The notes under the pieces are model-generated. The model saw nothing but the letters and a program-made list of their open reading frames with translations. It had not been told where the DNA came from and searched no databases. DNA of 64,000 bases, from positions 1-64,000 of the forward strand of contig CAKZQG010000028.1 of the NCBI GenBank assembly GCA_937139605.1, read 5' to 3'. The position numbers and the translations under genes were made by a program. The stretch comes from an uncultured bacterium. Lineage in GTDB: Bacteria > DRYD01. Shown here one piece after another: positions 1 to 64,000 of the stretch; the stretch's first letter is position 1, and each line of letters starts with the position of its first letter.

Positions 1-1038
1 GAGATAAGAGAGATGTTAAAAGCATTTTATTCAGTATTGAAAGCATTAGACAGATATATAAGATTTGTATTAGTAACGGGAGTAAGTAAATTTGCGAAAG
101 TATCACTGTTTAGTGGATTAAATCAGTTAAAAGATATATCATTAGACAAGAGGTATGGAAATATATGCGGATATACCCAAGAGGAATTAGAATATTATTT
201 TAAAGAGTATTTAAAAGATGTAAATTTAGAAGAGATAAAAGAATGGTATAACGGATATAACTTTTTAGCTAATAAAGTGTATAATCCATTTGATGTGTTG
301 TTATATTTAGATAAGAAGGAGATAAGGAATTATTGGTATGAAACAGGAACGCCAAGTTTTTTAATAAAGTTAATAAAACAGAAGGAGTATAATGTAGTGG
401 AATTAGAAGGGATAAAAGCAGATGAGAGTTTATTAAATAAATTTGACGTAGAAGAGATAGAAATAGAAGCGATAATGTTTCAAAGTGGATATTTAACAAT
501 AAGAGATTATAAGGTAAGTGAAAATGGGATATTGTTTGAATTAGGATTTCCGAATAAAGAAGTAAGAGTATCATTTAATAGAGATATATTGTATAATTTA
601 GTAAAACAGAAATCAAAAGTAAATGTAATAGCAGAAAAAATAATAGAGATATTAAAAACAGAAAGAATAGAAGAATTAAAGGAACAAATAGAGATATTAA
701 TAAGTGCAATAAGTTATATGTATTTAAAAGAAGAATATAGTTATGTAATATCGGTATATAGTATGTTATATACAACGGGATTAGATGTGATAATAGAAGA
801 TAATACATCAAAAGGGCGGATAGATATGAGTGTAATGGTGGATAAAAAAGTAGTATATATAATAGAGTTTAAGGTACTAGAGAAAGAAGAGGAAAAAGGG
901 AAAGCATTAAAACAAATTAAAGAAAAAGAATACTTTAAGAAATATTTAAATTACCAAAAGATATATTTAGTAGGGATAGAGTTTGATAAGATAAGTAAAA
1001 ATTTAGTTAATTTTGAATATGAATTACTAATAACTTAA
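1..1038 (+). CDS. AAA-ATPase-like / PD-(D/E)XK nuclease family protein, 3' part
   Basis: The reading frame is open from base 1, so the 5' end lies outside the window; the first in-frame ATG at 13 is internal. The first ~110 residues nearly match residues ~175-285 of the complete paralogue at 36889-38409, which places this piece at the end of the ATPase module. Known families here are the AAA-ATPase-like domain joined to a C-terminal PD-(D/E)XK nuclease-like domain (DUF1703 type). Near the C-terminus GRID followed by EFK gives the D...ExK nuclease signature. The middle third differs strongly from the paralogue while both ends match. The family is multicopy in many AT-rich bacteria and its role is unproven; defence or a mobile-element-like role is possible. 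Confidence 0.85.
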   Translation, partial: EIREMLKAFYSVLKALDRYIRFVLVTGVSKFAKVSLFSGLNQLKDISLDKRYGNICGYTQEELEYYFKEYLKDVNLEEIKEWYNGYNFLANKVYNPFDVLLYLDKKEIRNYWYETGTPSFLIKLIKQKEYNVVELEGIKADESLLNKFDVEEIEIEAIMFQSGYLTIRDYKVSENGILFELGFPNKEVRVSFNRDILYNLVKQKSKVNVIAEKIIEILKTERIEELKEQIEILISAISYMYLKEEYSYVISVYSMLYTTGLDVIIEDNTSKGRIDMSVMVDKKVVYIIEFKVLEKEEEKGKALKQIKEKEYFKKYLNYQKIYLVGIEFDKISKNLVNFEYELLIT

Positions 1039-1249
1039 GAGGATAATAGATAATGAAAAAAAAACATTTTTAAAAAGTTATCTTAGAAAAAGTAACAAAT
1101 GTAAGCATGTGAGGTAAGGGATATAAGGAAAATATTAAAAAATAAATAAAATAGTTAAAATCCTAAAAATAAACCTAAAAAAATAAATTTTAAAAAAACT
1201 ATTTTAATTATTAGGAAGGTTTTTAGGTATCTTAACTCCCTAAAAGGAA

Positions 1250-1278
1250 TTCAAAATTTTTTAGTTAAATTATATAAT
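1250..1278 (+). promoter_or_regulatory. Candidate promoter for dacB
   Basis: TTCAAA at 1250-1255 and a perfect TATAAT at 1273-1278 are separated by 17 bases, 33 bases before the dacB ATG. The -35 box matches TTGACA at four of six positions. In DNA this AT-rich chance -10 boxes are common, so this is only a candidate. The rest of 1039-1310 shows no gene. Confidence 0.4.
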
Positions 1279-1310
1279 ATAAATTCATCAGTAATATCTA
1301 AAAATAATAA

Positions 1311-2654
1311 ATGTTGAGAAAAATTAATAAGTATTTATTAAAAAATAAGTTAAGAGTAGATATAAGTTTTAAGTTAGTATTTTTTATTTTTACTATTTTA
1401 GTTATTTTAGTAAGTATTAAAATAGTATTAGCTTATGATTTAACATTAAAGAATAAAATAGATTCTAAGTTATCTTTATTGAAAACAGGGAAGATTGGGA
1501 TTATTTTTATAGATATTTATGATAAAGATAGGGTAGTATATGAAAAAAACGCTAGTAGTTTATTCATTCCAGCTTCTTCTATAAAATTGCTCACAACGTA
1601 CTGCGCTTTATCTAATTTATCTCCATTCTATTTTTTTGAGTTAAAATTCTATACAGATGGAGATATAGAAAATGGAGTATTAAACGGCAATATAATAGTT
1701 AATGCTGATTTTAATCCTACTTTAATTGAAGAGATTATATATGATCCTTATGATTTTTTATTTAATTGTGTAAAAGAGACTTTAGATAGTTATAATATAA
1801 AATCTATTAATGGTAAATTTTGTATAGATTATTCTATTAGTAAGGAAAAATCTATACCGATATTTCCGGAATCTTGGGAGATTTACAAAGGTGAGCCTTT
1901 TGCTCCTTATGTTATTCCTTTTTCTTTTAATCAAAATATGATAAAAATAATAAAACAAAATGAAAATATTATGGTGTTCCCTAATTTAGGGTTAAATCCT
2001 TATTCTCTTATTAATAAATCTTCATTTGTTGATAATGCGTATTGGTATATTTATGAAGATCCTTTTGAATATAATAAGTTAGTCTTTAGCAAAATTTTAA
2101 AGGATTTATCTATAAATGTGCCTGTTATCCCTTTATATAATAAAAAAGGAAATTTAAAACTAATGAATACTTATTTAACTGAAACACTATTAAATGCTTT
2201 AAGATATCAGAATTATTGGAGTGATAATTATGTTTCTCAAAGTATTTATTATTTATTAAAATATAAGTATGACATTAATTTACAAGAATATTATAGGGAT
2301 TTAGGTTTTTATAATATTGTGATAGATGATGGTTGTGGATTATCGAGAAAAAATAGGGTTTCTCCTTTTATGTTTGCTAAGCTCCTTAGTTATTCTGTAA
2401 AGAATGGGTTATTTAAGTATATAGAATATACATTACCTGGCTATTTAGAAGGAACTTTAAGCAGTAGAAAAAATATGCCAAAAACTATTAAAGCTAAAAC
2501 AGGAACATTAAATGACGTATCAGCTTTAGTAGGATTCATTAAAACTAATTCTAATAAATATTTATCTTTTGCTATATTATATAATGGACCATATACTTAT
2601 GATGCTAAAATTTTAGAAGAACAAATATTAGATATAGTTTATAATAACTATTAG
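1311..2654 (+). CDS. dacB: D-alanyl-D-alanine carboxypeptidase/endopeptidase (PBP4 type, peptidase S13)
   Basis: This is a penicillin-binding protein that trims or cleaves peptidoglycan cross-links in the periplasm. A basic N-terminus and one hydrophobic segment (about residues 20-41) form a signal peptide or anchor. The catalytic SxxK motif is S89-S-I-K92 in a PASSIK context, the second motif region reads DGCGLSRKNRVSP, and the third is K396-T-G398. The length of 447 aa is normal for PBP4. No strong Shine-Dalgarno precedes the ATG; a candidate promoter lies at 1250-1278. The next gene starts 9 bases after its stop, so the two are probably co-transcribed. Confidence 0.9.
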   Translation: MLRKINKYLLKNKLRVDISFKLVFFIFTILVILVSIKIVLAYDLTLKNKIDSKLSLLKTGKIGIIFIDIYDKDRVVYEKNASSLFIPASSIKLLTTYCALSNLSPFYFFELKFYTDGDIENGVLNGNIIVNADFNPTLIEEIIYDPYDFLFNCVKETLDSYNIKSINGKFCIDYSISKEKSIPIFPESWEIYKGEPFAPYVIPFSFNQNMIKIIKQNENIMVFPNLGLNPYSLINKSSFVDNAYWYIYEDPFEYNKLVFSKILKDLSINVPVIPLYNKKGNLKLMNTYLTETLLNALRYQNYWSDNYVSQSIYYLLKYKYDINLQEYYRDLGFYNIVIDDGCGLSRKNRVSPFMFAKLLSYSVKNGLFKYIEYTLPGYLEGTLSSRKNMPKTIKAKTGTLNDVSALVGFIKTNSNKYLSFAILYNGPYTYDAKILEEQILDIVYNNY

Positions 2655-2663
2655 TTTGTTTTT

Positions 2664-3701
2664 ATGGATTCAAAAAGAATAAAAAATATAAGAATTGGGA
2701 TAGAAAATGCTTTAAAATGGTCTTTATATAAACATAAAATCTTTAAAAATTGTAATAGAAAATTCTTATTTAAATATCTAGATTTTTTTGTTTTAAAGGA
2801 AGAAAAGGTTTTAGTTAGTTTTTTAAAAAAAATAAAATTTTTAAAGCATTTCCAAGGAGATTTAGTCCATCTTTTTATTAAAATTATTATCAATAATTTC
2901 ATTAATAATAATTCAATAGATTTTGAAGAAATAAAAAATAAATTCAAAATTCAATTCTGGAATAATATTAATAACTCTAAAAAAATTACATGTAATAATT
3001 TTGGTAATCTTTTTGATGCTAATTTTATTAACTTATATAAAAATAATTATATTTGGGAATTTTTTTATGATTATTCTATAACTAATAAGGAGTTAGAAAA
3101 TTTATATGAAATGTCTTTAACTGCTTTGGTTAATTTTTATCAATATTTTAATGATAATATTCTTAAGGCTTTAAAGAATTTTCATATTCTTTGGATAGAT
3201 TCTATAGGAGAAATAAAAAATAAAGACAATGTTAATAAAAAGTATAATATAATTGAGTATAATTTAAAAATAGAAAATGGGAATATAAAAATACTTTTAA
3301 ATCCGGATTTTGTAATAATTAATGAAAAAGAGAAGCAGATTTTTATTTACGATTGGAAAACCCATAAAAAAGAAGATTTAGATTTAAATCAATTTAAATT
3401 ATATACACTTTATTATAGTAATATTTACAATGAATTTAATATAAAAAATATTATTGTTTATTTATTTCCAGAATTAGAGGAGCAAGTTATAAGTATAAAT
3501 GATATTCAAGATTTTATTGAATTTATTTTTAATAGTTATAACGAAATAAAGAATAAAATAAAAGAAGCTTATTTGGAATTAAAAAATCACACTGATATTA
3601 ATGATAATGATATAAAAAAAATATATGAATATTTTCCAGTAGTAGATGATTTATCAGTTTGTTCTTTTTGTGAATTTAGAAAATTATGTTTTAATTTGTA
3701 A
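2664..3701 (+). CDS. AddB/Cas4-like iron-sulphur PD-(D/E)XK nuclease
   Basis: The protein is 345 aa and resembles the nuclease domain of AddB (PDDEXK_1 family) standing alone, without a helicase. Nuclease residues are P214-D215 and D230-W-K232. Four cysteines fit the AddB-type 4Fe-4S staple: C30 in CNRKFLFKY, then C333, C336 and C342 (C-x2-C-x5-C) at the very end. This N-terminal-one, C-terminal-three arrangement is diagnostic for the AddB/Cas4 group. It probably cuts or resects DNA, but the partner is unknown. It lies in an operon with dacB (9-base gap) and has no Cas, RecB or AddA neighbour in the window, so a CRISPR role is unsupported. Confidence 0.75.
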   Translation: MDSKRIKNIRIGIENALKWSLYKHKIFKNCNRKFLFKYLDFFVLKEEKVLVSFLKKIKFLKHFQGDLVHLFIKIIINNFINNNSIDFEEIKNKFKIQFWNNINNSKKITCNNFGNLFDANFINLYKNNYIWEFFYDYSITNKELENLYEMSLTALVNFYQYFNDNILKALKNFHILWIDSIGEIKNKDNVNKKYNIIEYNLKIENGNIKILLNPDFVIINEKEKQIFIYDWKTHKKEDLDLNQFKLYTLYYSNIYNEFNIKNIIVYLFPELEEQVISINDIQDFIEFIFNSYNEIKNKIKEAYLELKNHTDINDNDIKKIYEYFPVVDDLSVCSFCEFRKLCFNL

Positions 3702-3818
3702 TTTTTTATCTTATTTATTTAAAAAAGGGTTAAGAAATAAAATAAAGAAAAATAATAAGAGAATAATCAAAGAAATTTTTCAATAGTGAAAATGAAATAA
3801 TAATAATAATAAAACAAA

Positions 3819-5096
3819 ATGGATCTTATAAATAAACAGGATAGCTACTTTAATAACGAATTAAATAGTGGAAATAAATTAAAAGCGAGATATTTAGATA
3901 TAAGGCCAATTAATTTAAATGGGCAGGATTTATTTTTAATTACTGATCCTTATAGAATATCTCCTGATTTTATTGTTAATTCTATAGTAGTTTTAGTTTT
4001 ATCTTTATTAGACGGTAAAAATTCTTTTAATGACATTAAATCTATTATATTTAAATATACTGGAATAATCCCTACAGACAGCGAGCTTTACAATTTGATA
4101 AAGTTTTTTGAAGATAATTTGTTATTATTAAATGAAGATTTTATTAAAGCCTATGAAAAAGAAGTTCAAAATTTAAAACAAAAAGGAATTTTAAGAGGGA
4201 GTTTAATAGGAATAAGCTATCCTGAAGATTCACTTAAAGCTGAGGATTTTTTATTTAATATTGCTATAGATAATTCAAATGATACCAATTTTTCTAATGA
4301 TATAATTTCTTTAATTGTTCCTCATATGGACTTAAAAGTTGCAAAGGATACTTATTTTAAATCATATAAATTATTATTAGATAATATAATTAAAAATGAT
4401 AGAGAGATAGAGAATATATTTATTTTAGGCGTTAGTCATTATTATCATAAAAATCCGATATCTATTTTTCCTTTGGATTTTGAAACTCCTTTTGGAATTT
4501 TAAAAACTAATAAAAATCTAATTGAAAAAATAAACTATAATTTAAAAGATATTCTTAAAGATAATTATTTTGACTTATTTGAAGATATATTAATTTATAG
4601 ATCTGAGCATTCTATAGAATCTCAGATTCCATATATAAAATTATTAGAAAAAAAATTAATTGCTCAAGGTAAAATAAATACTGAAATAAAAATAGTGCCA
4701 ATGATAATATCATATGGAAACATTGAATTATTTAATAAAATTATAGATTCCTTTATAAATGAGATTGATTATAAAAAAACTGTTTTTATATCGAGTATAG
4801 ATTTAAGCCATGTTGGTAAAAAATTTGGAGATCAAAAATCTTTTGATCCTAAAATTTATGATGAAAAATACATTAATCTACTGTTAAATTTAAAAGTAAA
4901 TGATTTATTTTATTTTGAAAATATATCAAGGATTGATGGGATATTTACTAATACATTTTTAGCTATTATCTTAAATAAGTTATCTATAGTAAATGAGTTT
5001 AAAATTAATTCAAAATTAATTGATTATAAAAGATATGAGGATAAATTAATGGACTCTACAGTTTCTTATGCTTCTATTGTTTATTTTAAAGAATAA
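3819..5096 (+). CDS. amrB: MEMO-family protein (AmmeMemoRadiSam system protein B) with N-terminal extension
   Basis: Residues ~160-425 form a MEMO domain: P168-H169-M-D, then G-V-S-H207, later SEHSIESQIP and SSIDLSH. H169 and H207 correspond to metal-binding histidines of human MEMO1. The position of the MEMO1 cysteine is serine (DLSH), as is common in bacteria. Residues 1-~155 are an extra helical domain containing an LITDPYRISPDF stretch, known in a bacterial subgroup. The usual partners, an AMMECR1 protein and a radical SAM enzyme, are not in the window. The biochemical function of the bacterial family is not settled. Neighbours are the AddB-like nuclease upstream and pilus assembly genes downstream. 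Confidence 0.8.
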   Translation: MDLINKQDSYFNNELNSGNKLKARYLDIRPINLNGQDLFLITDPYRISPDFIVNSIVVLVLSLLDGKNSFNDIKSIIFKYTGIIPTDSELYNLIKFFEDNLLLLNEDFIKAYEKEVQNLKQKGILRGSLIGISYPEDSLKAEDFLFNIAIDNSNDTNFSNDIISLIVPHMDLKVAKDTYFKSYKLLLDNIIKNDREIENIFILGVSHYYHKNPISIFPLDFETPFGILKTNKNLIEKINYNLKDILKDNYFDLFEDILIYRSEHSIESQIPYIKLLEKKLIAQGKINTEIKIVPMIISYGNIELFNKIIDSFINEIDYKKTVFISSIDLSHVGKKFGDQKSFDPKIYDEKYINLLLNLKVNDLFYFENISRIDGIFTNTFLAIILNKLSIVNEFKINSKLIDYKRYEDKLMDSTVSYASIVYFKE

Positions 5097-5138
5097 ATAA
5101 AAAATTAGAAATAAACTAAAGATAATAAAAAAATAAAA

Positions 5139-6416
5139 ATGATAATAGATATATTAAATAATAGAGAATTCAATTTAGTTTATTATAAAGCTGGGATTTT
5201 AAGGGAAGAAGTAATTGATGATATTACTAAAATAAATATAGATTTGTTAAAAAAGACAAAGGAATTAATTATTTTAGTTCCTGATAGTTTTTTAATAACT
5301 AAGGCCTTAAGCATTCCAGCTGAGTTAAAATCTTACAAAGCTATTAAATCAAATTTATATAAAAATCTCCCTGTTAGTCCAAATTTAACTTATAATAGTA
5401 TAAATTTAATTGGTTCTAAGTTATATTTTATTGGGATAAAGCGAGAAAATTTAGATAATTTTTTACAATACCTTAATAAATTAAAAGTAAGTATAAAATA
5501 TATTTTACCTCATAGTTTTGCAATAAAAGAAGTATATAATTTTGATAAACCTAATTATATAGTTTTAAATTTAAGTCGGTATTATTTATCTATTTCTTCT
5601 TTTGAAAAGACAGGTTATTTCTTTTTTAGTATCCTACCTTATAATATAGATAGTTTCAAGATAGATGTTAATGATTTACAAGCTAGTAAGATAGTAAATG
5701 AAATATATAGAATTATTTCTTCTTTTCAAGCTCAAACGAAATTAAACATAGAAGGTATATACCTATTTTCTAATGCTGATTATCAAGAGCTTACTTTGTT
5801 AGATTTATTGAAAAGAAGTTTAGGGAATTTATCTTTTGTTTTAAAACAAGATAATCATTATCCTTTATATGAAAAGATACTAAATTATAAAAATTTTTCT
5901 ATTAATCTAAATAAAGATGAATTGGAAGAAAAAGTTAATATAGAAGAAAATAAAGAAATTTTTAATAAATTCTTAGTAGCTTATGTGGTATTATTAATTT
6001 TATTATCGTTTATTATTTATGCAGGAGTTAATAAAAGGTATAATGCAGAAAAAATTATTTTAGCTAATTTAAATAGCACTTATAATTCACTAAAAACGAA
6101 TATTTTATCAAATAGTACTAAAAATGATAGCTATAAAGAAAAAGCTTTTTTAATTATTTACAAAATAAATAATATTGATAAAAATGTATTAAAAGAGATT
6201 TATTTTAATTCTATTTCTTATAATAATGGTGTGTTTTTTTTAAAGTTTGTGTGTTTTAATTATGATCAAGCTTTAGCTTTTCAGAATTCTTTAAAAGCAA
6301 GTTTAAAAGATGTTGCTATAATTTCAAATATTCAAAGCAATAAACGGATAATAACAATTGATAATGAAAATCAAACAGAAATAATTGATAATACTATTGA
6401 AATAAAAGTAAAATAA
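5139..6416 (+). CDS. PilM/PilN-like (GspL-like) pilus or secretion assembly protein
   Basis: The layout is a cytoplasmic domain (residues ~1-275) with strand/helix patterning like the actin-like PilM/GspL fold, one transmembrane segment at about 278-296, then a short coiled periplasmic segment and an alpha/beta domain (about 300-410) like PilN or GspL. This is the GspL architecture: PilM and PilN functions in one chain. The call rests on topology, on the neighbouring gene (PilO/PilP-like, 16 bases downstream) and on a PilB/GspE ATPase at 58038-59792. Primary sequence is too diverged for certainty. It would form the inner-membrane platform of a type IV pilus or type II secretion system. Confidence 0.6.
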   Translation: MIIDILNNREFNLVYYKAGILREEVIDDITKINIDLLKKTKELIILVPDSFLITKALSIPAELKSYKAIKSNLYKNLPVSPNLTYNSINLIGSKLYFIGIKRENLDNFLQYLNKLKVSIKYILPHSFAIKEVYNFDKPNYIVLNLSRYYLSISSFEKTGYFFFSILPYNIDSFKIDVNDLQASKIVNEIYRIISSFQAQTKLNIEGIYLFSNADYQELTLLDLLKRSLGNLSFVLKQDNHYPLYEKILNYKNFSINLNKDELEEKVNIEENKEIFNKFLVAYVVLLILLSFIIYAGVNKRYNAEKIILANLNSTYNSLKTNILSNSTKNDSYKEKAFLIIYKINNIDKNVLKEIYFNSISYNNGVFFLKFVCFNYDQALAFQNSLKASLKDVAIISNIQSNKRIITIDNENQTEIIDNTIEIKVK

Positions 6417-6432
6417 TAAGGTAAATAAAATT

Positions 6433-7275
6433 ATGAAAAGAAGAGAATTATTTTTAATTATAATTATCTTAATACTTTTAGCTTTTAGTTGGTTTTACTT
6501 TATTTATAATATTAAAAGAAAGCAATTGATATCTATACAAAAAGAAAAAATAAAAATACAAGAAGAAATAAGGATTTTAAGTAATAATAAAATTGAATTA
6601 CCTAAGGAAATTAATAATTCAAATTATGAGAAATTATTAACTTTTATAAGAAGATATAATTTAGCTGAAATAAATCAAGTAAAAAATTTAGATAACAATA
6701 TAACTATTAATTTAGTATTATCAAATGAAGAAAATTTATTAAATATTTTAGATTATATTTATAAAAACCAAGATTTTTTAAAAATAAATGCTTTAGATAT
6801 AACACTTAATGAAGAACAAAATAATTTATTGGTTAGTTTAGTTTTATCCAATTTATATTTACCTCCCAGTGTTGAAAATGTAAATAATTATTCTTTTAAT
6901 CTGAAATTTTTTAATGAGAAGTATTATTTAAATAAAATTAAAGAGCAATTAGAATTAGAAAAACAAATAAAAGAACAAGAGAAACAAAAAGAATTAGAAT
7001 TAATTACTAAAAGAAATATTTATAATCAAAGTTTTGAAAGTAATATTAATAACAATGATATTCCTACTTTAAATATGACTTATAAGGGAACTATTTTTAT
7101 AAATAATGAAAAATACGGCGTTTTAGCTATGGATGAAAAAGAATATTTCTTAAAAGAAAATCAAACTATAATAATCAACCAAAATAAAATTAAAATATTA
7201 AATATTCAAAAGCAAAGTATAAAAATACTTTTAAATGATTCTAATATATTGGAACTAAAATTAAATATATTATAA
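6433..7275 (+). CDS. PilO/PilP-like fused inner-membrane assembly protein
   Basis: An N-terminal transmembrane helix (about residues 6-24) is followed by a coiled segment (25-60) and an alpha/beta domain to about 150, which is the PilO/GspM plan. A Glu/Lys/Gln-rich linker follows (about 170-195). From about residue 213 a small beta domain begins with YKGTIFINNEKYGVLAM and resembles the homology region of GspC/PilP. PilO and PilP are normally separate proteins, so this looks like a fusion. It starts 16 bases after the GspL-like gene and certainly shares its transcript. The assignment is by architecture and context; sequence similarity is weak. Confidence 0.55.
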   Translation: MKRRELFLIIIILILLAFSWFYFIYNIKRKQLISIQKEKIKIQEEIRILSNNKIELPKEINNSNYEKLLTFIRRYNLAEINQVKNLDNNITINLVLSNEENLLNILDYIYKNQDFLKINALDITLNEEQNNLLVSLVLSNLYLPPSVENVNNYSFNLKFFNEKYYLNKIKEQLELEKQIKEQEKQKELELITKRNIYNQSFESNINNNDIPTLNMTYKGTIFINNEKYGVLAMDEKEYFLKENQTIIINQNKIKILNIQKQSIKILLNDSNILELKLNIL

Positions 7276-7387
7276 AATTTATAAATAAAAAGGGTTAAAG
7301 TAGAAAATGTAAAAATATAAAAATATAAAGTTAGTTATTACATAAAAAATAATAAAATTATTAAAATAATTTAAGGAGTTGATTAAG

Positions 7388-7741
7388 ATGATAACTTTAA
7401 AAGTAAAGGATAGAAAAAGAATATTAAAGGAAGTTTATAAATCTTATTTACCGGGAACTAAAGAGATAAATTTTAAAGTAGGTGATACTGTTAAGGTTTA
7501 TCAAAAAATAAAAGAAGGAGATAAATCAAGAACCCAAGTTTTCGAAGGGATTGTTATAGAAATTCACGGACCAAAAGATGATAGGTATTTTACTGTTAGA
7601 AAAGTAGTCCAAGGGGTTGGAGTAGAAAAAACTTATAAAATCAATAGTCCTTTAGTTGAAAAAGTTGAATTTGTTAAAAAGCCTCTTAGAAAGCCTCGAA
7701 GAAAAAAATTATTCTACATCAGAGAAAAAAATTACGTTTAA
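7388..7741 (+). CDS. rplS: 50S ribosomal protein L19
   Basis: A 117-aa protein with the L19 core: NFKVGDTVKVYQKIKEGD, then QVFEGIVIEI, FTVRKVVQGVGVEKTY, the S-P-L-V-E-K-V-E turn and a basic C-terminus ending RKKLFYIREK. L19 sits at the 30S-50S interface. An in-frame TTG at 7379 abuts the AAGGAG Shine-Dalgarno (7373-7378). The ATG at 7388 has a proper 9-base spacing, so I start there. The usual partners rpsP, rimM and trmD are not adjacent. Confidence 0.95.
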   Translation: MITLKVKDRKRILKEVYKSYLPGTKEINFKVGDTVKVYQKIKEGDKSRTQVFEGIVIEIHGPKDDRYFTVRKVVQGVGVEKTYKINSPLVEKVEFVKKPLRKPRRKKLFYIREKNYV

Positions 7742-7866
7742 TTCTATTTTTATTATTTTAAATTAAAACTTAATTAAATTAAAGAGTGCATTCAATTTTA
7801 ATTTATCTATTATTATAAAAATAGTAAAATAACAATAATAAAAAACAATAAAGAAGGAGTTTAATA

Positions 7867-8787
7867 ATGTATAAAAAAGAATTAAAGAATAATGAATTAA
7901 AAAATAAGATAATATTATTAAAAGTTTTTATAATTACAAGTATAATTATTACTTTATTTTTTTCTTCATGTAATCAAAATAATGATAATAAAATAGTAGC
8001 AAAAGTTAATAACGAAAATATTACTCAAAATCAATTAAATGAAGAATTAAATAAGCAATATGGTTATGAAACTTTACAAAATTTAATAAACCAGGTATTA
8101 GTTTTACAAGAAGCTAAGAAAAAAAATATAACTGTAAGTGAAAAAGATATTCAAGAAGAAATATATAAAGTAGCTTTAAATATGGGGGGTATTGAGAAAT
8201 TAAAAGATCAATTAAAGGCAAGAAATGTTAGTTTTGATGATTATAAAGAAAAAGTTAAATTAGATTTACTATTAAGAAAATTGGTTATTTCTGAATTAAC
8301 GGAAGATGAATTAAAAGTGTTTTATGATAATATAAAGAGCTCATTACCTATGGTAGAAGTTTCTTTTATAATGGTTCCGGATAAAGAGTTAGCTAATTCC
8401 ATATTAGATAATTTGAAAAAAGGGGCTTCATTTGAAAAATTGTCAGAAACTTATTCTCAAGATCCATTAACTAAAGATACAAAAGGATATGCAGGTTTTC
8501 TTTTAAAAAATGATATTTCTAACGCATCACCTACTTTTAAAGCTTTAGATGAAGCAATATTTAAAGCTCCCAAAAAAGGAGAAATTATTGGACCTATTGA
8601 AGTAAATTATAAAGGCCAAAAGTTATATTACATTGTTAAATATATAAACGTATTACAATCCTATCAAGATGTTAAACCTAAATTACAAGAAATATTAGCT
8701 CAACAAAAATCTAATGAATATATTCAAAAATTACGAAAAAATGCTAACATTGAGATACTTTACAATAAAGATAATAAAAATAAATAA
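7867..8787 (+). CDS. Parvulin-type peptidyl-prolyl cis-trans isomerase (PrsA/SurA-like foldase)
   Basis: An N-terminal hydrophobic stretch ends in FFSSC at about residue 36, a probable lipoprotein signal although phenylalanine at -3 is not ideal. It is followed by a SurA_N-like helical chaperone domain (about 45-155) with QLNEELNKQYG and LINQVLVLQEA, and a PpiC rotamase domain (about 165-290) with EVSFIMV, ASFEKLSETYSQDP and FKALDEAIFKAPKKGEI. It folds exported proteins in the periplasm. An AAGGAG Shine-Dalgarno precedes the ATG. The next gene starts 21 bases downstream. Confidence 0.87.
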   Translation: MYKKELKNNELKNKIILLKVFIITSIIITLFFSSCNQNNDNKIVAKVNNENITQNQLNEELNKQYGYETLQNLINQVLVLQEAKKKNITVSEKDIQEEIYKVALNMGGIEKLKDQLKARNVSFDDYKEKVKLDLLLRKLVISELTEDELKVFYDNIKSSLPMVEVSFIMVPDKELANSILDNLKKGASFEKLSETYSQDPLTKDTKGYAGFLLKNDISNASPTFKALDEAIFKAPKKGEIIGPIEVNYKGQKLYYIVKYINVLQSYQDVKPKLQEILAQQKSNEYIQKLRKNANIEILYNKDNKNK

Positions 8788-8808
8788 AAATAAGAAATTA
8801 TAATCTTT

Positions 8809-9711
8809 ATGATAAAAAATAAAAACAAAAATAAAAAAGTAATTTTTAAATTATTGGTTTTTGTTTTTTTTATATTAATTTATTTTATAAAAAATGTAGT
8901 GTATTCTAATCAAGTTAATGAAGAAAATCAAGAAGATTATAATGATAATAAACTAAAAGCTGTTCTTATTATAAATACTGTGCCTTCCAATTGTTCAGTG
9001 TATGTTGATAATGTTTTTATAGGTAATACTCCATTAAGAGCTGAGATTTCTCCTGGACAACATTTAATAAGAGTTTCATATGACGATAATTATGTATCTG
9101 AATTTATTAAGTTAATAGCTTTTGCTAAACACACTTATAAATATGATATTCAATTAAAATATACTTCTCTTGGAGCTTATAAAAAAGCTAAAAATTATTT
9201 AGAACAAGAAAATTACCTATACTCTAGAGAATATTTCTTATTATCTACTAAAAGTTATGGAAAACTTATACCTGAAGCTTATTTTTATGCAGGATATATA
9301 AGTTTTATTTTAAAGGAATTTGATAAGGCGGAAAAATATTTATTACAATATATCAGTTATAATAGTAGCAGTTTATCTAGTTGGTTTATGTTAGGAGAAA
9401 GTAGAAATACTTTAAATAAGATTTCTTTAGCAATTGCATCTTATAAAGAAGCCCTAAAAATTATATATCCTAAAACTAATAATATTTTTAATTCGACTTA
9501 TGCTACTTACGAAGAACAACAAAAATTAGAAAAAGAGATTATTAAAAAGCCTACTTTAGATAATTACATAAAATTAGCAAGAATTTATGAGTTAAAAGGT
9601 GATTTAAAAAGTGCTTTATATTATTACAGAAAAGCTGTTATGCTTTTTAATATCGATATATCAGATCCATATATGAAAAAAAATGATATAATAGAAGATG
9701 AAGAAAAATAA
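8809..9711 (+). CDS. PEGA-domain protein with tetratricopeptide repeats
   Basis: After an N-terminal hydrophobic anchor (about residues 10-33), residues ~48-120 form a PEGA domain: VPSNCSVYVDNVFIGNTP followed by a SPGQHLIRVSYD stretch. Residues ~125-290 contain TPR-like helix pairs, for example AYFYAGYISFILKEFDKAEK and IASYKEALKI. It is probably anchored in the inner membrane facing the periplasm. PEGA domains occur on surface-layer and envelope proteins; the actual binding partner is unknown. It lies between the foldase and the slipin, which points to envelope upkeep. Confidence 0.75.
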   Translation: MIKNKNKNKKVIFKLLVFVFFILIYFIKNVVYSNQVNEENQEDYNDNKLKAVLIINTVPSNCSVYVDNVFIGNTPLRAEISPGQHLIRVSYDDNYVSEFIKLIAFAKHTYKYDIQLKYTSLGAYKKAKNYLEQENYLYSREYFLLSTKSYGKLIPEAYFYAGYISFILKEFDKAEKYLLQYISYNSSSLSSWFMLGESRNTLNKISLAIASYKEALKIIYPKTNNIFNSTYATYEEQQKLEKEIIKKPTLDNYIKLARIYELKGDLKSALYYYRKAVMLFNIDISDPYMKKNDIIEDEEK

Positions 9712-9756
9712 TATTAATTATAATATAAAATAAAAATTTAACGGAGGTATTTTATT

Positions 9757-10569
9757 ATGACAGGTATTTTATCGATATTATTTTTTCTGATAATTATCTT
9801 TTTTGCTTTTATATTACCTTTAATAACGAGTATTATAAAAATAGTTAATCAATATGAGAGGGGAATTATTTTAAGATTAGGTAGGTTTAATAGGGTAGTG
9901 GAACCAGGGCTTGTTATTTTAATACCAATAATAGATAGAATTGTATTAATAGATATAAGAGAAGTACCATTAAATTTACCTTCTCAGGAGGTTATAACTG
10001 CTGATAATATAACTATAAAGGTTAGTGCAGTAGTTTATTTTCAAGTAATTAAACCTGAAGATGCTTTTTTAAAAATCCAGGATTATGTTAGCGCTACTTT
10101 TCAATTAGCACAAACTACTTTAAGGAACGTTGTTGGACAATCTGAATTAGATGAAATATTACAACATAGAGAAAAAATAAATTTAAAAATAAGGGAAATA
10201 GTTGATGAAACTACTCAAAAATGGGGAATTAAAATAACTTTAGTTGAAATAAAAGATATAGAATTACCAGAAGCAATGCAAAGAGCTATGGCAAAGCAAG
10301 CAGAAGCTGAAAGGGAAAGAAGAGCTAAAATTATACACGCTGAAGGTGAATATCAAGCAGCTCAAAAATTAACAGAAGCTGCTACTTTAATGGCTACTCA
10401 ACCTGTAACTATCCAATTAAGATTATTACAAGTATTAACTGAAATATCTCAAAATAAAGGTTCTATTATAGTTTTACCTATTCCAACTTCCTTAGTTGAA
10501 ATTATATCTAAAATTGATAAAATCGATAAAATTGAAAATATAACAAAAAATCTAAAAAATAATGAGTAA
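9757..10569 (+). CDS. SPFH/band 7 (stomatin, slipin) membrane protein
   Basis: One transmembrane helix (about residues 3-28) is followed by a band 7 domain: NQYERGIILRLGRFNRVVEPG, EVITADNITIKVSAVVYFQV and TLRNVVGQSELDEIL. A charged helix AMAKQAEAERERRAKIIHAE and an oligomerisation tail follow. It is 270 aa, as usual for bacterial slipins. Such proteins form membrane microdomain scaffolds. Slipins are normally next to an NfeD gene; none is present here. A Shine-Dalgarno GGAGGT lies 10 bases before the ATG. Confidence 0.9.
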   Translation: MTGILSILFFLIIIFFAFILPLITSIIKIVNQYERGIILRLGRFNRVVEPGLVILIPIIDRIVLIDIREVPLNLPSQEVITADNITIKVSAVVYFQVIKPEDAFLKIQDYVSATFQLAQTTLRNVVGQSELDEILQHREKINLKIREIVDETTQKWGIKITLVEIKDIELPEAMQRAMAKQAEAERERRAKIIHAEGEYQAAQKLTEAATLMATQPVTIQLRLLQVLTEISQNKGSIIVLPIPTSLVEIISKIDKIDKIENITKNLKNNE

Positions 10570-10623
10570 TATTATATTAAAATTATATAAATTAAAATAA
10601 AAAATAAGAGAGGTAAAATAATT

Positions 10624-12537
10624 ATGAAAGAGTTTTATTATCCTTATTTAAATAAATATTTACAATTTTATCAATTTAGTATAGAAAATTCAGAAGATTT
10701 TTGGTCTATACAAGCTAATATTTTACCTTGGTTTAAAAAATGGGATAAAGTTTTAGAAAGTAATGGTAATTTTCATAAATGGTTCATTGGAGGATTATTA
10801 AATGCTTCCTATGTTTGTTTAGATCAACATGTTATTAATAATTTCAATAAAGATAAAATAGCTTATTATTATGAAAATGAATTAGGAGAAACAAAAAGTG
10901 TTAGTTATTATCAATTATATTTAATGGTCAATAATTTAGCAACGAGATTAAAAGATTTAGGGGTTAATAAAGGGGATGTTATTTTAATTTATATGCCGTT
11001 AAATATAGAAGCAATAGTTTCGATGTTAGCTGTAGCTAGGTTGGGTGCTATACATAATGTAGTCTTTTCAGGATTCTCTAAAAACTCCATATTAGACAGA
11101 ATTATTGATAGTAAAGCTAAATATATTATTACTACTACTCATACTTATAGAAAAGGAAAAATAATTGATCTTAAAAGCAATATTGACTTTATTATTAATG
11201 AATATAAAGATATAAAAAATGTTATACTTTTTGATAGAAAAAAAGATTATAAAATAGATAATTTAGATCCTAAGTATATAGTTATAGATAATTTGGATGG
11301 ATATAATTATATAGATCCAGTTATTGTAGAATCTAATGAACCATTATTTGTTTTATATACTTCTGGTACAACTGGTAAGCCTAAGGGGATAGTTCATTCT
11401 ACTGGGGGGTATTTAGTTTATGTAGCTAATACTTTAAAATGGGGATTTAATTTGGGGTATGATAGTATTTGGTGGTGTACAGCTGATATAGGTTGGATTA
11501 CGGGGCATTCCTATGTAGTTTATGCACCACTTACTTTAGGAGTTAGTAGTTTTATTTATGAAGGTGCTCCGGATTATCCTGATCCTTCTAAATGGTGGGC
11601 ATTAATAGAAAAATATAAAATTACAGAGTTTTATACATCTCCTACTGCATTAAGAATGTTTATGAGATACCCTTTAGAATATATTAAAAAACACAATTTA
11701 AGTAGCTTGAGGGTATTAGGTAGTGTAGGGGAGCCAATAAATCCTGAGGTTTGGGTTTGGTATTTTGAGAACATTGGAAATAGTGTATGTCCTATAATAG
11801 ATACTTGGTGGCAAACAGAAACTGGAGGTTTTATGATTGCTCCGTTTATGGGGATAATTCCATTAAAGCCTGGGTTTGCTTCCTTACCTTTTCCTGGGGT
11901 AGTAGTAGATGTAGTTGATGAAAACGGTAGTAGTTTAAATGCAAACGAAAAGGGATTTTTAGTAATAAAGAAACCTTGGCCAGGATTAATGAAAACTATT
12001 CTAAATGATGAAGAAAAATATAATCAAATTTATTGGTCTAAATTTAAAGGCTGGTATTGCCCTGGAGATTATGCTATTAAAGATGAAAATGGATATATTC
12101 AATTATTAGGTAGAGCAGATGAAGTTATAAAAATAGCAGGACATAGAATCGGAACTTTTGAAGTAGAAAGTGCTATTTTAGAGAATCATAAAGTAGCAGA
12201 AGCTGCAGTAGTTGGAGTACCTGATGAAATCAAGGGAGAAGTTATTAATGCATTTGTTGTTCTTAAACAGGAATTTAATCATTTAAAAGACAATGTAAAT
12301 ATACATAATGAGATAAAACAAACAGTTAGAGATGTAATGGGGCCTGTTGTTATTATTGATAAAATATTTATAGTTGATAAATTACCTAAAACTAGAAGTG
12401 GAAAAATTATGAGAAGATTATTAAAAGCAGTATTATTAGGTAAAGAATTAGGAGATACTACTACTTTAGAAGATGAAGCTTCTATTGAGGAAGTTAAACA
12501 TGCTTATCAAGAGCTAAAGCAAAGCCTCAATAAATAA
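10624..12537 (+). CDS. acs: Acetyl-CoA synthetase (AMP-forming)
   Basis: It activates acetate to acetyl-CoA through acetyl-AMP. Landmarks are the P-loop-like YTSGTTGKPKG, the acetate-pocket and adenylate motif DTWWQTETGG, the hinge/A8 region GRADEVIKIAGHRIG and the catalytic lysine K594 in RSGKIMRRLLK. That lysine is the residue acetylated by Pat-type enzymes in this family. The 637-aa length is typical of Acs. It is monocistronic or weakly coupled to the upstream slipin. It implies acetate use, or recapture of overflow acetate. Confidence 0.95.
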   Translation: MKEFYYPYLNKYLQFYQFSIENSEDFWSIQANILPWFKKWDKVLESNGNFHKWFIGGLLNASYVCLDQHVINNFNKDKIAYYYENELGETKSVSYYQLYLMVNNLATRLKDLGVNKGDVILIYMPLNIEAIVSMLAVARLGAIHNVVFSGFSKNSILDRIIDSKAKYIITTTHTYRKGKIIDLKSNIDFIINEYKDIKNVILFDRKKDYKIDNLDPKYIVIDNLDGYNYIDPVIVESNEPLFVLYTSGTTGKPKGIVHSTGGYLVYVANTLKWGFNLGYDSIWWCTADIGWITGHSYVVYAPLTLGVSSFIYEGAPDYPDPSKWWALIEKYKITEFYTSPTALRMFMRYPLEYIKKHNLSSLRVLGSVGEPINPEVWVWYFENIGNSVCPIIDTWWQTETGGFMIAPFMGIIPLKPGFASLPFPGVVVDVVDENGSSLNANEKGFLVIKKPWPGLMKTILNDEEKYNQIYWSKFKGWYCPGDYAIKDENGYIQLLGRADEVIKIAGHRIGTFEVESAILENHKVAEAAVVGVPDEIKGEVINAFVVLKQEFNHLKDNVNIHNEIKQTVRDVMGPVVIIDKIFIVDKLPKTRSGKIMRRLLKAVLLGKELGDTTTLEDEASIEEVKHAYQELKQSLNK

Positions 12538-12563
12538 TTAAATTAAATTAAATTAAATTAATT
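12538..12563 (+). repeat. Short tandem repeat (AAATT)5
   Basis: About five copies of the pentanucleotide AAATT follow directly after the acs stop codon. The repeat lies between acs and the NUDIX gene. It could vary in copy number by slippage; no function is evident. Confidence 0.8.
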
Positions 12564-12628
12564 TTTAAATTAAACTTAAAAATTAAACTTACAAAATAAA
12601 ATTTTACCGTTTTTTTAGGAGGTTAAGA

Positions 12629-13150
12629 GTGTATATATTTGAAGGGAATTTATTAAAATTGAAAAAAGAAGACGGTTATGAACTAGTAGAGCATCCAGGA
12701 GCATGTGCTATTATTATACATTTTAAAGATAAAAATGATGAAAATGATGAAAAAATCTGTTTGGTAAAGCAATTTAGGAAAGCTGTAAAAAAATTCTTAT
12801 GGGAAATCCCTGCAGGTAAAATTGATAAAGAGGATACTAATTTAATTGAAACTATAAAACGGGAAGCATTTGAAGAAACTGGAATAACTATTGATGAAAA
12901 AAATATAAAATACTTAGGATATATTTACACTACTCCTGCTTTTTCTAATGAAGTTATCCATATTTTCTATTATTTTTTAGAATCTTTAGATAATATTTCT
13001 TTAAAACAAATTGATTTTCAAGAAATAAATGAAATAAAATTCTTCTCTATAAATGAAATAAAAAAAATGATATTAAATCATGAAATAACTGATACTAAAA
13101 CCTTATCTGCTTTTACTTTTGCTAGTATTAATAACTTAATAAAATTATAG
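12629..13150 (+). CDS. NUDIX hydrolase, ADP-ribose pyrophosphatase-like
   Basis: The start is GTG, fixed by a perfect AGGAGG six bases upstream (12617-12622). The Nudix box runs from AGKIDKED through REAFEETGI. Compared with the G-x5-E-x7-RE-U-x-EE-x-G-U consensus it carries one extra residue before the RE pair, but the REx2EE metal-binding core is intact. The preceding EIPAGK sequence is typical of the ADP-ribose pyrophosphatase (NudF) subgroup, which cleaves ADP-ribose to AMP and ribose-5-phosphate. ruvC starts 32 bases downstream. Confidence 0.87.
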   Translation: MYIFEGNLLKLKKEDGYELVEHPGACAIIIHFKDKNDENDEKICLVKQFRKAVKKFLWEIPAGKIDKEDTNLIETIKREAFEETGITIDEKNIKYLGYIYTTPAFSNEVIHIFYYFLESLDNISLKQIDFQEINEIKFFSINEIKKMILNHEITDTKTLSAFTFASINNLIKL

Positions 13151-13181
13151 AATTTTATAAAATTATATTCTTTTACTAAAA

Positions 13182-13703
13182 GTGGTTTTATCTTTAATAA
13201 AAAAGGAAGAAGTAATAATAGGTATAGATGCAGGAACTACGCGAGTAGGCTATTCTATTTTAAGTATTTATAAAGGTAAGTCTAAAAATCTTTCTCAAAA
13301 TTCCAAAATTAAGTTAATTTCTTTTGGGTTATTAAATATTACTGAAACTGAGCATCACTTAAGATTAAAACAAATTTATAAGGAATTTATTAAACTTTTA
13401 AAAAAATATAAGCCTAAAAAAGTTATCATAGAAAGGTTATATTTTAATCTAAATGCTAAAACTGCTATGGAAGTTAGCCAAGCTGTTGGGGTTATAACTT
13501 TAGCTTGTGTTTTAAATAATGTTTTTGTAGATTATTTAACTCCAACTCAAGTTAAATCTATAATAACTAGCAATGGAAAAGCTACAAAACAAGATATAGC
13601 CCAAAAAATAAAACAGTTCTTTAATATCCAAGAAAAACTAATAGATGATATTACCGATGCAATTGCTATTTCCTTGGCTTTTGTTATAAAGGAATATACT
13701 TAA
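13182..13703 (+). CDS. ruvC: Crossover junction endodeoxyribonuclease RuvC
   Basis: Holliday-junction resolvase of the RuvABC pathway. Catalytic acidic residues are visible: D16 in GIDAGTTRVGY, E in VIIERLYF, and the pair in DDITDAIAISLA. The NAKTAMEVSQAVGVI and LTPTQVKSIITSNGKATKQ stretches are family hallmarks. The 173-aa length is normal. It starts at GTG with no clear Shine-Dalgarno, so the exact start is uncertain by a few codons. ruvA and ruvB are not adjacent. The gene converges on the serpin gene. Confidence 0.92.
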   Translation: MVLSLIKKEEVIIGIDAGTTRVGYSILSIYKGKSKNLSQNSKIKLISFGLLNITETEHHLRLKQIYKEFIKLLKKYKPKKVIIERLYFNLNAKTAMEVSQAVGVITLACVLNNVFVDYLTPTQVKSIITSNGKATKQDIAQKIKQFFNIQEKLIDDITDAIAISLAFVIKEYT

Positions 13704-13802
13704 CTTTAAATCATATAAAACTATAAAAAAAGTTAATTTGACATACTTTGATAAAACTTAAAATTTATAATGAATTAGTATAGTAATGTTTATATAATCT
13801 TT

Positions 13803-15086
13803 TTAGTTTTCAGTAGGATTAGAAATTTTACCTATAAACAAGATTAAATTAGAATCTTTAGCTTTAATAAGAAATAAAAATGGCCTATTAGCTTTAAATA
13901 TCTTTTGATTTTCTTTAATTGATGTAGTTCCTAATATAGCTCCAGTAGCGGCTGCTGCTTCAGTTCCTTCTTCATTTACTTCTATAAATGCTTTATGAAA
14001 TACCCCTGTTATATAGAGTTTCTCTTTTTTAGTTATTCCTGAAAAGTTAGCTAATGATTCATTAAAAGCATCTTTTACCCCCATTTTTAATAGATATTCT
14101 TTTAAATCATATGAGGTTTCAAGTTTAAATTTGGGAATAATTACTTCGTCTAACTCCTCTTGCTTTAGTTTATTTATAAAATTAATTATATCTTTATAAC
14201 TTAACTTTTGCAATAATTCATTAATATCTATGTTTTCATTTGGTAGAATTATTATCATTGATAAATTATTTCCTTTATATGGCAATTCTATAATTTCAAG
14301 CTCATTAATTTTTAAATAGTTTAATTTTACTTTTTGTTTATGCATCATAGAAATCTCGACTGTTTTACCTTTTTTTACATAAAACATATCTTTTGCTGTT
14401 AAAGATTTATCAAACTCATATATCCAAGTACCTTTAAAATATATAGCGTTGGTTATAACAATTCTTGTTAGATAGTTAATAGATCCTTTTGGTAGAAAAT
14501 CTTTTATTTTTTCTTCTGTATGTTTATAAATGTAGTTATTAATTTCATTTCTAGCTTCTTCTGATTTATAGAAATCAAGATTTTTTACTTCTGAATTATA
14601 ATAAATTTTGGCATTTTCTATATAGTTTTTAAGGATAGGGTAATTTTTTTGAATCCATAAAGCATTTACTACCTTTAAAATATAGCTTTCTTGGTTTTTA
14701 TTAAAATATTTATATAATTCTTTTGATTCTATTTTAATATTTTGAGTATCTTTGGGTAAATAAAGTACTTTCAATATTTGGTTAGCTGTATTTCCTTTTG
14801 AGCCCTCATATACTACTAAAAGAACATTTAATAAACTATAAGGAGAATAAAAAATATTTTTTTCTTTATTATTATCTAATAATTCAAAATATAAATTAAA
14901 GCAAAATTTATTATTAATTTCAGATATATTTTTTAACATTTCCTTAGGATTATTAATTTTTTTTTGTATGAAATTATTATTATTGTGATCTTTTGAAAAA
15001 ATTGTAAATATAAATAATATATTAAAAATAGAAAAATAAATAATAAAACTATTTATATTTTTAAAATTCAGGATTTTTTTTATCAT
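13803..15086 (-). CDS. Secreted serpin (serine or cysteine protease inhibitor)
   Basis: A suicide-type protease inhibitor. It has an N-terminal hydrophobic signal (about residues 12-30), then the full serpin fold: NIFYSPYSLLNVLLVVYEGSKG, TNAIYFKGTWIYEFD, LPYKGNNLSMIIILP and FKANRPFLFLI. The reactive loop has an inhibitory hinge EEGTEAAAATG, with G374 as P15 and the alanines at P12-P9. Counting from there puts P1-P1' near T388-S389, with an uncertainty of a few residues because the distal loop is about three residues longer than in alpha-1-antitrypsin. An AAGGAG Shine-Dalgarno precedes the ATG. Serpins are patchy in bacteria, which suggests transfer. The target protease is unknown. Confidence 0.93.
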   Translation of the reverse strand: MIKKILNFKNINSFIIYFSIFNILFIFTIFSKDHNNNNFIQKKINNPKEMLKNISEINNKFCFNLYFELLDNNKEKNIFYSPYSLLNVLLVVYEGSKGNTANQILKVLYLPKDTQNIKIESKELYKYFNKNQESYILKVVNALWIQKNYPILKNYIENAKIYYNSEVKNLDFYKSEEARNEINNYIYKHTEEKIKDFLPKGSINYLTRIVITNAIYFKGTWIYEFDKSLTAKDMFYVKKGKTVEISMMHKQKVKLNYLKINELEIIELPYKGNNLSMIIILPNENIDINELLQKLSYKDIINFINKLKQEELDEVIIPKFKLETSYDLKEYLLKMGVKDAFNESLANFSGITKKEKLYITGVFHKAFIEVNEEGTEAAAATGAILGTTSIKENQKIFKANRPFLFLIKAKDSNLILFIGKISNPTEN

Positions 15087-15116
15087 AAATTTATCTCCTT
15101 TAAATTTCTATTTTTT

Positions 15117-15517
15117 TTATTTTTTTCTTTTTATAATGAATCCATTTTCAATTTTGGAAAAACCTAATTTAGGGTAGTATTCTATTGTATTTGTTGCAGC
15201 TAATAAAATTAAAGAAGTTTCTTCAGGATTTCTTTTAAAATTAGCTTTATTAATTTTCTTCCTATTCCTTTTTTTTGATATCTTTTTTTGACAGCTAAAT
15301 CTGCTAAGTAGCAAGCATAACAAAAATCTGTTAAAGCTCTTGCTATTGCTATTAAATTATCTCCATCCCAAACACTTATAATTAAATTAGAATTTAGGTA
15401 CATTTTCTTTATTCTATTGTAATCAATTATAGGTCTATTTAAACCTGAATCAGTATATAATTCTATTATTTTTTCTATTGGGGGAATTTCATTTACCTTA
15501 AAAATAAAATTATTCAT
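15117..15517 (-). pseudogene. GNAT-family N-acetyltransferase with a one-base frameshift
   Basis: The first frame (starting at 15517) encodes a GNAT N-terminus and the acetyl-CoA pyrophosphate loop KKRYQKKGIGRKLI, then stops. The expected continuation is in the next frame: NPEETSLILLAATNTIEYY and PKLGF, ending IENGFIIKRKK at 15117. Adding one A in the GAAAT at 15228-15232 joins them as ...KLILKENPEETSL..., the length and order expected for this small family. It is therefore one ~134-aa gene with a single-base deletion. This may be decay or a sequencing error; no other damage is visible. The substrate is unknown. Confidence 0.8.
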
Positions 15518-15678
15518 ATTAATCTACTTTTTATTTTTACTTAAATTTTAAAAATCCTTTTTATTTATTTTAATTCTTTTGTTATTTAAAAAGGAGAAAA
15601 TAAAGGAAACTATAAATATAATAAAAAATGTAAAAAAAATATAAAAAATGAAATATAAAGAATGATACAAAAATACTA

Positions 15679-17079
15679 ATGATGTTGGATTTTTTAGAAT
15701 ATAGAATAAAAAAACTAAATAACAAAGAAATAAATATTAATAAAAAGTTTATTATTTATGTAATGGAGGCTAGCCAAAGAGAAGATTATAATCATGCCCT
15801 AGAATTTTCTATATATCAATCAAATATTTTAAAAAAACCTTTACTGGTTATTTTTTTTGTAACTGATAAGTTTAAATATTCTAATATAAGATATTATAAA
15901 TTTATGTTAGAAGGTATAGTAAAGACTAAATATGAAATAGAGAGTAGGGGAGTAAAATTTTTGATAGTTAAGGATACTTTTGTAAATGGTACATTAAATT
16001 TATCTAAAGATGCTGCTTTAATAGTTTTTGATAAAAACTATCTTAGAACTCAAAGAATCTGGAGAAAAAAAGTTTCTGAATTACTTGATTGTGCATCTTT
16101 TGAAATAGAAAGTGATGTTGTAGTACCTGTTGAATTAATATCTAATAATTTAATACCTTATGCCTATATTTATAGGCAAAAATTAGAAAAAATAAGAGAT
16201 ATTTTTTTAAAGAAAGTACCTAAATTAGAACCTAAAATAAAATCTATTGATATTAAAATTCCTAATTACCAAAATGCTTTTGAATTGCCTTCTTTAAATA
16301 ATAATTTTAATATATTAGTAAGTTATATTTTAAATGAATTAAATATAGATAAAAGTTTAAGTACAGTAGAAAAATATTATATAGGTGGTTCTGATGAAGC
16401 TTATAAAAAATTAAATGATTTTATAAATAACAAGCTTTTTAGATATAAGGAATTTAGGAGTCATCCTGATAAGGATTATACTTCTAATTTAAGTCCTTAC
16501 TTACATTTTGGACAAATTTCTCCTATTAAAATAGTAATGGAAATATTAAAATATTATGAAATAAATGATGACAATGTTAAGAGTTTTTTTAATGAACTTA
16601 TAATTTGGAGAGAGTTAGCAAGAAATTATGTTTTATTTAACGAATTTTACAATCAATATGAAGGATTACCATTATGGGCTAAAAATACTCTATATGAGCA
16701 TATTAATGATAAAAGGGAATATATATATGATTTAAAAGATTTAGAAGAGGCGAATACCCATGATATTTATTGGAATGCAGCTCAAAAGGAGATGTTATTA
16801 ACTGGTAAGATGCATAACTATATGAGGATGTACTGGGCTAAAAAGATAATTGAATGGTCTAAAAGTCCAAAACAAGCTTTTGATATTGCATGCTATCTTA
16901 ATGATAAGTACCTATTAGATGGCAGGGATGCTAATGGATATGCTGGCATATCGTGGTGTTTTGGTGCTTTTGATAGACCTTTTAAAGAAAGAAATATTTT
17001 CGGAAAAATTAGATATATGTCAGATAAAGCTTTAAAAAATAAATTTGATATCCAAAAATATTTAGATAAATATTTATAA
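15679..17079 (+). CDS. phr: Class II CPD photolyase (deoxyribodipyrimidine photo-lyase)
   Basis: A flavoprotein that repairs cyclobutane pyrimidine dimers with light. Class II features are present: MEASQREDYNHALEFSI near residue 30, RYYKFMLEGI, the FAD-domain stretch LSPYLHFGQISPIK, and the C-terminal signature NGYAGISWCFGAFDRPF followed by FGKIRYMS. The length is 466 aa, normal for class II. Two consecutive ATGs start the gene and I use the first. The surrounding intergenic DNA is A-rich and has no clear Shine-Dalgarno. It suggests the organism meets light at least sometimes, or acquired the gene. Confidence 0.93.
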   Translation: MMLDFLEYRIKKLNNKEININKKFIIYVMEASQREDYNHALEFSIYQSNILKKPLLVIFFVTDKFKYSNIRYYKFMLEGIVKTKYEIESRGVKFLIVKDTFVNGTLNLSKDAALIVFDKNYLRTQRIWRKKVSELLDCASFEIESDVVVPVELISNNLIPYAYIYRQKLEKIRDIFLKKVPKLEPKIKSIDIKIPNYQNAFELPSLNNNFNILVSYILNELNIDKSLSTVEKYYIGGSDEAYKKLNDFINNKLFRYKEFRSHPDKDYTSNLSPYLHFGQISPIKIVMEILKYYEINDDNVKSFFNELIIWRELARNYVLFNEFYNQYEGLPLWAKNTLYEHINDKREYIYDLKDLEEANTHDIYWNAAQKEMLLTGKMHNYMRMYWAKKIIEWSKSPKQAFDIACYLNDKYLLDGRDANGYAGISWCFGAFDRPFKERNIFGKIRYMSDKALKNKFDIQKYLDKYL

Positions 17080-17141
17080 TAACTAAAAAAAATATAAAAA
17101 TAGTAAAAAGAGCAGGGGAGTAGTAAAATTTTATTTTAAAT

Positions 17142-17717
17142 TTAATTTTGCTTAATTTTTTTAGGTTTGTAGATAAGTACATATAAGTTGGTATCTTTTA
17201 AAATTTCCTTTATTAATTCTTCTATTTTAATAGGGTCTAGTTTTCCCGCTCCAGCTCCTAACAATGGTAGTATTATTTTTTTTACAGGCTTATTTAAGAC
17301 ATTACTTAGATAATCTAAATTATTTTTTATCCAGTTTAAAGCTGTTTTAATTATTTCATAATCGCTTGGGTATCTCCAATCTATTTTTGTAGGTAAATTT
17401 AAAATTAGAAAATCTTTTTCCTTATATATATGGGGACTATAAGATAATATTTTTTTTACTTGAAATTTATGAAAAATTAATTCCTTATTATAAGATATAA
17501 ATTCTGATTCTATTAAAGCTTTTATATGGATATCATTTTTGTAGCAAGCTTTTTTATAATCTTCAAACATTTTTGGGAATTTATTTTTAAACTCTTTAGC
17601 AATTCCTTTTCCCATAACTCCAACAGTATTAACTGAATTAACCATAATATCAACTTTATAACTAAAAAAATCTCCACTAACTATTTCAAAAATTGCTGTT
17701 TCTTTTTTTTCTAGCAT
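17142..17717 (-). CDS. darG: DarG-like macrodomain antitoxin
   Basis: A single macro domain (191 aa): DIMVNSVNTVGVMGKGIAKE near the start is the ADP-ribose-binding loop, and ILPLLGAGAGKLD is the second loop. This matches DarG, which removes ADP-ribose from thymidine in DNA and neutralises DarT. The long C-terminal DarT-binding region of the E. coli-type protein is absent, so it resembles short DarG forms. It lies 59 bases downstream of darT on the same strand. Its own AGGAGG Shine-Dalgarno is stronger than that of darT, which would favour antitoxin excess. Confidence 0.88.
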   Translation of the reverse strand: MLEKKETAIFEIVSGDFFSYKVDIMVNSVNTVGVMGKGIAKEFKNKFPKMFEDYKKACYKNDIHIKALIESEFISYNKELIFHKFQVKKILSYSPHIYKEKDFLILNLPTKIDWRYPSDYEIIKTALNWIKNNLDYLSNVLNKPVKKIILPLLGAGAGKLDPIKIEELIKEILKDTNLYVLIYKPKKIKQN

Positions 17718-17776
17718 TGTACATACCTCCTTTTAGTTTTAATTATTTAAAACTAAATAAAAAATAAAATAAAAAA

Positions 17777-18364
17777 TTAATCTTTAAAAAAGAAATAAGA
17801 ACTGATAATAATAGGTAAATTACAATTTAGGTAATTTAAGTTATTTTTAGTAGAAAAATTGGAGACGTATATTTCTTTTATATAGGAAATTTCAACTATA
17901 TCAGGGACTAAACATTCTGCCATAAGTTCTATTTTAACTCTCCAATTATTATACCAAATTTTAGCTTTTGTATTTAATTTTATTTTATTTAAAGTATAAT
18001 AATCTATATCAGAAATTGAGTAAAAATTAGAATACGCGGATGCGGCATTTCCATCTGTAATAAAAACCCCATCTTTATAAATAACATTTCCATCTATTCC
18101 AAGAACAACTATATTATTTTCTCCAAATTCCTTAATAACCCTATATAACATAGGGTTTCTAGGTTGAAAATATAAATTAACATAATCTAATAAATTCTTA
18201 TTAGCTGGTGTTTTTATTAATTCTCTTCTTTTTATAATATAATTATCAAAAATTCTCGTATAATTTAATTGAGAATTTTTAATTCTATTATGGGAATAAA
18301 TTCCAAATTTTAAAATAGATTCCAAATTTAAAATATGAAGTATATAATAGAATCTATAAATCAT
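17777..18364 (-). CDS. darT: DarT-like DNA thymidine ADP-ribosyltransferase toxin (DUF4433)
   Basis: DarT-type toxins ADP-ribosylate thymidine bases in single-stranded DNA using NAD+. The family pattern is clear: ILHILNLESILKFGIYSHNR at the N-terminus, then DYVNLYFQPRNPMLYRV, VFITDGNAASAYSNFY and MAECLVPD, where E150 is the likely catalytic glutamate. The 195-aa length is typical. It is first in a two-gene operon with darG. A 13-bp perfect inverted repeat lies about 165 bases upstream. DarTG works as a toxin-antitoxin and anti-phage system in other bacteria; here it looks intact. Confidence 0.88.
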   Translation of the reverse strand: MIYRFYYILHILNLESILKFGIYSHNRIKNSQLNYTRIFDNYIIKRRELIKTPANKNLLDYVNLYFQPRNPMLYRVIKEFGENNIVVLGIDGNVIYKDGVFITDGNAASAYSNFYSISDIDYYTLNKIKLNTKAKIWYNNWRVKIELMAECLVPDIVEISYIKEIYVSNFSTKNNLNYLNCNLPIIISSYFFFKD

Positions 18365-18685
18365 AGGTTCCTATTTTTATTTTATAATTTTAAAATAATA
18401 ACTCCTACTGTAATTTTATGATGCTATGTTGCTTATAGATTTTAGTTATAGATTAAATTTTTTTTTCCTAATCTGGATTAACAAATTGATATTTTGATAT
18501 TTTTAGGGATATAGTTTAGGTATTTACAATTTCGTCAAATATACATTTGACGAAATTATATATACAATAACACCTAAATAATAATTATACAATAAACTAA
18601 CTTAAAACTTTGATTACTAATAAAAATTATTTTAATATAAATCTCTTTAAAAGGTTTTTATTTAATTCCACATAATTAATATAAT
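18365..18685. other. Divergent intergenic region between darT and a membrane protein gene
   Basis: This region of about 320 bases separates two divergently transcribed genes and holds no coding sequence I can support. It contains a perfect palindromic element at 18528-18557, listed separately. The rest is AT-rich and must contain the promoters of both genes, but no single -35/-10 pair stands out. Confidence 0.7.
18528..18557. promoter_or_regulatory. Perfect 13-bp inverted repeat, possible operator
   Basis: AATTTCGTCAAAT (18528-18540), a 4-base spacer ATAC, and ATTTGACGAAATT (18545-18557) are exact reverse complements. It lies mid-way between divergent genes (darT leftward, membrane protein rightward). 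There is no T-tract after either arm, so it is not a standard terminator. A dimeric regulator site is the simplest reading. That is inference. Confidence 0.6.
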
Positions 18686-19465
18686 ATGGATAAAAATGAT
18701 ATAAAAAAAATAAATGAGTTTTGGAATAATTTCAAAAATATTGAATATTATATTTTTAGGTGGCCAGATTTTTTTGCTATACTCTCTTTTTTAATTTTAT
18801 TTGGATTTCCATTTATCCAAAAAAATTATCTTAGTTATCCAAGCTTTATCTCTGAAATTATAAAATATCCTCTATATTGGATTATTGGTGTATTTTCTTT
18901 AGTTTTTTATCTAATTTTTAAAATTTTATATATTGATTATGTACATTATTTACTTAATTCATTTTATAAACATTTTGTTGAAAAAGAAGAAATCATTTTG
19001 GATTATAATATTTTGGAAACTATTTTTGATATAGAATTTTGGAAAAAATTCTTTATTATTTTTAAAGAAAAATTAATTTATTTTTTTTATTATTATATTT
19101 TTATTTTAATAATTGGTATAATTTCATTATATTCTCTTAAATTAGCTATTATAATATTTAGAGATCCTAATTATTTTAGATTAATTATTTTAATCCTCTT
19201 TGTTATTGCTTTACCAATATGGAGCTCATATAACTCAAGTATTTATTTTAACATATATAAAGAAATTATAAATCAAAATAATGATTATTTATTAGATAAT
19301 TCTATAAATAATAATTTGTTAAAGAAAAGTATATATGAATTAATAATTAATTATATTTTCTCTGAAGAAAGTTTTTCTAATAAAATAAAAAAAATAATAG
19401 ATTTTCTAATTTTTAATTCAAAATTTAATTTACTACTTTTTCTATTTTATACCACTAAAAAATAA
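18686..19465 (+). CDS. Integral membrane protein of unknown function
   Basis: I do not recognise this 259-aa protein. It has four probable transmembrane segments at about residues 26-44, 65-90, 130-155 and 165-185. Between the second and third is a charged loop containing HFVEKEEIILDYN. The C-terminal ~70 residues are Asn/Lys/Ile-rich with further hydrophobic stretches. There is no Shine-Dalgarno: TATAAT lies only two bases before the ATG, so either the true start is downstream or translation is unusual. It is transcribed away from the DarTG pair and shares the intergenic palindrome. Confidence 0.55.
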   Translation: MDKNDIKKINEFWNNFKNIEYYIFRWPDFFAILSFLILFGFPFIQKNYLSYPSFISEIIKYPLYWIIGVFSLVFYLIFKILYIDYVHYLLNSFYKHFVEKEEIILDYNILETIFDIEFWKKFFIIFKEKLIYFFYYYIFILIIGIISLYSLKLAIIIFRDPNYFRLIILILFVIALPIWSSYNSSIYFNIYKEIINQNNDYLLDNSINNNLLKKSIYELIINYIFSEESFSNKIKKIIDFLIFNSKFNLLLFLFYTTKK

Positions 19466-19491
19466 CACTACTAAAATTGATTGTATTGAAT

Positions 19492-20787
19492 TTATTCAGT
19501 GAAAATGATTTTTCTTCTTCTAGCAAAAGGTGGGATTTCATCTACATTGAAACTAATAGATTGTTTTACAGTAGAAGTTCCGAATAATTCGCTTTTAGAA
19601 TTAGAAAACATATTAGATATATTAGTATTTTCGACAAAATCAGTAGCAATTAATATAACTTTTACTTCATTTTTAAGGTTTTCATCTATCGTAGCACCGA
19701 ATATTATTTTAGCATCAGGATCTACAGATTGGTATATTATATTAGCTGCTTTATTAACTTCACTTAAAGTCAAATCAGAACCACCCATAACATTAAATAA
19801 TACTCTTTTAGCACCTTCTACTTTTACTTCAAGTAATGGGCTATCAACTGCTTTAGCAGCAGCATCTTCTGCTTTGTTTTCACCTTTACCTACTCCTATA
19901 CCCATCCAACAATTCCCGGAATCTTTTAAAATAGCTTGTATATCAGCAAAATCTATATTAATTAATCCAGGCTTTAATATAATTTCAGTTATTCCAACTA
20001 CCCCTTGTTTTATAACATTATCTGCTAATTTAAAAGAATCTAATAAAGTAGTAGCTTCATCTGCTATGGAAAATAGTTTGTCATTAGGTATAACAATCAT
20101 AGCATCGACATTAGGTTTTAAATTAGTTATTCCTTCTTCAGCTATTATTTTTCTTATTTTTCCTTCAAAAGAGAATGGTTTAGTAACAATGGCAATAGTA
20201 AGGATTCCTAATTCTTTTGCTAAAGAAGCTATAATAGGACTTGCACCAGTGCCTGTGCCTCCTCCCATCCCTGCCGCAATAAATATCATATCTGAACCTT
20301 CTATAAGCTTTCTTATTTCATCTTTGCTTTCTTCTGCAGCTTTCCTACCTAACTCTAAATCACTACCTGCACCTAACCCTTTTGTTGTATTTTTACCAAT
20401 ATGAATTTTAATAACTTCATCAGGTAAGTTCAATAAGGCTTGCGCATCTGTATTTATTGCAATATAATCTACTCCTTTAACGCCATCCTTAACTAATCTA
20501 TGAACAGCATTAGAACCTCCACCACCTACTCCTATAACCTTTATATTAGTAAACCTTACTTCTGTTTTTTTCTTTAAAAACCCTACTTCTGGTTTTTCAT
20601 TATTATATCTGTCATTATTAGAAATATACTTGTCATTATTAGAGAAATTAGGTGTAGAGCTATTTAAAGAATTAACTATAGAATTATTATCACTATTAGA
20701 TTTCTGTTGATTATCATTGCTTTGAATATTTTTAAAATTATTATTGTCATTTATTTCTTTATTAAAATCTTTTTCTTGGTTTTCCAT
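19492..20787 (-). CDS. ftsZ: Cell division protein FtsZ with an unusual N-terminal extension
   Basis: Tubulin-like GTPase that forms the division ring. The core begins near residue 80 (NIKVIGVGGGGSNAV). It has the tubulin signature GGGTGTGASP, the T7 region NIDFADIQAIL and a C-terminal peptide DEIPPFARRRK for FtsA/ZipA-type partners. Residues 1-79 are an Asn/Ser/Asp-rich disordered extension; most FtsZ proteins have fewer than 15 residues here. A GGGAGGT Shine-Dalgarno just before the ATG at 20787 supports this long form. The gene is alone, without the usual ftsA/ftsQ division cluster. pdxS lies 41 bases upstream on the same strand. Confidence 0.97.
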   Translation of the reverse strand: MENQEKDFNKEINDNNNFKNIQSNDNQQKSNSDNNSIVNSLNSSTPNFSNNDKYISNNDRYNNEKPEVGFLKKKTEVRFTNIKVIGVGGGGSNAVHRLVKDGVKGVDYIAINTDAQALLNLPDEVIKIHIGKNTTKGLGAGSDLELGRKAAEESKDEIRKLIEGSDMIFIAAGMGGGTGTGASPIIASLAKELGILTIAIVTKPFSFEGKIRKIIAEEGITNLKPNVDAMIVIPNDKLFSIADEATTLLDSFKLADNVIKQGVVGITEIILKPGLINIDFADIQAILKDSGNCWMGIGVGKGENKAEDAAAKAVDSPLLEVKVEGAKRVLFNVMGGSDLTLSEVNKAANIIYQSVDPDAKIIFGATIDENLKNEVKVILIATDFVENTNISNMFSNSKSELFGTSTVKQSISFNVDEIPPFARRRKIIFTE

Positions 20788-20828
20788 AGATTACCTCCCA
20801 TATTTTAGTTTTTATTTTAATTATTTTT

Positions 20829-21749
20829 TTATATTCCTCTTACTTGAAGTAGTTCTTGGATTTTATCTTGTCCTTTCATTAATTCACCTAAGTCTCTATA
20901 GTATTTAGAGATAGTATAAGGATCATTATAATAAGTAGTAGCTTTAACAATTGCTTTAGCTACTTTTAATGGATTAGATGATTTAAATATCCCAGAACCT
21001 ACGAAAATTCCATCTACTCCGAGTTGCATAACTAATGAAGCATCAGCAGGTGTAGCTATACCCCCTGCTGCAAAATTAACCACTGGTAATCTCCCCAATT
21101 GAGAAACCATTTTAACGAATTCTAATGGTGCTCCTAACTCTTTTGCTTTAGTATATAATTCATCTTCTGAAAGGTTTTGAAGTTCTTTTATTTGTTTATT
21201 AATTGCTCTAATATGTTTAACAGCTTCTATGACGTTTCCAGTTCCCGCTTCTCCTTTAGTTCTAATCATAACAGCTCCTTCAGCAATTCTTCTAAGAGCT
21301 TCTCCTAAATCTCTTGCACCACAAACAAAAGGTACGTTAAATTTATGTTTATTAATATGATTTTCACTATCTGCAGGGGTTAGTACTTCACTTTCGTCAA
21401 TAAAATCTACACCAATAGCTTCTAAAATTTGAGCTTCAGCGAAATGTCCTATTCTTACTTTAGCCATAACAGGGATAGTAACTGCTTCCATAATCTTATA
21501 GATTAGTTCAGGATCTGTCATTCTAGCTACCCCTCCAGCTGCTCGAATATCAGCAGGAATCTTTTCTAAAGCCATTACAGCTACAGCCCCAGCTTCTTCC
21601 GCTATCTTTGCTTGCTCTACACTACTTACATCCATTATAACTCCGCCTTTTAACATCTGTGCTAACCCTGATTTAACTAGCCATGTACCATATTCTTTCT
21701 TATTTATTTCATCTTTTTCATACGGTCTATCCCAGATAGGTAAGAACAT
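20829..21749 (-). CDS. pdxS: Pyridoxal 5'-phosphate synthase, PdxS (lyase) subunit
   Basis: Makes PLP from ribose-5-phosphate, glyceraldehyde-3-phosphate and ammonia supplied by PdxT. Recognisable stretches are [62 protein letters not shown] and [14 protein letters not shown]. The length is 306 aa, normal. AAAGGAGG precedes the ATG. The glutaminase partner pdxT is not adjacent and must be elsewhere if the pathway is complete. It lies between ftsZ and a coiled-coil gene on the same strand. Confidence 0.96.
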
Positions 21750-21807
21750 ATTTTTATAACCTCCTTTACCAATATAACACTTTATTATCTTTTTATTTTT
21801 ATTATTT

Positions 21808-22635
21808 TTAAGAAGCCATTTTATTTTCTAATCTTTCTATTCTTATTAAAATATCTTCAATAATCTTTTTATCCCTTATGGCTCCTTCTATTTTAGATCT
21901 TAAATCAGCATATTTATCAAATATATAATCTAATCTTTTTTCAATATTTTCTATGCTTTTTTTAATATTTTCTATTTTGCTTGAAACATCTAAAATTACT
22001 TTATCTACTTTATTACTTAATTCATTTACTTTATTGTTTAGTTCATTAAATTTATTATCTATCTTATTGTTTAATTCATTTATTTTAGTATCTATCTTAT
22101 TATTTAGTTCATTAAATTTATTTTCTATTTCAATTAACCTGGTATCCATTTTACTATTTAACTCATCTATTCTTTTATTAGTTTCGTCTATCCTAGTACT
22201 AACATCATCAATTCTTTTATTAGTTTCATCTATTCTTTTGTTAATATCATCTATCCTTTTGTTAGTATCATCTATTCTTTTATTTGTTTCATCTATTCTA
22301 TTACTAACGTCATCAATTCTTTTATTAGTTTGGTCTATTCTATTACTAATATCATCCATTCTTTTACTATTCTCATCAATTCTTTTACTATTTTCATCAA
22401 TTCTTTTATTAGTTTCATCTATTCTTTTATCAATATTTGAAATTTTTATTTCAATATTAGATATTCTATTTTCAATAGAGTTCATTCTATCATTGAGAGA
22501 TTGAATAGCTAATTTAAAGCCTTCTAATTGTCCTGTAACTTGGCTTTTAAAATCTTTGAAATCTTCTCTAATTTCAGAGATAATAGTATCTTTAATAAAT
22601 TTGAATAATTCATCCTTAATAGAAAAAAAATCCAT
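21808..22635 (-). CDS. Long coiled-coil protein with seven-residue repeats
   Basis: The N-terminal ~50 residues ([16 protein letters not shown] and onward) are followed by about 180 residues of nearly perfect heptads such as [14 protein letters not shown] and RIDENSK. Less regular [10 protein letters not shown] repeats and a final helical segment follow. It is predicted to form one long parallel coiled coil. There is no signal peptide or membrane segment. The repeats are also nearly identical at DNA level (21 nt). The function is unknown; a scaffold or DNA/membrane tether is possible. A TAGGAGG Shine-Dalgarno supports the start. Confidence 0.8.
22150..22440 (-). repeat. 21-nt tandem repeats encoding heptads
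   Basis: Within the coiled-coil gene, units close to (T)CATCTATTCTTTTATTAGT on the plus strand recur every 21 bases, often in alternating pairs (42-base period). Such arrays can expand or contract by recombination while keeping the reading frame. Confidence 0.75.
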
Positions 22636-22719
22636 AAAAAAGTCCTCCTATATTGAATATTATATATAACTCAATTAATATCCTTTTAATAAAAAAATTT
22701 TATAAATAACAATAGGAAT

Positions 22720-24555
22720 TTAGAGTTCAGGGTACATATTAAAAGCTTTAAACCAAGTGATTAATTTTTCTTTTCTTTTATCATTATCAGTAGGTAGATA
22801 AATAGGTCTTCCTCTACCGTCAAAAATTATTCCCACTACCCCACCCCTAACTTTTTTACTAAAAGGTACTTTTTCATTATATAGTTTAAATTTTTTATTT
22901 AGAAAGGTAATATTAACAGTAGCTTCTCCATTGATTGGAATAACAATAATATCTCCAAAATTGAGGGTTATTTGATACTCTTTATTTTGAGAGTCAATAA
23001 TATTAGCTTCTAAGATTTTAATGCCTTCTTTTTCTAAACCTACAGGAGCAATACAAGTACCTAAATAAACTAAGCAATCCTTTTCAAAAACCTGGGTAGC
23101 TGCTTCTTCATGAACTACTGATAAAACCCCTAAATGAGGCATCATAAATATACTATCTACTGTTAATAAAGTGAAACCTTCTGGTTGGAATGCATCTATC
23201 ATCATTAATGCTGATTGATTTCTTCTTGGAGCATGAGATAATACTCCCCCACTACCCACTATCATATCTAATTCCATCATATCTATTATTGTTTCTTTTT
23301 TAGCTTGATTAAATACATCAGATATAGTTCTTTCTTTTTGTACTCCTTTTAATCCTACGGCTAATTGTAGATGTTGTTCAAAGGATAATCTTAAGGCTTC
23401 TCTACAAATAGCTTGTTCTATTATTAAGTCTTGTAATAAGAATGGGATAGTAGTAGGTCTTATCATTTTATTTTTGATAGCGTTCCTTAATTTTACGATA
23501 TCTATTTCAAATGGGATCCATTTTAAAACATTATTAATGCCTGCATCTTTTAAAACTTGAGCTATGGAATAACTCATTCCGTAATTAGCACTAACGCTCC
23601 TATTAAATACCCATTGAATATTTTGGAGTTCATCATACTGTTTAATAACAGAGAATACGTCGGTAGTAGCTCCACCTATATCTACTCCAATTACATTTAT
23701 ATCATTTTTTTTAGCTATTTTTTGCATAATAAGTCCTACAGCAGCTGGGGTTGGCATTATCTCTACATCTGTCATTTCCATTAGTTTTTTATATCCAGGA
23801 GCTTGTGCCATAACATGCTCTAAAAATAAATCCTGGATTATTAACCGCGTTGGTTGTAAATTCTCTTCTTCTAAAGTTGGTCTTAAATTCTCAGTTATTT
23901 TTAATTCTACTACATTAGAGAGTATTCTATTTATTTCATCTCTTGCTAATTTATTACCTGCGTATATTACAGGAAGGTTATAAGTTATACCTAAGCGGGG
24001 TTTAGGTTTAGCTGCGGCTATTATTTGTGCCATTTCTACAACATGTTTGACAGTTCCACCGTCAGTTCCACCGGCTAATAAGATTATATCCGGTCTTAGT
24101 TCTCTTATTTTTTCAATTCTTTCGAATGGTTTTCTGCCGTCATTAACTGCAAATGAATCTAGGACTATAGCGCCGCCTCCTAAAGCCGCTCGCTCTGCAC
24201 TCTCTGTTGTCATTTCTCTTACTACTCCAGCTACTACCATTTGTAATCCTCCACCTGCTGATGACGTAGAAACATATAAATCTACTCCTTCTTCTCCTTT
24301 ATGGGGTTTTATTAAATCTGTTTTGGAGTCGTTTAATATTTTTCTTTTTCTTAATTCTTCTACTTCTTTAAAAGCGTTAAGGACACCAATGGTAACGTCT
24401 TCTATAGGGGCTTCTACAGTTGTTGGAGCTTCTCCACGAGTTACTAATCTATATTCTCCGTTAGGTTGTTTTTCTATTAGAATAGCTTTTGTTGTAGTAG
24501 ATCCACAGTCAGTTGCTATTATACTTTTTATTTCGTCTTTATTTATATTTTTCAT
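22720..24555 (-). CDS. glmL: GlmL/MutL-family ASKHA ATPase (glutamate mutase accessory type)
   Basis: The protein begins with an actin/Hsp70-type phosphate loop ATDCGSTTTKAILIE and has a second one, VIGVDIGGATTDVFSV, in the middle. DLYVSTSSAGGGLQMVVAGV, ILLAGGTDGGTVKH and VGSGGVLSHAPRR are hallmarks of the MutL/GlmL family next to B12-dependent carbon-skeleton mutases. Its length of 611 aa is in the usual range. No mutase subunits (glmS, glmE) are in the window. It may act as a reactivase for an enzyme encoded elsewhere. GGGGGAG precedes the ATG. Confidence 0.88.
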   Translation of the reverse strand: MKNINKDEIKSIIATDCGSTTTKAILIEKQPNGEYRLVTRGEAPTTVEAPIEDVTIGVLNAFKEVEELRKRKILNDSKTDLIKPHKGEEGVDLYVSTSSAGGGLQMVVAGVVREMTTESAERAALGGGAIVLDSFAVNDGRKPFERIEKIRELRPDIILLAGGTDGGTVKHVVEMAQIIAAAKPKPRLGITYNLPVIYAGNKLARDEINRILSNVVELKITENLRPTLEEENLQPTRLIIQDLFLEHVMAQAPGYKKLMEMTDVEIMPTPAAVGLIMQKIAKKNDINVIGVDIGGATTDVFSVIKQYDELQNIQWVFNRSVSANYGMSYSIAQVLKDAGINNVLKWIPFEIDIVKLRNAIKNKMIRPTTIPFLLQDLIIEQAICREALRLSFEQHLQLAVGLKGVQKERTISDVFNQAKKETIIDMMELDMIVGSGGVLSHAPRRNQSALMMIDAFQPEGFTLLTVDSIFMMPHLGVLSVVHEEAATQVFEKDCLVYLGTCIAPVGLEKEGIKILEANIIDSQNKEYQITLNFGDIIVIPINGEATVNITFLNKKFKLYNEKVPFSKKVRGGVVGIIFDGRGRPIYLPTDNDKRKEKLITWFKAFNMYPEL

Positions 24556-24650
24556 TAATTTACTCCCCCTTTTTGATTTATTTTATATTCTTTTATTATA
24601 TTTTTTCCTAAAACTATATGTTTTCCTTTTTAGTTTTAAAAAAGAATAAT

Positions 24651-26419
24651 TTATTTAAAAAAGTTATCTTTTAAAAAAGATTGTAGTTTTATTAATAATC
24701 TTGTGAATATTTTTTGTTTTGCTGTTTTTAGATCTATTCCTTTATTTTTAAAAAATTTAGCTTCATTAAGTTTAAATCCATTTTTTTTCCATTCTATTGC
24801 TTGGTTAGAATTAAACACAATTATTTTCCAATCTTTTGCTTCTGTTGGATTAAATCCGTTTTCCCTCCATTCCTTTGCCTCTGTTGAATTAAATTTATTT
24901 ATTTTCCATTCTACTGCTTCTTCCAAATTAAAACCATTCTCTTTCCAAGCCTCTGCTTCTTCTATATTAAATCCTTCTTTTATAAACTCTTTCAATTCTA
25001 TTATTTCATCCAATTCTTTTACACCAACATCATAAAACACTACATACTCTTTTAATGATATTTTCTTATTAATTATTTCCTCTATTTTATTTACATCTAA
25101 TTTCATTTCTAAATAAGTTTTTAGATCTTCTAATTGTATTTTCAAATCATTGGTAAAATAAAGCACTTTTTTTAAAACTAAACCATTATCTTCAAAAAAT
25201 ACAGCATCTTTAAGATTAAATCCTGCATTTTTCCAATTAGACGCCAATTCCCCTGATTTCATCCCTGCTTCTATCCACTCTTTTGCTTCACTTACACTAA
25301 ATCCTTCTTCTTTAAATATAATTGCTATCTTGGGATCATCTATAACTTTCATCCATTCCCTTGCTGACTTTTCTGTAAATCCTTCCCTTAACCAATCCTC
25401 TATTTTTACCTTCTTATATTGCTCTATATCTTCTTCTACATAATCTATTACTTCCTCATCATTTATCCATTTATTTACTTCCTCATAACCCCACCTTCTA
25501 CTATAATCCCTATTTAATAAATTCCTTAACAATTTTCTTATCTTTTCATCTATGTTATCACTTATTAAAACTCCCTTTGTAAATATTTGATTCATTATTA
25601 CTTGTTGAGATAAATTTTCAAAAGGATGTCTCTTTTGTATAATTTCTAATAACACCATCCCTAATGCCCAATAATCTATTTCTTTTCCAAAATAGTTTGA
25701 AAATGTTTCCGGTGCTTATCTATAGTTCCCTTAAAATGAGTCGTTATTATCTTTGATACATCTTCTTCATTTAAACTTGATATCCCAAAATCCGTTAATA
25801 ATAATTCTATTGGATTATCCTTCCTTACTAAAATATTCTGCGGCTTTATATCCCTATGTATTATGTTCTTTTTATGTAATACATTTAAAGCTTCGTTTAT
25901 ATGTTTTAATATTAGTTTTAAGTCATCTATTGTTATATCTTTATTTTTATAAAATTCTAACAAATTGCCATGTTTTATATATTCTTGAATTTCATAGTAT
26001 CTTTGAGTATTTTTATCATAGCCATAAGATATAATGTTTATAAAGTATTGTGGGAATTCTTGATAAAGTTCTTGTACTCTTTTAAGAATTTCTAATTTAG
26101 GTTTAAATCCTTTTCTATATAGCTTTAAAAAATATTGATTATTATTTTTATCTGAAATTAAATAATAATCAGCTTCTGCTCCTTTAAATTCTAACTCTTT
26201 TTCTATTTTATATGAATCTAAAAAATAATCCAGTTTTAATGGATTTAAATTAATTAAATTAGTAGTATCCTTTAAATCAGAATATTTTTGAGCTTTATCT
26301 ATTGTTTTATCTATTTGGGTTTTATCTATTTCTGTTTTATCTAATTTTGTAGTATCGTTAATAAAATCAAAATTATAATTAGAGTTGTAATTAGAATTAT
26401 AATTTTTATTATTATCCAT
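24651..26419 (-). pseudogene. Serine/threonine protein kinase with C-terminal 13-residue repeats, frameshifted
   Basis: The first frame encodes a low-complexity N-terminus with DKTxIDKT repeats, then a kinase: FLKL with K99, HRDIKPQN (188-195) and DFG (210-212). It runs out of frame after HFKGTIDK. Adding one A near 25715-25718 restores APETFSNYFGKEIDYWALG and MVLLEII, the expected APE and helix-F region. So this is one ~590-aa gene with a one-base deletion. After the kinase come ~13-residue repeats such as FNLEEAVEWKINK and FNSTEAKEWRENG. I start at the ATG at 26419; a TTG at 26428 is also possible. If the shift is real, the substrate-binding lobe is lost. Confidence 0.82.
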
Positions 26420-26471
26420 ATATCCCAATTTTTATTTGTTAAAATTTTTTATTTATTAAGAAAGTATTTTT

Positions 26472-27728
26472 TTACAGTGTTGTTAAGCTAAAGAAAAATT
26501 CTCGATAGTCTTTAAAATTAATGAAAGAAAAAATAGGTAAAAAACCTTTTCTAATTTGTCCTGCTTTTAAATTCAAAAGGAAAGCTGGATTAATAGTTAA
26601 ATAAGCAAAAATATCATCAATATCTAATTTAAGGTAAATAGCTGCTAAATTAGATACAAACTGTAAAGATAAAGCATTACTGCTACCTGCATTATAATCA
26701 GTAGCTAAACAAATAGGGATTCCATTTTCCTGAAGTAATTTAGCATTAGCATAATTTTTAGCTAAAAACCAAGAAGTAGAAGGCATAATAACCCCAAAAA
26801 CACTTCTCCTTTCATTCATTCTCCTTAAATTCTCTATATTCCTATCAGTTAATACCAAAAGATGATCAAAACTAACAATATTATAATCATTAAATAACTC
26901 AACAGCTTTATCAATAAATCCATCATCCTGAAACTCATTAACATGAAACCTAAATCTAAAATTGTAATCTTTAAGGATTTCTAAAATTTTTAAGGTTTGA
27001 TTTAAATTAAAAGCAGTTTTATCCACAAAAATATCAAAATAATCAGTTAATTCCCTAATTTTTGAAGCATTATCAGATAATTTTTTTAAGTAATATTCAA
27101 AGTTATCATCAGGGATATGAGCTAAAAAAGTAGGAATAATAATAATATTTAATTGCTTTGAAACCTCTTTGATTAATTTTAAATGCTCTAATTCTTTATC
27201 TAAATCTATAGCATACCCATTCTTTATCTCTACTATTTTAGTTTGATAATTTTTTAGCAATTGTAGTCTATGAATTAAAAGTTTTTTAAGGTTTTGAAGA
27301 GATTCATTAGTAGTTTGATTAACAGTATATTTAATTCCCCCACCAGATTTAGCGATATCTTGATAAGAATAACCTTTTTGTCTTAAAATAAACTCATCTA
27401 TCCTACTGCCAGCAAATAATAAATGCGTATGACAATCAATTAACCCCGGAAATACCCAATAATTATTTACATCAATAATATTATCAATATCTACAAGTCT
27501 TAAATTATATTTTTCCTTTAATTCCTTATAAGTGCCAATATCTATAATTTCATTGTCGTTAAATAAAATAGAGTAATTTCTTAATTTTATTAAGTTAGAA
27601 TTATTTTCTAAATTTTTAATAATTGGTTTATCACTAACATAAGTTAAAATATTAGCATTCACAATTAAGTTATATCTATTATTTTTATTATTTTTATTAT
27701 CTTTATTATCTTTATTATGTTTATTCAT
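26472..27728 (-). CDS. hutI: Imidazolonepropionase-like amidohydrolase
   Basis: Opens the imidazolone ring in histidine degradation. Metal and catalytic motifs of the HutI group are present: FPGLIDCHTHLLFAGSR, EIKNGYAID (normally EVKSGYGLD, the tyrosine kept), TFLAHIPDD, FHVNEFQDDG, SFDHLLVLTD and ATDYNAGS. The small changes in the second motif leave the substrate slightly open. There are no hutH, hutU or hutG neighbours. The N-terminus has a Lys/Asn/Asp-rich stretch before the beta-sandwich. AGGAGG precedes the ATG. Confidence 0.82.
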   Translation of the reverse strand: MNKHNKDNKDNKNNKNNRYNLIVNANILTYVSDKPIIKNLENNSNLIKLRNYSILFNDNEIIDIGTYKELKEKYNLRLVDIDNIIDVNNYWVFPGLIDCHTHLLFAGSRIDEFILRQKGYSYQDIAKSGGGIKYTVNQTTNESLQNLKKLLIHRLQLLKNYQTKIVEIKNGYAIDLDKELEHLKLIKEVSKQLNIIIIPTFLAHIPDDNFEYYLKKLSDNASKIRELTDYFDIFVDKTAFNLNQTLKILEILKDYNFRFRFHVNEFQDDGFIDKAVELFNDYNIVSFDHLLVLTDRNIENLRRMNERRSVFGVIMPSTSWFLAKNYANAKLLQENGIPICLATDYNAGSSNALSLQFVSNLAAIYLKLDIDDIFAYLTINPAFLLNLKAGQIRKGFLPIFSFINFKDYREFFFSLTTL

Positions 27729-27969
27729 AACTTCCTCCTAAAATGATTAAATAATTAAATATCCCTAAAATAAATTAAATGCCTTATATTATTAATATTA
27801 TTAATTACTTATTTTTTTTTACCTTTTGTTAAAATATAAATTATTAAAATTATAGATATAAAAAATATTAAGAACTGATTTTATAAAATAAGGGGAATTG
27901 AAAAAAATGTTGAATAAAATCTATAGGATACTATATTTAAAAAATAATAAAATAGTTTAAAATAAAATA

Positions 27970-28791
27970 ATGAAAAAGTTAATATTTTTAAGTAGTTTAT
28001 TTTTATATATTTTATTAGGTTTAGGATTAATAAAAATATTTTCAAGTAATTTAGAAAAGGTTTTAATAATAAAAGGGAAAGATATAGAGCCAGTAAATTT
28101 AACAGTTCAAGGTTTTTTATCTCAATATCCTTCAGATTTATGTGATATATATAATTTAAAAGATATAAAAAAAATTGATATAAACAGATATCAAGTGATA
28201 ATAGCTTTGACAAGTGAAGCCGCTTATCAATTAAAGAATTATAATTTGAAAAATAAATTAGTAATATACGGATTAGTATTATCACCTGAAAAGTTAGGAG
28301 TATTAGGAAAATTCATTGGGTTTTCTATATATCCTCCATTTGAACAAGTTTTTAAAGATTTAAAACAAAGATATCCTAATATAAAATCAGTAGGATTAGT
28401 TTTTAATCAGAAAAATTACGCAGTAGAAGAAGCATATAAAGCTGCAAAAAATTTAAACCTTAACTGTATTTTAATTCCAATAGACAACTATAATTACAGG
28501 GATGCTCTAAAACAAATAGAAAAAGTGGATATAGTATATTTATTTTCAGATTCAATAGTATTAGAAGAAAATAATCTTTTATTTTTAATTAACTCTATTA
28601 AATCATTAAATAAGATAATAGTTTCAGCACATAAGGTGTTATTAAAATATGGAGCAGATGCCGCCTACTCTATAGATTATTTTCAATTAGGTACTAATAT
28701 AGCTAATATAATCAAAAAAAATGATTCATTAGTATATGATAACACATATAAGGTATATTTCCCATATCCTTACGTTTATACAACCAAATAA
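27970..28791 (+). CDS. ABC-type substrate-binding protein (PF04392-like)
   Basis: An N-terminal signal segment (about residues 3-20) is followed by a two-lobed periplasmic binding fold. IIALTSEAAYQLKNY, FEQVFKDLKQRYPNIKSVGL, VFNQKNYAVEEAYKAAKNL and DIVYLFSD are typical of the ABC_sub_bind family. No permease or ATPase gene is nearby. A TonB-dependent receptor starts 7 bases after the stop, so the two are co-transcribed, a pairing seen in other diderms. The ligand cannot be told from the sequence. Confidence 0.75.
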   Translation: MKKLIFLSSLFLYILLGLGLIKIFSSNLEKVLIIKGKDIEPVNLTVQGFLSQYPSDLCDIYNLKDIKKIDINRYQVIIALTSEAAYQLKNYNLKNKLVIYGLVLSPEKLGVLGKFIGFSIYPPFEQVFKDLKQRYPNIKSVGLVFNQKNYAVEEAYKAAKNLNLNCILIPIDNYNYRDALKQIEKVDIVYLFSDSIVLEENNLLFLINSIKSLNKIIVSAHKVLLKYGADAAYSIDYFQLGTNIANIIKKNDSLVYDNTYKVYFPYPYVYTTK

Positions 28792-28798
28792 AAAAAAT

Positions 28799-30928
28799 AT
28801 GAAAAATAAAATAAAAAATATAATAAAAAAAATATTAACTATATTAATTATATTAACTAGTTTAATAATATCATTAAATCAAATAGCATTCGCAGAATTA
28901 ACTTTATCCAAAGTAGAATTATCAGAAGATAATTCAGATAATATAAAAAATAATACAGAAACAAGAGAATTAATAGAAGAAGAAGTGTTTTTAAAATCGG
29001 AGTTAAATTTTATAGATGAAATAGAATCGCTAAATAAGTATAGTCAAAGCGTATTAACGTCAGCAGGTAGTATAAGTATAATTCAACCCCAAGAATTGAA
29101 ATATTTTTATTACCCCGATATAAAAAGATTACTTAATTTTAGCCCTGGTTTATATATAGTAGAAGATGGAGCATATTGGTACTTAGGAAGCAAAGGGGTT
29201 CAAATCCCTGGAAGCTACAACTCAAGAGCACTATTTTTACTAAACGGATTACCATTAAATGAACCCATTTTAGGAAGCCCAATATCAATTCCTACGTACT
29301 TTATTAACAATATAGAAATAGTTTTTGGATTTTCTAATGTATATTTTGGAAGCAATTCCCTACTTGCAACAATAAATATAATCCCTAATTACAAAAACCT
29401 AAATAATAACTTCTATATAAACAATTCATTTAATTTTTATGATAATAAAATAAACACATTAACTAATTTAATTTTTAATAAAACAATAAATAAAAATGAA
29501 AATAATTATTTAAAATTATCTTTTGGAGCAAGCTTACTAAATTATAAAGGTTCAAAAGTATTTTTTAAAGAAAGACAAGAATTATCATTAGCTCCAATTG
29601 CATACCATATAGATAAATACTATGATAATTATTTTTACATTTCTTTATTTACAGATGATAGTGAATTATATTTTAGCTTATATGAAAATAAATATCATTT
29701 TCCAACGGCAGCTTATAATACAACATTTAATAATTTTGAAACTAATATACTAGATAATTACTATAACTTTTTGTATAGAAAAAAAATAAAAATAGATAAC
29801 AATAAAATAATCAATATTAATTTTTATAGCCAAAAGTATAAAGAATTTGGAAACTATTTTTATGATACTTATCTAAATATAGATAATTTAAAGTCTAATA
29901 TATTTTCTCTTGATAGTAATATAAACATATCTAAAGATAGGTATAATTTTTTAATAGGAGCTGAACTAAAAAATCTTTCCTTTAAATTAAATAATTTTGA
30001 CGTAAATTACGATATAAATAAAAACAATAGATACTTATTAAATGAATATCTCAATTTAGAAAGAAAATCTGTATTCTTATATTCAATATATACTAATTTT
30101 GATTACTATCTAAAAGACGATCTAATAATAAGCAGTAGTTTAAGATATGATAATTATTCAAACTTATATAATAATTTCAAATCTATATTATTACCAAAAA
30201 TAGGGATAGTAAAATTAATAGACAATAATAGTTCACTAAAATTAATTTATTCAAGTAATTATAGAGCTCCAAGTATAAGTGAAACATACTATAATGATGG
30301 TGGAATATCTACTCTCAATAATTTAGATTTACTTCCTGAAAAACATAACACCTTTGAATTAATATATTATAAAGAATTCAAAGAAATTAATCAAAAAGGA
30401 TACTTTAATATCTCTTTATATAATATGAAAATTTCTAATCTAATAAACAACGTTATTGTTGATAATATAAATAATATCAGTCAGTTTCAAAATATAGGAA
30501 ATGTATATTCTAATGGAATTTTATTAGATTACTTTAAACAAAATAATAATAAGAATTTGATTAGATTTAGTATATCATATAGCAATGCTAGAATAAAATC
30601 AAGTTTATTTGAGTTTTTACCTAATTCCCCCAAACTACTAATTTTATTTAAATATGGTTTTAACTTAAATGACAATATATTAGTAGGTTTTGAAACTAAA
30701 TATACATCCAGCGCATTAACTGAAAATAATATCAAAATCAAAGATTATATTTTATCTAATTTAACTGTTTCATACTATTTGTCTAAAGATAATTACCTTA
30801 TTCTCAATATTGAGAACCTATTTAATACAAAATATTATAATATTATCAGTTATCCTAATAATTTCCCGATTTATTCTTATCCGTCTAAAAAAAGGAATAT
30901 CTATTTAGGAATAAACTATTCATTTTAA
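28799..30928 (+). CDS. TonB-dependent outer-membrane receptor
   Basis: I start at the ATG at 28799, which gives a clean signal peptide (MKNKIKNIIKKIL... ending near AFA), rather than an ORF start 63 bases earlier that overlaps the upstream gene. The plug domain spans about residues 65-175: SISIIQPQELKYFYYPDIKR, FSPGLYIVEDGAYW and RALFLLNGLPLNEPI. A 22-strand-type barrel of alternating aromatic/polar strands follows and ends in a terminal phenylalanine (YLGINYSF), as outer-membrane barrels do. It imports an unknown ligand, probably with the binding protein encoded just upstream. TonB/ExbBD are not in the window. Confidence 0.88.
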   Translation: MKNKIKNIIKKILTILIILTSLIISLNQIAFAELTLSKVELSEDNSDNIKNNTETRELIEEEVFLKSELNFIDEIESLNKYSQSVLTSAGSISIIQPQELKYFYYPDIKRLLNFSPGLYIVEDGAYWYLGSKGVQIPGSYNSRALFLLNGLPLNEPILGSPISIPTYFINNIEIVFGFSNVYFGSNSLLATINIIPNYKNLNNNFYINNSFNFYDNKINTLTNLIFNKTINKNENNYLKLSFGASLLNYKGSKVFFKERQELSLAPIAYHIDKYYDNYFYISLFTDDSELYFSLYENKYHFPTAAYNTTFNNFETNILDNYYNFLYRKKIKIDNNKIININFYSQKYKEFGNYFYDTYLNIDNLKSNIFSLDSNINISKDRYNFLIGAELKNLSFKLNNFDVNYDINKNNRYLLNEYLNLERKSVFLYSIYTNFDYYLKDDLIISSSLRYDNYSNLYNNFKSILLPKIGIVKLIDNNSSLKLIYSSNYRAPSISETYYNDGGISTLNNLDLLPEKHNTFELIYYKEFKEINQKGYFNISLYNMKISNLINNVIVDNINNISQFQNIGNVYSNGILLDYFKQNNNKNLIRFSISYSNARIKSSLFEFLPNSPKLLILFKYGFNLNDNILVGFETKYTSSALTENNIKIKDYILSNLTVSYYLSKDNYLILNIENLFNTKYYNIISYPNNFPIYSYPSKKRNIYLGINYSF

Positions 30929-30947
30929 AAATAAATAAGAATAATTT

Positions 30948-31802
30948 ATGTTAATAAAAAGTGAAAAGGATATTGAAAAAATAAGAATAGCTTCGTATAT
31001 AAATGATTTTACTTTAAAAATATTAAAAGATTTTATAGAAAATAATTATGAAAAGATAAATGCTAAAGTGGTAGATGATTTAGCTTTTGAAATAATAACG
31101 ACTTTAGGGGGATATCCTGCGTTTAAAAATTATAAACCCCCTTTTACTGATGAAACATATATTTATAGCATAACGTTATCTTTAAATGAAGAAATAGTAC
31201 ATGGGTTACCAGTAGCTTCTAAAGTTTTTAAAAAAGGTGATATAGTAAGTATAGATTGCGGGACAATTTATAAAGGCTTTTATTCAGACAGTGCTATTAG
31301 CTTTTTATTAGATAGTAATAACAATAATGATTTAAAATCAAGATTGATAAGGGTTTGTAAAGAAGCTTTAGATAATTGTTTAGATTTTGTTTATCATAAT
31401 TCCTTTGTTAATTTAGTTTCAAAAGCTATAGAAGATTACGTTTTAGATAATGGTTTTAGAGTTATAAAGGAGTTATCAGGACATGGTGTAGGCAAAAAAT
31501 TACACGAAGAACCAGAAATCCCTAACTTTTATACCCCCAATTATAAACAAAAATTATATAATAAAATGACGATAGCAATAGAACCAATGATAACCTCAGG
31601 AAATGGTAAAATAAAGCTATTAAAAGATAATTGGACAATAATAACAGAAGATCACTCCCCTGCTGCTCATTTTGAATATACTGTCTTAGTAACAAAATCC
31701 AAACCAGAAATCCTAACAAATATACCCACTAACCTATTTAACGAATTCTATAAAAAAGTAAAAGATATCATATTAAAATATTTAAAAGTAAAATCAATAT
31801 AG
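30948..31802 (+). CDS. map: Methionine aminopeptidase, type I
   Basis: Removes N-terminal methionine. All metal and catalytic ligands are visible in order: EIVHGLP (His), SIDCG (Asp), YSDSA (Asp), LSGHGVGKKLHEEP (His), AIEPM (Glu) and HFEYT (Glu). The length of 284 aa is slightly long because of charged insertions. It starts 19 bases after the TonB receptor stop. It is unusual that it is not next to secY/adk/infA, where many bacteria keep it. Confidence 0.95.
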   Translation: MLIKSEKDIEKIRIASYINDFTLKILKDFIENNYEKINAKVVDDLAFEIITTLGGYPAFKNYKPPFTDETYIYSITLSLNEEIVHGLPVASKVFKKGDIVSIDCGTIYKGFYSDSAISFLLDSNNNNDLKSRLIRVCKEALDNCLDFVYHNSFVNLVSKAIEDYVLDNGFRVIKELSGHGVGKKLHEEPEIPNFYTPNYKQKLYNKMTIAIEPMITSGNGKIKLLKDNWTIITEDHSPAAHFEYTVLVTKSKPEILTNIPTNLFNEFYKKVKDIILKYLKVKSI

Positions 31803-31816
31803 AACTAATTTCACTT

Positions 31817-32437
31817 TTATTCTCCTTTAATGATATCTTCTAAATTTTTGGAATATTCTTCAGGGATTATTTTATATATTTGAACAAAAAAGAAAGAACT
31901 AACTAATATGTTATCTAATATATTTTCTAGAATAGAATAATCTTGTTTAAGAATAAATTCTTTTATTTTTTCTAAAGCGTTATAATAATTTCTAAAAGCT
32001 TCTCCAAAAATAACATCTAAAAAATTTTTAAAAAACTCATCATCCTCTAAGGTAATAATATTAACAACTATTTCAGCATTCATAAATAGCTTTGACATTT
32101 CTGTTTCATAAAACTCTTTTAATTCTTCATTAGTTATTTTTTTAGATTTAATATTTTTAAGTAATTCTTCCCAAAAAAGATAAAGTGGATTATTTTTGGC
32201 TTCATTTATTAGTATCTTTAACTCCAATGACTTTAATTTTAATAAATATTTATATATATTAGTATTATCTTGATTTTCAACAGCATCAATAAGATTAGAA
32301 AACAGATTTTCCATCTCTTCCATTGTATTTCTTATTTCAAAATTCTCCGAATTCTTTAAACCTTCTTTTATATTGCTAATAAACGTATTAATATCTTTTA
32401 AAATATAATATAAAGTCTCAGAAGTTAAATTATCCAT
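31817..32437 (-). CDS. Hypothetical all-helical protein next to a radical SAM gene
   Basis: I do not recognise this 206-aa protein. It is acidic, predicted almost entirely helical, without signal peptide, cysteine motif or membrane segment. Recognisable only by pattern are MEEMENLFSNLIDAVENQD and LEDDEFFKNFLDVIFGEAF. It begins 51 bases after the radical SAM gene on the same strand and is probably its operon partner, so it could be a substrate, chaperone or regulator. The window shows no other clue. Confidence 0.6.
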   Translation of the reverse strand: MDNLTSETLYYILKDINTFISNIKEGLKNSENFEIRNTMEEMENLFSNLIDAVENQDNTNIYKYLLKLKSLELKILINEAKNNPLYLFWEELLKNIKSKKITNEELKEFYETEMSKLFMNAEIVVNIITLEDDEFFKNFLDVIFGEAFRNYYNALEKIKEFILKQDYSILENILDNILVSSFFFVQIYKIIPEEYSKNLEDIIKGE

Positions 32438-32488
32438 ATATTTTTTTTAAAATTATTTAATTTTCAAATTTTAAAAATTTAAGATGAT

Positions 32489-33802
32489 TTAGTTTTTGAT
32501 ATAACAGGTAGGATCCTTATAAAGTAAGGATTTAAATTCATTAAAGCTTCTAAATCTACACCCCCCTCTACAGTTATCAAAGTATTCACATTCTTTACAT
32601 CTATTATCATATTCATCTATATTATTTATTTCTTTAAGGTGAGTATTAAGCCAAATATCCTTAAATGAAGAGTTCTTAAGGTTTCCATAAGAAAATTGTT
32701 CTTTATAGTTTATAAACATTCCTGAAGGAAGGACATCACCATAAGGAGATATATAACAAACAGTTTTGCCACAACCACATCCAAAACCTGTATATAATCC
32801 TGTTTTTCCAACTTCTAATGGGACATTGAAAAATTCTATTTCTATTCTTGTTCTTTCTTTCATTGTATTTATAATATTATCAATTTTTTTAAGGATTTCA
32901 TTAGATAGAGCTAAATCTTTACTTGCTCTACCTGTTATAAATATAGGGCTAAAAGAGAGTTTGTCTGCTTGATATTGTTCAGCAAAATTCAAAAATGCTG
33001 GTAAATCATTATAGTTTAACTTATTTAAAACAAAATGAAATCTAATAGTTAACTCTTTATTAATTTCTTTATAGTTTTGTAATAGTTTTAAATTATTTTT
33101 AAATTTATCAAAGTAACTTTTACCTTTTATATTTATGTAATCTCTTGAGCTAACTGCATCAATACTAACTTTAAACTCCTTTATTTTTATATTATTATTA
33201 ATAATTTCTTCATAATATTTATCAAAATTAACTAACGAAGTAGATATAAATATAACTAAATTAAGTTCATTAGCATATTTCAATATTTCAATAAAATTAT
33301 TTTTATCGAAAGGTTCTCCACCACCAAAAGAAATATAATACACCCCTAACTCTTTTAATTCTTTTAAAATAGTTTTTATTTTATCTGTAGATAATTCTTG
33401 TTTTATAAGGGATTTTTCAATATCACCAGAATTAGAAAAACAGTGCTTACATTTTAAAGGGCAACTATATGTTAAAGCAAAATAAACTTTTAATGGAGCG
33501 CTTAATATTCTATACTCATTTAATAACTCTATATTTTCATTTACTAAGAAATCCACATTTAATGTGTAATCCTCTTTGATTATATCTAAATACTGAGCCA
33601 ATTGTATAAAACTTTTATAATTTAAATAATTAAATTTTGTTGAAAAATATCTATAATATATTTCATCAATATCTTTAAAATTAGAGATATTAAATAGAAT
33701 AGATGTCGCATCCTGATCAAAAGGAATGTATTCTTTTCTTTCTGAATCAAATAATAAAGAACCGAAATATTCTAATCTTCCTATAAATCTCTTTTTATTC
33801 AT
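32489..33802 (-). CDS. Radical SAM/SPASM protein with N-terminal PqqD-like (RRE-like) domain
   Basis: Residues ~1-85 look like a PqqD-type peptide-binding domain (LEYFGSLLFDSERKEYIPFD, then DATSILFNI). The radical SAM cluster motif is C114-x3-C118-x2-C121 (TYSCPLKCKHCFSN) with YISFGGGEPF as the SAM-binding region. A SPASM tail holds extra cysteines: GCGCGKTVCYISPYGDV and RCKECEYFDNCRGGC. This layout is typical of maturases that modify ribosomally made peptides, and also of some cofactor enzymes. No small precursor-peptide ORF is obvious on either side. There is no Shine-Dalgarno before the ATG. Confidence 0.85.
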   Translation of the reverse strand: MNKKRFIGRLEYFGSLLFDSERKEYIPFDQDATSILFNISNFKDIDEIYYRYFSTKFNYLNYKSFIQLAQYLDIIKEDYTLNVDFLVNENIELLNEYRILSAPLKVYFALTYSCPLKCKHCFSNSGDIEKSLIKQELSTDKIKTILKELKELGVYYISFGGGEPFDKNNFIEILKYANELNLVIFISTSLVNFDKYYEEIINNNIKIKEFKVSIDAVSSRDYINIKGKSYFDKFKNNLKLLQNYKEINKELTIRFHFVLNKLNYNDLPAFLNFAEQYQADKLSFSPIFITGRASKDLALSNEILKKIDNIINTMKERTRIEIEFFNVPLEVGKTGLYTGFGCGCGKTVCYISPYGDVLPSGMFINYKEQFSYGNLKNSSFKDIWLNTHLKEINNIDEYDNRCKECEYFDNCRGGCRFRSFNEFKSLLYKDPTCYIKN

Positions 33803-34024
33803 AACATAATCGCTTTTATATATTAATTTTTCTTTTTTAGTTAAATAAAACCTTTTTAAATCCTTATATAAAATTTAAAAAATAACAAATTAAAAACAAA
33901 AGTATTTAAAATAAAATTTAAAAATAAAATTAGGATAGGAAAGGATAAAAAATAAAAATAAAAAATTCTATTAAAAATAAATCTATTAATAATAAATCTT
34001 CATGATAATTAAAATAATAAATTC

Positions 34025-34741
34025 ATGATAATTGAAAAAATAAATAAAAATATAATTAATTTATTTGAAATAGAAAACAAGAAATATTTAGATATTTTTT
34101 TAGAAAATTACCTAGAATTTAATAATTTAAAAGAAATTGATAATAAAATTGACAATAAAAATGATAAAATTACTTACATTTATAATACATTAGTATTAGA
34201 TAGTATAGTACAATTTTATATAATAATAAAAACAATAGAAGCTAATATAAAACAAGAGAATAATATAATTAATGATAAAAGTAGGGATATAAATTTAGTA
34301 GATATTGGGACTGGTTTTGGGATCCCTGGAATTATATTAGCTATACTTTATAAAACCTATAAATCAAAAAAACAAAATTCATTTAATTTAAATTTTTATT
34401 TAATAGAAAGTAATAAAAGGAAATGTGAGTTTCTTAATAAATTAAAATCAGAATTAGATTTAGAAATAAATATTGTAAATATGGATTGTAAAGAGTATAT
34501 AAGAAAAATTAATAAAAAATTTGAGTTAGTTATATCAAGAGCAGTTTTTAAAATGCCAACTATTATTGATATATACAAAAAATACAGTAATTTATTTGCT
34601 TTTTGGTTATATTCTCAAAATTACCAAGAATTATTAGAAAAATATAAAACTAAAATAGAATTATATTTTAATATTTTCAAGATTTATGAATATGAAATAA
34701 ATAATAATATTTATTATACTGTTGTTTTTTTAAGGAAATAG
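34025..34741 (+). CDS. rsmG: 16S rRNA (guanine527-N7)-methyltransferase RsmG
   Basis: Methylates G527 in 16S rRNA. The SAM-binding motif VDIGTGFGIPGIILAI is classic for RsmG/GidB, followed by YLIESNKRKCEFLNKL and the conserved SRAVFK. The length is 238 aa with an Asn/Lys-rich insertion near the N-terminus. The leader contains a near-perfect direct duplication (TTCATGATAATT twice, 23 bases apart), which creates a false upstream ATG. It is not next to mnmG, parA or parB, its usual partners. It converges on the 5S rRNA gene. Confidence 0.9.
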   Translation: MIIEKINKNIINLFEIENKKYLDIFLENYLEFNNLKEIDNKIDNKNDKITYIYNTLVLDSIVQFYIIIKTIEANIKQENNIINDKSRDINLVDIGTGFGIPGIILAILYKTYKSKKQNSFNLNFYLIESNKRKCEFLNKLKSELDLEINIVNMDCKEYIRKINKKFELVISRAVFKMPTIIDIYKKYSNLFAFWLYSQNYQELLEKYKTKIELYFNIFKIYEYEINNNIYYTVVFLRK

Positions 34742-34868
34742 TGTTTTTGAGAAAGTAATAATTTTAAGAAATTAGTATCTTTAAGAAGGTAATTTTGTGA
34801 TTTTTAAAGAAAACAGATTTTTAAAGAGAGTAGATTTTTATCAACTAAGGGAAATATAAAAAACAAAA

Positions 34869-34987
34869 GGGTGGCACCGACCTACTCTCCCACAGGGTCG
34901 CCCCATTAGTACCATCGGCGCTGGTGGGCTTAACTTCCGGGTTCGGAATGGAAACCGGGTGTTTCCCCACCGCTATTGGCACCACCC
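34869..34987 (-). rRNA. rrf: 5S ribosomal RNA, unlinked copy
   Basis: Read on the minus strand, the sequence has the 5S core CCATTCCGAACCCGGAAGTT, then AAGCCCACCAGCGCCGATGG and GGGAGAGTAGGTCG. The ends GGGTGGTGCC and GGTGCCACCC pair as helix I (10 bp with two G-U). The gene is about 119 nt. No 23S or 16S sequence precedes it: the 300 bases upstream on the minus strand are AT-rich spacer. A T-rich stretch follows its 3' end. Its GC content is far above its surroundings, as expected for structural RNA. Confidence 0.97.
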
Positions 34988-35323
34988 ATTTATATATTTC
35001 TATATATTCCTTCTCTTCCCTCTTTTTTTATACTTTATAAAAAAATATCATCTTTCTTTTTTATTTTTTTATTGACTTTTGTCAATTTTTTTAACTTTTT
35101 ATTTCATTTTACCTTCTCTTTATTTTTCTGTAAATTAGCATAAAAAATTTCATAAAAATAAAATAAATAAAATAATTAATAATTAATTTTTATTTGCTTT
35201 GATGAGTAATTAAATTCTGTATATTTTATAAATTTTATAATCATAAATTTTATAATTAGTTTATTTATTTATCTTAATCTTATTTTTATAAGTAGTTTCT
35301 ATTAATAAAATACTTTTAAATTT
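34988..35323. other. AT-rich spacer upstream of 5S rRNA
   Basis: About 335 bases with no gene. It should contain the 5S promoter (minus strand). A TTGACA occurs at 35080-35085 on the minus strand inside a small inverted repeat (ATTGAC/GTCAAT), but no -10 box lies at the right spacing. A TATAAA lies near 35030. I cannot choose a promoter from these. Confidence 0.5.
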
Positions 35324-36787
35324 TTATAATTTATAAAAGATTAATTTTTCTTTATCTTGAATTATTTTTTTTTTATTTGTATTTAAACCACTTAAACTAT
35401 CTTCATTATTTAATTTATTATTATTCGTTACATTATTATTCATTACATTGTTATTCATTACATTTGGAGCAGGACTTAAACACCCTACAAACTTACTAAC
35501 TGTTACTTCTGTTAATGTTGGAATACTGCCTTCTGCTATTGTTGCATTAGACAATGTTGGTATCGTTGTATTTAATGTATATGTATAATTATTCGCTGTT
35601 ATCCCCGGATTAGATACATTAAATACACAATTTGTACCTAAACTAAAATCACTTGGCATCTTTAATCCATATCCAACTACTCCAACATTAATATACTTAC
35701 TAACAAAGAAACACCACTTATTGTTGGAAACATTGTAGGTAAAACCACTTGAGGATTCCCACCACCTTTTCACTCAATTTTATCTGATTCATTATACTTA
35801 AATCATCCTTATTTATTTTTAAAAATATTAAATTATTTGGTGTTTCATTCGTTGTTATCCCTATTCCTATATTTCCATCACTTAAAGTTGTCCCTGAATT
35901 AAAACCTCCTAAACTACTCCAATTATATACCTTTGAAACACTTACACTTAAACTACTTAAATTACTTATATCTATCTTCGATATCACTAAATTACCACTA
36001 TTTTTATCTATTAAATATAAGTAATTATCATCCATTATTGGAACTTGCCTTTGAGAATTACTGGTATTAACATTAACTGCTTGACTTAAATCCTTCTTTA
36101 TTATTACTACACCATAAGGACCATTATAACTATAAGTAGCTATATAATTACTATTTTGAGATATATTTACAAAATTATAGTTTATTTGTTTAGAATCTAC
36201 TATACTTAAATTACTTAAATTTAACTTTATTATATATCCATTAGCAATTACTCTATATAAATTTGTATTATCCGTTATTAAGCAAATAAAATCACTATTA
36301 GAATATCTTTTAAGAATATTTAAATTTCCTGTATTTTTATCTATTTCTCCTATTATTCCATCATAATTTACACCACTAATATACCATCCACCAACATATA
36401 GCTTTGTATTATCATTTGGATTAAAAAAAGAATCAGTTAATCTAATGTCGCTTGCTCCTAAAGCAGTATAATATTTCGCATAATTTAAAGTTAAATCAGG
36501 ATTTATCTTTATTATTGCATACTTCGTTGTTCCATCGTATTGATAACCAGTTATATAGTAATTATTTCCATCTAATAATGCTCCATTATACCAATCATTT
36601 CCACTTGAAGTATCAATATGAACAGCTCCGTTAGTTAATGTTATTTCTCCTCCTGATCCTCCCCCTATTGAACCACTACCTAATAGGTTTGTAAATTTAT
36701 TATCACATGAACCACAGCTTGTTAAAAACAACACTATAGCTGATAATATAATACCTACAAATATAAGTAATATTTTACTTTTCTCAT
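35324..36787 (-). pseudogene. Lipoprotein with beta-propeller-like repeats, three one-base frameshifts
   Basis: A GGAGG Shine-Dalgarno (36796-36800) precedes the ATG at 36787, but that frame stops after ten codons. Adding one A in the AAAA at 36779-36782 gives a perfect lipoprotein signal, MRKSKILLIFVGIILSAIV then LFLTSCGSCDNKF. A second added A near 35767 continues ...KLSEK into GGGNPQVVLPTMFPTISG. A third added base near 35698 continues into INVGVVGYGLKMPSDFSLG. The repaired ~485-aa protein has a Gly-rich linker (GSIGGGSGG), propeller-like repeats and an Asn-rich tail with NNNVM repeats. All three shifts are one-base losses. Function unknown. It shares the CDNKFxNLLGSxSIGGGSGG N-terminus with the lipoprotein at 38670-39251. 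Confidence 0.75.
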
Positions 36788-36838
36788 TTTTTTTACCTCC
36801 TTTTTTATTTATTATACTTTATTTTATTATTTAATATT

Positions 36839-36877
36839 CTTATTAATAATATTATTCAAAAAAAAATCCTCTTTTTT
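36839..36877 (-). repeat. Upstream element copy 1 with A9/T9 homopolymer
   Basis: On the plus strand: CTTATTAATAATATTATTC, nine A, then TCCTCTTTTTT. The same element with 21 A lies at 39270-39320. Both copies are directly upstream of lipoprotein genes that share an N-terminal sequence. This copy lies 52 bases before the ATG at 36787. It includes the 12-bp palindrome AATAATATTATT. Confidence 0.75.
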
Positions 36878-36888
36878 ATATAATAAAA

Positions 36889-38409
36889 CTATTTTATTTT
36901 TTCATACTCAAAATTAATAACATTCTTTTTTACTTTATCAAACTCTATCCCTATTATGTATATTTTTTCATAATTTAAATATTTCTTATGATACTCTTTT
37001 TCTTTAATTTGTTTTAATGCTTTCCCTTTTTCTTTTTGATTCTCTACTACCTTAAACTCCATTATATACACTACTTTTTTATCTACTACTACTGTTAAAT
37101 CTATCCTCCCTTTTGATGTATTATCCTCTATTATTACATTATATCCTGTAGAATATATCAATCCATATATTGCTGCAGAATATACATACTCATTTTTTAA
37201 TACTTCATAACTTATTGTATTTATAAACACTTCTACTTGCTTTCTTATTTCCTCTAAATTCTCTTTTATTAATGCTAATTCTAATGGTTTTGTTATATAT
37301 TGCTTATAATCTCTTGTTATATAAAACAATAACTCATTGTTAAATGCTTCTCTTACTTCTCTATTTGGATAATCTAATGTATATACTTCCCTTGCACCTA
37401 TTTTTTCTATCTCTTTTATTGTTAAGTACCCTGTTTGAAACATTAATGCTTCTATACTTATATATTCTATGTCAAACTTCTCTAATATCTCTTCTGTATA
37501 ATATCTCTTATACAAATAAGGTAAATCAAAGTTCTTTTGTTTTATTATTTTAAATAAAAACTCGGTCCTTCCTGTTTCATACCAATAATTCCTTATCTCC
37601 TTTTTATCTAAATATAACAACACATCAAATGGATTATACACTTTACTACCTAAAAAGTTATATCCGTTATACCACTCTTTTACCTCTTCTAAATTTACAT
37701 CTTTTAAATACTCTTTAAAATAATATTCTAATTCGTCTTGGGTATATCCACATATATTTCCATACTTTTTATCTAATGATATATCCTTTAACTGATTTAA
37801 CCCACTAAAAAGTGATACTTTTGCAAATTTTGAAACCCCTGTTACTAATACAAATCTTATATATCTGTCTAATGCTTTCAATACTGAATAAAATGCTTTT
37901 AACATCTCTCTTATCTCATATACTTCTTCCTTATCTATTAAATCTAATATCGGTTTATCATATTCATCTACTAATATCACTACCTGCTTTTTAGTTTTTT
38001 CACTTATATGCTCTATTAATAATTTCCAATTTATATATACACTTAAATTCTCTTTTATTTCATAATCATATTTCTCTGAATACCTTAATATTACTGAATA
38101 TATCTGTTCTTCTAATAAGTGTTTATTTAACGTCTGGATTTCCCCGAAATCTACCCTAATTACCGGATATTTTTCATTCCAATCCCATTTATCTTCTATA
38201 TACAGTCCTTTAAATAATTCTCTTTGACCTTCATATAGATACTCAATAGTAGATAAAAGTAGTGATTTTCCAAAGCGTCTTGGCCTACTTAAAAACACAT
38301 ACTTTGAATTACTTAACAACTCATATATGTACTTTGTTTTATCAACATATACATAATTTCCCGTTATTATATTCTTAAAATCACTTATCCCTATTGGTAA
38401 TTTTTTCAT
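36889..38409 (-). CDS. AAA-ATPase-like / PD-(D/E)XK nuclease family protein, full length
   Basis: An intact 506-aa member of the family cut off at 1-1038. Residues ~1-60 contain LPIGISDFKNIITGNYVYVD and the Walker A-like SRPRRFGKSLLLSTI; DEYDKPI is the Walker B/acidic site. The middle third differs from the other copy, and the C-terminus has the nuclease-like GRIDLTVVVDKKVVYIMEFK with D and ExK. I start at the ATG at 38409, eight bases after an AAGGGG Shine-Dalgarno; an in-frame GTG at 38418 overlaps that site. The role is unproven; members often occur in many copies per genome. It lies between two lipoprotein genes. Confidence 0.87.
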   Translation of the reverse strand: MKKLPIGISDFKNIITGNYVYVDKTKYIYELLSNSKYVFLSRPRRFGKSLLLSTIEYLYEGQRELFKGLYIEDKWDWNEKYPVIRVDFGEIQTLNKHLLEEQIYSVILRYSEKYDYEIKENLSVYINWKLLIEHISEKTKKQVVILVDEYDKPILDLIDKEEVYEIREMLKAFYSVLKALDRYIRFVLVTGVSKFAKVSLFSGLNQLKDISLDKKYGNICGYTQDELEYYFKEYLKDVNLEEVKEWYNGYNFLGSKVYNPFDVLLYLDKKEIRNYWYETGRTEFLFKIIKQKNFDLPYLYKRYYTEEILEKFDIEYISIEALMFQTGYLTIKEIEKIGAREVYTLDYPNREVREAFNNELLFYITRDYKQYITKPLELALIKENLEEIRKQVEVFINTISYEVLKNEYVYSAAIYGLIYSTGYNVIIEDNTSKGRIDLTVVVDKKVVYIMEFKVVENQKEKGKALKQIKEKEYHKKYLNYEKIYIIGIEFDKVKKNVINFEYEKIK

Positions 38410-38612
38410 AAAAAGCACCCCTTTTTAAATAAACATTGTCTAATTAATATTTAAATTAATTTTAAATATAATCCTGTTATTTTTTAAGAATTTATTCAAT
38501 ATGAAAATCTAATTCTAAAAAAATTCATTCAAAATAAAAAATTAATCTTAAACAAAGAAAGAAATTCTAAATAAAAAAATAACTCTAAAAATTTTTAGTT
38601 TAAATGGATAAA

Positions 38613-38645
38613 TAAAAAAGGGAGCAAAAAGCCCCCTTATTTTTT
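38613..38645 (-). terminator. Rho-independent terminator of the 38670-39251 lipoprotein gene
   Basis: On the minus strand: AAGGGGGC, loop TTTTT, GCTCCCTT, then a T-run. The stem is 8 bp with one G-U pair. It lies about 25 bases after the stop codon of the lipoprotein gene and points the same way. This is the clearest factor-independent terminator I see in the window. Confidence 0.85.
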
Positions 38646-38669
38646 ACTTTATTTTCAATTTCTCTAACC

Positions 38670-39251
38670 CTACTCTATCTGTATTACATATATATCATCA
38701 TTACTACCATTCCAGCTATAACCGGTGACATAAACTTTACCATTGCTATCTACATATATGGAATTTCCAGAATCCCAACCATTCCCGCCAGCGATGTTAT
38801 TAACAACTACCATCCCATTAGTTCCAAATGTATTATCCATACTCCCATCACTGTTTAGCCTTATTACATACATATCATCATTACTACCATTCCAGCTATA
38901 CCCGGTGACATAAACTTTACCACTGCTATCTACATACAAAGATATTCCTGAATCACTACCATTCCCGCCAGCGATGTTATTAAAGACAGCGGCGGCATCG
39001 TTATCCCCATCGTTGTCTATATCCCTACTTAATGGAGCTCCAAAAGTATTTGACACTTTTCCTGTAATGTTACCACCACTACCTCCGCCTCCTCCTCCGC
39101 TACCACCACTACCTCCACCTATTGAAGAACTTCCTAATAAATTACTAAACTTATTATCACAAGAAGTATTACACGATATCATGCTTATTATTATTGAAAA
39201 TAATATAAAAACTAATACTGTTATATTTAGTTTTGATATTATTTTTAACAT
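38670..39251 (-). CDS. Small lipoprotein with Gly-rich linker and SBBP-like beta-propeller repeats
   Basis: The signal ends in SMISC (lipobox) near residue 27; CDNKFSNLLGSSSIGGGSGG and a longer Gly-rich linker follow. Two ~45-residue repeats come next, each with NNIAGGNG.DSG, Y-V-D-S-x-G-K-V-Y-V-T-G and YSWNGSNDDxYVI. These are blades of the SBBP/delta-60 propeller type. Two blades cannot close a propeller, so it may oligomerise or be a remnant of a longer gene. TAG stop and terminator follow at once. A 21-base A/T run lies 38 bases before the ATG. Confidence 0.8.
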   Translation of the reverse strand: MLKIISKLNITVLVFILFSIIISMISCNTSCDNKFSNLLGSSSIGGGSGGSGGGGGGSGGNITGKVSNTFGAPLSRDIDNDGDNDAAAVFNNIAGGNGSDSGISLYVDSSGKVYVTGYSWNGSNDDMYVIRLNSDGSMDNTFGTNGMVVVNNIAGGNGWDSGNSIYVDSNGKVYVTGYSWNGSNDDIYVIQIE

Positions 39252-39269
39252 TCATTTTCACCTCCTTAA

Positions 39270-39320
39270 CTTATTAATAATATTATTCAAAAAAAAAAAA
39301 AAAAAAAAATCCTCTTTTTT
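39270..39320 (-). repeat. Upstream element copy 2 with A21/T21 homopolymer
   Basis: On the plus strand: CTTATTAATAATATTATTC, 21 A (39289-39309), then TCCTCTTTTTT. It is identical to copy 1 at 36839-36877 apart from run length. It lies 19 bases upstream of the ATG at 39251, close enough to sit in or next to the promoter. On-off or graded expression by run-length change is an inference. Confidence 0.75.
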
Positions 39321-39809
39321 TTATTATTAAAAATTTTTTATTTTATTGGGAAAAATCAATATAAAATAATTTAAAAATGAACAATTTTATTAATATATTT
39401 TTTTTGTTTTTGACTTATTTTTTGGCATTTGAGTTGATTCTTTCTTTTATGGTTTTTCTTTTTCTGTTAGATTTAGTTGCTTTTGTCCGGGGATTAATTT
39501 CTTTCCTTGGAGTTATTCCTTAACATTAGAGTTATATTATTTTCTTATTGAAAAAATAAATATACTTTAAAATTATACTTTAAAAAATGTATCAATATAT
39601 AGATTATTATTTAAGGAGCATATTTTATGAAAGTCCTGATTTTGAATTAGTTTTTTAGCATAGGTTATTTCTTCAAGAATAATTTATTCTTTTTTTTGAG
39701 TTATTTTTTTATTTTGCATATTTTGAGTTTGTTTTTTTTCTTTTTGAATTATCTTTTTTATCAAATTTAATTTATTGTTTTTTGTTTTATTAAAAAGCGT
39801 GTATAAAAA
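39321..39809. other. Intergenic region with no recognisable gene
   Basis: About 490 bases, T-rich on the plus strand. I find no ORF with a start, family similarity or Shine-Dalgarno. A 34-codon open stretch without a start codon on the minus strand around 39580-39690 (IILEEITYAKKLIQNQ...) could be a gene remnant, but this is weak. It holds the 3' end region of the YVTN gene and the region upstream of the small lipoprotein gene. Confidence 0.5.
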
Positions 39810-41393
39810 TTATTTTTTAACTGCGATAGCGGAAGGGGTAGCGTATAAAGCGGGAACACTCTCTGCTACCATACTATTTTTATTTAAATCAACTACACAA
39901 ACTGTCTTACTACCTTTACATGAAACATATAACTTACTTCCTTGTGGATCAATCCCCATATACGTAGGCCCATCCTTAACTTGAATATTAACTAGTATTT
40001 TACTTGCTAATACATCAATAACACTTATATAATTAGACCCTTCGTTAGATACATATACATACCTTAACGAAGGATGAATTAAAATTTTACAAGGCTTATA
40101 CCCAGTTTTAAATCTACCTACTTCTACATTATTTTTAGCATCAATTAAAGAAACAGTATTATCATTGTAATTTGCTACATATATTCTTCTTCCATCAGGG
40201 GTAGCGACTCCTAAAGGCATTGCACCTACTTTTATATAGCTTTCTACTTCTAGAGTCCTTGCATTTAGAATTAAAAGGTATCCTGTATTAGAATCTCCGA
40301 AAGTAGCAAATAACTTAGATTGATCATAAGATAATGCTAACCCTTGTGGCTGAAGCATTCCTGTAGAAGAAAAAGCAATTTTAGATAACTTAGGATTTTT
40401 AGTTAAAATTATAGCATTAACTGGGAAGTCTTTATTAGCGTCTAACATAATGATTTTAGGTTCAGGTCCCATTAAAGATACATAAACAAAATTATCACCA
40501 ACAACAATATCAGATGGTAAGTTCCCAGTAGATAATGAAAATTTATTCATAACTTTATTATTATTAGGAGAAATTACATAAAAATTAGCGCTAAAATCTA
40601 GTGCATATAATTTAGAATAATTTTTATTAAAAGATAATAAATGAACCCGAGAACCAATATTAACATTTGCTTTTATTTTACCATCTGTTTGAGTACTCAT
40701 AATAGCTAAACCGTTAATAGCGTTTCCCATAAATACCCCATCTTGTCCATACATTGTAAAATATTTTCTATCAGCATATTCTAAGGGGTTAGCACCATAT
40801 TGAATAGCAGCTAAATCTTGCATATCTTCAGGGCCAGCACTTGATGGGATTCCCCCAGGAGTATCATAATCCGAAGGAACTGCTATATATACTTTATCAT
40901 AATTCGGATCATAATTTAAGCCAACAGTAGTTGAATCTAAATCTCTTCTTTTTTCAGGATTTAAAACTACATTTACTATCTTTATATCGCCAGGATTAAT
41001 ATCTATTTCTAAGATTTGGGTTCTAAATTGAGGTTTAGAAATAGTTAATTTATATTTTCCAGGAACTAAATTAATAAAAGCAAAAGAGGCAGAAGAGTTG
41101 GTAAGAGTTTGTTGAGGTAATCCAGGAGTAGGAGGAATTGGTTCTAAATAAACACTAACCCCTAACCCAGGCGCTGTCCCACTACCAATACCTGGAGAAA
41201 CAGAATAATCTAACATAATAGTTCCCCTTATCTCCCCTAAAGCATTCGCTAAAATACCTATATAGATATTAAAAATAAAAACTATAAAAAATAAGGAAGC
41301 AAAAGATAAATAAAACTTATAAAATTTAAAGCAAAATTTAAAGAAGAAATTAGATAGATTTTTAAATGAGATTTGATTTTTTGTAATTTTCAT
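39810..41393 (-). CDS. YVTN beta-propeller protein with N-terminal carboxypeptidase-regulatory-like domain
   Basis: A long N-terminus with one hydrophobic segment (about residues 30-50) leads to a CnaB/CarboxypepD_reg-like domain (about 55-150: EIRGTIMLDYSV, LVPGKYKLTISKPQFRTQIL). The rest (about 190-520) is a seven-bladed propeller of YVTN type: VYVANYNDNTVSLIDAKNN, HPSLRYVYVSNEGSNYISV and DPQGSKLYVSCKGSKTV. It is probably secreted or periplasmic. The role is unknown; such proteins often bind other proteins or polymers. GAGGTG precedes the ATG. Confidence 0.82.
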   Translation of the reverse strand: MKITKNQISFKNLSNFFFKFCFKFYKFYLSFASLFFIVFIFNIYIGILANALGEIRGTIMLDYSVSPGIGSGTAPGLGVSVYLEPIPPTPGLPQQTLTNSSASFAFINLVPGKYKLTISKPQFRTQILEIDINPGDIKIVNVVLNPEKRRDLDSTTVGLNYDPNYDKVYIAVPSDYDTPGGIPSSAGPEDMQDLAAIQYGANPLEYADRKYFTMYGQDGVFMGNAINGLAIMSTQTDGKIKANVNIGSRVHLLSFNKNYSKLYALDFSANFYVISPNNNKVMNKFSLSTGNLPSDIVVGDNFVYVSLMGPEPKIIMLDANKDFPVNAIILTKNPKLSKIAFSSTGMLQPQGLALSYDQSKLFATFGDSNTGYLLILNARTLEVESYIKVGAMPLGVATPDGRRIYVANYNDNTVSLIDAKNNVEVGRFKTGYKPCKILIHPSLRYVYVSNEGSNYISVIDVLASKILVNIQVKDGPTYMGIDPQGSKLYVSCKGSKTVCVVDLNKNSMVAESVPALYATPSAIAVKK

Positions 41394-41539
41394 TTTAATT
41401 CACCTCGTTTTAAGCTTCCCTATTTATATATTATACATAAAATATAAAAAAACCTTAAAAATATAAAAAAATATAATCATTTAATAAAAAAATAATGATT
41501 TATGAAGGTAATCATAAAATATAATAAAAATAAAATAAT

Positions 41540-42112
41540 ATGGAAGGAATAATTGATTTTTTGAATTCTAAGGTAGTAGTTATAAGAGAGTATGTAAGGT
41601 ATTATGAAGTAGATAAAATGGAGGTAGTTCATCATTCCAATTATTATAGATATTACGAATTAGCAAGATGCTTTTATTTTTCTAAAAACATACTACCATA
41701 CAGTGTTTTAGAAAATGATTATAAAATCTACAGTCCGTTATTAGAAAGTAGCTCAAAATATATAAAAAAATTAGAATTTGAAGATATTTTTTATATATCC
41801 TGCTTTATAGATGAAATTGATTTAAATAAAATATACTTTAGATATTTTACTATAAAAGATATAGATATAAAAGAATTAAATGATTTCTTTAGCTTTATAG
41901 GAAATAATAAAAGTTTATTAGCAAAAAATCCTTGGTACTACAATTACCTAAAAGTTAATTATAAAACTTTAATATTACAAAACATAATATCAGAAGGTAT
42001 AACAGTACATACATTTGTAAATAAAGATTTTAAACCAATAAATTTGAAAAGCATATATATAAAAGAAAAAGAAAATAATATTTATCAGTTACTATTAAAT
42101 TTGAAAATTTAG
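41540..42112 (+). CDS. Hotdog-fold acyl-CoA thioesterase (YbgC / 4-hydroxybenzoyl-CoA thioesterase family)
   Basis: The catalytic motif VRYYEVDKMEVVHHSNYYRY (Asp in the D-x-M-x-V-x-H-x-N context) and the following YELAR are typical of the YbgC group. FEDIFYISCFIDEIDLNKI matches the next hotdog strands. It is 190 aa, longer than the usual 130-140, because of a ~40-residue insertion in the middle (IKELNDFFSFIGNNKSLL region). It begins an operon-like run into lptD (15-base gap). Confidence 0.78.
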   Translation: MEGIIDFLNSKVVVIREYVRYYEVDKMEVVHHSNYYRYYELARCFYFSKNILPYSVLENDYKIYSPLLESSSKYIKKLEFEDIFYISCFIDEIDLNKIYFRYFTIKDIDIKELNDFFSFIGNNKSLLAKNPWYYNYLKVNYKTLILQNIISEGITVHTFVNKDFKPINLKSIYIKEKENNIYQLLLNLKI

Positions 42113-42127
42113 ATAAAATAAAAATAC

Positions 42128-44317
42128 ATGATGAATTTTATTTTTTTCAAAAGAATTTGGGTAATATGTTTTTTGATATTTTTATGGTCTTTGGTATTAT
42201 TTAAAAAAAACATAAAAGCACAAGACAGAAATTACATTAATTTTAGCAGTTTTATAATTTATACTCCTTACTTAATAGATACTCCAGAATATACTGAAAT
42301 ACATAATTTTACAGAAATTTATACAAATGATTACTATATTAAAGCTAACAAAATAAAAATAGATAAAAAATCAAAAAAAATATTTCTTTATAATAATATT
42401 TTTATAAAAAATTTAAAAAGATTAGATGAATTTATTAGTGATGATGTAATAATAGAATATGATGATAACAATGTAAAAAAGATAATAGCTAAAAGAGGTA
42501 AAGGGTATCTAGAAAAATATCAGGATTCTAGTATTAGCTTGCAAGATAAGCTATATTTTACTTATAAAGAGCTTTACTTAGAAAATAATTATTATACAAT
42601 CCTAAATGCTAAAATATCTACATGTAATTTATGTTCATATGATGATTTCAATTGTAAGCATTATGATATTACTTCAGAAAAAATAGAAGTATATCCAGAA
42701 GATAAAATGATATTAAATAAAAACAAAATTTATTTTTATAATAAACAACTCTTTGGATATAAGAAACTAGTTATTCCATTAAGGAAAAAAAGGAGACAAC
42801 AGTTTTTTGAACAAACAGATAACAGCGTATTCCCAAAATTTGGGTATAATAACATAGACGGTTTTTTTGCTACTAAAGATTTTGATTATTATTTTAATAG
42901 AAATAATTACGGAAAGATCTTAACTAAATATGGCCAAAATACTGGACTATATTATGGAATAAATAATAACTCTAATTTTAATTTAAAATCCATAAATATT
43001 TCAATGAGAAATTATTTTTTTTTCAATAACAACAACAACTTAGGTACTTCATTTAGAAACATAAATAATAATTTAAATCTCAATTGGCAAATAAACAGCA
43101 GGTTAATAAGATATTTTAATTTTTATGCAACTTATGTATCAAATCAATCTAACTTTAGGAACTTTACTACCCCATTAAATGAGAATATATCTTATGGTTT
43201 TAATACTAATATTTTAAATACAAATATAACTTATAATAATAATACTTCATCTACTTCAGGGTTATTTAAAGGTGTTAGCCAAAATATAACAGCTAGCCAT
43301 TCATCCAAAAATATTAATTTTAACTTAAATTACCAGCGTGTAGAAAATAATTATATTTCAAATGCAACATTAAACGAAAATTTTAAACTAAATCTAAATT
43401 ACAATCTTTTTAATAATTTATATACTTTAAGTTTATTAATAGATAATACAAGGAATAATACCTCATTTTTTGGTGTAAATAAAATTCCAGAATTAACATT
43501 AAAACTAAATAAACCGATATATTATAAGGGTTTTAGTTTATTTAGAGATATTTATATAAGTCCAATGCTATTCTTTGGAAAATATAATGAACCTCAATTT
43601 AATAGAATAACTACTAAATACCAATTTTATTTTAATTATAATTTATCACATATAAATAAAGATGATATAACTTGGGTAAGTAATGGATATTTCAAACAAA
43701 ATTTTTATAATACAGGGAATTATTATTTTGATAGGAATAATCATGCTAATTATGTTAATTCATTTATCTCTAATTTTTCATTAAATAAGAAATATTTAAA
43801 TTTAAATATAAATTATTCATATTTATATGGTAAAGGTTTCGCACCGATATTTGCAGATTTCACTGGTAAATATCAAAACCTTAATTTTAATTTAAAATTA
43901 TTTAAAATAAATACATATGAATTATATTTATCAAGTAATTATAATTTAAATATAGGTAGGATTAGTCCATTAAGCATTACTTTAAAATATACGAATCCTA
44001 AGACTTATTTACTAGTAAATACTTCCTATGATTTTAATAGGAATCAATTTTCTAATGTAAGTATATCTCTTTCTTATTTACTAAGGAAAGATCTTCAATT
44101 AAATCTTTGGTTTAATTATAATTCATTTACTAACAAAATAGATTATATAGATATAGTTTTAATAAAGGATAATCATTGTTGGGGTAGCTATTTAGTATAT
44201 AGAAGTACATTAAAACAATTATATGTATATGCTTACTTAAAAGCTATCCCAGTAATTGGTATAAACATAGGAATAGATCAATCTAAACCATTTACTCCAA
44301 TTATACCAAATAGATAA
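42128..44317 (+). CDS. lptD: LPS-assembly protein LptD-like outer-membrane barrel
   Basis: Residues 1-~35 form a signal sequence. Residues ~45-190 are an OstA/LptA-type jelly-roll (YTNDYYIKANKIKIDKKSKK, FISDDVIIEYDDN). STCNLCSYDDFNC with HYDITSEKIEVYPEDKMILN is the conserved LptD hinge with its cysteines. The rest, about 500 residues, is a barrel of Asn/Tyr-rich strands. At 729 aa it fits LptD. It would place LPS or a similar glycolipid in the outer leaflet, which shows the cell has a true outer membrane. Confidence 0.82.
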   Translation: MMNFIFFKRIWVICFLIFLWSLVLFKKNIKAQDRNYINFSSFIIYTPYLIDTPEYTEIHNFTEIYTNDYYIKANKIKIDKKSKKIFLYNNIFIKNLKRLDEFISDDVIIEYDDNNVKKIIAKRGKGYLEKYQDSSISLQDKLYFTYKELYLENNYYTILNAKISTCNLCSYDDFNCKHYDITSEKIEVYPEDKMILNKNKIYFYNKQLFGYKKLVIPLRKKRRQQFFEQTDNSVFPKFGYNNIDGFFATKDFDYYFNRNNYGKILTKYGQNTGLYYGINNNSNFNLKSINISMRNYFFFNNNNNLGTSFRNINNNLNLNWQINSRLIRYFNFYATYVSNQSNFRNFTTPLNENISYGFNTNILNTNITYNNNTSSTSGLFKGVSQNITASHSSKNINFNLNYQRVENNYISNATLNENFKLNLNYNLFNNLYTLSLLIDNTRNNTSFFGVNKIPELTLKLNKPIYYKGFSLFRDIYISPMLFFGKYNEPQFNRITTKYQFYFNYNLSHINKDDITWVSNGYFKQNFYNTGNYYFDRNNHANYVNSFISNFSLNKKYLNLNINYSYLYGKGFAPIFADFTGKYQNLNFNLKLFKINTYELYLSSNYNLNIGRISPLSITLKYTNPKTYLLVNTSYDFNRNQFSNVSISLSYLLRKDLQLNLWFNYNSFTNKIDYIDIVLIKDNHCWGSYLVYRSTLKQLYVYAYLKAIPVIGINIGIDQSKPFTPIIPNR

Positions 44318-44354
44318 ATATACTAACTAAATAAATTAAATGTAAATATAAATT

Positions 44355-45554
44355 ATGAATACTGAAAATAATAATCCTAAAAATAATAATATAAATAATA
44401 ATATAAATAATAACAGTTTAAACAATGCTGTAATTATATGTAATAAATGTAATAATGTTATCCAGCTGGAAAATCAATCTGAAAACCAAATTGAAAATAA
44501 AAACATTATATGTAATAATTGTGGAAATGTTATAACGAATTTAAAAAAATTTGATATAAAAGAATTAGAAAATAAAACTAAAGAAGAAATTCAAAAAGAT
44601 ACCAAAGAAAAAATCCAAAATAATGAAAAAAATCAATTAATAGAAATAGATTCTGAAAATATTACAAACTTTTTTTATATATCTAATATTGTAATTAGTC
44701 AAAATTTAAAAGAAATAATACTAATTAATTTTTTATTTAGTTTAAATACTTTCAATGTTATATTATTTTTGATTATAGGTGGGTATTTAACTTTTTGGGT
44801 TTATAAATATATAACTATAGGAGCATTCCTTAATCAATTAATATTTTTTTTATTAATATTATTAATTTTAGGAGGTGTTTTATATATTTTGGCTTTGTTA
44901 TATAACGCAATTCTTTACAAATTTTCAGAAAAAATTTTTACTATTTTAACCAAAAATAATATAACTAAAAATGAAATAAAATTAATAAATAAACCGTTAA
45001 TAAATTTTAATATAATAAATTTTGCTAATTTTAAAAAACTTCTTTCTACTGGCTTTAAAATTTCTTATTTATCTTTTAGAATTAATTTAAAATATTTTTT
45101 AGTTTATCTTTTAATAACTACATTATTGTTTTTAATTATAGAAAACTTAATAAAAATATCAATAGATAATTATGATTATTTTGTTTGGGGGTTTTGTGGA
45201 GCTCTTATAATTTTTTATCTATTTTTTTTTGTTATGCTTTTGTTTTTGGTTTATAATAATTTATTAAAAATATTAACAATTGTATTCTATACAAAAAATA
45301 TAATAAACAAAAAAGATACTGATTTTAAAGAGTTATCTAATTTTTTAAATACTTTCTTAAGAAAAAAGAGAGTTAAACTATTATTTTCTGTTTTTATTTT
45401 TTCAATGATATACTATCTAATAATCCCAATACTTCAGGTTTTACTTATACTAACAGGAATAGGATTACTTTTTATTTCATTACCTATTATTTTATTAGAT
45501 ATGTATTTTATTTCATTTGTAAGTATTTTGGTATTCTTAGAGGATAAAGCTTAA
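44355..45554 (+). CDS. Membrane protein with N-terminal zinc ribbon
   Basis: After an Asn-rich start, C29-x2-C32 and C53-x2-C56 form a zinc-ribbon (ICNKCNNV ... ICNNCGNV). A charged linker (about 65-100) follows, then five or six hydrophobic segments (about 130-165, 175-200, 255-275, 280-310, 355-390). The membrane part looks like an uncharacterised polytopic domain. I do not know the function. It is between lptD and ftsH on the same strand, which might suggest envelope quality control. Confidence 0.6.
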   Translation: MNTENNNPKNNNINNNINNNSLNNAVIICNKCNNVIQLENQSENQIENKNIICNNCGNVITNLKKFDIKELENKTKEEIQKDTKEKIQNNEKNQLIEIDSENITNFFYISNIVISQNLKEIILINFLFSLNTFNVILFLIIGGYLTFWVYKYITIGAFLNQLIFFLLILLILGGVLYILALLYNAILYKFSEKIFTILTKNNITKNEIKLINKPLINFNIINFANFKKLLSTGFKISYLSFRINLKYFLVYLLITTLLFLIIENLIKISIDNYDYFVWGFCGALIIFYLFFFVMLLFLVYNNLLKILTIVFYTKNIINKKDTDFKELSNFLNTFLRKKRVKLLFSVFIFSMIYYLIIPILQVLLILTGIGLLFISLPIILLDMYFISFVSILVFLEDKA

Positions 45555-45596
45555 AAATATTGAATATAAAAATAATAAAGGGAAAGGGAGAATTTT

Positions 45597-47378
45597 ATGA
45601 GAACTTTGCTTATATGGGTTTTTATAATATTAGTTGCCTCTTACTTAGCTATTAAAGTAACAGAAAATTCCCTAAACATAAAAGAAACTACTTATTATGA
45701 AGTTTGGAAACAAATAGAATTAAATAATGTAAAAAAAGCTGAACTTAAAGATAATGAAATAACTGTAGAATTATATAAACCTTATGATATAAAATATTAT
45801 AAAATAAAAGCATATTATCCACAGGATTTTGAATTAATTAAAACATTAAAAGATAAGAATATAAATTTTAAATATACGCCATCAGGTGATGCAACTATCT
45901 GGTTTTGGATCCTTAATTTAGTTCCTATTTTGTTATTTATATTTTTAATATTAGCCTTTATAAGGCAAGCTCAAAGTGGGAATAGTCAGGCATTTAATTT
46001 TACTAAAAGTCGTGCAAAAATGTTTAGTCAAGATATGCCAAAAGTTACTTTTAATGATGTAGCAGGAATAGATGAAGTTAAAGAAGAACTAAAGGAAATA
46101 GTAGAATTCTTAAAAAACAGGCAAAAATTTATAGAAATGGGAGCAAGGATCCCTAAGGGAGTTTTATTAGTAGGTCCCCCAGGTACAGGAAAGACTTTAT
46201 TAGGTAGAGCTATAGCAGGAGAAGCTGGGGTTCCTTTTTTATATGTCAGTGGTTCTGAATTTGTAGAAATGTTTGTAGGAGTAGGAGCTGCAAGAGTTAG
46301 AGATCTATTTGAACAAGCTAAAAGAAATGCACCATGTATCGTTTTTATTGACGAAATAGATGCTGTAGGAAGACATAGAGGCGCAGGATTAGGAGGAGGC
46401 CATGATGAAAGAGAGCAAACCTTAAATCAACTACTCGTTGAAATGGATGGCTTTGAAATTAATTCCGGTATAATAGTTATAGCTGCAACTAATAGACCCG
46501 ATATATTAGATCCTGCATTACAAAGACCCGGGAGATTTGATAGGCAGATTTTTGTTGGGGTACCTGATGTTAAAGGTAGGGAAGAAATCTTAAAAATTCA
46601 TGCTAAAAATAAAAAAATAGATCCTAATTTAGATTTAAAAGAATTAGCTAAAAGAACTCCAGGATTTACAGGTGCCGATTTAGAAAATATGTTAAATGAA
46701 GCATCTTTAATTGCTGTAAGAAAAGGGAAAAAATATATAGAATTAGAAGATTGTGAGGAAGCAATAGAAAAAGTATTAATGGGACCTGCAAGGAAGAGTT
46801 TAGTTATGACAGAAGAAGAAAGAAAAATAACAGCATACCATGAAGCAGGACACGCTATTGTCGCTAAATTTACTCCTTATACTGATCCTGTTAAAAAGAT
46901 TTCAATAGTACCTAGGGGGCCAAGTTTAGGGCAAACCTGGCAAGCACCTGAAAAAGATAAATATAATTACAAAAAAGAAGAACTGTTATCTCAGATAAAA
47001 GTATTACTTGGTGGTCGTGCTGCTGAAGAAGTTATATTAAATATCTGTACCACAGGTGCAGAAAACGACTTAGAAAGAGCTACTAAAATAGCTAGAAGTA
47101 TGGTAACTCAATTTGGGATGTCTAGCTTGGGATTAGTATCTTTCGAAGCATCTAAAGAAGTATTCTTAGGAAGAGATTTAGTTAAAGAAAAAAAATATAG
47201 TGAAGGAACCGCTAGATTAATCGATTTAGAAGTATCTAAAATTATTAACCAAGCATATAATGAAGTAATTGAATTAATAAATAAATACAAAGATAAATTG
47301 ATAAAAGTTGCTGAAACTCTACTACAACAAGAAACAATTAATGAAGAAGAATTTAATCAATTAGTTCAAGATAATTAA
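45597..47378 (+). CDS. ftsH: ATP-dependent zinc metalloprotease FtsH
   Basis: Membrane AAA+ protease that degrades misfolded membrane proteins and regulators. It has two N-terminal transmembrane helices (about 3-20 and 101-124) around a periplasmic domain. Walker A is GPPGTGKT (193-200), Walker [12 protein letters not shown], with the second region of homology [20 protein letters not shown] and the zinc site [12 protein letters not shown]. The length of 593 aa is normal. A GGGAGA Shine-Dalgarno precedes the ATG. The order ftsH-hpt also occurs in other bacteria, usually as hpt-ftsH. Confidence 0.97.
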
Positions 47379-47391
47379 CTTTATTAAACCT

Positions 47392-47925
47392 ATGAAGATT
47401 TTATTAACTGAAAATCAAATACAATCTAAAATAAAGGAATTAGCTAAATCTATAGATGATTTTTTAATAAAAAATAAAAGAAATGAAAATGATATCCCAG
47501 TTTTTATATCTGTTTTAACAGGTAGTATATTCTTTTTTTCAGATCTTATTAAAAATATTAAATCAGAGATAATAGTAGATTATTTAAAGGTATCAAGTTA
47601 TTCAGGGGATACAACAACATATAATGTAAAAATATTAAAAGACATAGAAATTGATATAAAAGATAAGATAGTTTTTATAGTGGAGGATATAGTAGATACA
47701 GGGCTAACCTTAAAAAAAATAATAGAATTCCTAAAAGATAGGGAGCCTAGGATTTTAAAAATATGTTCCTTATTAGATAAACCTTCTAAGAGATTAGTTA
47801 AAGTAAAAGTAGATTACAAGGGTTTTGAGATTCCCCCAGAATTTGTAGTTGGATATGGTTTAGATTATAATGAACTTTATAGAAATACTCCTTATATTTT
47901 TATCTATGAGCAACAAAATGAATAA
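47392..47925 (+). CDS. hpt: Hypoxanthine phosphoribosyltransferase
   Basis: Purine salvage enzyme. The PRPP loop is VFIVEDIVDTGLTLKKII. SVLTGSIFFFSDLIKNI, DYLKVSSYSG and the C-terminal PEFVVGYGLDYNELYRNTPYI are typical of HPRT. The length is 177 aa, normal. It starts 14 bases after ftsH. Its last codons overlap the start of the next gene. Confidence 0.95.
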   Translation: MKILLTENQIQSKIKELAKSIDDFLIKNKRNENDIPVFISVLTGSIFFFSDLIKNIKSEIIVDYLKVSSYSGDTTTYNVKILKDIEIDIKDKIVFIVEDIVDTGLTLKKIIEFLKDREPRILKICSLLDKPSKRLVKVKVDYKGFEIPPEFVVGYGLDYNELYRNTPYIFIYEQQNE

Positions 47926-48865
47926 ATTATTAAATGAAAATATTCTATTTGAAGTAATCCCATACCCTATAAAATGGGATGATTATAAAAAAGAAAATTT
48001 CATAAAAAAAGTAGCAGAAATTATTTATAAAAACAATATCAATGTTATAAATGTTCCGGAAGTAGTTATAGAAAATAGGAATTCTAATAGGAATATTGCT
48101 TATTTAAAAAAAGTCCCACCATTAGAATTTGCTAATTATCTAAATAGTTATTATTATCAAAATTATAAAAGAAAATTGGATTTTATTATTAATGTGGTAG
48201 TTCCTATAAAAGAAAAAGATTATTTTTTAAAATATTGTGAGAATTTAGTTATAAATGGGATAAATAAGATAGTATTGGTAGGTAAAGATAGAAGCGATAG
48301 AGAGTATATAGGATATGAAGTTTTACAAGCTTCTGAATTACTTAAGAAAATATATAAAGATAACCTAATCTTAGGGGGCATAACTATCTTCCATAGGAAA
48401 AATGAGTATCTAAAAATAATTCAAAAAAAACAAACTAATATTGAGTTCTTTATATCTCAGATTATTTTTGATAAACAAAATTTTTATAATTTATTAAATG
48501 ATCTTAAAAACAATAGTGTCTCTAATTTATTTAATTTAAAAATATATTTATCTTTAGCTACTATTAATTCATTTAAGGAATTTAATTTTATGAAATTCTT
48601 AGAAGTTTATTTTCCTGAAGATATTTTATTAAATATTAGTAATATAACTAATGATAATGATTTAAGAATTTTCTTTAATAAAATTATCGATAATCTGATA
48701 GTAGAGTTAAGTGAGATAATATTTATTTTTAGGAAATATAATTTGGATATAGGGTTTAACATAGAACACATAATGTATGATAATTTAAACTTTTCTGAAG
48801 AATTATTAAAGAAAGTTAAAATAAAATTAAAGAATATAGAATTCTTAAAAACCAAAAACTTCTAA
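47918..48865 (+). CDS. Methylenetetrahydrofolate reductase-like protein
   Basis: A TIM-barrel of the MTHFR group. FEVIPYPIKWDD near the N-terminus, NGINKIVLVGKDRSDREY, LGGITIFHRKNEYLKIIQKK and NIEFFISQIIFDKQN match the order of MTHFR strands. The family's typical FDPLRP and ARGGDP motifs are not evident, so the substrate may differ. The start is probably the ATG at 47918, overlapping the hpt stop; ATG 47906 and 47870 are further in-frame options. Confidence 0.65.
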   Translation: MNKLLNENILFEVIPYPIKWDDYKKENFIKKVAEIIYKNNINVINVPEVVIENRNSNRNIAYLKKVPPLEFANYLNSYYYQNYKRKLDFIINVVVPIKEKDYFLKYCENLVINGINKIVLVGKDRSDREYIGYEVLQASELLKKIYKDNLILGGITIFHRKNEYLKIIQKKQTNIEFFISQIIFDKQNFYNLLNDLKNNSVSNLFNLKIYLSLATINSFKEFNFMKFLEVYFPEDILLNISNITNDNDLRIFFNKIIDNLIVELSEIIFIFRKYNLDIGFNIEHIMYDNLNFSEELLKKVKIKLKNIEFLKTKNF

Positions 48866-48927
48866 ACCTGATAAAAAAAGAGTTTGTATTCAGTTTTAAA
48901 TTTTGTATAATATTTTGTAAAAAATTA

Positions 48928-49429
48928 TTAAAATTTCCATTTTTCTCTTTGAAATAATTCTTTCAAGTTAATACAATCAAGATTATATTGTTTAGAAACA
49001 TAAGGTATTCTTTGTTGCTTAGTTTTTGATTCTTCCGTAAGAATTGTATATAGGTATTTTTTTGATGAAAATAACGATGGAGATAACCTACTCTTTTTAG
49101 TTTGTTCATGTCTTTTAGTTAATGCAAGTGCTATAATCCAATTTATTGGATGTTTTTCCTTCCTTAGCTAAGAATGGAAATTTTTCTATAATTTCTTTTT
49201 GTTTTTCAGTTTGATCTTTATCAGCTTTTATAAACATTTCTTTTTTGTTTTCTATCCATTTTTTTAGTTCTTTATCCATTAATTCATATTTTACTTCTTC
49301 AGGAGCTATTAATCTTTCTTGTTCAAAAAGCTCTTCCATTTTCTTCCAAATACTTGGAAAAATAATTTCAGGATATTTATCTTTCATTTCTATTAAAGAG
49401 CTTGTATCTATTATGTATATATATTTCAT
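48928..49429 (-). pseudogene. DUF4411 PIN-like toxin-type protein, frameshifted
   Basis: The first frame begins YIYIIDTSSLIEMKDKYP (the PIN-like Asp) and runs to EKFPFLAKEGKTSNK. It then leaves the family. Starting at 49140 another frame gives WIIALALTKRHEQ, ... RIPYVSKQYNLDCINLKELF and ends QREKWKF at 48928, exactly the DUF4411 C-terminus. The shift is one extra base or two missing bases near 49140, the opposite sign from the other frameshifts here. Its ATG overlaps the stop of the ImmA gene (ATGA). DUF4411 is commonly paired with XRE-ImmA proteins as a toxin-antitoxin-like unit. Confidence 0.8.
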
Positions 49430-50577
49430 CTTTTAGATAATAATTTTTCTAATTTATCCAGATTTTGATAATTAATAGATAAAAATTCAAGTAAATCTTG
49501 GGTAGTAATAAGGCCTTTTTCTTTACTTTCTAAAACAGTTAAGATAAATTTTTCTCCTTTTTCTTGAACACATTTTTTTGCTGGAGTTATAATAGATTTC
49601 CCTTGATTTTTTTTAGATTCAATTTTAGATTCAATTTTTGCTTTTTGTTCTTCATAATCTTCATAGCTTAGGACATTTAATAGCATTAATTTTGTAAGGA
49701 TAGCTTTTTTGCTTACTTTAAATTCTCGTGATAAATTTTCTATTATTTTTGGCATTACTTTTTCTGTTTTAACTAATAATTCAAAGAGCTCATTTTTTTC
49801 AAGTTCTTTTGTAGGGATTAGGAATTCAGATGCGAAAGTATCACACCATTTTTCTATTTCTTTAGAAGTATCTGAATCTTGAATATATATTTCAGGGATC
49901 CCTAAAATTAGATGAGCATATTCATGGAATAAGGTAAATATTCTGGCAAGGATATTATCTTGCGAGTTTATTACTATCACATAGAGTAAGGTATCCATTA
50001 ATGAAAAGCATCTTGCATCTTCTAATGGAAATTTGAATTGAAATACTAAAATATTTTTTTATTCAATAAATTTTCTCCAAGTATTAAAAGCTTCATAAGC
50101 ATCTTTAAATTTATATTGTTTTTCGATAGGAATTCTTGATTCATTACGTTCTTTGATAGCAACTTCTATTGGATTATCTTCAAGTTTAGTTTTTTCTATT
50201 TTAGGAGTAAAGCTAATATTTAAGTCTAAAATTATCTCATTTACAATAGATTGGTAATATTGTGCTTTTCTTATTGCAAGTAGTAGCTCTTTAGAGATTC
50301 GTTTTTCAGTTTTAGGTAATACTCTAAACGCAGAAGAAATTGGGAGTTCTTTTGGGGCTTGTGGAAGGAAAAAAGCCGATGTTGGTCGTTGAAATAGTTT
50401 AGAAAGTTGTTTAATTTGTTGGAAAGTTAGGAATTCTCTACCAGCTTCTATTTCTTTATAATTTTCTATTGAGATTTTAAGTTTTTTAGCTATTTCTTCA
50501 ATACTCCATCCTGAAGTTTCTCTTAAATACTTTATAACCTCAGGATTTATCTCAACTTTAAATGACTTTTTAGGCAT
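49426..50577 (-). pseudogene. XRE-ImmA regulator (HTH + HExxH metallopeptidase), interrupted by an in-frame stop
   Basis: The 5' part has an XRE helix-turn-helix (GWSIEEIAKKLKISIENYKE) and the family linker FQRPTSAFFLPQAPKELP. It ends at TAA (50059-50061) after YEAFNTWRKFIE. The same frame continues with NILVFQFKFPLEDARCFSLM and the metallopeptidase ARIFTLFHEYAHLILG (HEYAH) with EKWCDTFASEFL. So one ~383-aa gene carries a single nonsense codon. An internal ATG at 49998 could restart the second half. In intact modules this protein represses the operon and restrains the neighbouring DUF4411 protein. Confidence 0.82.
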
Positions 50578-50704
50578 AGTTTTCTCCTTAATTTATTATT
50601 GCTTAATTTATTGTTTTTCCTTAATTTATAATTCATTAATTTATCATTGCTCATTATTTATTTATCCAAATTATTCTTAATATTCTTTAATAATTCTACT
50701 GAAT

Positions 50705-53700
50705 TTAGTTATAATTTTTTTCAATTATTTGAATTTCTTCGGTTGTTAGGTTATATAGTTTATAAACGAGTGCGTTTATTTCATTTTCAAGGGTTTTAAC
50801 CTCAGATTGCTTATTTAAATCACTCTCATAATCTTTACAACTAGTTATATCAATAATCTTATTAACTAATATCTCTATTCTTTTAGCTATCTCCTCGTTT
50901 TCTAGTGTGATAATAGGAATCGGAATTCTCTCTACATATTGATTAGATAAAAGAAAACCAGTATCGGAAAGTTGATGAACATAAGTTTTTACATAAAAAT
51001 CAATAACTTTTGAATTTAAAATCCCTAATATAAACCTTAAATTTTCTCCTGTCATAAAAGCTATACTATCAAGAGTATATAATCCTTTTGGAACAAAGCA
51101 AAAAGAAAAATTTTTTGTAACTCTCTGCCAAACTATCTTCTCTTTTTCAAATTCAGAGTAATAATCACAATGTCGAAGTTCCCACCAATAATCGCCTTGA
51201 TCATCCCTATTAAGTAATCCTTTGCCTTTACCTTTATAATCTTTGAATTGCAAAAAGTAATTATATAACGAAGAAAAAATATTTTTAAAAAATTCTTCTG
51301 GATTTTCTTTTTTACAATGCTTATTCGTCCAACCTGCTTCAATTTTTATAATCCAAAATCCTTCCCATTTATATCTCCATTTGTGAATATCTCTTCCCCT
51401 TAAAACTGGCTTTATTATCTCTTCTGTTCTTTTTCTTTCATCCTCTGTTCTACAGTTTGCTAAAATTCTGTTTCTTGTTTGTGTATCTATTATAAAAGCT
51501 TCATTAAAACCCGTTAAAACCCCACGATAAATTTTTACATCCCACTCTTTTAAAGGTTTCCCTACCCTTTCTATCTTTTCTTTTAAAACCAATTCCTTAT
51601 CATCAGCAAGTGTCCAAGCATCATCAGAAAGCTTATTCTGCTCCATAAACCTATAATTAGATCTTATATACTCTATAATTTCACTACAATCAGAAGGAAC
51701 TATACAATAACTGAATTTCCAACCTTCTAACAATTCCTGACTTTTCAATTTTTTAAATAATACTATACAAGTATCTACAGTTTGCTCAAAAACCCTATAC
51801 CCCCCAAAATCTACTAAAGTTATTAAAAAAGTATTTTTCTTTAAAAAACTTCTTAAATTTTTCCCATACTTAGCTCTCATCCATTTATTACTTGAAATAT
51901 AACAAAGAACACCTTCCTCCTTTAAAAGCTTATAACCCCTTTCATAAAAATAAACATAAATATCAGCAGTTGAATCAAAAACTTTATAGCCTTGATCCTT
52001 TAATATAGGTTTAAATTCTTTAATTTTCTCTTGCCTTATATACGGAGGATTCCCGATAACTATATCAAAACCATCATCCACTCCAAACATCCATTCACTA
52101 TCAAAAAAATCATTCCCCTTTAATTGTGAAAAAATATCAAAATCCACTATCTTTTGTATTGTTATATCAGGGAAACTATTTTTCTTTAATTCTTCTTTTA
52201 TTTCATTTTTTATGTTTTGAGTTTTCTCTTTTAATCTTAATTTCTCTTTACGAGTCTTTATCCTAAAAAACTTTTTATAAATATTTTTTAATTCTTTTTT
52301 AAGATTCTTAAGTTTTTCAGTTGATAAAAGTAATTGCGGTTTTTCTAAAGCTACTAAGCTATTAGCTGTAATAAATTTTGTTTCTAAATGAGGAAGAGCT
52401 TTTATCCCAAAATTCTCTTTACTCCTATCTACTTTTTGGTCTATTATAAGACTTAAAAAGAAACGCAATTTAGCTATCTGAATAGCTATATTCTGAATAT
52501 CAACCCCATAAATAGAATTCTCTATTATATACAACTTCCTAGAATAATCCGGATAATTAAAAGAATCATCAAAATTTTCATTTAATTCTCTTAATAAGCT
52601 TATCTTTTCTTCTTGATCTGATATTTTTAATACCTGTTCCAGTTCATTTATAGCTTTATTATATTGTAATTCATACCAATATTTATTTTCTGGATCTATT
52701 TTATTAAGGATATAAACTAATTTTTGAAGGATCCCCATAGGAAATGCCCCAGAACCCACCGCTAAATCAATCACTTTTAAGCTATCTATAGCTCTTATTA
52801 AATCCTGACGCTCATTCTCATTAAGCTTAAGATCTAATTCATTCTCCTGATAACTAATAATATTTCTAAGTTTCTTATCATCAATAGAAGTCTTAGTTTT
52901 AAAATATTGAAATAATGATTCTTCTACCATAAAATCTACGATCTCTTTAGGGGTATAATAAGAGCCTGTAGCTTTCCTAGCAGTTGTTCGAGTTTCAGGG
53001 TTATAAGAAGCCAAAAGGTTTTCAAAAATATGACCTAATAACTCTGGATCAAGCGAAACCTCTATATCAATAGGAGATGACTCATCCGCTGTAAAATTAT
53101 AATCCTTTAATATATTAATAATCCCCCTAACATTAACCTCTTTTTTTTCTCCATAAAAAAAACTAAGATCTTCTTTTTTTTCATTTGAAAAAAATAAGAA
53201 ATCAGGTAGTTTAGCTCTTTTATTTTCATTTCTACTAAAACCATCTATATAATAGGAATCATCATCTAAGCATTCAAAAAGACCACCATTAACAAAAGGG
53301 ACCTCATCAAAAATCTTAATAAAATCTTCTTCAGTAATTAAAATCTTATCTTTATACCTAAAAAGTGTTTTAACCCCAAAATCAGTTCTTTGATAAATAA
53401 AATCTCCGTCTTTAGCGAACCCCCTATCCTTAGCATAAGTATTTAAAGTAGCAAAAAATAAATTTTGTAAAATAACATTATAATAAGAATCCCCAGTTTT
53501 AAAATTTTTAACTATATTAAATAACTCATTTTCATCAAAAATTTTTTCAGGGATAAGTCCTTTTTGTTTTAAAAACCAAACAAAAATAAGCCTTGTTATT
53601 AATCTTATCAAGTTCTCTTCAATATTACCCCCCGGGAAATAAACTTCTCCAGTATGAGATAACTTTAAAGCCCAAGCATACCAATTTTGGATTTCAATAA

Positions 53701-54268
53701 AGAATTCTTTAGTAAGTGGGATAACAGAGAAGGAATTAATTATAGAAGGAAGCGTAGAAAAATCTCCTTCAGATATAGATTTTAAAAAAGTTCTGTAAGG
53801 TTTTTTGTTTTCTACAAAATAAGTATATCTTTTAAAATGACTAAAATTAGTTTTACTAGGTAGATAAACTTTATAAACTAAAGAGAGCCTAAAATTTTTA
53901 TTATCATCATAAAATACAAATATCCCAGCATCTAAACCTATATCGTTCCTTAAAATTTTTTTAGCTAATTCAAATTGATTCTTTTTACTTGATCTATCAG
54001 ATAATACATCATTAACCCTTACAGCATAACACTTTAAAACATTATCATCTATAAGGTTAACTTTTAAAAACTCCTTAATTTCAACAAATCTATCATTTTC
54101 AAAACTAAATAATCTATTATCTAAAATATCATGATTTAAATTTTTGAACTTAAAATCAGAAAAAATACTTTGTAAAGTTTCTAAAGAAAAATCATTAATA
54201 AGCTCCTCTAAATATTTATAAATTCTTTCATTAATTATTTTAGGTTTATATACTTCATATCCATACAT
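50705..54268 (-). CDS. Eco57I-type adenine-N6 DNA methyltransferase / restriction-modification protein
   Basis: A 1187-aa protein. The methyltransferase domain starts with GSYYTPKEIVDFMVEESLF, has motif I D501-L-A-V-G-S-G-A-F and motif IV N740-P-P-Y743. The C-terminal ~350 residues contain VLRGRDIHKWRYKWEGFWI, a TaqI/Eco57I-like target-recognition region. The N-terminal ~430 residues are conserved in this subgroup but I see no clear PD-(D/E)XK or other nuclease motif. The gene follows the helicase gene by 46 bases, so the two form an operon. It probably marks self DNA, with the helicase/PLD protein as effector. It resembles DISARM DrmMI or PglX in type, without their usual partners. Confidence 0.85.
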   Translation of the reverse strand: MYGYEVYKPKIINERIYKYLEELINDFSLETLQSIFSDFKFKNLNHDILDNRLFSFENDRFVEIKEFLKVNLIDDNVLKCYAVRVNDVLSDRSSKKNQFELAKKILRNDIGLDAGIFVFYDDNKNFRLSLVYKVYLPSKTNFSHFKRYTYFVENKKPYRTFLKSISEGDFSTLPSIINSFSVIPLTKEFFIEIQNWYAWALKLSHTGEVYFPGGNIEENLIRLITRLIFVWFLKQKGLIPEKIFDENELFNIVKNFKTGDSYYNVILQNLFFATLNTYAKDRGFAKDGDFIYQRTDFGVKTLFRYKDKILITEEDFIKIFDEVPFVNGGLFECLDDDSYYIDGFSRNENKRAKLPDFLFFSNEKKEDLSFFYGEKKEVNVRGIINILKDYNFTADESSPIDIEVSLDPELLGHIFENLLASYNPETRTTARKATGSYYTPKEIVDFMVEESLFQYFKTKTSIDDKKLRNIISYQENELDLKLNENERQDLIRAIDSLKVIDLAVGSGAFPMGILQKLVYILNKIDPENKYWYELQYNKAINELEQVLKISDQEEKISLLRELNENFDDSFNYPDYSRKLYIIENSIYGVDIQNIAIQIAKLRFFLSLIIDQKVDRSKENFGIKALPHLETKFITANSLVALEKPQLLLSTEKLKNLKKELKNIYKKFFRIKTRKEKLRLKEKTQNIKNEIKEELKKNSFPDITIQKIVDFDIFSQLKGNDFFDSEWMFGVDDGFDIVIGNPPYIRQEKIKEFKPILKDQGYKVFDSTADIYVYFYERGYKLLKEEGVLCYISSNKWMRAKYGKNLRSFLKKNTFLITLVDFGGYRVFEQTVDTCIVLFKKLKSQELLEGWKFSYCIVPSDCSEIIEYIRSNYRFMEQNKLSDDAWTLADDKELVLKEKIERVGKPLKEWDVKIYRGVLTGFNEAFIIDTQTRNRILANCRTEDERKRTEEIIKPVLRGRDIHKWRYKWEGFWIIKIEAGWTNKHCKKENPEEFFKNIFSSLYNYFLQFKDYKGKGKGLLNRDDQGDYWWELRHCDYYSEFEKEKIVWQRVTKNFSFCFVPKGLYTLDSIAFMTGENLRFILGILNSKVIDFYVKTYVHQLSDTGFLLSNQYVERIPIPIITLENEEIAKRIEILVNKIIDITSCKDYESDLNKQSEVKTLENEINALVYKLYNLTTEEIQIIEKNYN

Positions 54269-54314
54269 AATAACTTACCCCCATTATCGATTATATAATT
54301 AATTAGTTATATCA

Positions 54315-57300
54315 TTATATTTTTAAGTTTTCTATAGCGATAATAATTTCTTCATGATGTTCTTTAAGATATCTTTGGATTTTTAAGATAAAATCTTCTC
54401 CTATTTCATTTTTTATAGCTTCAAGCTTTTCTATAATTTTTAATAACATTTTATCAAAATTATTATCTTTTAAATTATTGATTTTATTAATTATTTCTTC
54501 AAGTTGAGCAATTTCTTCTAAAAGGTACTCGGAAACTGTGTGATATTCTCTTATATCTTCCATTAAATTAGAAATAAAAGGATAATAAGGTTTTAATTTT
54601 TGATGTTGTAATTGAATAATCCCCTTTAAAGTTCTATAACTAATTTCATATAAAGTATTAGATGCTCTGATAGTTTGATATTGTTCAAAAAAAGTTCCTT
54701 CTAATATTTGATGATAATTCTTCCAGAAAAGATTACTCAAAGGTAAATTAATATCTGTAATGTCTGCTTTGATTTTTTCAAAAACTTGTTGAAAATTTAA
54801 ATTCTCAGGATATTTGTTATTATAATTTTGATAACCAATAAATAGATCTTTATTCTTTTTTATAAAAACCATAAGCTCATTATCATTACCTTTCTTAGAG
54901 ATTTTAATTCTAACAGGAAGGTTTTTAAGATTTTCTAATACTTTGGGGTTTTTAGAGATAATAGAATCGAATTCTTTTTTAACTTTAGTATAGAAGCTTT
55001 CTTCTTCTTCTTCTTGGGGGATAGTTATAAGTCTTTTATATAGTTCAGATGGTTGAGGTTCTTCATCTGGGCTAAAAATTTTAGAATCTTCTCCTAATAC
55101 GTTATGAATCATAAACATTTTAGATTCTGCGATTTCTCGAGATCTTACATGATCTGCACCTTTCTCAGTTGGAAAGAAATTTATAATATAAATTTCATCA
55201 TAAACTTTCTTAGCGATCCTATTAATCCTTCCAACTCTTTGAATAACTCTAACAGGATTCCAAGGGATATCGTAATTAATAACAACACCTGCTCTATTTA
55301 AATTAAACCCTTCTGAAAGCTTATCAGTTGTAAGAAGAATATCATAATTATCTTCTTGTTCAGAATATTGAGCATCAAAATTAGTATAAATTTCTCTAAT
55401 AGTTTTATTAGATAAATTTTCAACGGCAACAAGCACCCTATTACTAAAATGCTTTTGAAGAAATCTCTTTAAATGAAAAACCGTATCCCTATACTCAGTA
55501 AATATTACTACCTTCCGCTTATCTTTTAAAAAATTTTTAACAACTTCAATAAGTTTATTAGCTTTAGAATCATTTTCTAATAAAGAAAGAGAGTCCATCT
55601 TTGACATTAAATCCTCAAATAAAGCAATATCTGATTCTATATCATTAAAAAACTCTTCCTTTAATTTAAATTTATTAATTTCATAAATTTTATAGAACTG
55701 GGAATTAATTTTTTCTTCTTGTAAAGTTTTTTTATAATTTAGTAATTCTTCTAAGATTGAATCTTCATCTTTATTATAGATATCTTCCATAAGTTTTTTA
55801 TCGAGAATAAATTTTTGAGTTTTTTTAGCAAAATCGAGAGATAATTTATAGAATTCTATAAAATTTTTTAGGCTTTGATAAAAAGCGCCAAAACTACTCT
55901 CAAATCGCTTAACAAGCAACCTTCTCATTAAATCATAAAGGTTCCTCTGATATAAAAAAATAAAAGAATCCTTATTAAGAGATTCTTCTTGTTCTTGAGA
56001 ATTAAAATAATCAAAATTAATACCCTTTTCATATAAAATAGGTAAATAAACAGCACCTTTAAATTTTCCACCTTCTTGAACAAGATAAAAAGATTTAATG
56101 ACTTCATCATAAAACTCCAATTGCTCTTTAGTTAATTCAAAAAAAACCTCAATAGGATCTTTGATTTCAGAAAACTCTATATTTTCATAATCTTTAAAAT
56201 ATTTTAGATCTAAGCGGTTTCGTCTTATAACAATCACTTCAAGAATCCCCTTAATTTTTAAAGCTAATTTCTTTGCTCTATCATTTACTTTAGCTAAATC
56301 ATTAAATGAAATATGAGAGATTTTTTCAGAAAAAATACTGTTATAATAGCTAACTGCTCTCCTCCTTTTAGTAGAATCTTGACTATTCCAATGCTTTTTT
56401 ATATAAGCTAACTTTTGGAACTCAGATTCATAAGCTCTAAACCTATCTTCAAGATTTTGATCATAAACTATAGTAGATCTTTTAGGAATAGTAAATAGCT
56501 TTAAAAGAGCAAAGATATCAGAAGGACGATTATTAAAAGGAGTAGCTGAAAGAAGTAAAACAGTTTTACCCCTACATATTTCCCTAAGATAATGATAACT
56601 CTCAGTTCTCTGATTTCTGAATCTATGAGCTTCATCTACTATAATAATCTCTATTTCCGGATGATTCTTAACAAAATTCAAAGCTTCCTTAAGTTTCCCT
56701 AAGGACCATACCTCCCAATCCCATAGTTTAAAATCTTCTAAATATTTTTTCCATCCAGAGGTTTTATCCTGATTCCCAATAAGATGCGGAGGACATATAA
56801 CTATCCCCCTCTTTCCAAGTGCTTTGGCAGTTAAACACGCAATAATACTTTTACCCAACCCAACTACATCAGCTAAAATACAACCTCCATGTACCTCGCA
56901 ATTGGCTAACGCTTGGGAAACTGCTGTTAATTGATAATCAAACGCCTTATATCCCCTTTCTTTTAAAATTAGTTTTAAATCTTCTATTTGATAACTCCCT
57001 TGATGTAATTCTAAATAAGTTTTAAGTAAATAAACATAAGCTTCAAAAGGAGTAATCTTTCTAAAAAAAGTTTCTTTATCAAAAATCTGAATAACTTTTT
57101 GGATATCATCTTCATTTAATTCTATAGCTTTTTGCCAAAGATTATCAAAATATTCTTCTGCTTCTTTAAAACCATAATCTTTAATTTCTACATTAAACTC
57201 ATCTTGCTCTCTAATTCCCGCTTTAGTTAAATTACTACTACCGGTAATAATTAATCCTGGCAAAATAACCCTTGAATTCTCATCCATTTTAAAAAGATAT

Positions 57301-57716
57301 AATTTAGCATGATTAGGTTCCTTAGTTTTCCTAATAACAATGATTTTTTTCAAAAGAAGTTCCTTAAAGAAATCTATTTGCTCATAAATTAGTTGGTTAT
57401 CAAGTTCAGTTGAAGTAAAAGCTTTCTTAATAGAATTAAAGAAATCCTGCTTTAAATTATTGATATTAAAATTTTTTAGTTTTTTAGCGTTTTCATATAT
57501 TCCATATATTCCAACATCTACATTTAAGCCAACTAAAATTTTGAGGAATTCTTGTGAAAGCTTTCCATTTTGATAAAATTCTTTAAGAGTTTCATAAAAT
57601 ATATTTAATCCTGAAAAATAAAAGAACCCTACTAAAAATTTTAATTGAGAGCTTTTAGCTATGAGTTCTTTGATACGTTTTTCAAGATTCTTTTCTGGGG
57701 TATTCGTTATAAACAT
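54315..57716 (-). CDS. Phospholipase-D-like nuclease fused to SNF2-type helicase
   Basis: A 1133-aa protein. Residues ~1-215 form a PLD-like nuclease domain with one HKD motif: H136-x-K138 (NHAKLYLF), then GSSNLTKAGI. From ~255 an SF2/SNF2 helicase follows: Walker A D-V-V-G-L-G-K289-S, D361-E-A-H, SATPFNN (from 390) and motif VI VIRVIQRVGRINRIAK-like near 845. The C-terminal ~250 residues are helical. Such proteins translocate on DNA in defence systems such as DISARM (DrmD) and others. Here PLD and helicase are in one chain. The gene lies about 75 bases downstream of tRNA-Ser. Confidence 0.87.
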   Translation of the reverse strand: MFITNTPEKNLEKRIKELIAKSSQLKFLVGFFYFSGLNIFYETLKEFYQNGKLSQEFLKILVGLNVDVGIYGIYENAKKLKNFNINNLKQDFFNSIKKAFTSTELDNQLIYEQIDFFKELLLKKIIVIRKTKEPNHAKLYLFKMDENSRVILPGLIITGSSNLTKAGIREQDEFNVEIKDYGFKEAEEYFDNLWQKAIELNEDDIQKVIQIFDKETFFRKITPFEAYVYLLKTYLELHQGSYQIEDLKLILKERGYKAFDYQLTAVSQALANCEVHGGCILADVVGLGKSIIACLTAKALGKRGIVICPPHLIGNQDKTSGWKKYLEDFKLWDWEVWSLGKLKEALNFVKNHPEIEIIIVDEAHRFRNQRTESYHYLREICRGKTVLLLSATPFNNRPSDIFALLKLFTIPKRSTIVYDQNLEDRFRAYESEFQKLAYIKKHWNSQDSTKRRRAVSYYNSIFSEKISHISFNDLAKVNDRAKKLALKIKGILEVIVIRRNRLDLKYFKDYENIEFSEIKDPIEVFFELTKEQLEFYDEVIKSFYLVQEGGKFKGAVYLPILYEKGINFDYFNSQEQEESLNKDSFIFLYQRNLYDLMRRLLVKRFESSFGAFYQSLKNFIEFYKLSLDFAKKTQKFILDKKLMEDIYNKDEDSILEELLNYKKTLQEEKINSQFYKIYEINKFKLKEEFFNDIESDIALFEDLMSKMDSLSLLENDSKANKLIEVVKNFLKDKRKVVIFTEYRDTVFHLKRFLQKHFSNRVLVAVENLSNKTIREIYTNFDAQYSEQEDNYDILLTTDKLSEGFNLNRAGVVINYDIPWNPVRVIQRVGRINRIAKKVYDEIYIINFFPTEKGADHVRSREIAESKMFMIHNVLGEDSKIFSPDEEPQPSELYKRLITIPQEEEEESFYTKVKKEFDSIISKNPKVLENLKNLPVRIKISKKGNDNELMVFIKKNKDLFIGYQNYNNKYPENLNFQQVFEKIKADITDINLPLSNLFWKNYHQILEGTFFEQYQTIRASNTLYEISYRTLKGIIQLQHQKLKPYYPFISNLMEDIREYHTVSEYLLEEIAQLEEIINKINNLKDNNFDKMLLKIIEKLEAIKNEIGEDFILKIQRYLKEHHEEIIIAIENLKI

Positions 57717-57735
57717 AATTTAATAAGAAATTGAA

Positions 57736-57747
57736 TAGCAATTGCTA
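57736..57747. promoter_or_regulatory. 12-bp palindrome upstream of the helicase/methyltransferase operon
   Basis: TAGCAATTGCTA is a perfect palindrome 20 bases before the helicase ATG and just after a minus-strand TATAAT, where a repressor would sit. A 12-bp palindrome is not rare by chance in AT-rich DNA, so this is tentative. Confidence 0.35.
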
Positions 57748-57789
57748 AATTATAATGAATTATAAGATTAAGAATTTACAGAGGGAATA

Positions 57790-57879
57790 CGGAGGAGGCG
57801 GGATTCGAACCCGCGGTATCCCTTTTGGGGATACACTCGATTTCCAGTCGAGCGCCTTCGACCGCTCGGCCACCCCTCC
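57790..57879 (-). tRNA. tRNA-Ser (anticodon GGA)
   Basis: On the minus strand the gene starts GGAGGGGTGGCCGAGC. The anticodon stem is CTCGA/TCGAG with loop CTGGAAA (anticodon GGA, 57843-57845). A long variable arm TATCCC-CAAAA-GGGATA and the T arm GCGGGTTCGAATCCCGC follow; the acceptor stem closes with one G-U. CCA is not encoded. Reads UCC/UCU codons. Its 3' end faces the defence operon. Confidence 0.97.
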
Positions 57880-58037
57880 AATACTATATTATAAATTTAT
57901 TCAAAATAACTTAAACTCCTCTTTAATACCTATAAAAAATAATATAAAACTAATTAAAGAAAACTAATTAAAGAAAATTAATTTAAAGAAAATTAATGAA
58001 CAAATAAATTTAATGATAAAATTAACATAGATAATAA

Positions 58038-59792
58038 TTAGATAACTCTTTTAATTTCATCTAAAGTAGTTATCCCCGAAAGGATTTTAAAGATAGCATC
58101 ATCTATTAAAAATAACTGCTTATTTTGTTCCCTTAGTATTTTTTTAATTTTATAAGAAGGCAAATTATTTTCAAATAATTCTCTTACTTGATTATCAAAG
58201 ATCAATACTTCAGATATAGAAGTTCTTCCTAAATATCCGCTCCAACTACAAACAGGACAACCTACAGCTTCATAAACTTCTAAAAAATCTCTATCAGTAT
58301 AAGATTTTAAATATACATCATTAATAAAATCATAATCTTCATTTATAACAGATACTATATTTAATAAATCCCCTTTATGGATTTTTGTTTTCTTTTTACA
58401 ACTACTACATAAAACTCTAACTAATCTTTGATTAATTATACCAACTAAAGAAGAAAATAAGAACTCATTTTTAACAGTAGTCCCTAATACCATTTCTTTT
58501 ATTCTAAGGATAGTAGAGATGGAGTCGTTAGCGTGAATAGTAGCTAATACTAAATGCCCTGTTAAAGAAGCTTGGATAGCAGTATGTAGGGTTTCATTAT
58601 CCCGTATCTCTCCTATTAATATTACATCAGGATCTTGTCTTAAAATATATTTTAATCCTTCATAAAATGTTAATCCTATTTTTTCATTAACTTGTACTTG
58701 AGTTATCCCAGGGATCTCATATTCTATGGGATCTTCTATAGTTACAACATTCTTAGATTCTAAATCCAATTCTTTTAGCATAGAGAATAAAGTAGTAGTT
58801 TTACCGCCACCAGTTGGACCACTAACTAATATAAACCCATATGGATTAGATATTATCTTATAGACTTTTTCCAAATTAATATTATTAAACCCTAATTTAT
58901 CTAAAGACAAAATAGTAGATCTTTTATCTAAGATTCTTATAACGACTTTTTCACCGTATCTTGAAGGTAAAACAGATACTCTTAAATCGAAATCCCCATT
59001 TTTAGTTTTTATAATAACATGGCCATCTTGTGGTAATCTATGCTCAGTTATATTTAACGAAGCCAATAATTTTATTCTGCTAACTACTTCACTAAAGCTT
59101 TCATAACCAAACTCTAATCCTTTTTGTAAAACCCCATCTATCCTGTACCTAACTCTAATATTAAAAGGAAGAGGTTCAATGTGGATATCACTTGCTCTAT
59201 TAGTTATAGCTTGTTTAAAGATAGCTTCAACTAATTTAATAACCCCTTCTTTATCAGGTAAATCATCTAAACTAATATAATTAAATATATCTTCTGCAAA
59301 AGATTCTGCTTTAATGCTGATTTCTTTTAATGCTTGATTAATTATGAATTTATTTTCAAAATCTGATAAGACTTTATTAAATGCATCAAAAGCTATAACC
59401 CCTATTTCTATATTAATAATATTTAAAGTACTCCTAGCTATATTAATAGCTTCATTATCTAAGGGATCAACTAATCCAACTATAACTATTCCTGCTTCGT
59501 CTTTTTTTATAGGAATCAATTTGTACTCTTTTAATACATCTAAATTAAACATTAACAATAAATTTTCATCTATATCTTCTTTAAGCAAATCAATATACGG
59601 GATATTAAGGGATTCAGCTAACGCTTTAGCTAATTGCTCATAAGTAATATAACCTAACTCAACCAATATTTCCCCTACTCTCTTAGTAGGGTTTTCTTTT
59701 TGATATCTTAAAGCTTCATTTAATTGTTCATTAGTTATTAATCCATTTTCTATTAATACTTGTCCGATTAATTTCTTTTTAACGTTTAACAT
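58038..59792 (-). CDS. pilB: Type IV pilus / type II secretion assembly ATPase (PilB/GspE)
   Basis: Hexameric motor that extends pili or drives pseudopilus assembly. It has an N-terminal MshEN domain (GQVLIENGLITNEQLNEALR, VGEILVELGYITYEQLAKAL), then the ATPase core: RASDIHIEP, Walker A SGPTGGGKTTTL, the Asp box VVTIEDPIEY, Walker B ILIGEIRDNET and the His box TGHLVLATIHAND. Zinc-binding cysteines are CSSC and CPVC. It is 584 aa, normal. It follows rpoZ in the leftward operon and probably works with the PilMN/PilOP-like proteins at 5139-7275. Confidence 0.93.
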   Translation of the reverse strand: MLNVKKKLIGQVLIENGLITNEQLNEALRYQKENPTKRVGEILVELGYITYEQLAKALAESLNIPYIDLLKEDIDENLLLMFNLDVLKEYKLIPIKKDEAGIVIVGLVDPLDNEAINIARSTLNIINIEIGVIAFDAFNKVLSDFENKFIINQALKEISIKAESFAEDIFNYISLDDLPDKEGVIKLVEAIFKQAITNRASDIHIEPLPFNIRVRYRIDGVLQKGLEFGYESFSEVVSRIKLLASLNITEHRLPQDGHVIIKTKNGDFDLRVSVLPSRYGEKVVIRILDKRSTILSLDKLGFNNINLEKVYKIISNPYGFILVSGPTGGGKTTTLFSMLKELDLESKNVVTIEDPIEYEIPGITQVQVNEKIGLTFYEGLKYILRQDPDVILIGEIRDNETLHTAIQASLTGHLVLATIHANDSISTILRIKEMVLGTTVKNEFLFSSLVGIINQRLVRVLCSSCKKKTKIHKGDLLNIVSVINEDYDFINDVYLKSYTDRDFLEVYEAVGCPVCSWSGYLGRTSISEVLIFDNQVRELFENNLPSYKIKKILREQNKQLFLIDDAIFKILSGITTLDEIKRVI

Positions 59793-59807
59793 AATTCTTA
59801 TTAAGTA

Positions 59808-60077
59808 TTATAGATATTCTTCACTTAATATTTTAAGGATATCTTGTTTTTCGATTTTATTTAATTTTATTTTGAGCTTATTATGATAAATTTCTTCTAG
59901 AGCTCTATCATAAAATTTATCTAATTTATAATTAAAATGTAAGATATTACGTTTTTCTATCATATTTTTAGCGCGTTTAGCAGCAGCATTTATTAATACA
60001 AATCGAGAATTATAAGGTACTTTCTCTATTAACACATCTAATGGTGGATATAATATATTCTGTAATAAATTATCCAT
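59808..60077 (-). CDS. rpoZ: RNA polymerase omega subunit
   Basis: An 89-aa protein with VPYNSRFVLINAAAKRAKNM, the omega signature, and RALEEIYHNKLKI. It begins 21 bases after gmk, the classical gmk-rpoZ order. An A-G-G-G-G-G Shine-Dalgarno precedes the ATG. It helps assemble beta-prime and may take part in ppGpp binding. Confidence 0.9.
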   Translation of the reverse strand: MDNLLQNILYPPLDVLIEKVPYNSRFVLINAAAKRAKNMIEKRNILHFNYKLDKFYDRALEEIYHNKLKIKLNKIEKQDILKILSEEYL

Positions 60078-60098
60078 ATAAACTCTACCCCCTTATCC

Positions 60099-60755
60099 TT
60101 ATTCTTTTAAAATCCTTTTTGATATATATAACGTACTCACTTTAGAGCTAAGTTTTTGAGTTTCTATTATTATTTGTACTTGTTTTATACATTCTTCTAA
60201 GTCATCATTTATTACAATATAATCATAAGCATTTATATAATTTATTTCAGTTAAAGAAGTAGTTATTCTCTTTAAAATTTGTTCTTCAGTTTCAGTTTTT
60301 CTATTTTTTAATCTATTAAGCAATTCCAAGCCAGTAGGAGGAATTATATAAATTAAAGTAGTAAAATTAGGTAATTTACTTTTCACTTGGATTGCTCCTT
60401 TAACATCTATATCTAATATAACATCTATTTTATTTTCTATTTTTTCTAATACTTGGGTTTTAGAGGTACCATAGAATTCTTCATTAACTATAGCCCATTC
60501 TAAGAAATCATCATTTAGTATTTTTTCTTTGAATTCTTCTTTAGATATAAAAAAATAATCTTTGCCATGAATTTCGGTTGGTCTTTTTTGTCTGGTAGTA
60601 TATGAAATAGAAAAGTATATATTAGGATTATTTTGTAAGATTCTATTAATAATAGTCCCTTTACCTACCCCAGAAAACCCTGAAATTACAAAAATATGCC
60701 CTTTCTTTGATATATTAAACTCAAAAGTCTCAAAAAATTTTATAATATCAGACAT
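60099..60755 (-). CDS. gmk: Guanylate kinase
   Basis: Phosphorylates GMP to GDP. The P-loop is ISGFSGVGKGTI near residue 26; SISYTTRQKRPTEIHGKDYF and VILDIDVKGAIQVK are the conserved GMP-binding and catalytic stretches. At 218 aa it is normal. The N-terminus has about 15 residues before the first strand. First gene of gmk-rpoZ-pilB. Confidence 0.95.
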   Translation of the reverse strand: MSDIIKFFETFEFNISKKGHIFVISGFSGVGKGTIINRILQNNPNIYFSISYTTRQKRPTEIHGKDYFFISKEEFKEKILNDDFLEWAIVNEEFYGTSKTQVLEKIENKIDVILDIDVKGAIQVKSKLPNFTTLIYIIPPTGLELLNRLKNRKTETEEQILKRITTSLTEINYINAYDYIVINDDLEECIKQVQIIIETQKLSSKVSTLYISKRILKE

Positions 60756-60980
60756 ACTTCAGATTTATAAAATTTATTTCCTATTTTTAAAAATTTTATT
60801 TAATTTCAAAAAATTTTATTTAACTAAATATCTTGTTACCTTTAATTGCTTACATTTATTAGCTTTTATCCTCTAAAAAATCTTTCATTTTAAATATACT
60901 ACAAATTGTATTTATCAAGGATAGGTAAGTAATCTAATCTTTTATGGAAGTACTAATTTTTAGGATAATAAAAAAAGGGA

Positions 60981-61053
60981 CTCCAGCGGCAGGACTCGAA
61001 CCTGCGACCCGGTGCTTAACAGGCACCTGCTCTACCTCCTGAGCTACGCTGGA
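60981..61053 (-). tRNA. tRNA-Asn (anticodon GTT)
   Basis: On the minus strand it starts TCCAGCGTAGCTCAGGAGG. The anticodon loop CTGTTAA (anticodon GTT at 61018-61020) is framed by GTGCC/GGCAC-type pairing. The T arm is GCAGGTTCGAGTCCTGC and the acceptor stem TCCAGCG/CGCTGGA is perfect. 73 nt; CCA not encoded. A T-run follows its 3' end. Confidence 0.97.
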
Positions 61054-61145
61054 CCACTTATACACCCCTACTATTTATTCTATTCTACCTAAACCCCTTA
61101 TATCCTTCTTTATTTTTTTATTTTTTATTTTATAAAAAATTTTTA

Positions 61146-62600
61146 TTACCTATAAACAACAATAAACCTTAAACTATTGTTAAAATCATCTTGTTTTATA
61201 CTCCAAGGACCAGCAACTGTATCTACAAAATCATTAAATAACAAATTAACACTATTAACTAATATATTCCCATTAAATCCTGCATTCTTATATAAATAAT
61301 AAGCAGAATATCTACTCATTGTAGAAGCAGCTCCCATACTTTGTAAAGTCCCATTATTCCATCCATTAAACCTATAAATCCCATTGTTAAAAGTAGCACT
61401 ATTTAAATTAAGATCTATAAAATCATAAGTAGGGTTATTATCATTTGTATCTAATAATACTGCTATATTAAATTTATCTACTGTAGTTAAGAAATCTTCA
61501 CTTCCATTTATATTTTCTATTAAATTAATACCATCTAAATTAGAAGTAACCATATTGCTCCAAGCATTAGTAAATCTCTGATCTAATTGCTTTATAAATA
61601 AAAATGATTTCCCATAATTTGCAAAACTGGGATCAGAAGTTATTAAAGGAGTAGTTTCAGGATTATTAAAGAAAGATATGATAGAATCAATTCTAACTTG
61701 TCCAGAGTATCCACATAAATCCTCTCCATAAGTAGCTAATCCTTCTGCTATCCAACGCTCATGATTCCCTATAGTTGTTTTATTATATTCTAATAAATGA
61801 ACAAATTCATGTGCTAAAGTTACATTAAACTCATTATAAGAACCATAATTTAAACTAAAAGTAAAAGGATGAACATTAACCCTTTGAGGATCTTGAAATC
61901 CCGCAAAATATCCTATTGTTGTAGGCTCACCAGTAGTTGTATCAATTTTTTCAGTTATTAAAATATCTACATAAAAATTTAATGCTCCTATATTAGCAGT
62001 TAAGGTATTATAATTGTTATTAAAATGAGATATAATCCCAGCACTATTATTATTATATAAATCTTCTTCGTTATAATTACCAGTATTAGCAGTATCTACC
62101 CAAATAGCGTATTTAGGATTATCATTAACATGAACACATTTAGCATTAATAAAAGTTTCAACAGGCAGCGTAGCGGCGAAATTATAAACTGGAAAATTTT
62201 GAAAATCACCAACATTAGGGGGAGTAATAGAGTAATATATATTTTGATTAGCTTGGTTTTTAGTGCTTGGGATAAATCCACATTTATATTCCCTATAGCT
62301 ATTATTAATATTTCGATTAAATTCATTAGTATTAGCTAAAACATTAGGATTAACTGTTTGAAAATTAAAATTAACAGTATTAGTATTTATAGAATTAGCT
62401 TTAGTTTGAACAATAAGATAACCTTGATTGTTAAAGGATATATTAGGAGATCCACTACCTCCACCACCACTACCTCCACTTCCACCGCCTCCAATAGGGA
62501 TTATCCCACCACCTCCCCCACCTCCACATGAAATAACAATAATAAACATAACTAAACTAAATATTATTATTAATAAATTCAATTTAAAAATCCTATTCAT
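61146..62600 (-). CDS. Lipoprotein with M30-like zinc metallopeptidase domain
   Basis: The signal ends in VISC (lipobox, near residue 25) followed by seven glycines and a GGGGSGGSGGGG linker. The peptidase motif is LAHEFVHLLEYN with a downstream RWIAEGLATYGEDLCG, which gives H-E-x2-H plus a distal Glu, as in the hyicolysin (M30) clan. The N-terminal third is Asn-rich and the C-terminal ~150 residues look like a beta domain. It is 484 aa. It is probably on the outer membrane, facing either side. It could act on other extracellular proteins; a link to the serpin at 13803-15086 is speculation. AAAGGAG precedes the ATG. Confidence 0.8.
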   Translation of the reverse strand: MNRIFKLNLLIIIFSLVMFIIVISCGGGGGGGIIPIGGGGSGGSGGGGSGSPNISFNNQGYLIVQTKANSINTNTVNFNFQTVNPNVLANTNEFNRNINNSYREYKCGFIPSTKNQANQNIYYSITPPNVGDFQNFPVYNFAATLPVETFINAKCVHVNDNPKYAIWVDTANTGNYNEEDLYNNNSAGIISHFNNNYNTLTANIGALNFYVDILITEKIDTTTGEPTTIGYFAGFQDPQRVNVHPFTFSLNYGSYNEFNVTLAHEFVHLLEYNKTTIGNHERWIAEGLATYGEDLCGYSGQVRIDSIISFFNNPETTPLITSDPSFANYGKSFLFIKQLDQRFTNAWSNMVTSNLDGINLIENINGSEDFLTTVDKFNIAVLLDTNDNNPTYDFIDLNLNSATFNNGIYRFNGWNNGTLQSMGAASTMSRYSAYYLYKNAGFNGNILVNSVNLLFNDFVDTVAGPWSIKQDDFNNSLRFIVVYR

Positions 62601-62659
62601 TTTTTTTCTCCTTTTAATTTTCTATTTTTCAATACAAAAGAATCTTAAAATATTTATAG

Positions 62660-63679
62660 TTATAATTTAATTTTACCGATAGTTACAAGTCCTTTGAGTT
62701 TAAAGAGGATATCTCTTTGGGATTTAATGATATCATCTTTAGTAGCACTGGAATTAACTAATTCTTTTTTAATTATTTTAGCTTGAGTTATTGGCATAAT
62801 AGATAGGATTTTTTCAACTACTTCATTATCAACTCCTTTAAGAGCGCTAATCCAATCGGAAGGGTTGGTTAATTTCATTAGTTGTTCCATATCTTGAGTT
62901 TTAAGGAAAGCGATATCAGAGAATTCGAATTTCCTATTAGATATAGTAATAGAAGCTAAAGTAGAGGAAGTTTTAGCAATGTTAGCAGTAGAAGCTTGGC
63001 TGACATTTGTAGTAGATACGTTAGTATTTGAATCCATTACAGGAAAATCTATATTAACTTCATCTAATTCTTCTTTTAAAAATTTTGCTACAACTTCCAG
63101 AACCTTTGGATTAGTATTTTTTATATTAACAAGATGTTTATTTATTTCAGCTTGTTGAGAGGTAGGGAAAACGGATAGTATTCTTTGACTAACAGCAGGA
63201 GGTAATTGGTATAATATGAAAGCGATAACGTTATTACTTTCATTTCTTAGAACCCAATAAACTTTTTTAGGATTAATAGCAGCTAAAAAATCTAAAGGTT
63301 TATTAGATTTAGTATAGCTAACATAATTAGGATAAGTATTAGTAGGAGCTTGAGTAAAACTTTGGGAAGATGGGTTTTTATTTAATAGCTTATCTAAGTT
63401 TTGAGAAATAGAAGGGGTTTCCTCTTTTGAGGTTTGTTCTTCAAAAGCTTTAACATTACCTATGGCACTTAAACTCTTTATATTATTTTTTTCTAAGAAT
63501 TCTTTAATAACTTGCTGTTTTAAAGAATCTGGGAGATTCCTAACTTTAGCTATTTCCAAGTTTATAGTTCTTATTTCTTCCTTAGGGAACTTTTCTAAAA
63601 TAGTACGAGAAACTTCTGGTGGCAAAGAAGCTAATAATATAGCAGTTTTTTGTTTAGGAGTTAGTTCACTTATATCCAT
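62660..63679 (-). CDS. fliG: FliG-like flagellar motor switch protein, divergent
   Basis: Three FliG domains are recognisable: N (LTPKQKTAILLASLPPEVSR), middle (NPKKVYWVLRNESNNVIAFI, then LYQLPPAVSQRILSVFP) and C (FSDIAFLKTQDMEQLMKLTN, WISALKGVDNEVVEKIL). They are joined by two Ser/Thr/Asn-rich linkers of about 45 and 35 residues. The usually conserved NMSxRAAxLLxDDL stretch reads IMPITQAKIIKKEL, so the charged residues that interact with the stator seem changed. It is 339 aa. AGGGGAG precedes the ATG. No other flagellar gene is in the window, though the window ends nearby. Confidence 0.75.
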   Translation of the reverse strand: MDISELTPKQKTAILLASLPPEVSRTILEKFPKEEIRTINLEIAKVRNLPDSLKQQVIKEFLEKNNIKSLSAIGNVKAFEEQTSKEETPSISQNLDKLLNKNPSSQSFTQAPTNTYPNYVSYTKSNKPLDFLAAINPKKVYWVLRNESNNVIAFILYQLPPAVSQRILSVFPTSQQAEINKHLVNIKNTNPKVLEVVAKFLKEELDEVNIDFPVMDSNTNVSTTNVSQASTANIAKTSSTLASITISNRKFEFSDIAFLKTQDMEQLMKLTNPSDWISALKGVDNEVVEKILSIMPITQAKIIKKELVNSSATKDDIIKSQRDILFKLKGLVTIGKIKL

Positions 63680-63765
63680 TTTTTATACTCCCCTATTTTA
63701 TTTTTATAAATTTAATCTTAATTTCCCTACTCATAATTTAAAAAAAATACTAAAAAATATATATC

Positions 63766-63990
63766 TTAAAAGATAGATATTAATTGATTTTTTATTTTAT
63801 ATAATTCTGTATCATTTAAGTAATTAGATATTTTATCATCTAAGAATTTATAGAATATATTTTTTTCTCTTAGAGAGTGGTGTTCCCATGTGTTTTTTAA
63901 ATAAAAATATCTATCTAAATTATCTATTAATAATTTATAATCAAAGTTAGTATTTAATGTTTCAATTAGTTTGTCTATATCATTTAACAT
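63766..63990 (-). CDS. Small helical protein of unknown function, may be incomplete
   Basis: About 74 residues, starting at the ATG at 63990; an in-frame TTG at 63999 touches the window edge, so the gene may extend upstream. It is helical and charged (DNLDRYFYLKNTWEHHSLRE). There is no signal, membrane segment or known motif. It lies 87 bases upstream of the fliG-like gene on the same strand and may be an operon partner. Confidence 0.5.
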   Translation of the reverse strand: MLNDIDKLIETLNTNFDYKLLIDNLDRYFYLKNTWEHHSLREKNIFYKFLDDKISNYLNDTELYKIKNQLISIF

Positions 63991-64000
63991 TTTTTTCAAC

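Follow-up and report, generated by a model that had tools for sequence, protein, structure and literature searches.

The occurrence of a long homopolymer just in front of a gene for a predicted surface protein raises the question of whether changes in its length could alter expression. Such a pair of homopolymers was seen in the stretch of DNA analysed here, the 64-kb window, which is contig 28 of a 1.88-Mb genome of 45 contigs (G000) that is 88.5% complete. A literature search found nothing on this lineage.

Two copies of an upstream element in the window

The preliminary description had reported paired elements differing in homopolymer length, A9 against A21, upstream of two lipoprotein genes, and this was confirmed. 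A 19-nt core, CTTATTAATAATATTATTC, was found exactly at 36839-36857 and again at 39270-39288; it is followed by A9 (36858-36866) in the first copy and by A21 (39289-39309) in the second, and past each A run come a common TCCTC flank and then a T run. Both genes are on the minus strand, where these runs read as T9 and T21 and the order is AGAGGA-T(n)-GAATAATATTATTAATAAG-Shine-Dalgarno (SD)-ATG. On that strand, copy 1 (36839-36875) is AAAAGAGGA-T9-GAATAATATTATTAATAAG and copy 2 (39270-39318) is AAAAGAGGA-T21-GAATAATATTATTAATAAG. When the 25-mer of core plus A6 was searched with up to three mismatches, exactly two matches were found in the window against an average of 0.01 in shuffled sequences, and runs of at least 21 are expected only 0.0007 times in 64 kb under a first-order Markov model of the window. 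The RNA family search of the window returned a 5S rRNA and two tRNAs only, and the exact element had no match in genome_contigs or viral_contigs. An intrinsic terminator was considered and rejected, as the only hits were two overlapping ones at 38617-38638, behind gene 2, and none on the element.

Lipoprotein gene 2 (38670-39251, minus strand) encodes a protein of 193 aa with a lipobox recognised by eye (ISC/N) and DUF5122/SBBP beta-propeller repeats, and its ATG at 39251 is 37 nt downstream of the T21 tract. The region of lipoprotein gene 1 (35602-36787, minus strand) encodes a signal peptide, a lipobox (TSC/G) and CDNKFTNLLGSGSIGGG, with the ORF at 35718-36734 as its open stretch. The SD and ATG of gene 1 (36787) are about 70 nt from the T9 tract and the ATG is out of frame. 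Because three single-base deletions were found relative to the paralogue on contig 9 (C9), one of them within a short A run directly behind the start codon, gene 1 is not intact as assembled. It is probably a frameshifted gene or an assembly error, and the deletions may reflect a pseudogene, in-gene slippage or errors of assembly. The N-terminus described as shared by both genes was confirmed, as CDNKFTNLLGSGSIGGG and CDNKFSNLLGSSSIGGG match; the likeness is limited to the signal peptide and the first residues behind it, beyond which the two are different proteins. No Pfam family was found for the gene 1 protein. Its structure prediction was of low confidence (pLDDT 59, 3 sequences), and the PDB matches of the model, mostly WD40/beta-propeller with query TM of 0.13-0.48 among the 50 matches listed, are a hint only.

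In the ORFs of the family, the lipobox cysteine was recognised by eye in the contexts ISC/N, TSC/G, TGC/I and SSC/N. In the paralogue nearest to gene 2 (the gene of the C2:53706 copy, L078:3758-4489 in G000), Tyr and Phe replace the lipobox Cys and the following Cys, and this protein may no longer be lipidated. The beta-propeller-type domains and the Gly/Ser-rich linker are what suggests that these lipoproteins may be exposed on the surface.

Copies in the same genome and in its relatives

The comparison included six relatives down to order level, the remaining genomes sharing the domain only. When G000 was searched for further copies, 11 recognisable ones were found, with tracts of 8, 9, 9, 10, 11, 11, 15, 19, 21, 21 and 26 T. 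The sister species JAPYWL01 (G001; “Deltaproteobacteria bacterium isolate RSWP7”) has five copies (T12, 15, 16, 17 and 17), and JAUQQQ01, from another genus of the family (G002; “bacterium isolate ZGR_13_1_3.bins.10.Tibet”), has two (T15 and T19). When the core was searched as a pattern allowing a gap of variable length, only four of the G001 copies were matched; as written, the pattern excludes the G000 core.

Open lipoprotein-type frames are present behind 6 of the 11 G000 copies, namely the T21 copy of the window (C28-2), C9 (T11), C2:53706 (AGGAA-T10, lipobox Cys lost), C33 (T9), C40 (T8) and C35 (T11), with the frames of C9 and C40 running off the contig. Frameshifted lipoprotein genes follow the T9 copy of the window (C28-1) and the copy at the end of contig 24 (AGGAA-T15). 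The copy at the start of contig 24 (T26), near the contig end, precedes a relic, and in C29 (T19) and C6 (T21) the contig ends before any readable gene. A decayed copy, C2:56289 (T6), and C11:374 (AGGAA-T9, with an unrelated gene downstream) were left out of the 11. All five G001 copies, one with a split gene (C48), and both G002 copies precede lipoprotein-type genes. In total, 15 of the 18 copies are before lipoprotein-type genes (three of them broken), one is before a relic and two are cut at contig ends.

Some peculiarities of single copies were noticed. The G001 C66 tract has an interrupting C, and in C6 the T21 tract is followed after a few bases, near the contig end, by another run of about 18 T (about 130-180), which may be an assembly effect. 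In two related copies, the one at the end of C24 and G001 C124:30843, the first start codon after the tract has its SD and opens a mini-ORF of five codons. The lipoprotein frame comes up to about 130 nt further on, behind a second SD, and is broken in G000. In G002, a 14-nt direct repeat, TATTTTAGTAAAAA, is present on both sides of the T19 tract, and at the T15 locus the upstream repeat differs by one change (by eye).

Long tracts compared with chance

The number of runs expected was computed with the first-order Markov model of the window, its composition being scaled to the genome. In G000, 13 A/T runs of at least 11 were found against about 133 expected, 6 of at least 14 against 9.7, and 4 of at least 19 against 0.12; all these four are element tracts. 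Five of the six runs of at least 14 are element tracts as well, and the sixth is just behind one (C6). Long runs are thus depleted across G000 overall, about tenfold outside the element, and the tract length of the element is far above chance for this genome. AGGA(A) precedes 9 of the 13 G000 runs of at least 11, and 17 of 28 in G000-G006 (9/13, 5/7, 2/3, 0/0, 1/3, 0/0 and 0/2).

The AGGA-T9+ signature was found 31 times in these seven genomes (13, 9, 2, 2, 4, 1 and 0) and its backwards control not once. AGGA-T7+ gave 44 against 24 for the backwards control in G000 and 35 against 21 in G001, and because this is only mildly above control, the AGGA excess is confined to long tracts. A general promoter motif was rejected on the same ground, with AGGA-T7/8 hardly above control and AGGA tied to long tracts. 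Across 97 genomes, AGGA-T10+ was found 16 times in six family genomes (8, 5, 2, 0, 1 and 0) and once in the other 91, whereas the backwards control was found 0 and 3 times, respectively.

Downstream of these 16 tracts, 10 open lipoprotein-type frames were found, namely those of C9, C28-2 and C35, the five of G001 (one split) and the two of G002. The other six are the contig-end or relic copies C6, C24 start and C29; C2:88310, with an unresolved start at a contig end; one on C5 before a pilin-like gene; and one in G004 before an rplY-like gene. Exact-T9 AGGA tracts also precede rpsR-like, MoxR-like, TPR-like and other genes, and therefore some tracts near T9 are background; the names rplY, rpsR, pilin-like and MoxR are readings of the translations and not database matches. 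Since a few AGGA-T9+ tracts precede rpsR-like, rplY-like and pilin-like genes, the lipoprotein association is strong but not exclusive. A random occurrence upstream of unrelated genes was checked and was not what we found, as long AGGA-T tracts favour lipoprotein genes in three species. The pilin-like genes G000:C5:46633 (T12) and G001:C67 (T9) are apparently orthologous and both have an upstream AGGA-T tract; in G000, a short A run inside the coding region seems to carry a frameshift. We conclude that the element is real, more than a product of chance and lineage-specific, and that it is very probably under selection.

Tract length differs between close copies

Tract length was found to differ in all six close pairs compared, and in three of these pairs the ~100 nt that follow are 99-100% identical. 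The identity downstream is 99/99 for C28-1/C9 (T9/T11), 99/99 for C33/C40 (T9/T8) and 100/100 for the G002 pair C9/C13 (T19/T15); it is 88/100 for C28-2/C2 (T21/T10), 72/100 for G001 C48/C104 (T17/T15) and 91/95 for G001 C124/C66 (T16/T12). Four comparisons with contig-end copies, where lengths differ too, were not counted, and all the differences observed are between paralogues or species. C28-1 and C9 differ by 85 substitutions in 1416 aligned positions; six other A/T runs of at least 6 in both copies are unchanged in length, two further runs are broken by substitution in one copy, and the tract goes from 9 to 11. The identity over 60 nt upstream was 36/60 both in the G002 pair and in C48/C104, and thus close homology starts near the tract in some pairs; the two G002 copies still look alike by eye over the ~35 nt immediately upstream of AGGA. 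The tract lengths of G000 appear to cluster at 8-11 and 19-21, about a helical turn apart.

Layout of the element and its possible mode of action

The distance from the tract to the first SD-backed start codon is 33-51 nt in 13 of the 15 readable copies and about 70 nt in C28-1 and C9. The tract therefore sits where a change of length could alter expression, in the promoter or leader part. Two species of one genus share a conserved order: AGGA and T(n) come first, then ~20 nt of A/T that include a TATTAT/TATATT-like box, and last a strong SD and ATG. G002, of the second genus, has a looser form of this order with no clear TATAAT-like box on either side of the tract. The box (TATTAT in G000, TATATT in G001) starts 7-10 nt past the tract in most copies, and its spacing from AGGA is 15 nt at T9, 17 at T11 and 27 at T21. 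G001 C48 and C104 are identical over the 45 nt past the tract and over just 3 nt before AGGA, so that the conserved part begins at AGGA and ends at the start codon. Promoter-like hexamers in the region were no commoner than in shuffled sequence (21 against 22.9), as such scans do not discriminate at this AT content, and hence the assignment of the box as -10 is weak. A leader peptide was also considered, as the G000 tract ends in TTG, a possible start of a short peptide stopping at the SD (by eye); it was rejected because C follows the tract in four of five G001 copies, leaving no such start.

The element is best explained as the 5' control region of a multigene lipoprotein family whose members are dispersed, with a T tract that is kept long and mutable. 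We hold it somewhat probable (about 0.55) that it is a slippage-prone contingency tract tuning lipoprotein transcription, like that of H. pylori sabA or M. hyorhinis vlp, and judged from sequence a multi-locus T-tract contingency system of known kind is most likely. Replication slippage would alter the length of the tract, which would occupy the -35/spacer part of a promoter between AGGA and the -10 box. Each T gained or lost would shift the spacing and the helical phase of upstream contacts and so tune lipoprotein transcription, and a dozen independent loci could yield cells with different combinations of surface lipoproteins. As for the phase-variation layout of the preliminary description, the placement before lipoprotein genes and the difference of length between near-identical copies were upheld, and switching itself is what we infer; a graded (rheostat) effect would be as likely as an on/off one. 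The broken downstream genes (gene 1, C24 end, decayed C2:56289 and G001 C48) could also indicate a decaying family rather than a working switch.

Tract length might instead act within the transcript, which we consider rather unlikely. Initiation at the GAGGA just before the tract would give an mRNA starting GAGGA-U(n), and length would work through reiterative transcription or the 5' untranslated leader. A box (TATGAT, AATAAT or TATTAT) is indeed present at -14/-15 from AGGA in 9 of the 11 G000 copies, and the available text of PMC6245113 offers a precedent in the UTP-dependent reiterative transcription at initially transcribed T runs of E. coli pyrBI, codBA and upp. However, the box is absent in C9, C35 has TATATT at -12, four of five G001 copies and both G002 copies have no counterpart there, and C48 and C104 share nothing contiguous beyond the 3 nt upstream of AGGA. 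Tuning through a slippage-prone tract has also to be weighed against the reading of the tract as neutral, a mutational relic that was copied as the gene family duplicated and that has a length without effect. The relatedness of the copies by duplication, the start of close homology near the tract in several pairs and the several broken downstream genes fit such a relic, which is nevertheless improbable: the tract persists in two genera despite the roughly tenfold depletion of long runs elsewhere in the genome, little other non-coding sequence is conserved between these genera, and the tract always adjoins AGGA at a similar distance from the first SD-backed start codon.

The run lengths are those of an assembled MAG, in which errors of a few bases are possible. 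Homopolymers are error-prone and three of the four tracts of at least 19 (C6, C24 start and C29) are within ~200 nt of a contig end, so uniform true tracts distorted by assembly or sequencing were considered. This is very improbable, since three genomes that were assembled separately all have long tracts at this place, the G001 C124 tracts and the T21 of the window are well inside their contigs, and the shorter runs beside the tract agree between copies.

DUF1703 genes as neighbours of the element

The gene at 36889-38418 (minus strand), with the AAA-ATPase (PF09820) and PDDEXK_9 (PF08011) domains of DUF1703, has a stop codon that precedes the T9 element by 18 nt. In 7 of the 18 copies, the tract has upstream of it a DUF1703-type gene whose end is no more than about 110 nt away (C28-1, C9, C24 end and C35; G001 C66, C124:33574 and C48), and in C28-2 and C2 it is located behind the lipoprotein gene instead. 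DUF1703 genes are thus repeated neighbours of tract-lipoprotein units in two species. A second, partial DUF1703 AAA-ATPase/PDDEXK_9 copy is present at the start of the window (1-1023, plus strand). The same two-domain gene (PF09820 and PF08011) is known in many diverged copies per genome from other bacteria, for example Cardinium cCpun (PMC6387759), but the lipoprotein/T-tract pairing seen here does not appear in the available part of that account.

We suggest, tentatively and as a doubtful possibility, that the AGGA-T(n) promoter, leader, signal peptide, lipobox and Gly-rich linker form a portable, lineage-wide expression-and-export module that moves as a unit and is copied before different beta-propeller-type passengers, often beside DUF1703, bringing the slippage tract with it. 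Such a module would fit the N-terminus common to genes 1 and 2, the C48/C104 pair and the different contexts of the two G002 copies. If it is true, each newly captured passenger would become a surface lipoprotein with stochastic and independent tuning, and this in an environmental candidate lineage.

Comparison with known systems

The best-documented homopolymer contingency loci are those of cultured pathogens associated with hosts. The comparative evidence presented here is strong for a T-tract system that extends over many loci and has a signature of its own, AGGA-Tn. The lineage in which it is found is uncultured and extremely AT-rich, has few known relatives and is represented by metagenome-assembled genomes. 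This signature can be searched in reads, and so length variation within populations is measurable without culture.

In M. hyorhinis vlp, a poly-A is located between -35 and -10, and the vlp genes are clustered. The system described here is similar in being a multigene surface-lipoprotein family in which each gene has its own, here putative, promoter homopolymer. It differs in that its copies are dispersed over many contigs, and switching has been demonstrated for vlp whereas here we infer it. The promoter repeats of M. hyorhinis are mentioned in the available text of PMC3899988, and the Vlp papers are cited by PMC11868660. In N. meningitidis porA and H. influenzae hifA/hifB, the repeat number alters the spacing between promoter elements (PMC3899988, as far as available); these have G or TA repeats at single loci, unlike the T repeats here. 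If the downstream box is the -10, tract length would set the spacing as in porA- or sabA-type promoters.

In H. pylori sabA, the promoter region has an intergenic T tract of variable length, of which the T9, T13 and T18 variants were studied (PMC4081817, available part). When the element was compared with the sabA-type rheostat, in which the T tract is by the -35 and UP-like A-boxes are present, the sequence upstream of AGGA was found to be unconserved (C48 against C104), and the AT content blunts promoter calls. As in sabA, a variable intergenic T tract is present upstream of a gene for a surface protein, here the predicted lipoproteins. Unlike sabA, a single gene of a cultured pathogen with measured effects, the system described here has one element at a dozen loci of an uncultured lineage, with a fixed AGGA boundary and a predicted effect on expression.

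Follow-up and report, generated by a model that had tools for sequence, protein, structure and literature searches.

A PLD-SNF2 helicase and an Eco57I-type methyltransferase with a co-diverging N-terminal domain: an apparently unnamed, probable restriction-modification pair

The window, a 64-kb stretch of DNA from an uncultured bacterium, contains two large minus-strand genes, separated by 46 nt, that encode a PLD-SNF2 helicase-nuclease and an Eco57I-type adenine methyltransferase (Table 1). An earlier sequence-only reading had described this two-gene layout and spacing, and both genes were recovered as intact ORFs where it had placed them. The same reading put the start of the operon about 75 bases past the 3' end of tRNA-Ser(GGA), close to the 72 nt that we measured, and took the tRNA for an island site. 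The latter claim found no support: a search of the 64-kb window for repeats of the tRNA 3' end, allowing 3 mismatches, returned only the tRNA itself, and the orthologous pilB loci of four related genomes have no tRNA alongside; on these grounds the tRNA was rejected as an attachment site. Next to the pair, on the same strand, lie XRE/ImmA and DUF4411 PIN genes that had previously been overlooked; longer relatives of the XRE/ImmA gene are found in genomes G004 and G001, and the two genes are decayed cargo.

Table 1. Features of the helicase-methyltransferase locus (positions within the 64-kb window)
Feature	Position	Strand	Remarks
DUF4411 PIN-type toxin gene	49115..49429	(-)	truncated at 104 aa, against 173 aa for the G001 gene
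XRE/ImmA (spr1629-like) antitoxin gene	49426..50577	(-)	broken by in-frame stop; accessory cargo
Eco57I-type adenine methyltransferase gene	50705..54268	(-)	1187 aa, intact; proposed modification and specificity subunit
Target-recognition domain (TRD), residues 945-1165	50774..51436	(-)	TaqI_C; exchanged relative to G004 copy
HsdM/BrxX-like helical part and catalytic core, residues 183-840	51749..53722	(-)	D501 motif I, NPPY 740-743
Methyltransferase N-domain, residues 1-180	53729..54268	(-)	co-diverges with helicase; proposed docking module
PLD-SNF2 helicase-nuclease gene	54315..57716	(-)	1133 aa, intact; proposed restriction/motor subunit
SNF2/SF2 motor, residues 240-900	55017..56999	(-)	Walker A GLGKS 286-290, DEAH 361-364
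PLD nuclease domain, residues 1-200	57117..57716	(-)	H136, K138, GSSN (N162), E173 invariant
tRNA-Ser(GGA)	57789..57880	(-)	upstream neighbour of helicase; 3' end 72 nt upstream of helicase start

Matches of the helicase to the Pfam domains PLDc_2, SNF2-rel_dom and Helicase_C confirm that, as had been read from its intact ORF, a PLD domain and an SNF2 helicase are joined in one chain, and a structure search likened the motor fold to Swi2/Snf2 translocases and RapA. The catalytic residues of both the PLD domain and the motor are invariant in an alignment of 41 helicases. Although H136 and K138 had been placed correctly, the earlier assignment of a strict HKD motif was mistaken: K143 stands five residues past K138, and the invariant set consists of H136, K138, N162 and E173. 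This set resembles the HxK arrangement of PLD restriction nucleases, H(X)K(X)4E in SauUSI (PMC7913695), more closely than it does strict HKD.

The methyltransferase matches Eco57I, N6_Mtase and TaqI_C in Pfam, and its motif I D501 and NPPY (740-743), both found at the positions given by the sequence-only reading, are invariant in an alignment of 36 methyltransferases. In structure searches, similarity to BrxX/HsdM begins at residues 182-184, and the fold from residue ~150-180 onward aligns with MmeI, DrdV and BpuSI; most matches cover residues 182-1179, beyond the N-domain. The N-domain has the order alpha-beta-beta-beta-alpha-beta, and its topology and position suggest an origin from a degenerate nuclease. 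A (D/E)XK motif is not conserved in it: across 36 proteins, position 84 is K, E, Q or S and position 86 K, N, T or D; the window protein has R84 and N86. The best PADLOC matches of the methyltransferase are Type IIG models (413.6 bits).

The sequence-only reading had named neighbourhood conservation as a check on its proposal and a lack of co-conservation as grounds against it; we determined that the two genes are co-conserved, helicase-methyltransferase loci occurring across many bacterial phyla. Carriers that can be cultured include Sulfurihydrogenibium yellowstonense, Thermodesulfobacterium thermophilum and Anaerolinea thermolimosa. Where sufficient sequence was available on both sides (5 kb or more upstream, 3 kb or more downstream), a methyltransferase adjoins the helicase in 32 of 33 loci. 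One well-flanked locus, L061, has a helicase without a methyltransferase, in a genome without any N-domain. All 63 pairs lie on one strand, with a 4-nt overlap in 21. The genome of the window itself carries two additional, damaged pairs, missed by the earlier reading, and hence three in total. No constant third gene was found among 97 neighbouring proteins; the cargo at pair loci varies and includes XRE/ImmA-PIN, DUF1016, AbiEii, OLD-like and Schlafen-like genes. Neither protein is named by a curated NCBIfam family, which agrees with the earlier view of a little-described system of its own, and no named PLD-SNF2 plus Eco57I system was found in the open literature, a collection that lacks REBASE and a good many subscription papers. 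The pair is widespread, apparently unnamed and probably a restriction-modification system. Since the model libraries searched match the methyltransferase to Type IIG and public records label the helicase only 'helicase-related protein', counts of the system are probably wrong in many phyla, the thermophiles and candidate phyla that carry the pair likely being among them.

What is new here is that the first ~180 residues of the methyltransferase diverge in step with the helicase, while the core and TRD hardly do so. Across sets of 36-47 pairs, N-domain and helicase divergence correlate with a Spearman coefficient of 0.79-0.84. With 36 pairs, rho is 0.81 for the N-domain (Mantel 0/2000), 0.07 for the core and -0.07 for the TRD; with 47 pairs, the N-domain value is 0.835. 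The correlation drops sharply at residue ~180-190, where the BrxX/HsdM-like fold starts. Physical linkage is unlikely to be the sole cause of this co-divergence, as the N-domain correlation is 0.89 in loci with ~1 kb of cargo between the two genes, and 0.65 in cross-comparisons with loci of reversed gene order, in which the other regions give about 0. Among the nine reversed-order loci themselves, correlation with the helicase extends to all regions of the methyltransferase, so that this subset cannot separate docking from shared history. In 40 genomes the N-domain was found 50 times, as against 97 Eco57I domains, and 48 of the 50 lie beside such a helicase; the weaker of these matches adjoin the second helicase subfamily.

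Exchange of the core and target domain can be observed directly in relatives. Between the window methyltransferase and that of locus G004:C22, identity is 52% in the N-domain, 97-99% in the core and 37% in the TRD, with helicases 55% identical, although the assemblies behind this G000/G004 mosaic are drafts, one of them with a 100-N gap near the methyltransferase start, and could be chimeric. A 2210-aa frame in G004 that would fuse helicase and methyltransferase was rejected, as it crosses a 100-N scaffold gap. The methyltransferases of G004:C22 and G004:C12 share 82% identity in the N-domain, 47% in the core and 15% in the TRD; the latter is an orphan with no helicase alongside, located near a contig end in a genome that is 90% complete. 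Two Thermaceae plasmids encode the TRD separately, in an overlapping gene that lies between those for the methyltransferase and the helicase.

The domains, the intact catalytic residues, the co-conservation, the N-domain co-divergence and the core/target-domain exchange were all computed directly, and we consider it likely that the pair works as an ATP-dependent restriction-modification system, following a Type I-like logic with different parts, a better description than the minimal defence system that the sequence-only reading had proposed; for this system we infer docking, m6A activity, ATP-driven cleavage and phage defence. In the proposed mechanism, the C-terminal TRD would recognise the site, the methyltransferase would methylate adenine at N6, and its N-domain would dock the PLD-SNF2 protein. 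At an unmethylated site the SNF2 motor would hydrolyse ATP and translocate DNA, and the PLD domains of two protomers would build one active site and cut, while methylated host DNA would escape. Restriction by a PLD nuclease and an SF2 motor has precedent in SauUSI (PMC7913695) and CglI/NgoAVII (PMC4267653). Because, as we propose, a conserved docking domain precedes specificity and methylation in a single polypeptide, the restriction subunit could stay unchanged while the core and TRD are replaced or a further methyltransferase is acquired at another place in the genome. Whether this amounts to a widespread, unnamed type, in which interchangeable methyltransferase-specificity modules, orphans at other genomic sites included, all work with one PLD-SNF2 restriction subunit through an N-terminal docking domain that descends from a degenerate nuclease, we regard as evenly balanced. 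If so, a change of specificity would be a one-domain transplant. Docking, if true, would explain how a two-gene restriction system changes its target without loss of the nuclease and would predict that orphan methyltransferases with the N-domain are functional specificity variants; it would also provide modular enzymes from thermophiles, with a specificity that might be re-targeted by domain exchange.

Other readings of the pair were weighed. The methyltransferase could be a self-contained Type IIG enzyme that cuts with its own N-terminal nuclease, leaving the helicase as an accessory or a separate Type IV-like factor. Its top PADLOC models, its alignment with MmeI, DrdV and BpuSI, and an N-domain that has the order alpha-beta-beta-beta-alpha-beta and is placed like the nucleases of Type IIG enzymes would fit this; however, that domain has no conserved (D/E)XK, occurs almost solely beside the helicase with which it co-diverges, and the PLD site is invariant, and we therefore consider this explanation improbable. 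Slightly less probable still is a complex that responds to infection or invader DNA by abortive action or signalling and uses methylation as its self-mark or regulator. Although variable toxin-like cargo accompanies the pair, it is inconstant, Type I loci carry cargo too, and a nuclease, motor, methyltransferase and TRD are the set that restriction needs.

The least probable reading, to which we give very little credence, is a reduced DISARM or BREX-like system with its missing parts elsewhere or lost. DISARM (DrmD, DrmMI, DrmC) likewise has an SNF2 helicase, a large adenine methyltransferase and a PLD protein, whereas in the window pair the PLD is fused to the helicase; the Eco57I part resembles DrmMI and PglX, and BrxX is among the closest folds. 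The comparison with defence-system models that the sequence-only reading had suggested, made here with PADLOC and NCBIfam models, gave scores far below the curated cut-offs. The helicase scores 150.7 bits against the DrmD equivalog cut-off of 610, and DrmB (MZB/DUF1998), detected in 8 control genomes, has no match in the 88.5% complete genome of the window, and on these grounds DISARM membership was rejected; of the DISARM comparison drawn earlier, the absence of DrmB stands, but kinship does not extend beyond the shared SNF2 core. BREX membership was rejected for the lack of a PglZ match in this genome and a PglX score of 96 bits against a cut-off of 500. In BREX-related Type-2 systems, too, a Swi2/Snf2 helicase with an HKD nuclease at its N-terminus works together with an N6-methyltransferase, but a DUF499 ATPase and DUF3780 are the defining components (PMC12839542). 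DUF499 has no match in the same genome, and this membership was rejected as well; the ORFs scanned next to the pair carry Pfam domains other than DUF3780. A constant third gene was likewise absent from the 97 neighbouring proteins.

Among known systems, the PADLOC candidate C3a139 (HKD+Snf2) and NCBIfam NF042964 share the PLD-then-Snf2 order, but the helicase scores only 120 bits and 108.5 bits (cut-off 1100), respectively, and by these scores they are distant relatives from another family. In SauUSI (Type IV), too, a single chain combines a PLD nuclease with an SF2 motor, and the HxK active site is common to two protomers, but its own C-terminal domain reads modified cytosine and modified DNA is cleaved (PMC7913695). 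CglI/NgoAVII share the PLD nuclease, SF2 ATPase, methyltransferase and ATP-dependent cleavage; in those systems, however, the PLD nuclease and the ATPase are encoded as distinct proteins, although homologues with the two fused are mentioned, DNA is recognised by a B3 domain that the nuclease carries, and methylation falls to a stand-alone m5C enzyme (PMC4267653, PMC5737866). Pfam identified neither a B3 domain nor an m5C methyltransferase in the window pair. Type IIG and BREX PglX methyltransferases have a similar Eco57I-like core, helical connector and C-terminal TRD, and Pfam, PADLOC and fold matches agree that core and TRD share one chain here as in Type IIG; however, the window N-domain has no nuclease motif and is tied specifically to its helicase partner, the chain, judged from sequence, appears to have no active N-terminal nuclease, and the genome lacks PglZ. 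Type I systems (HsdR/HsdM/HsdS) likewise have a separate nuclease-motor subunit, a methylating and recognising unit, an operon and an exchangeable target-recognition part. As in these, a separate SF2 ATPase motor-nuclease is partnered with a methyltransferase, whose helical part matches HsdM. In place of an HsdR-type PD-(D/E)XK and a separate HsdS, the pair has a PLD nuclease and a TRD in one chain with the methyltransferase (split in the Thermaceae), and a dedicated N-domain tracks the motor.

The PLD-SNF2 helicase and the neighbouring Eco57I-type methyltransferase are best read as forming an ATP-dependent restriction-modification system, with the PLD-SNF2 protein docked through residues 1–180 of the methyltransferase (the N-domain). 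The methyltransferase would read the target site and mark it, probably as m6A; the PLD-SNF2 protein would dock on it via the N-domain and, once docked, would translocate and cleave unmarked DNA, presumably in defence. What the analysis itself shows is the domain make-up, the intact active sites, the joint conservation of the two genes, the co-divergence of N-domain and helicase, and the exchange of modules; docking, m6A marking, cleavage and defence are inferred.

Features of the pair, its relatives and neighbouring genes (window positions unless a locus, L, is named; G, other genomes; C, contigs)
Feature	Position	Strand	Remarks
PLD-SNF2 helicase	54315-57716	minus	1133 aa, intact
Eco57I-type methyltransferase	50705-54268	minus	1187 aa, intact
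tRNA-Ser(GGA)			72 nt upstream of helicase
XRE/ImmA gene	downstream of pair	same as pair	broken by in-frame stop
DUF4411 PIN gene	downstream of pair	same as pair	truncated
Low-identity target-recognition block	51370-50780		versus G004:C22
Second-subfamily pair	L006:3291-10640		own genome C44; methyltransferase frame broken
Second-subfamily pair	L007:3974-10904		own genome C11; helicase frame broken
Orphan methyltransferase with helicase-type N-domain, then OLD-like ATPase gene	L030:5283-10404		G004:C12
Split methyltransferase (core gene and target-recognition gene, ends overlapping)	L113:4831-8161		Allomeiothermus plasmid
Split methyltransferase (as above)	L114:5578-8995		Thermus plasmid
Helicase without adjoining methyltransferase	L061:8992-12312
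461-aa gene	L019:300-1685		G001:C17
AAA-ATPase_like/PDDEXK_9 genes	36889-38418; L019:5460-6986; L031:5361-6956; L147:2-1383

The two genes, separated by 46 nt, encode PLDc_2, SNF2 and Helicase_C domains and Eco57I, N6_Mtase and TaqI_C domains (Pfam), respectively. H136, K138, N162, E173, Walker A and DEAH are intact in the window helicase and invariant among 41 helicases, except that A363 of DEAH is V in four of them; D501 and NPPY (740–743) are intact in the window methyltransferase and invariant among 36. Reading frames, domains and active sites thus confirm the intact neighbouring pair described in the sequence-only reading, while its view of the tRNA gene as an island site was not borne out. 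Strictly, the PLD site is not HKD: its residues form an H-x-K...N...E set that resembles in type the HxK site of SauUSI (PMC7913695).

The window's own genome (1.88 Mb, 88.5% complete) carries two further pairs, both with broken frames, and the helicase is present in five of the seven genomes examined from its small phylum. Scanning one genome per species yielded related stretches, at least 478 of them; many phyla are represented among the best 80 loci. The partner count was limited to the 33 loci with flanks of 5 kb upstream and 3 kb downstream; the methyltransferase accompanies the helicase at 32, and a genome-wide search for the N-domain in the genome of the one exception (L061) found none. 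Both genes share a strand in 63 of 63 pairs, the methyltransferase following within 250 nt in 37 and overlapping by 4 nt in 21.

AlphaFold2 models were good (mean pLDDT 80.5 for the helicase, 84.8 for the methyltransferase). The helicase core fold matches Swi2/Snf2 translocases and RapA. In the methyltransferase, the CamA match spans the catalytic core and the C-terminal target-recognition domain (TRD; TaqI_C), and BrxX, MmeI, Type ISP enzymes and HsdM match from about residue 150–184 onward; the N-domain is modelled as an extra domain (alpha-beta-beta-beta-alpha-beta). It may be a degenerate nuclease; no conserved (D/E)XK pair was found in it among 36 methyltransferases. In 40 genomes picked for carrying the helicase, an N-domain profile gave 50 matches, 48 of which, by our reading of the listings, adjoin a PLD-SNF2 helicase (the weak matches adjoin second-subfamily helicases), the remaining two being at G004:C12 and, as a disrupted copy, in G011. 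Since the same genomes hold 97 Eco57I domains, the core, unlike the N-domain, is common away from the helicase in these helicase carriers.

Across paired loci, the identity matrix of the helicases was compared with those of the methyltransferase segments by Mantel permutation. Over 36 pairs, the N-domain co-diverges with the helicase (rho 0.81; 0 of 2000 permutations), whereas the core (0.07) and TRD (-0.07) do not; in a set of 47 pairs, the N-domain reaches 0.835 and no other segment exceeds 0.24. Along a sliding window the correlation is 0.72 at residues 151–190, falls sharply to 0.32 at 181–220, continues at about 0.1–0.3 and is about 0 beyond residue 720. Exchange of methyltransferase modules is frequent but not total, as weak links of connector (0.23) and core (0.16) with the helicase remain significant by permutation over the 47 pairs. 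Adjacency is unlikely as the sole cause, because the N-domain correlation is 0.89 where about 1 kb of cargo stands between the genes, and 0.65 when reversed-order loci are compared with the remaining loci, other regions being near 0. When the nine reversed loci are compared only with one another, every methyltransferase region correlates with the helicase, so this subset is uninformative.

Swaps are also seen directly, in comparisons that rest on draft assemblies, in which chimerism is possible: the window and G004:C22 methyltransferases share 97–99% identity in the core, 52% in the N-domain, similar to the 55% between their helicases, and 37% in the TRD, a block flanked by DNA about 98% identical on either side. 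Within G004, a second methyltransferase (C12), lacking an adjoining helicase, is identical to that of C22 at 82% in the N-domain, 47% in the core and 15% in the TRD. Two Thermaceae plasmids encode the TRD in a gene of its own, which overlaps the core gene and adjoins the helicase, an arrangement resembling HsdM/HsdS.

The XRE/ImmA-PIN toxin-antitoxin pair, decayed in the window, is recurrent yet optional cargo, since relatives carry longer versions while other loci carry different cargo (DUF1016 nucleases, AbiEii-like, OLD-like, AAA and Schlafen-like genes). With the same system, both genes are longer and apparently intact in G001:C16 (methyltransferase, XRE/ImmA, PIN, helicase), and a longer XRE/ImmA gene occurs in G004:C22; XRE/PIN relatives adjoin a helicase on a Balneolaceae contig (L095). 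In G001:C17, a 461-aa gene with no Pfam match lies between a methyltransferase 3' end and the helicase, the place held by XRE/ImmA-PIN in the sister cassette. AAA-ATPase_like/PDDEXK_9 genes recur in these genomes. In G001 they adjoin the restriction cassette; in G004, where they are broken, they adjoin pilB. They may form a mobile or defence family with multiple copies.

DrmD, PglX and related curated models scored far under their cut-offs, and neither the MZB domain of DrmB nor PglZ or DUF499 was found in the 88.5% complete genome; the pair is therefore not DISARM, BREX or a BREX-related Type-2 system, and the likeness to DISARM first proposed falls away. The recently described BREX-related Type-2 systems contain an HKD-Swi2/Snf2 helicase, a component common to them and the window pair (PMC12839542). 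In the open literature searched we found no description of the pair's arrangement or its putative modular docking. The kind of system is already known, because restriction by a PLD nuclease with an SF2 motor is established for SauUSI (PMC7913695) and for CglI/NgoAVII; beside these, we regard the pair as a new, widely distributed form of ATP-dependent restriction-modification whose putative docking module can be tested.
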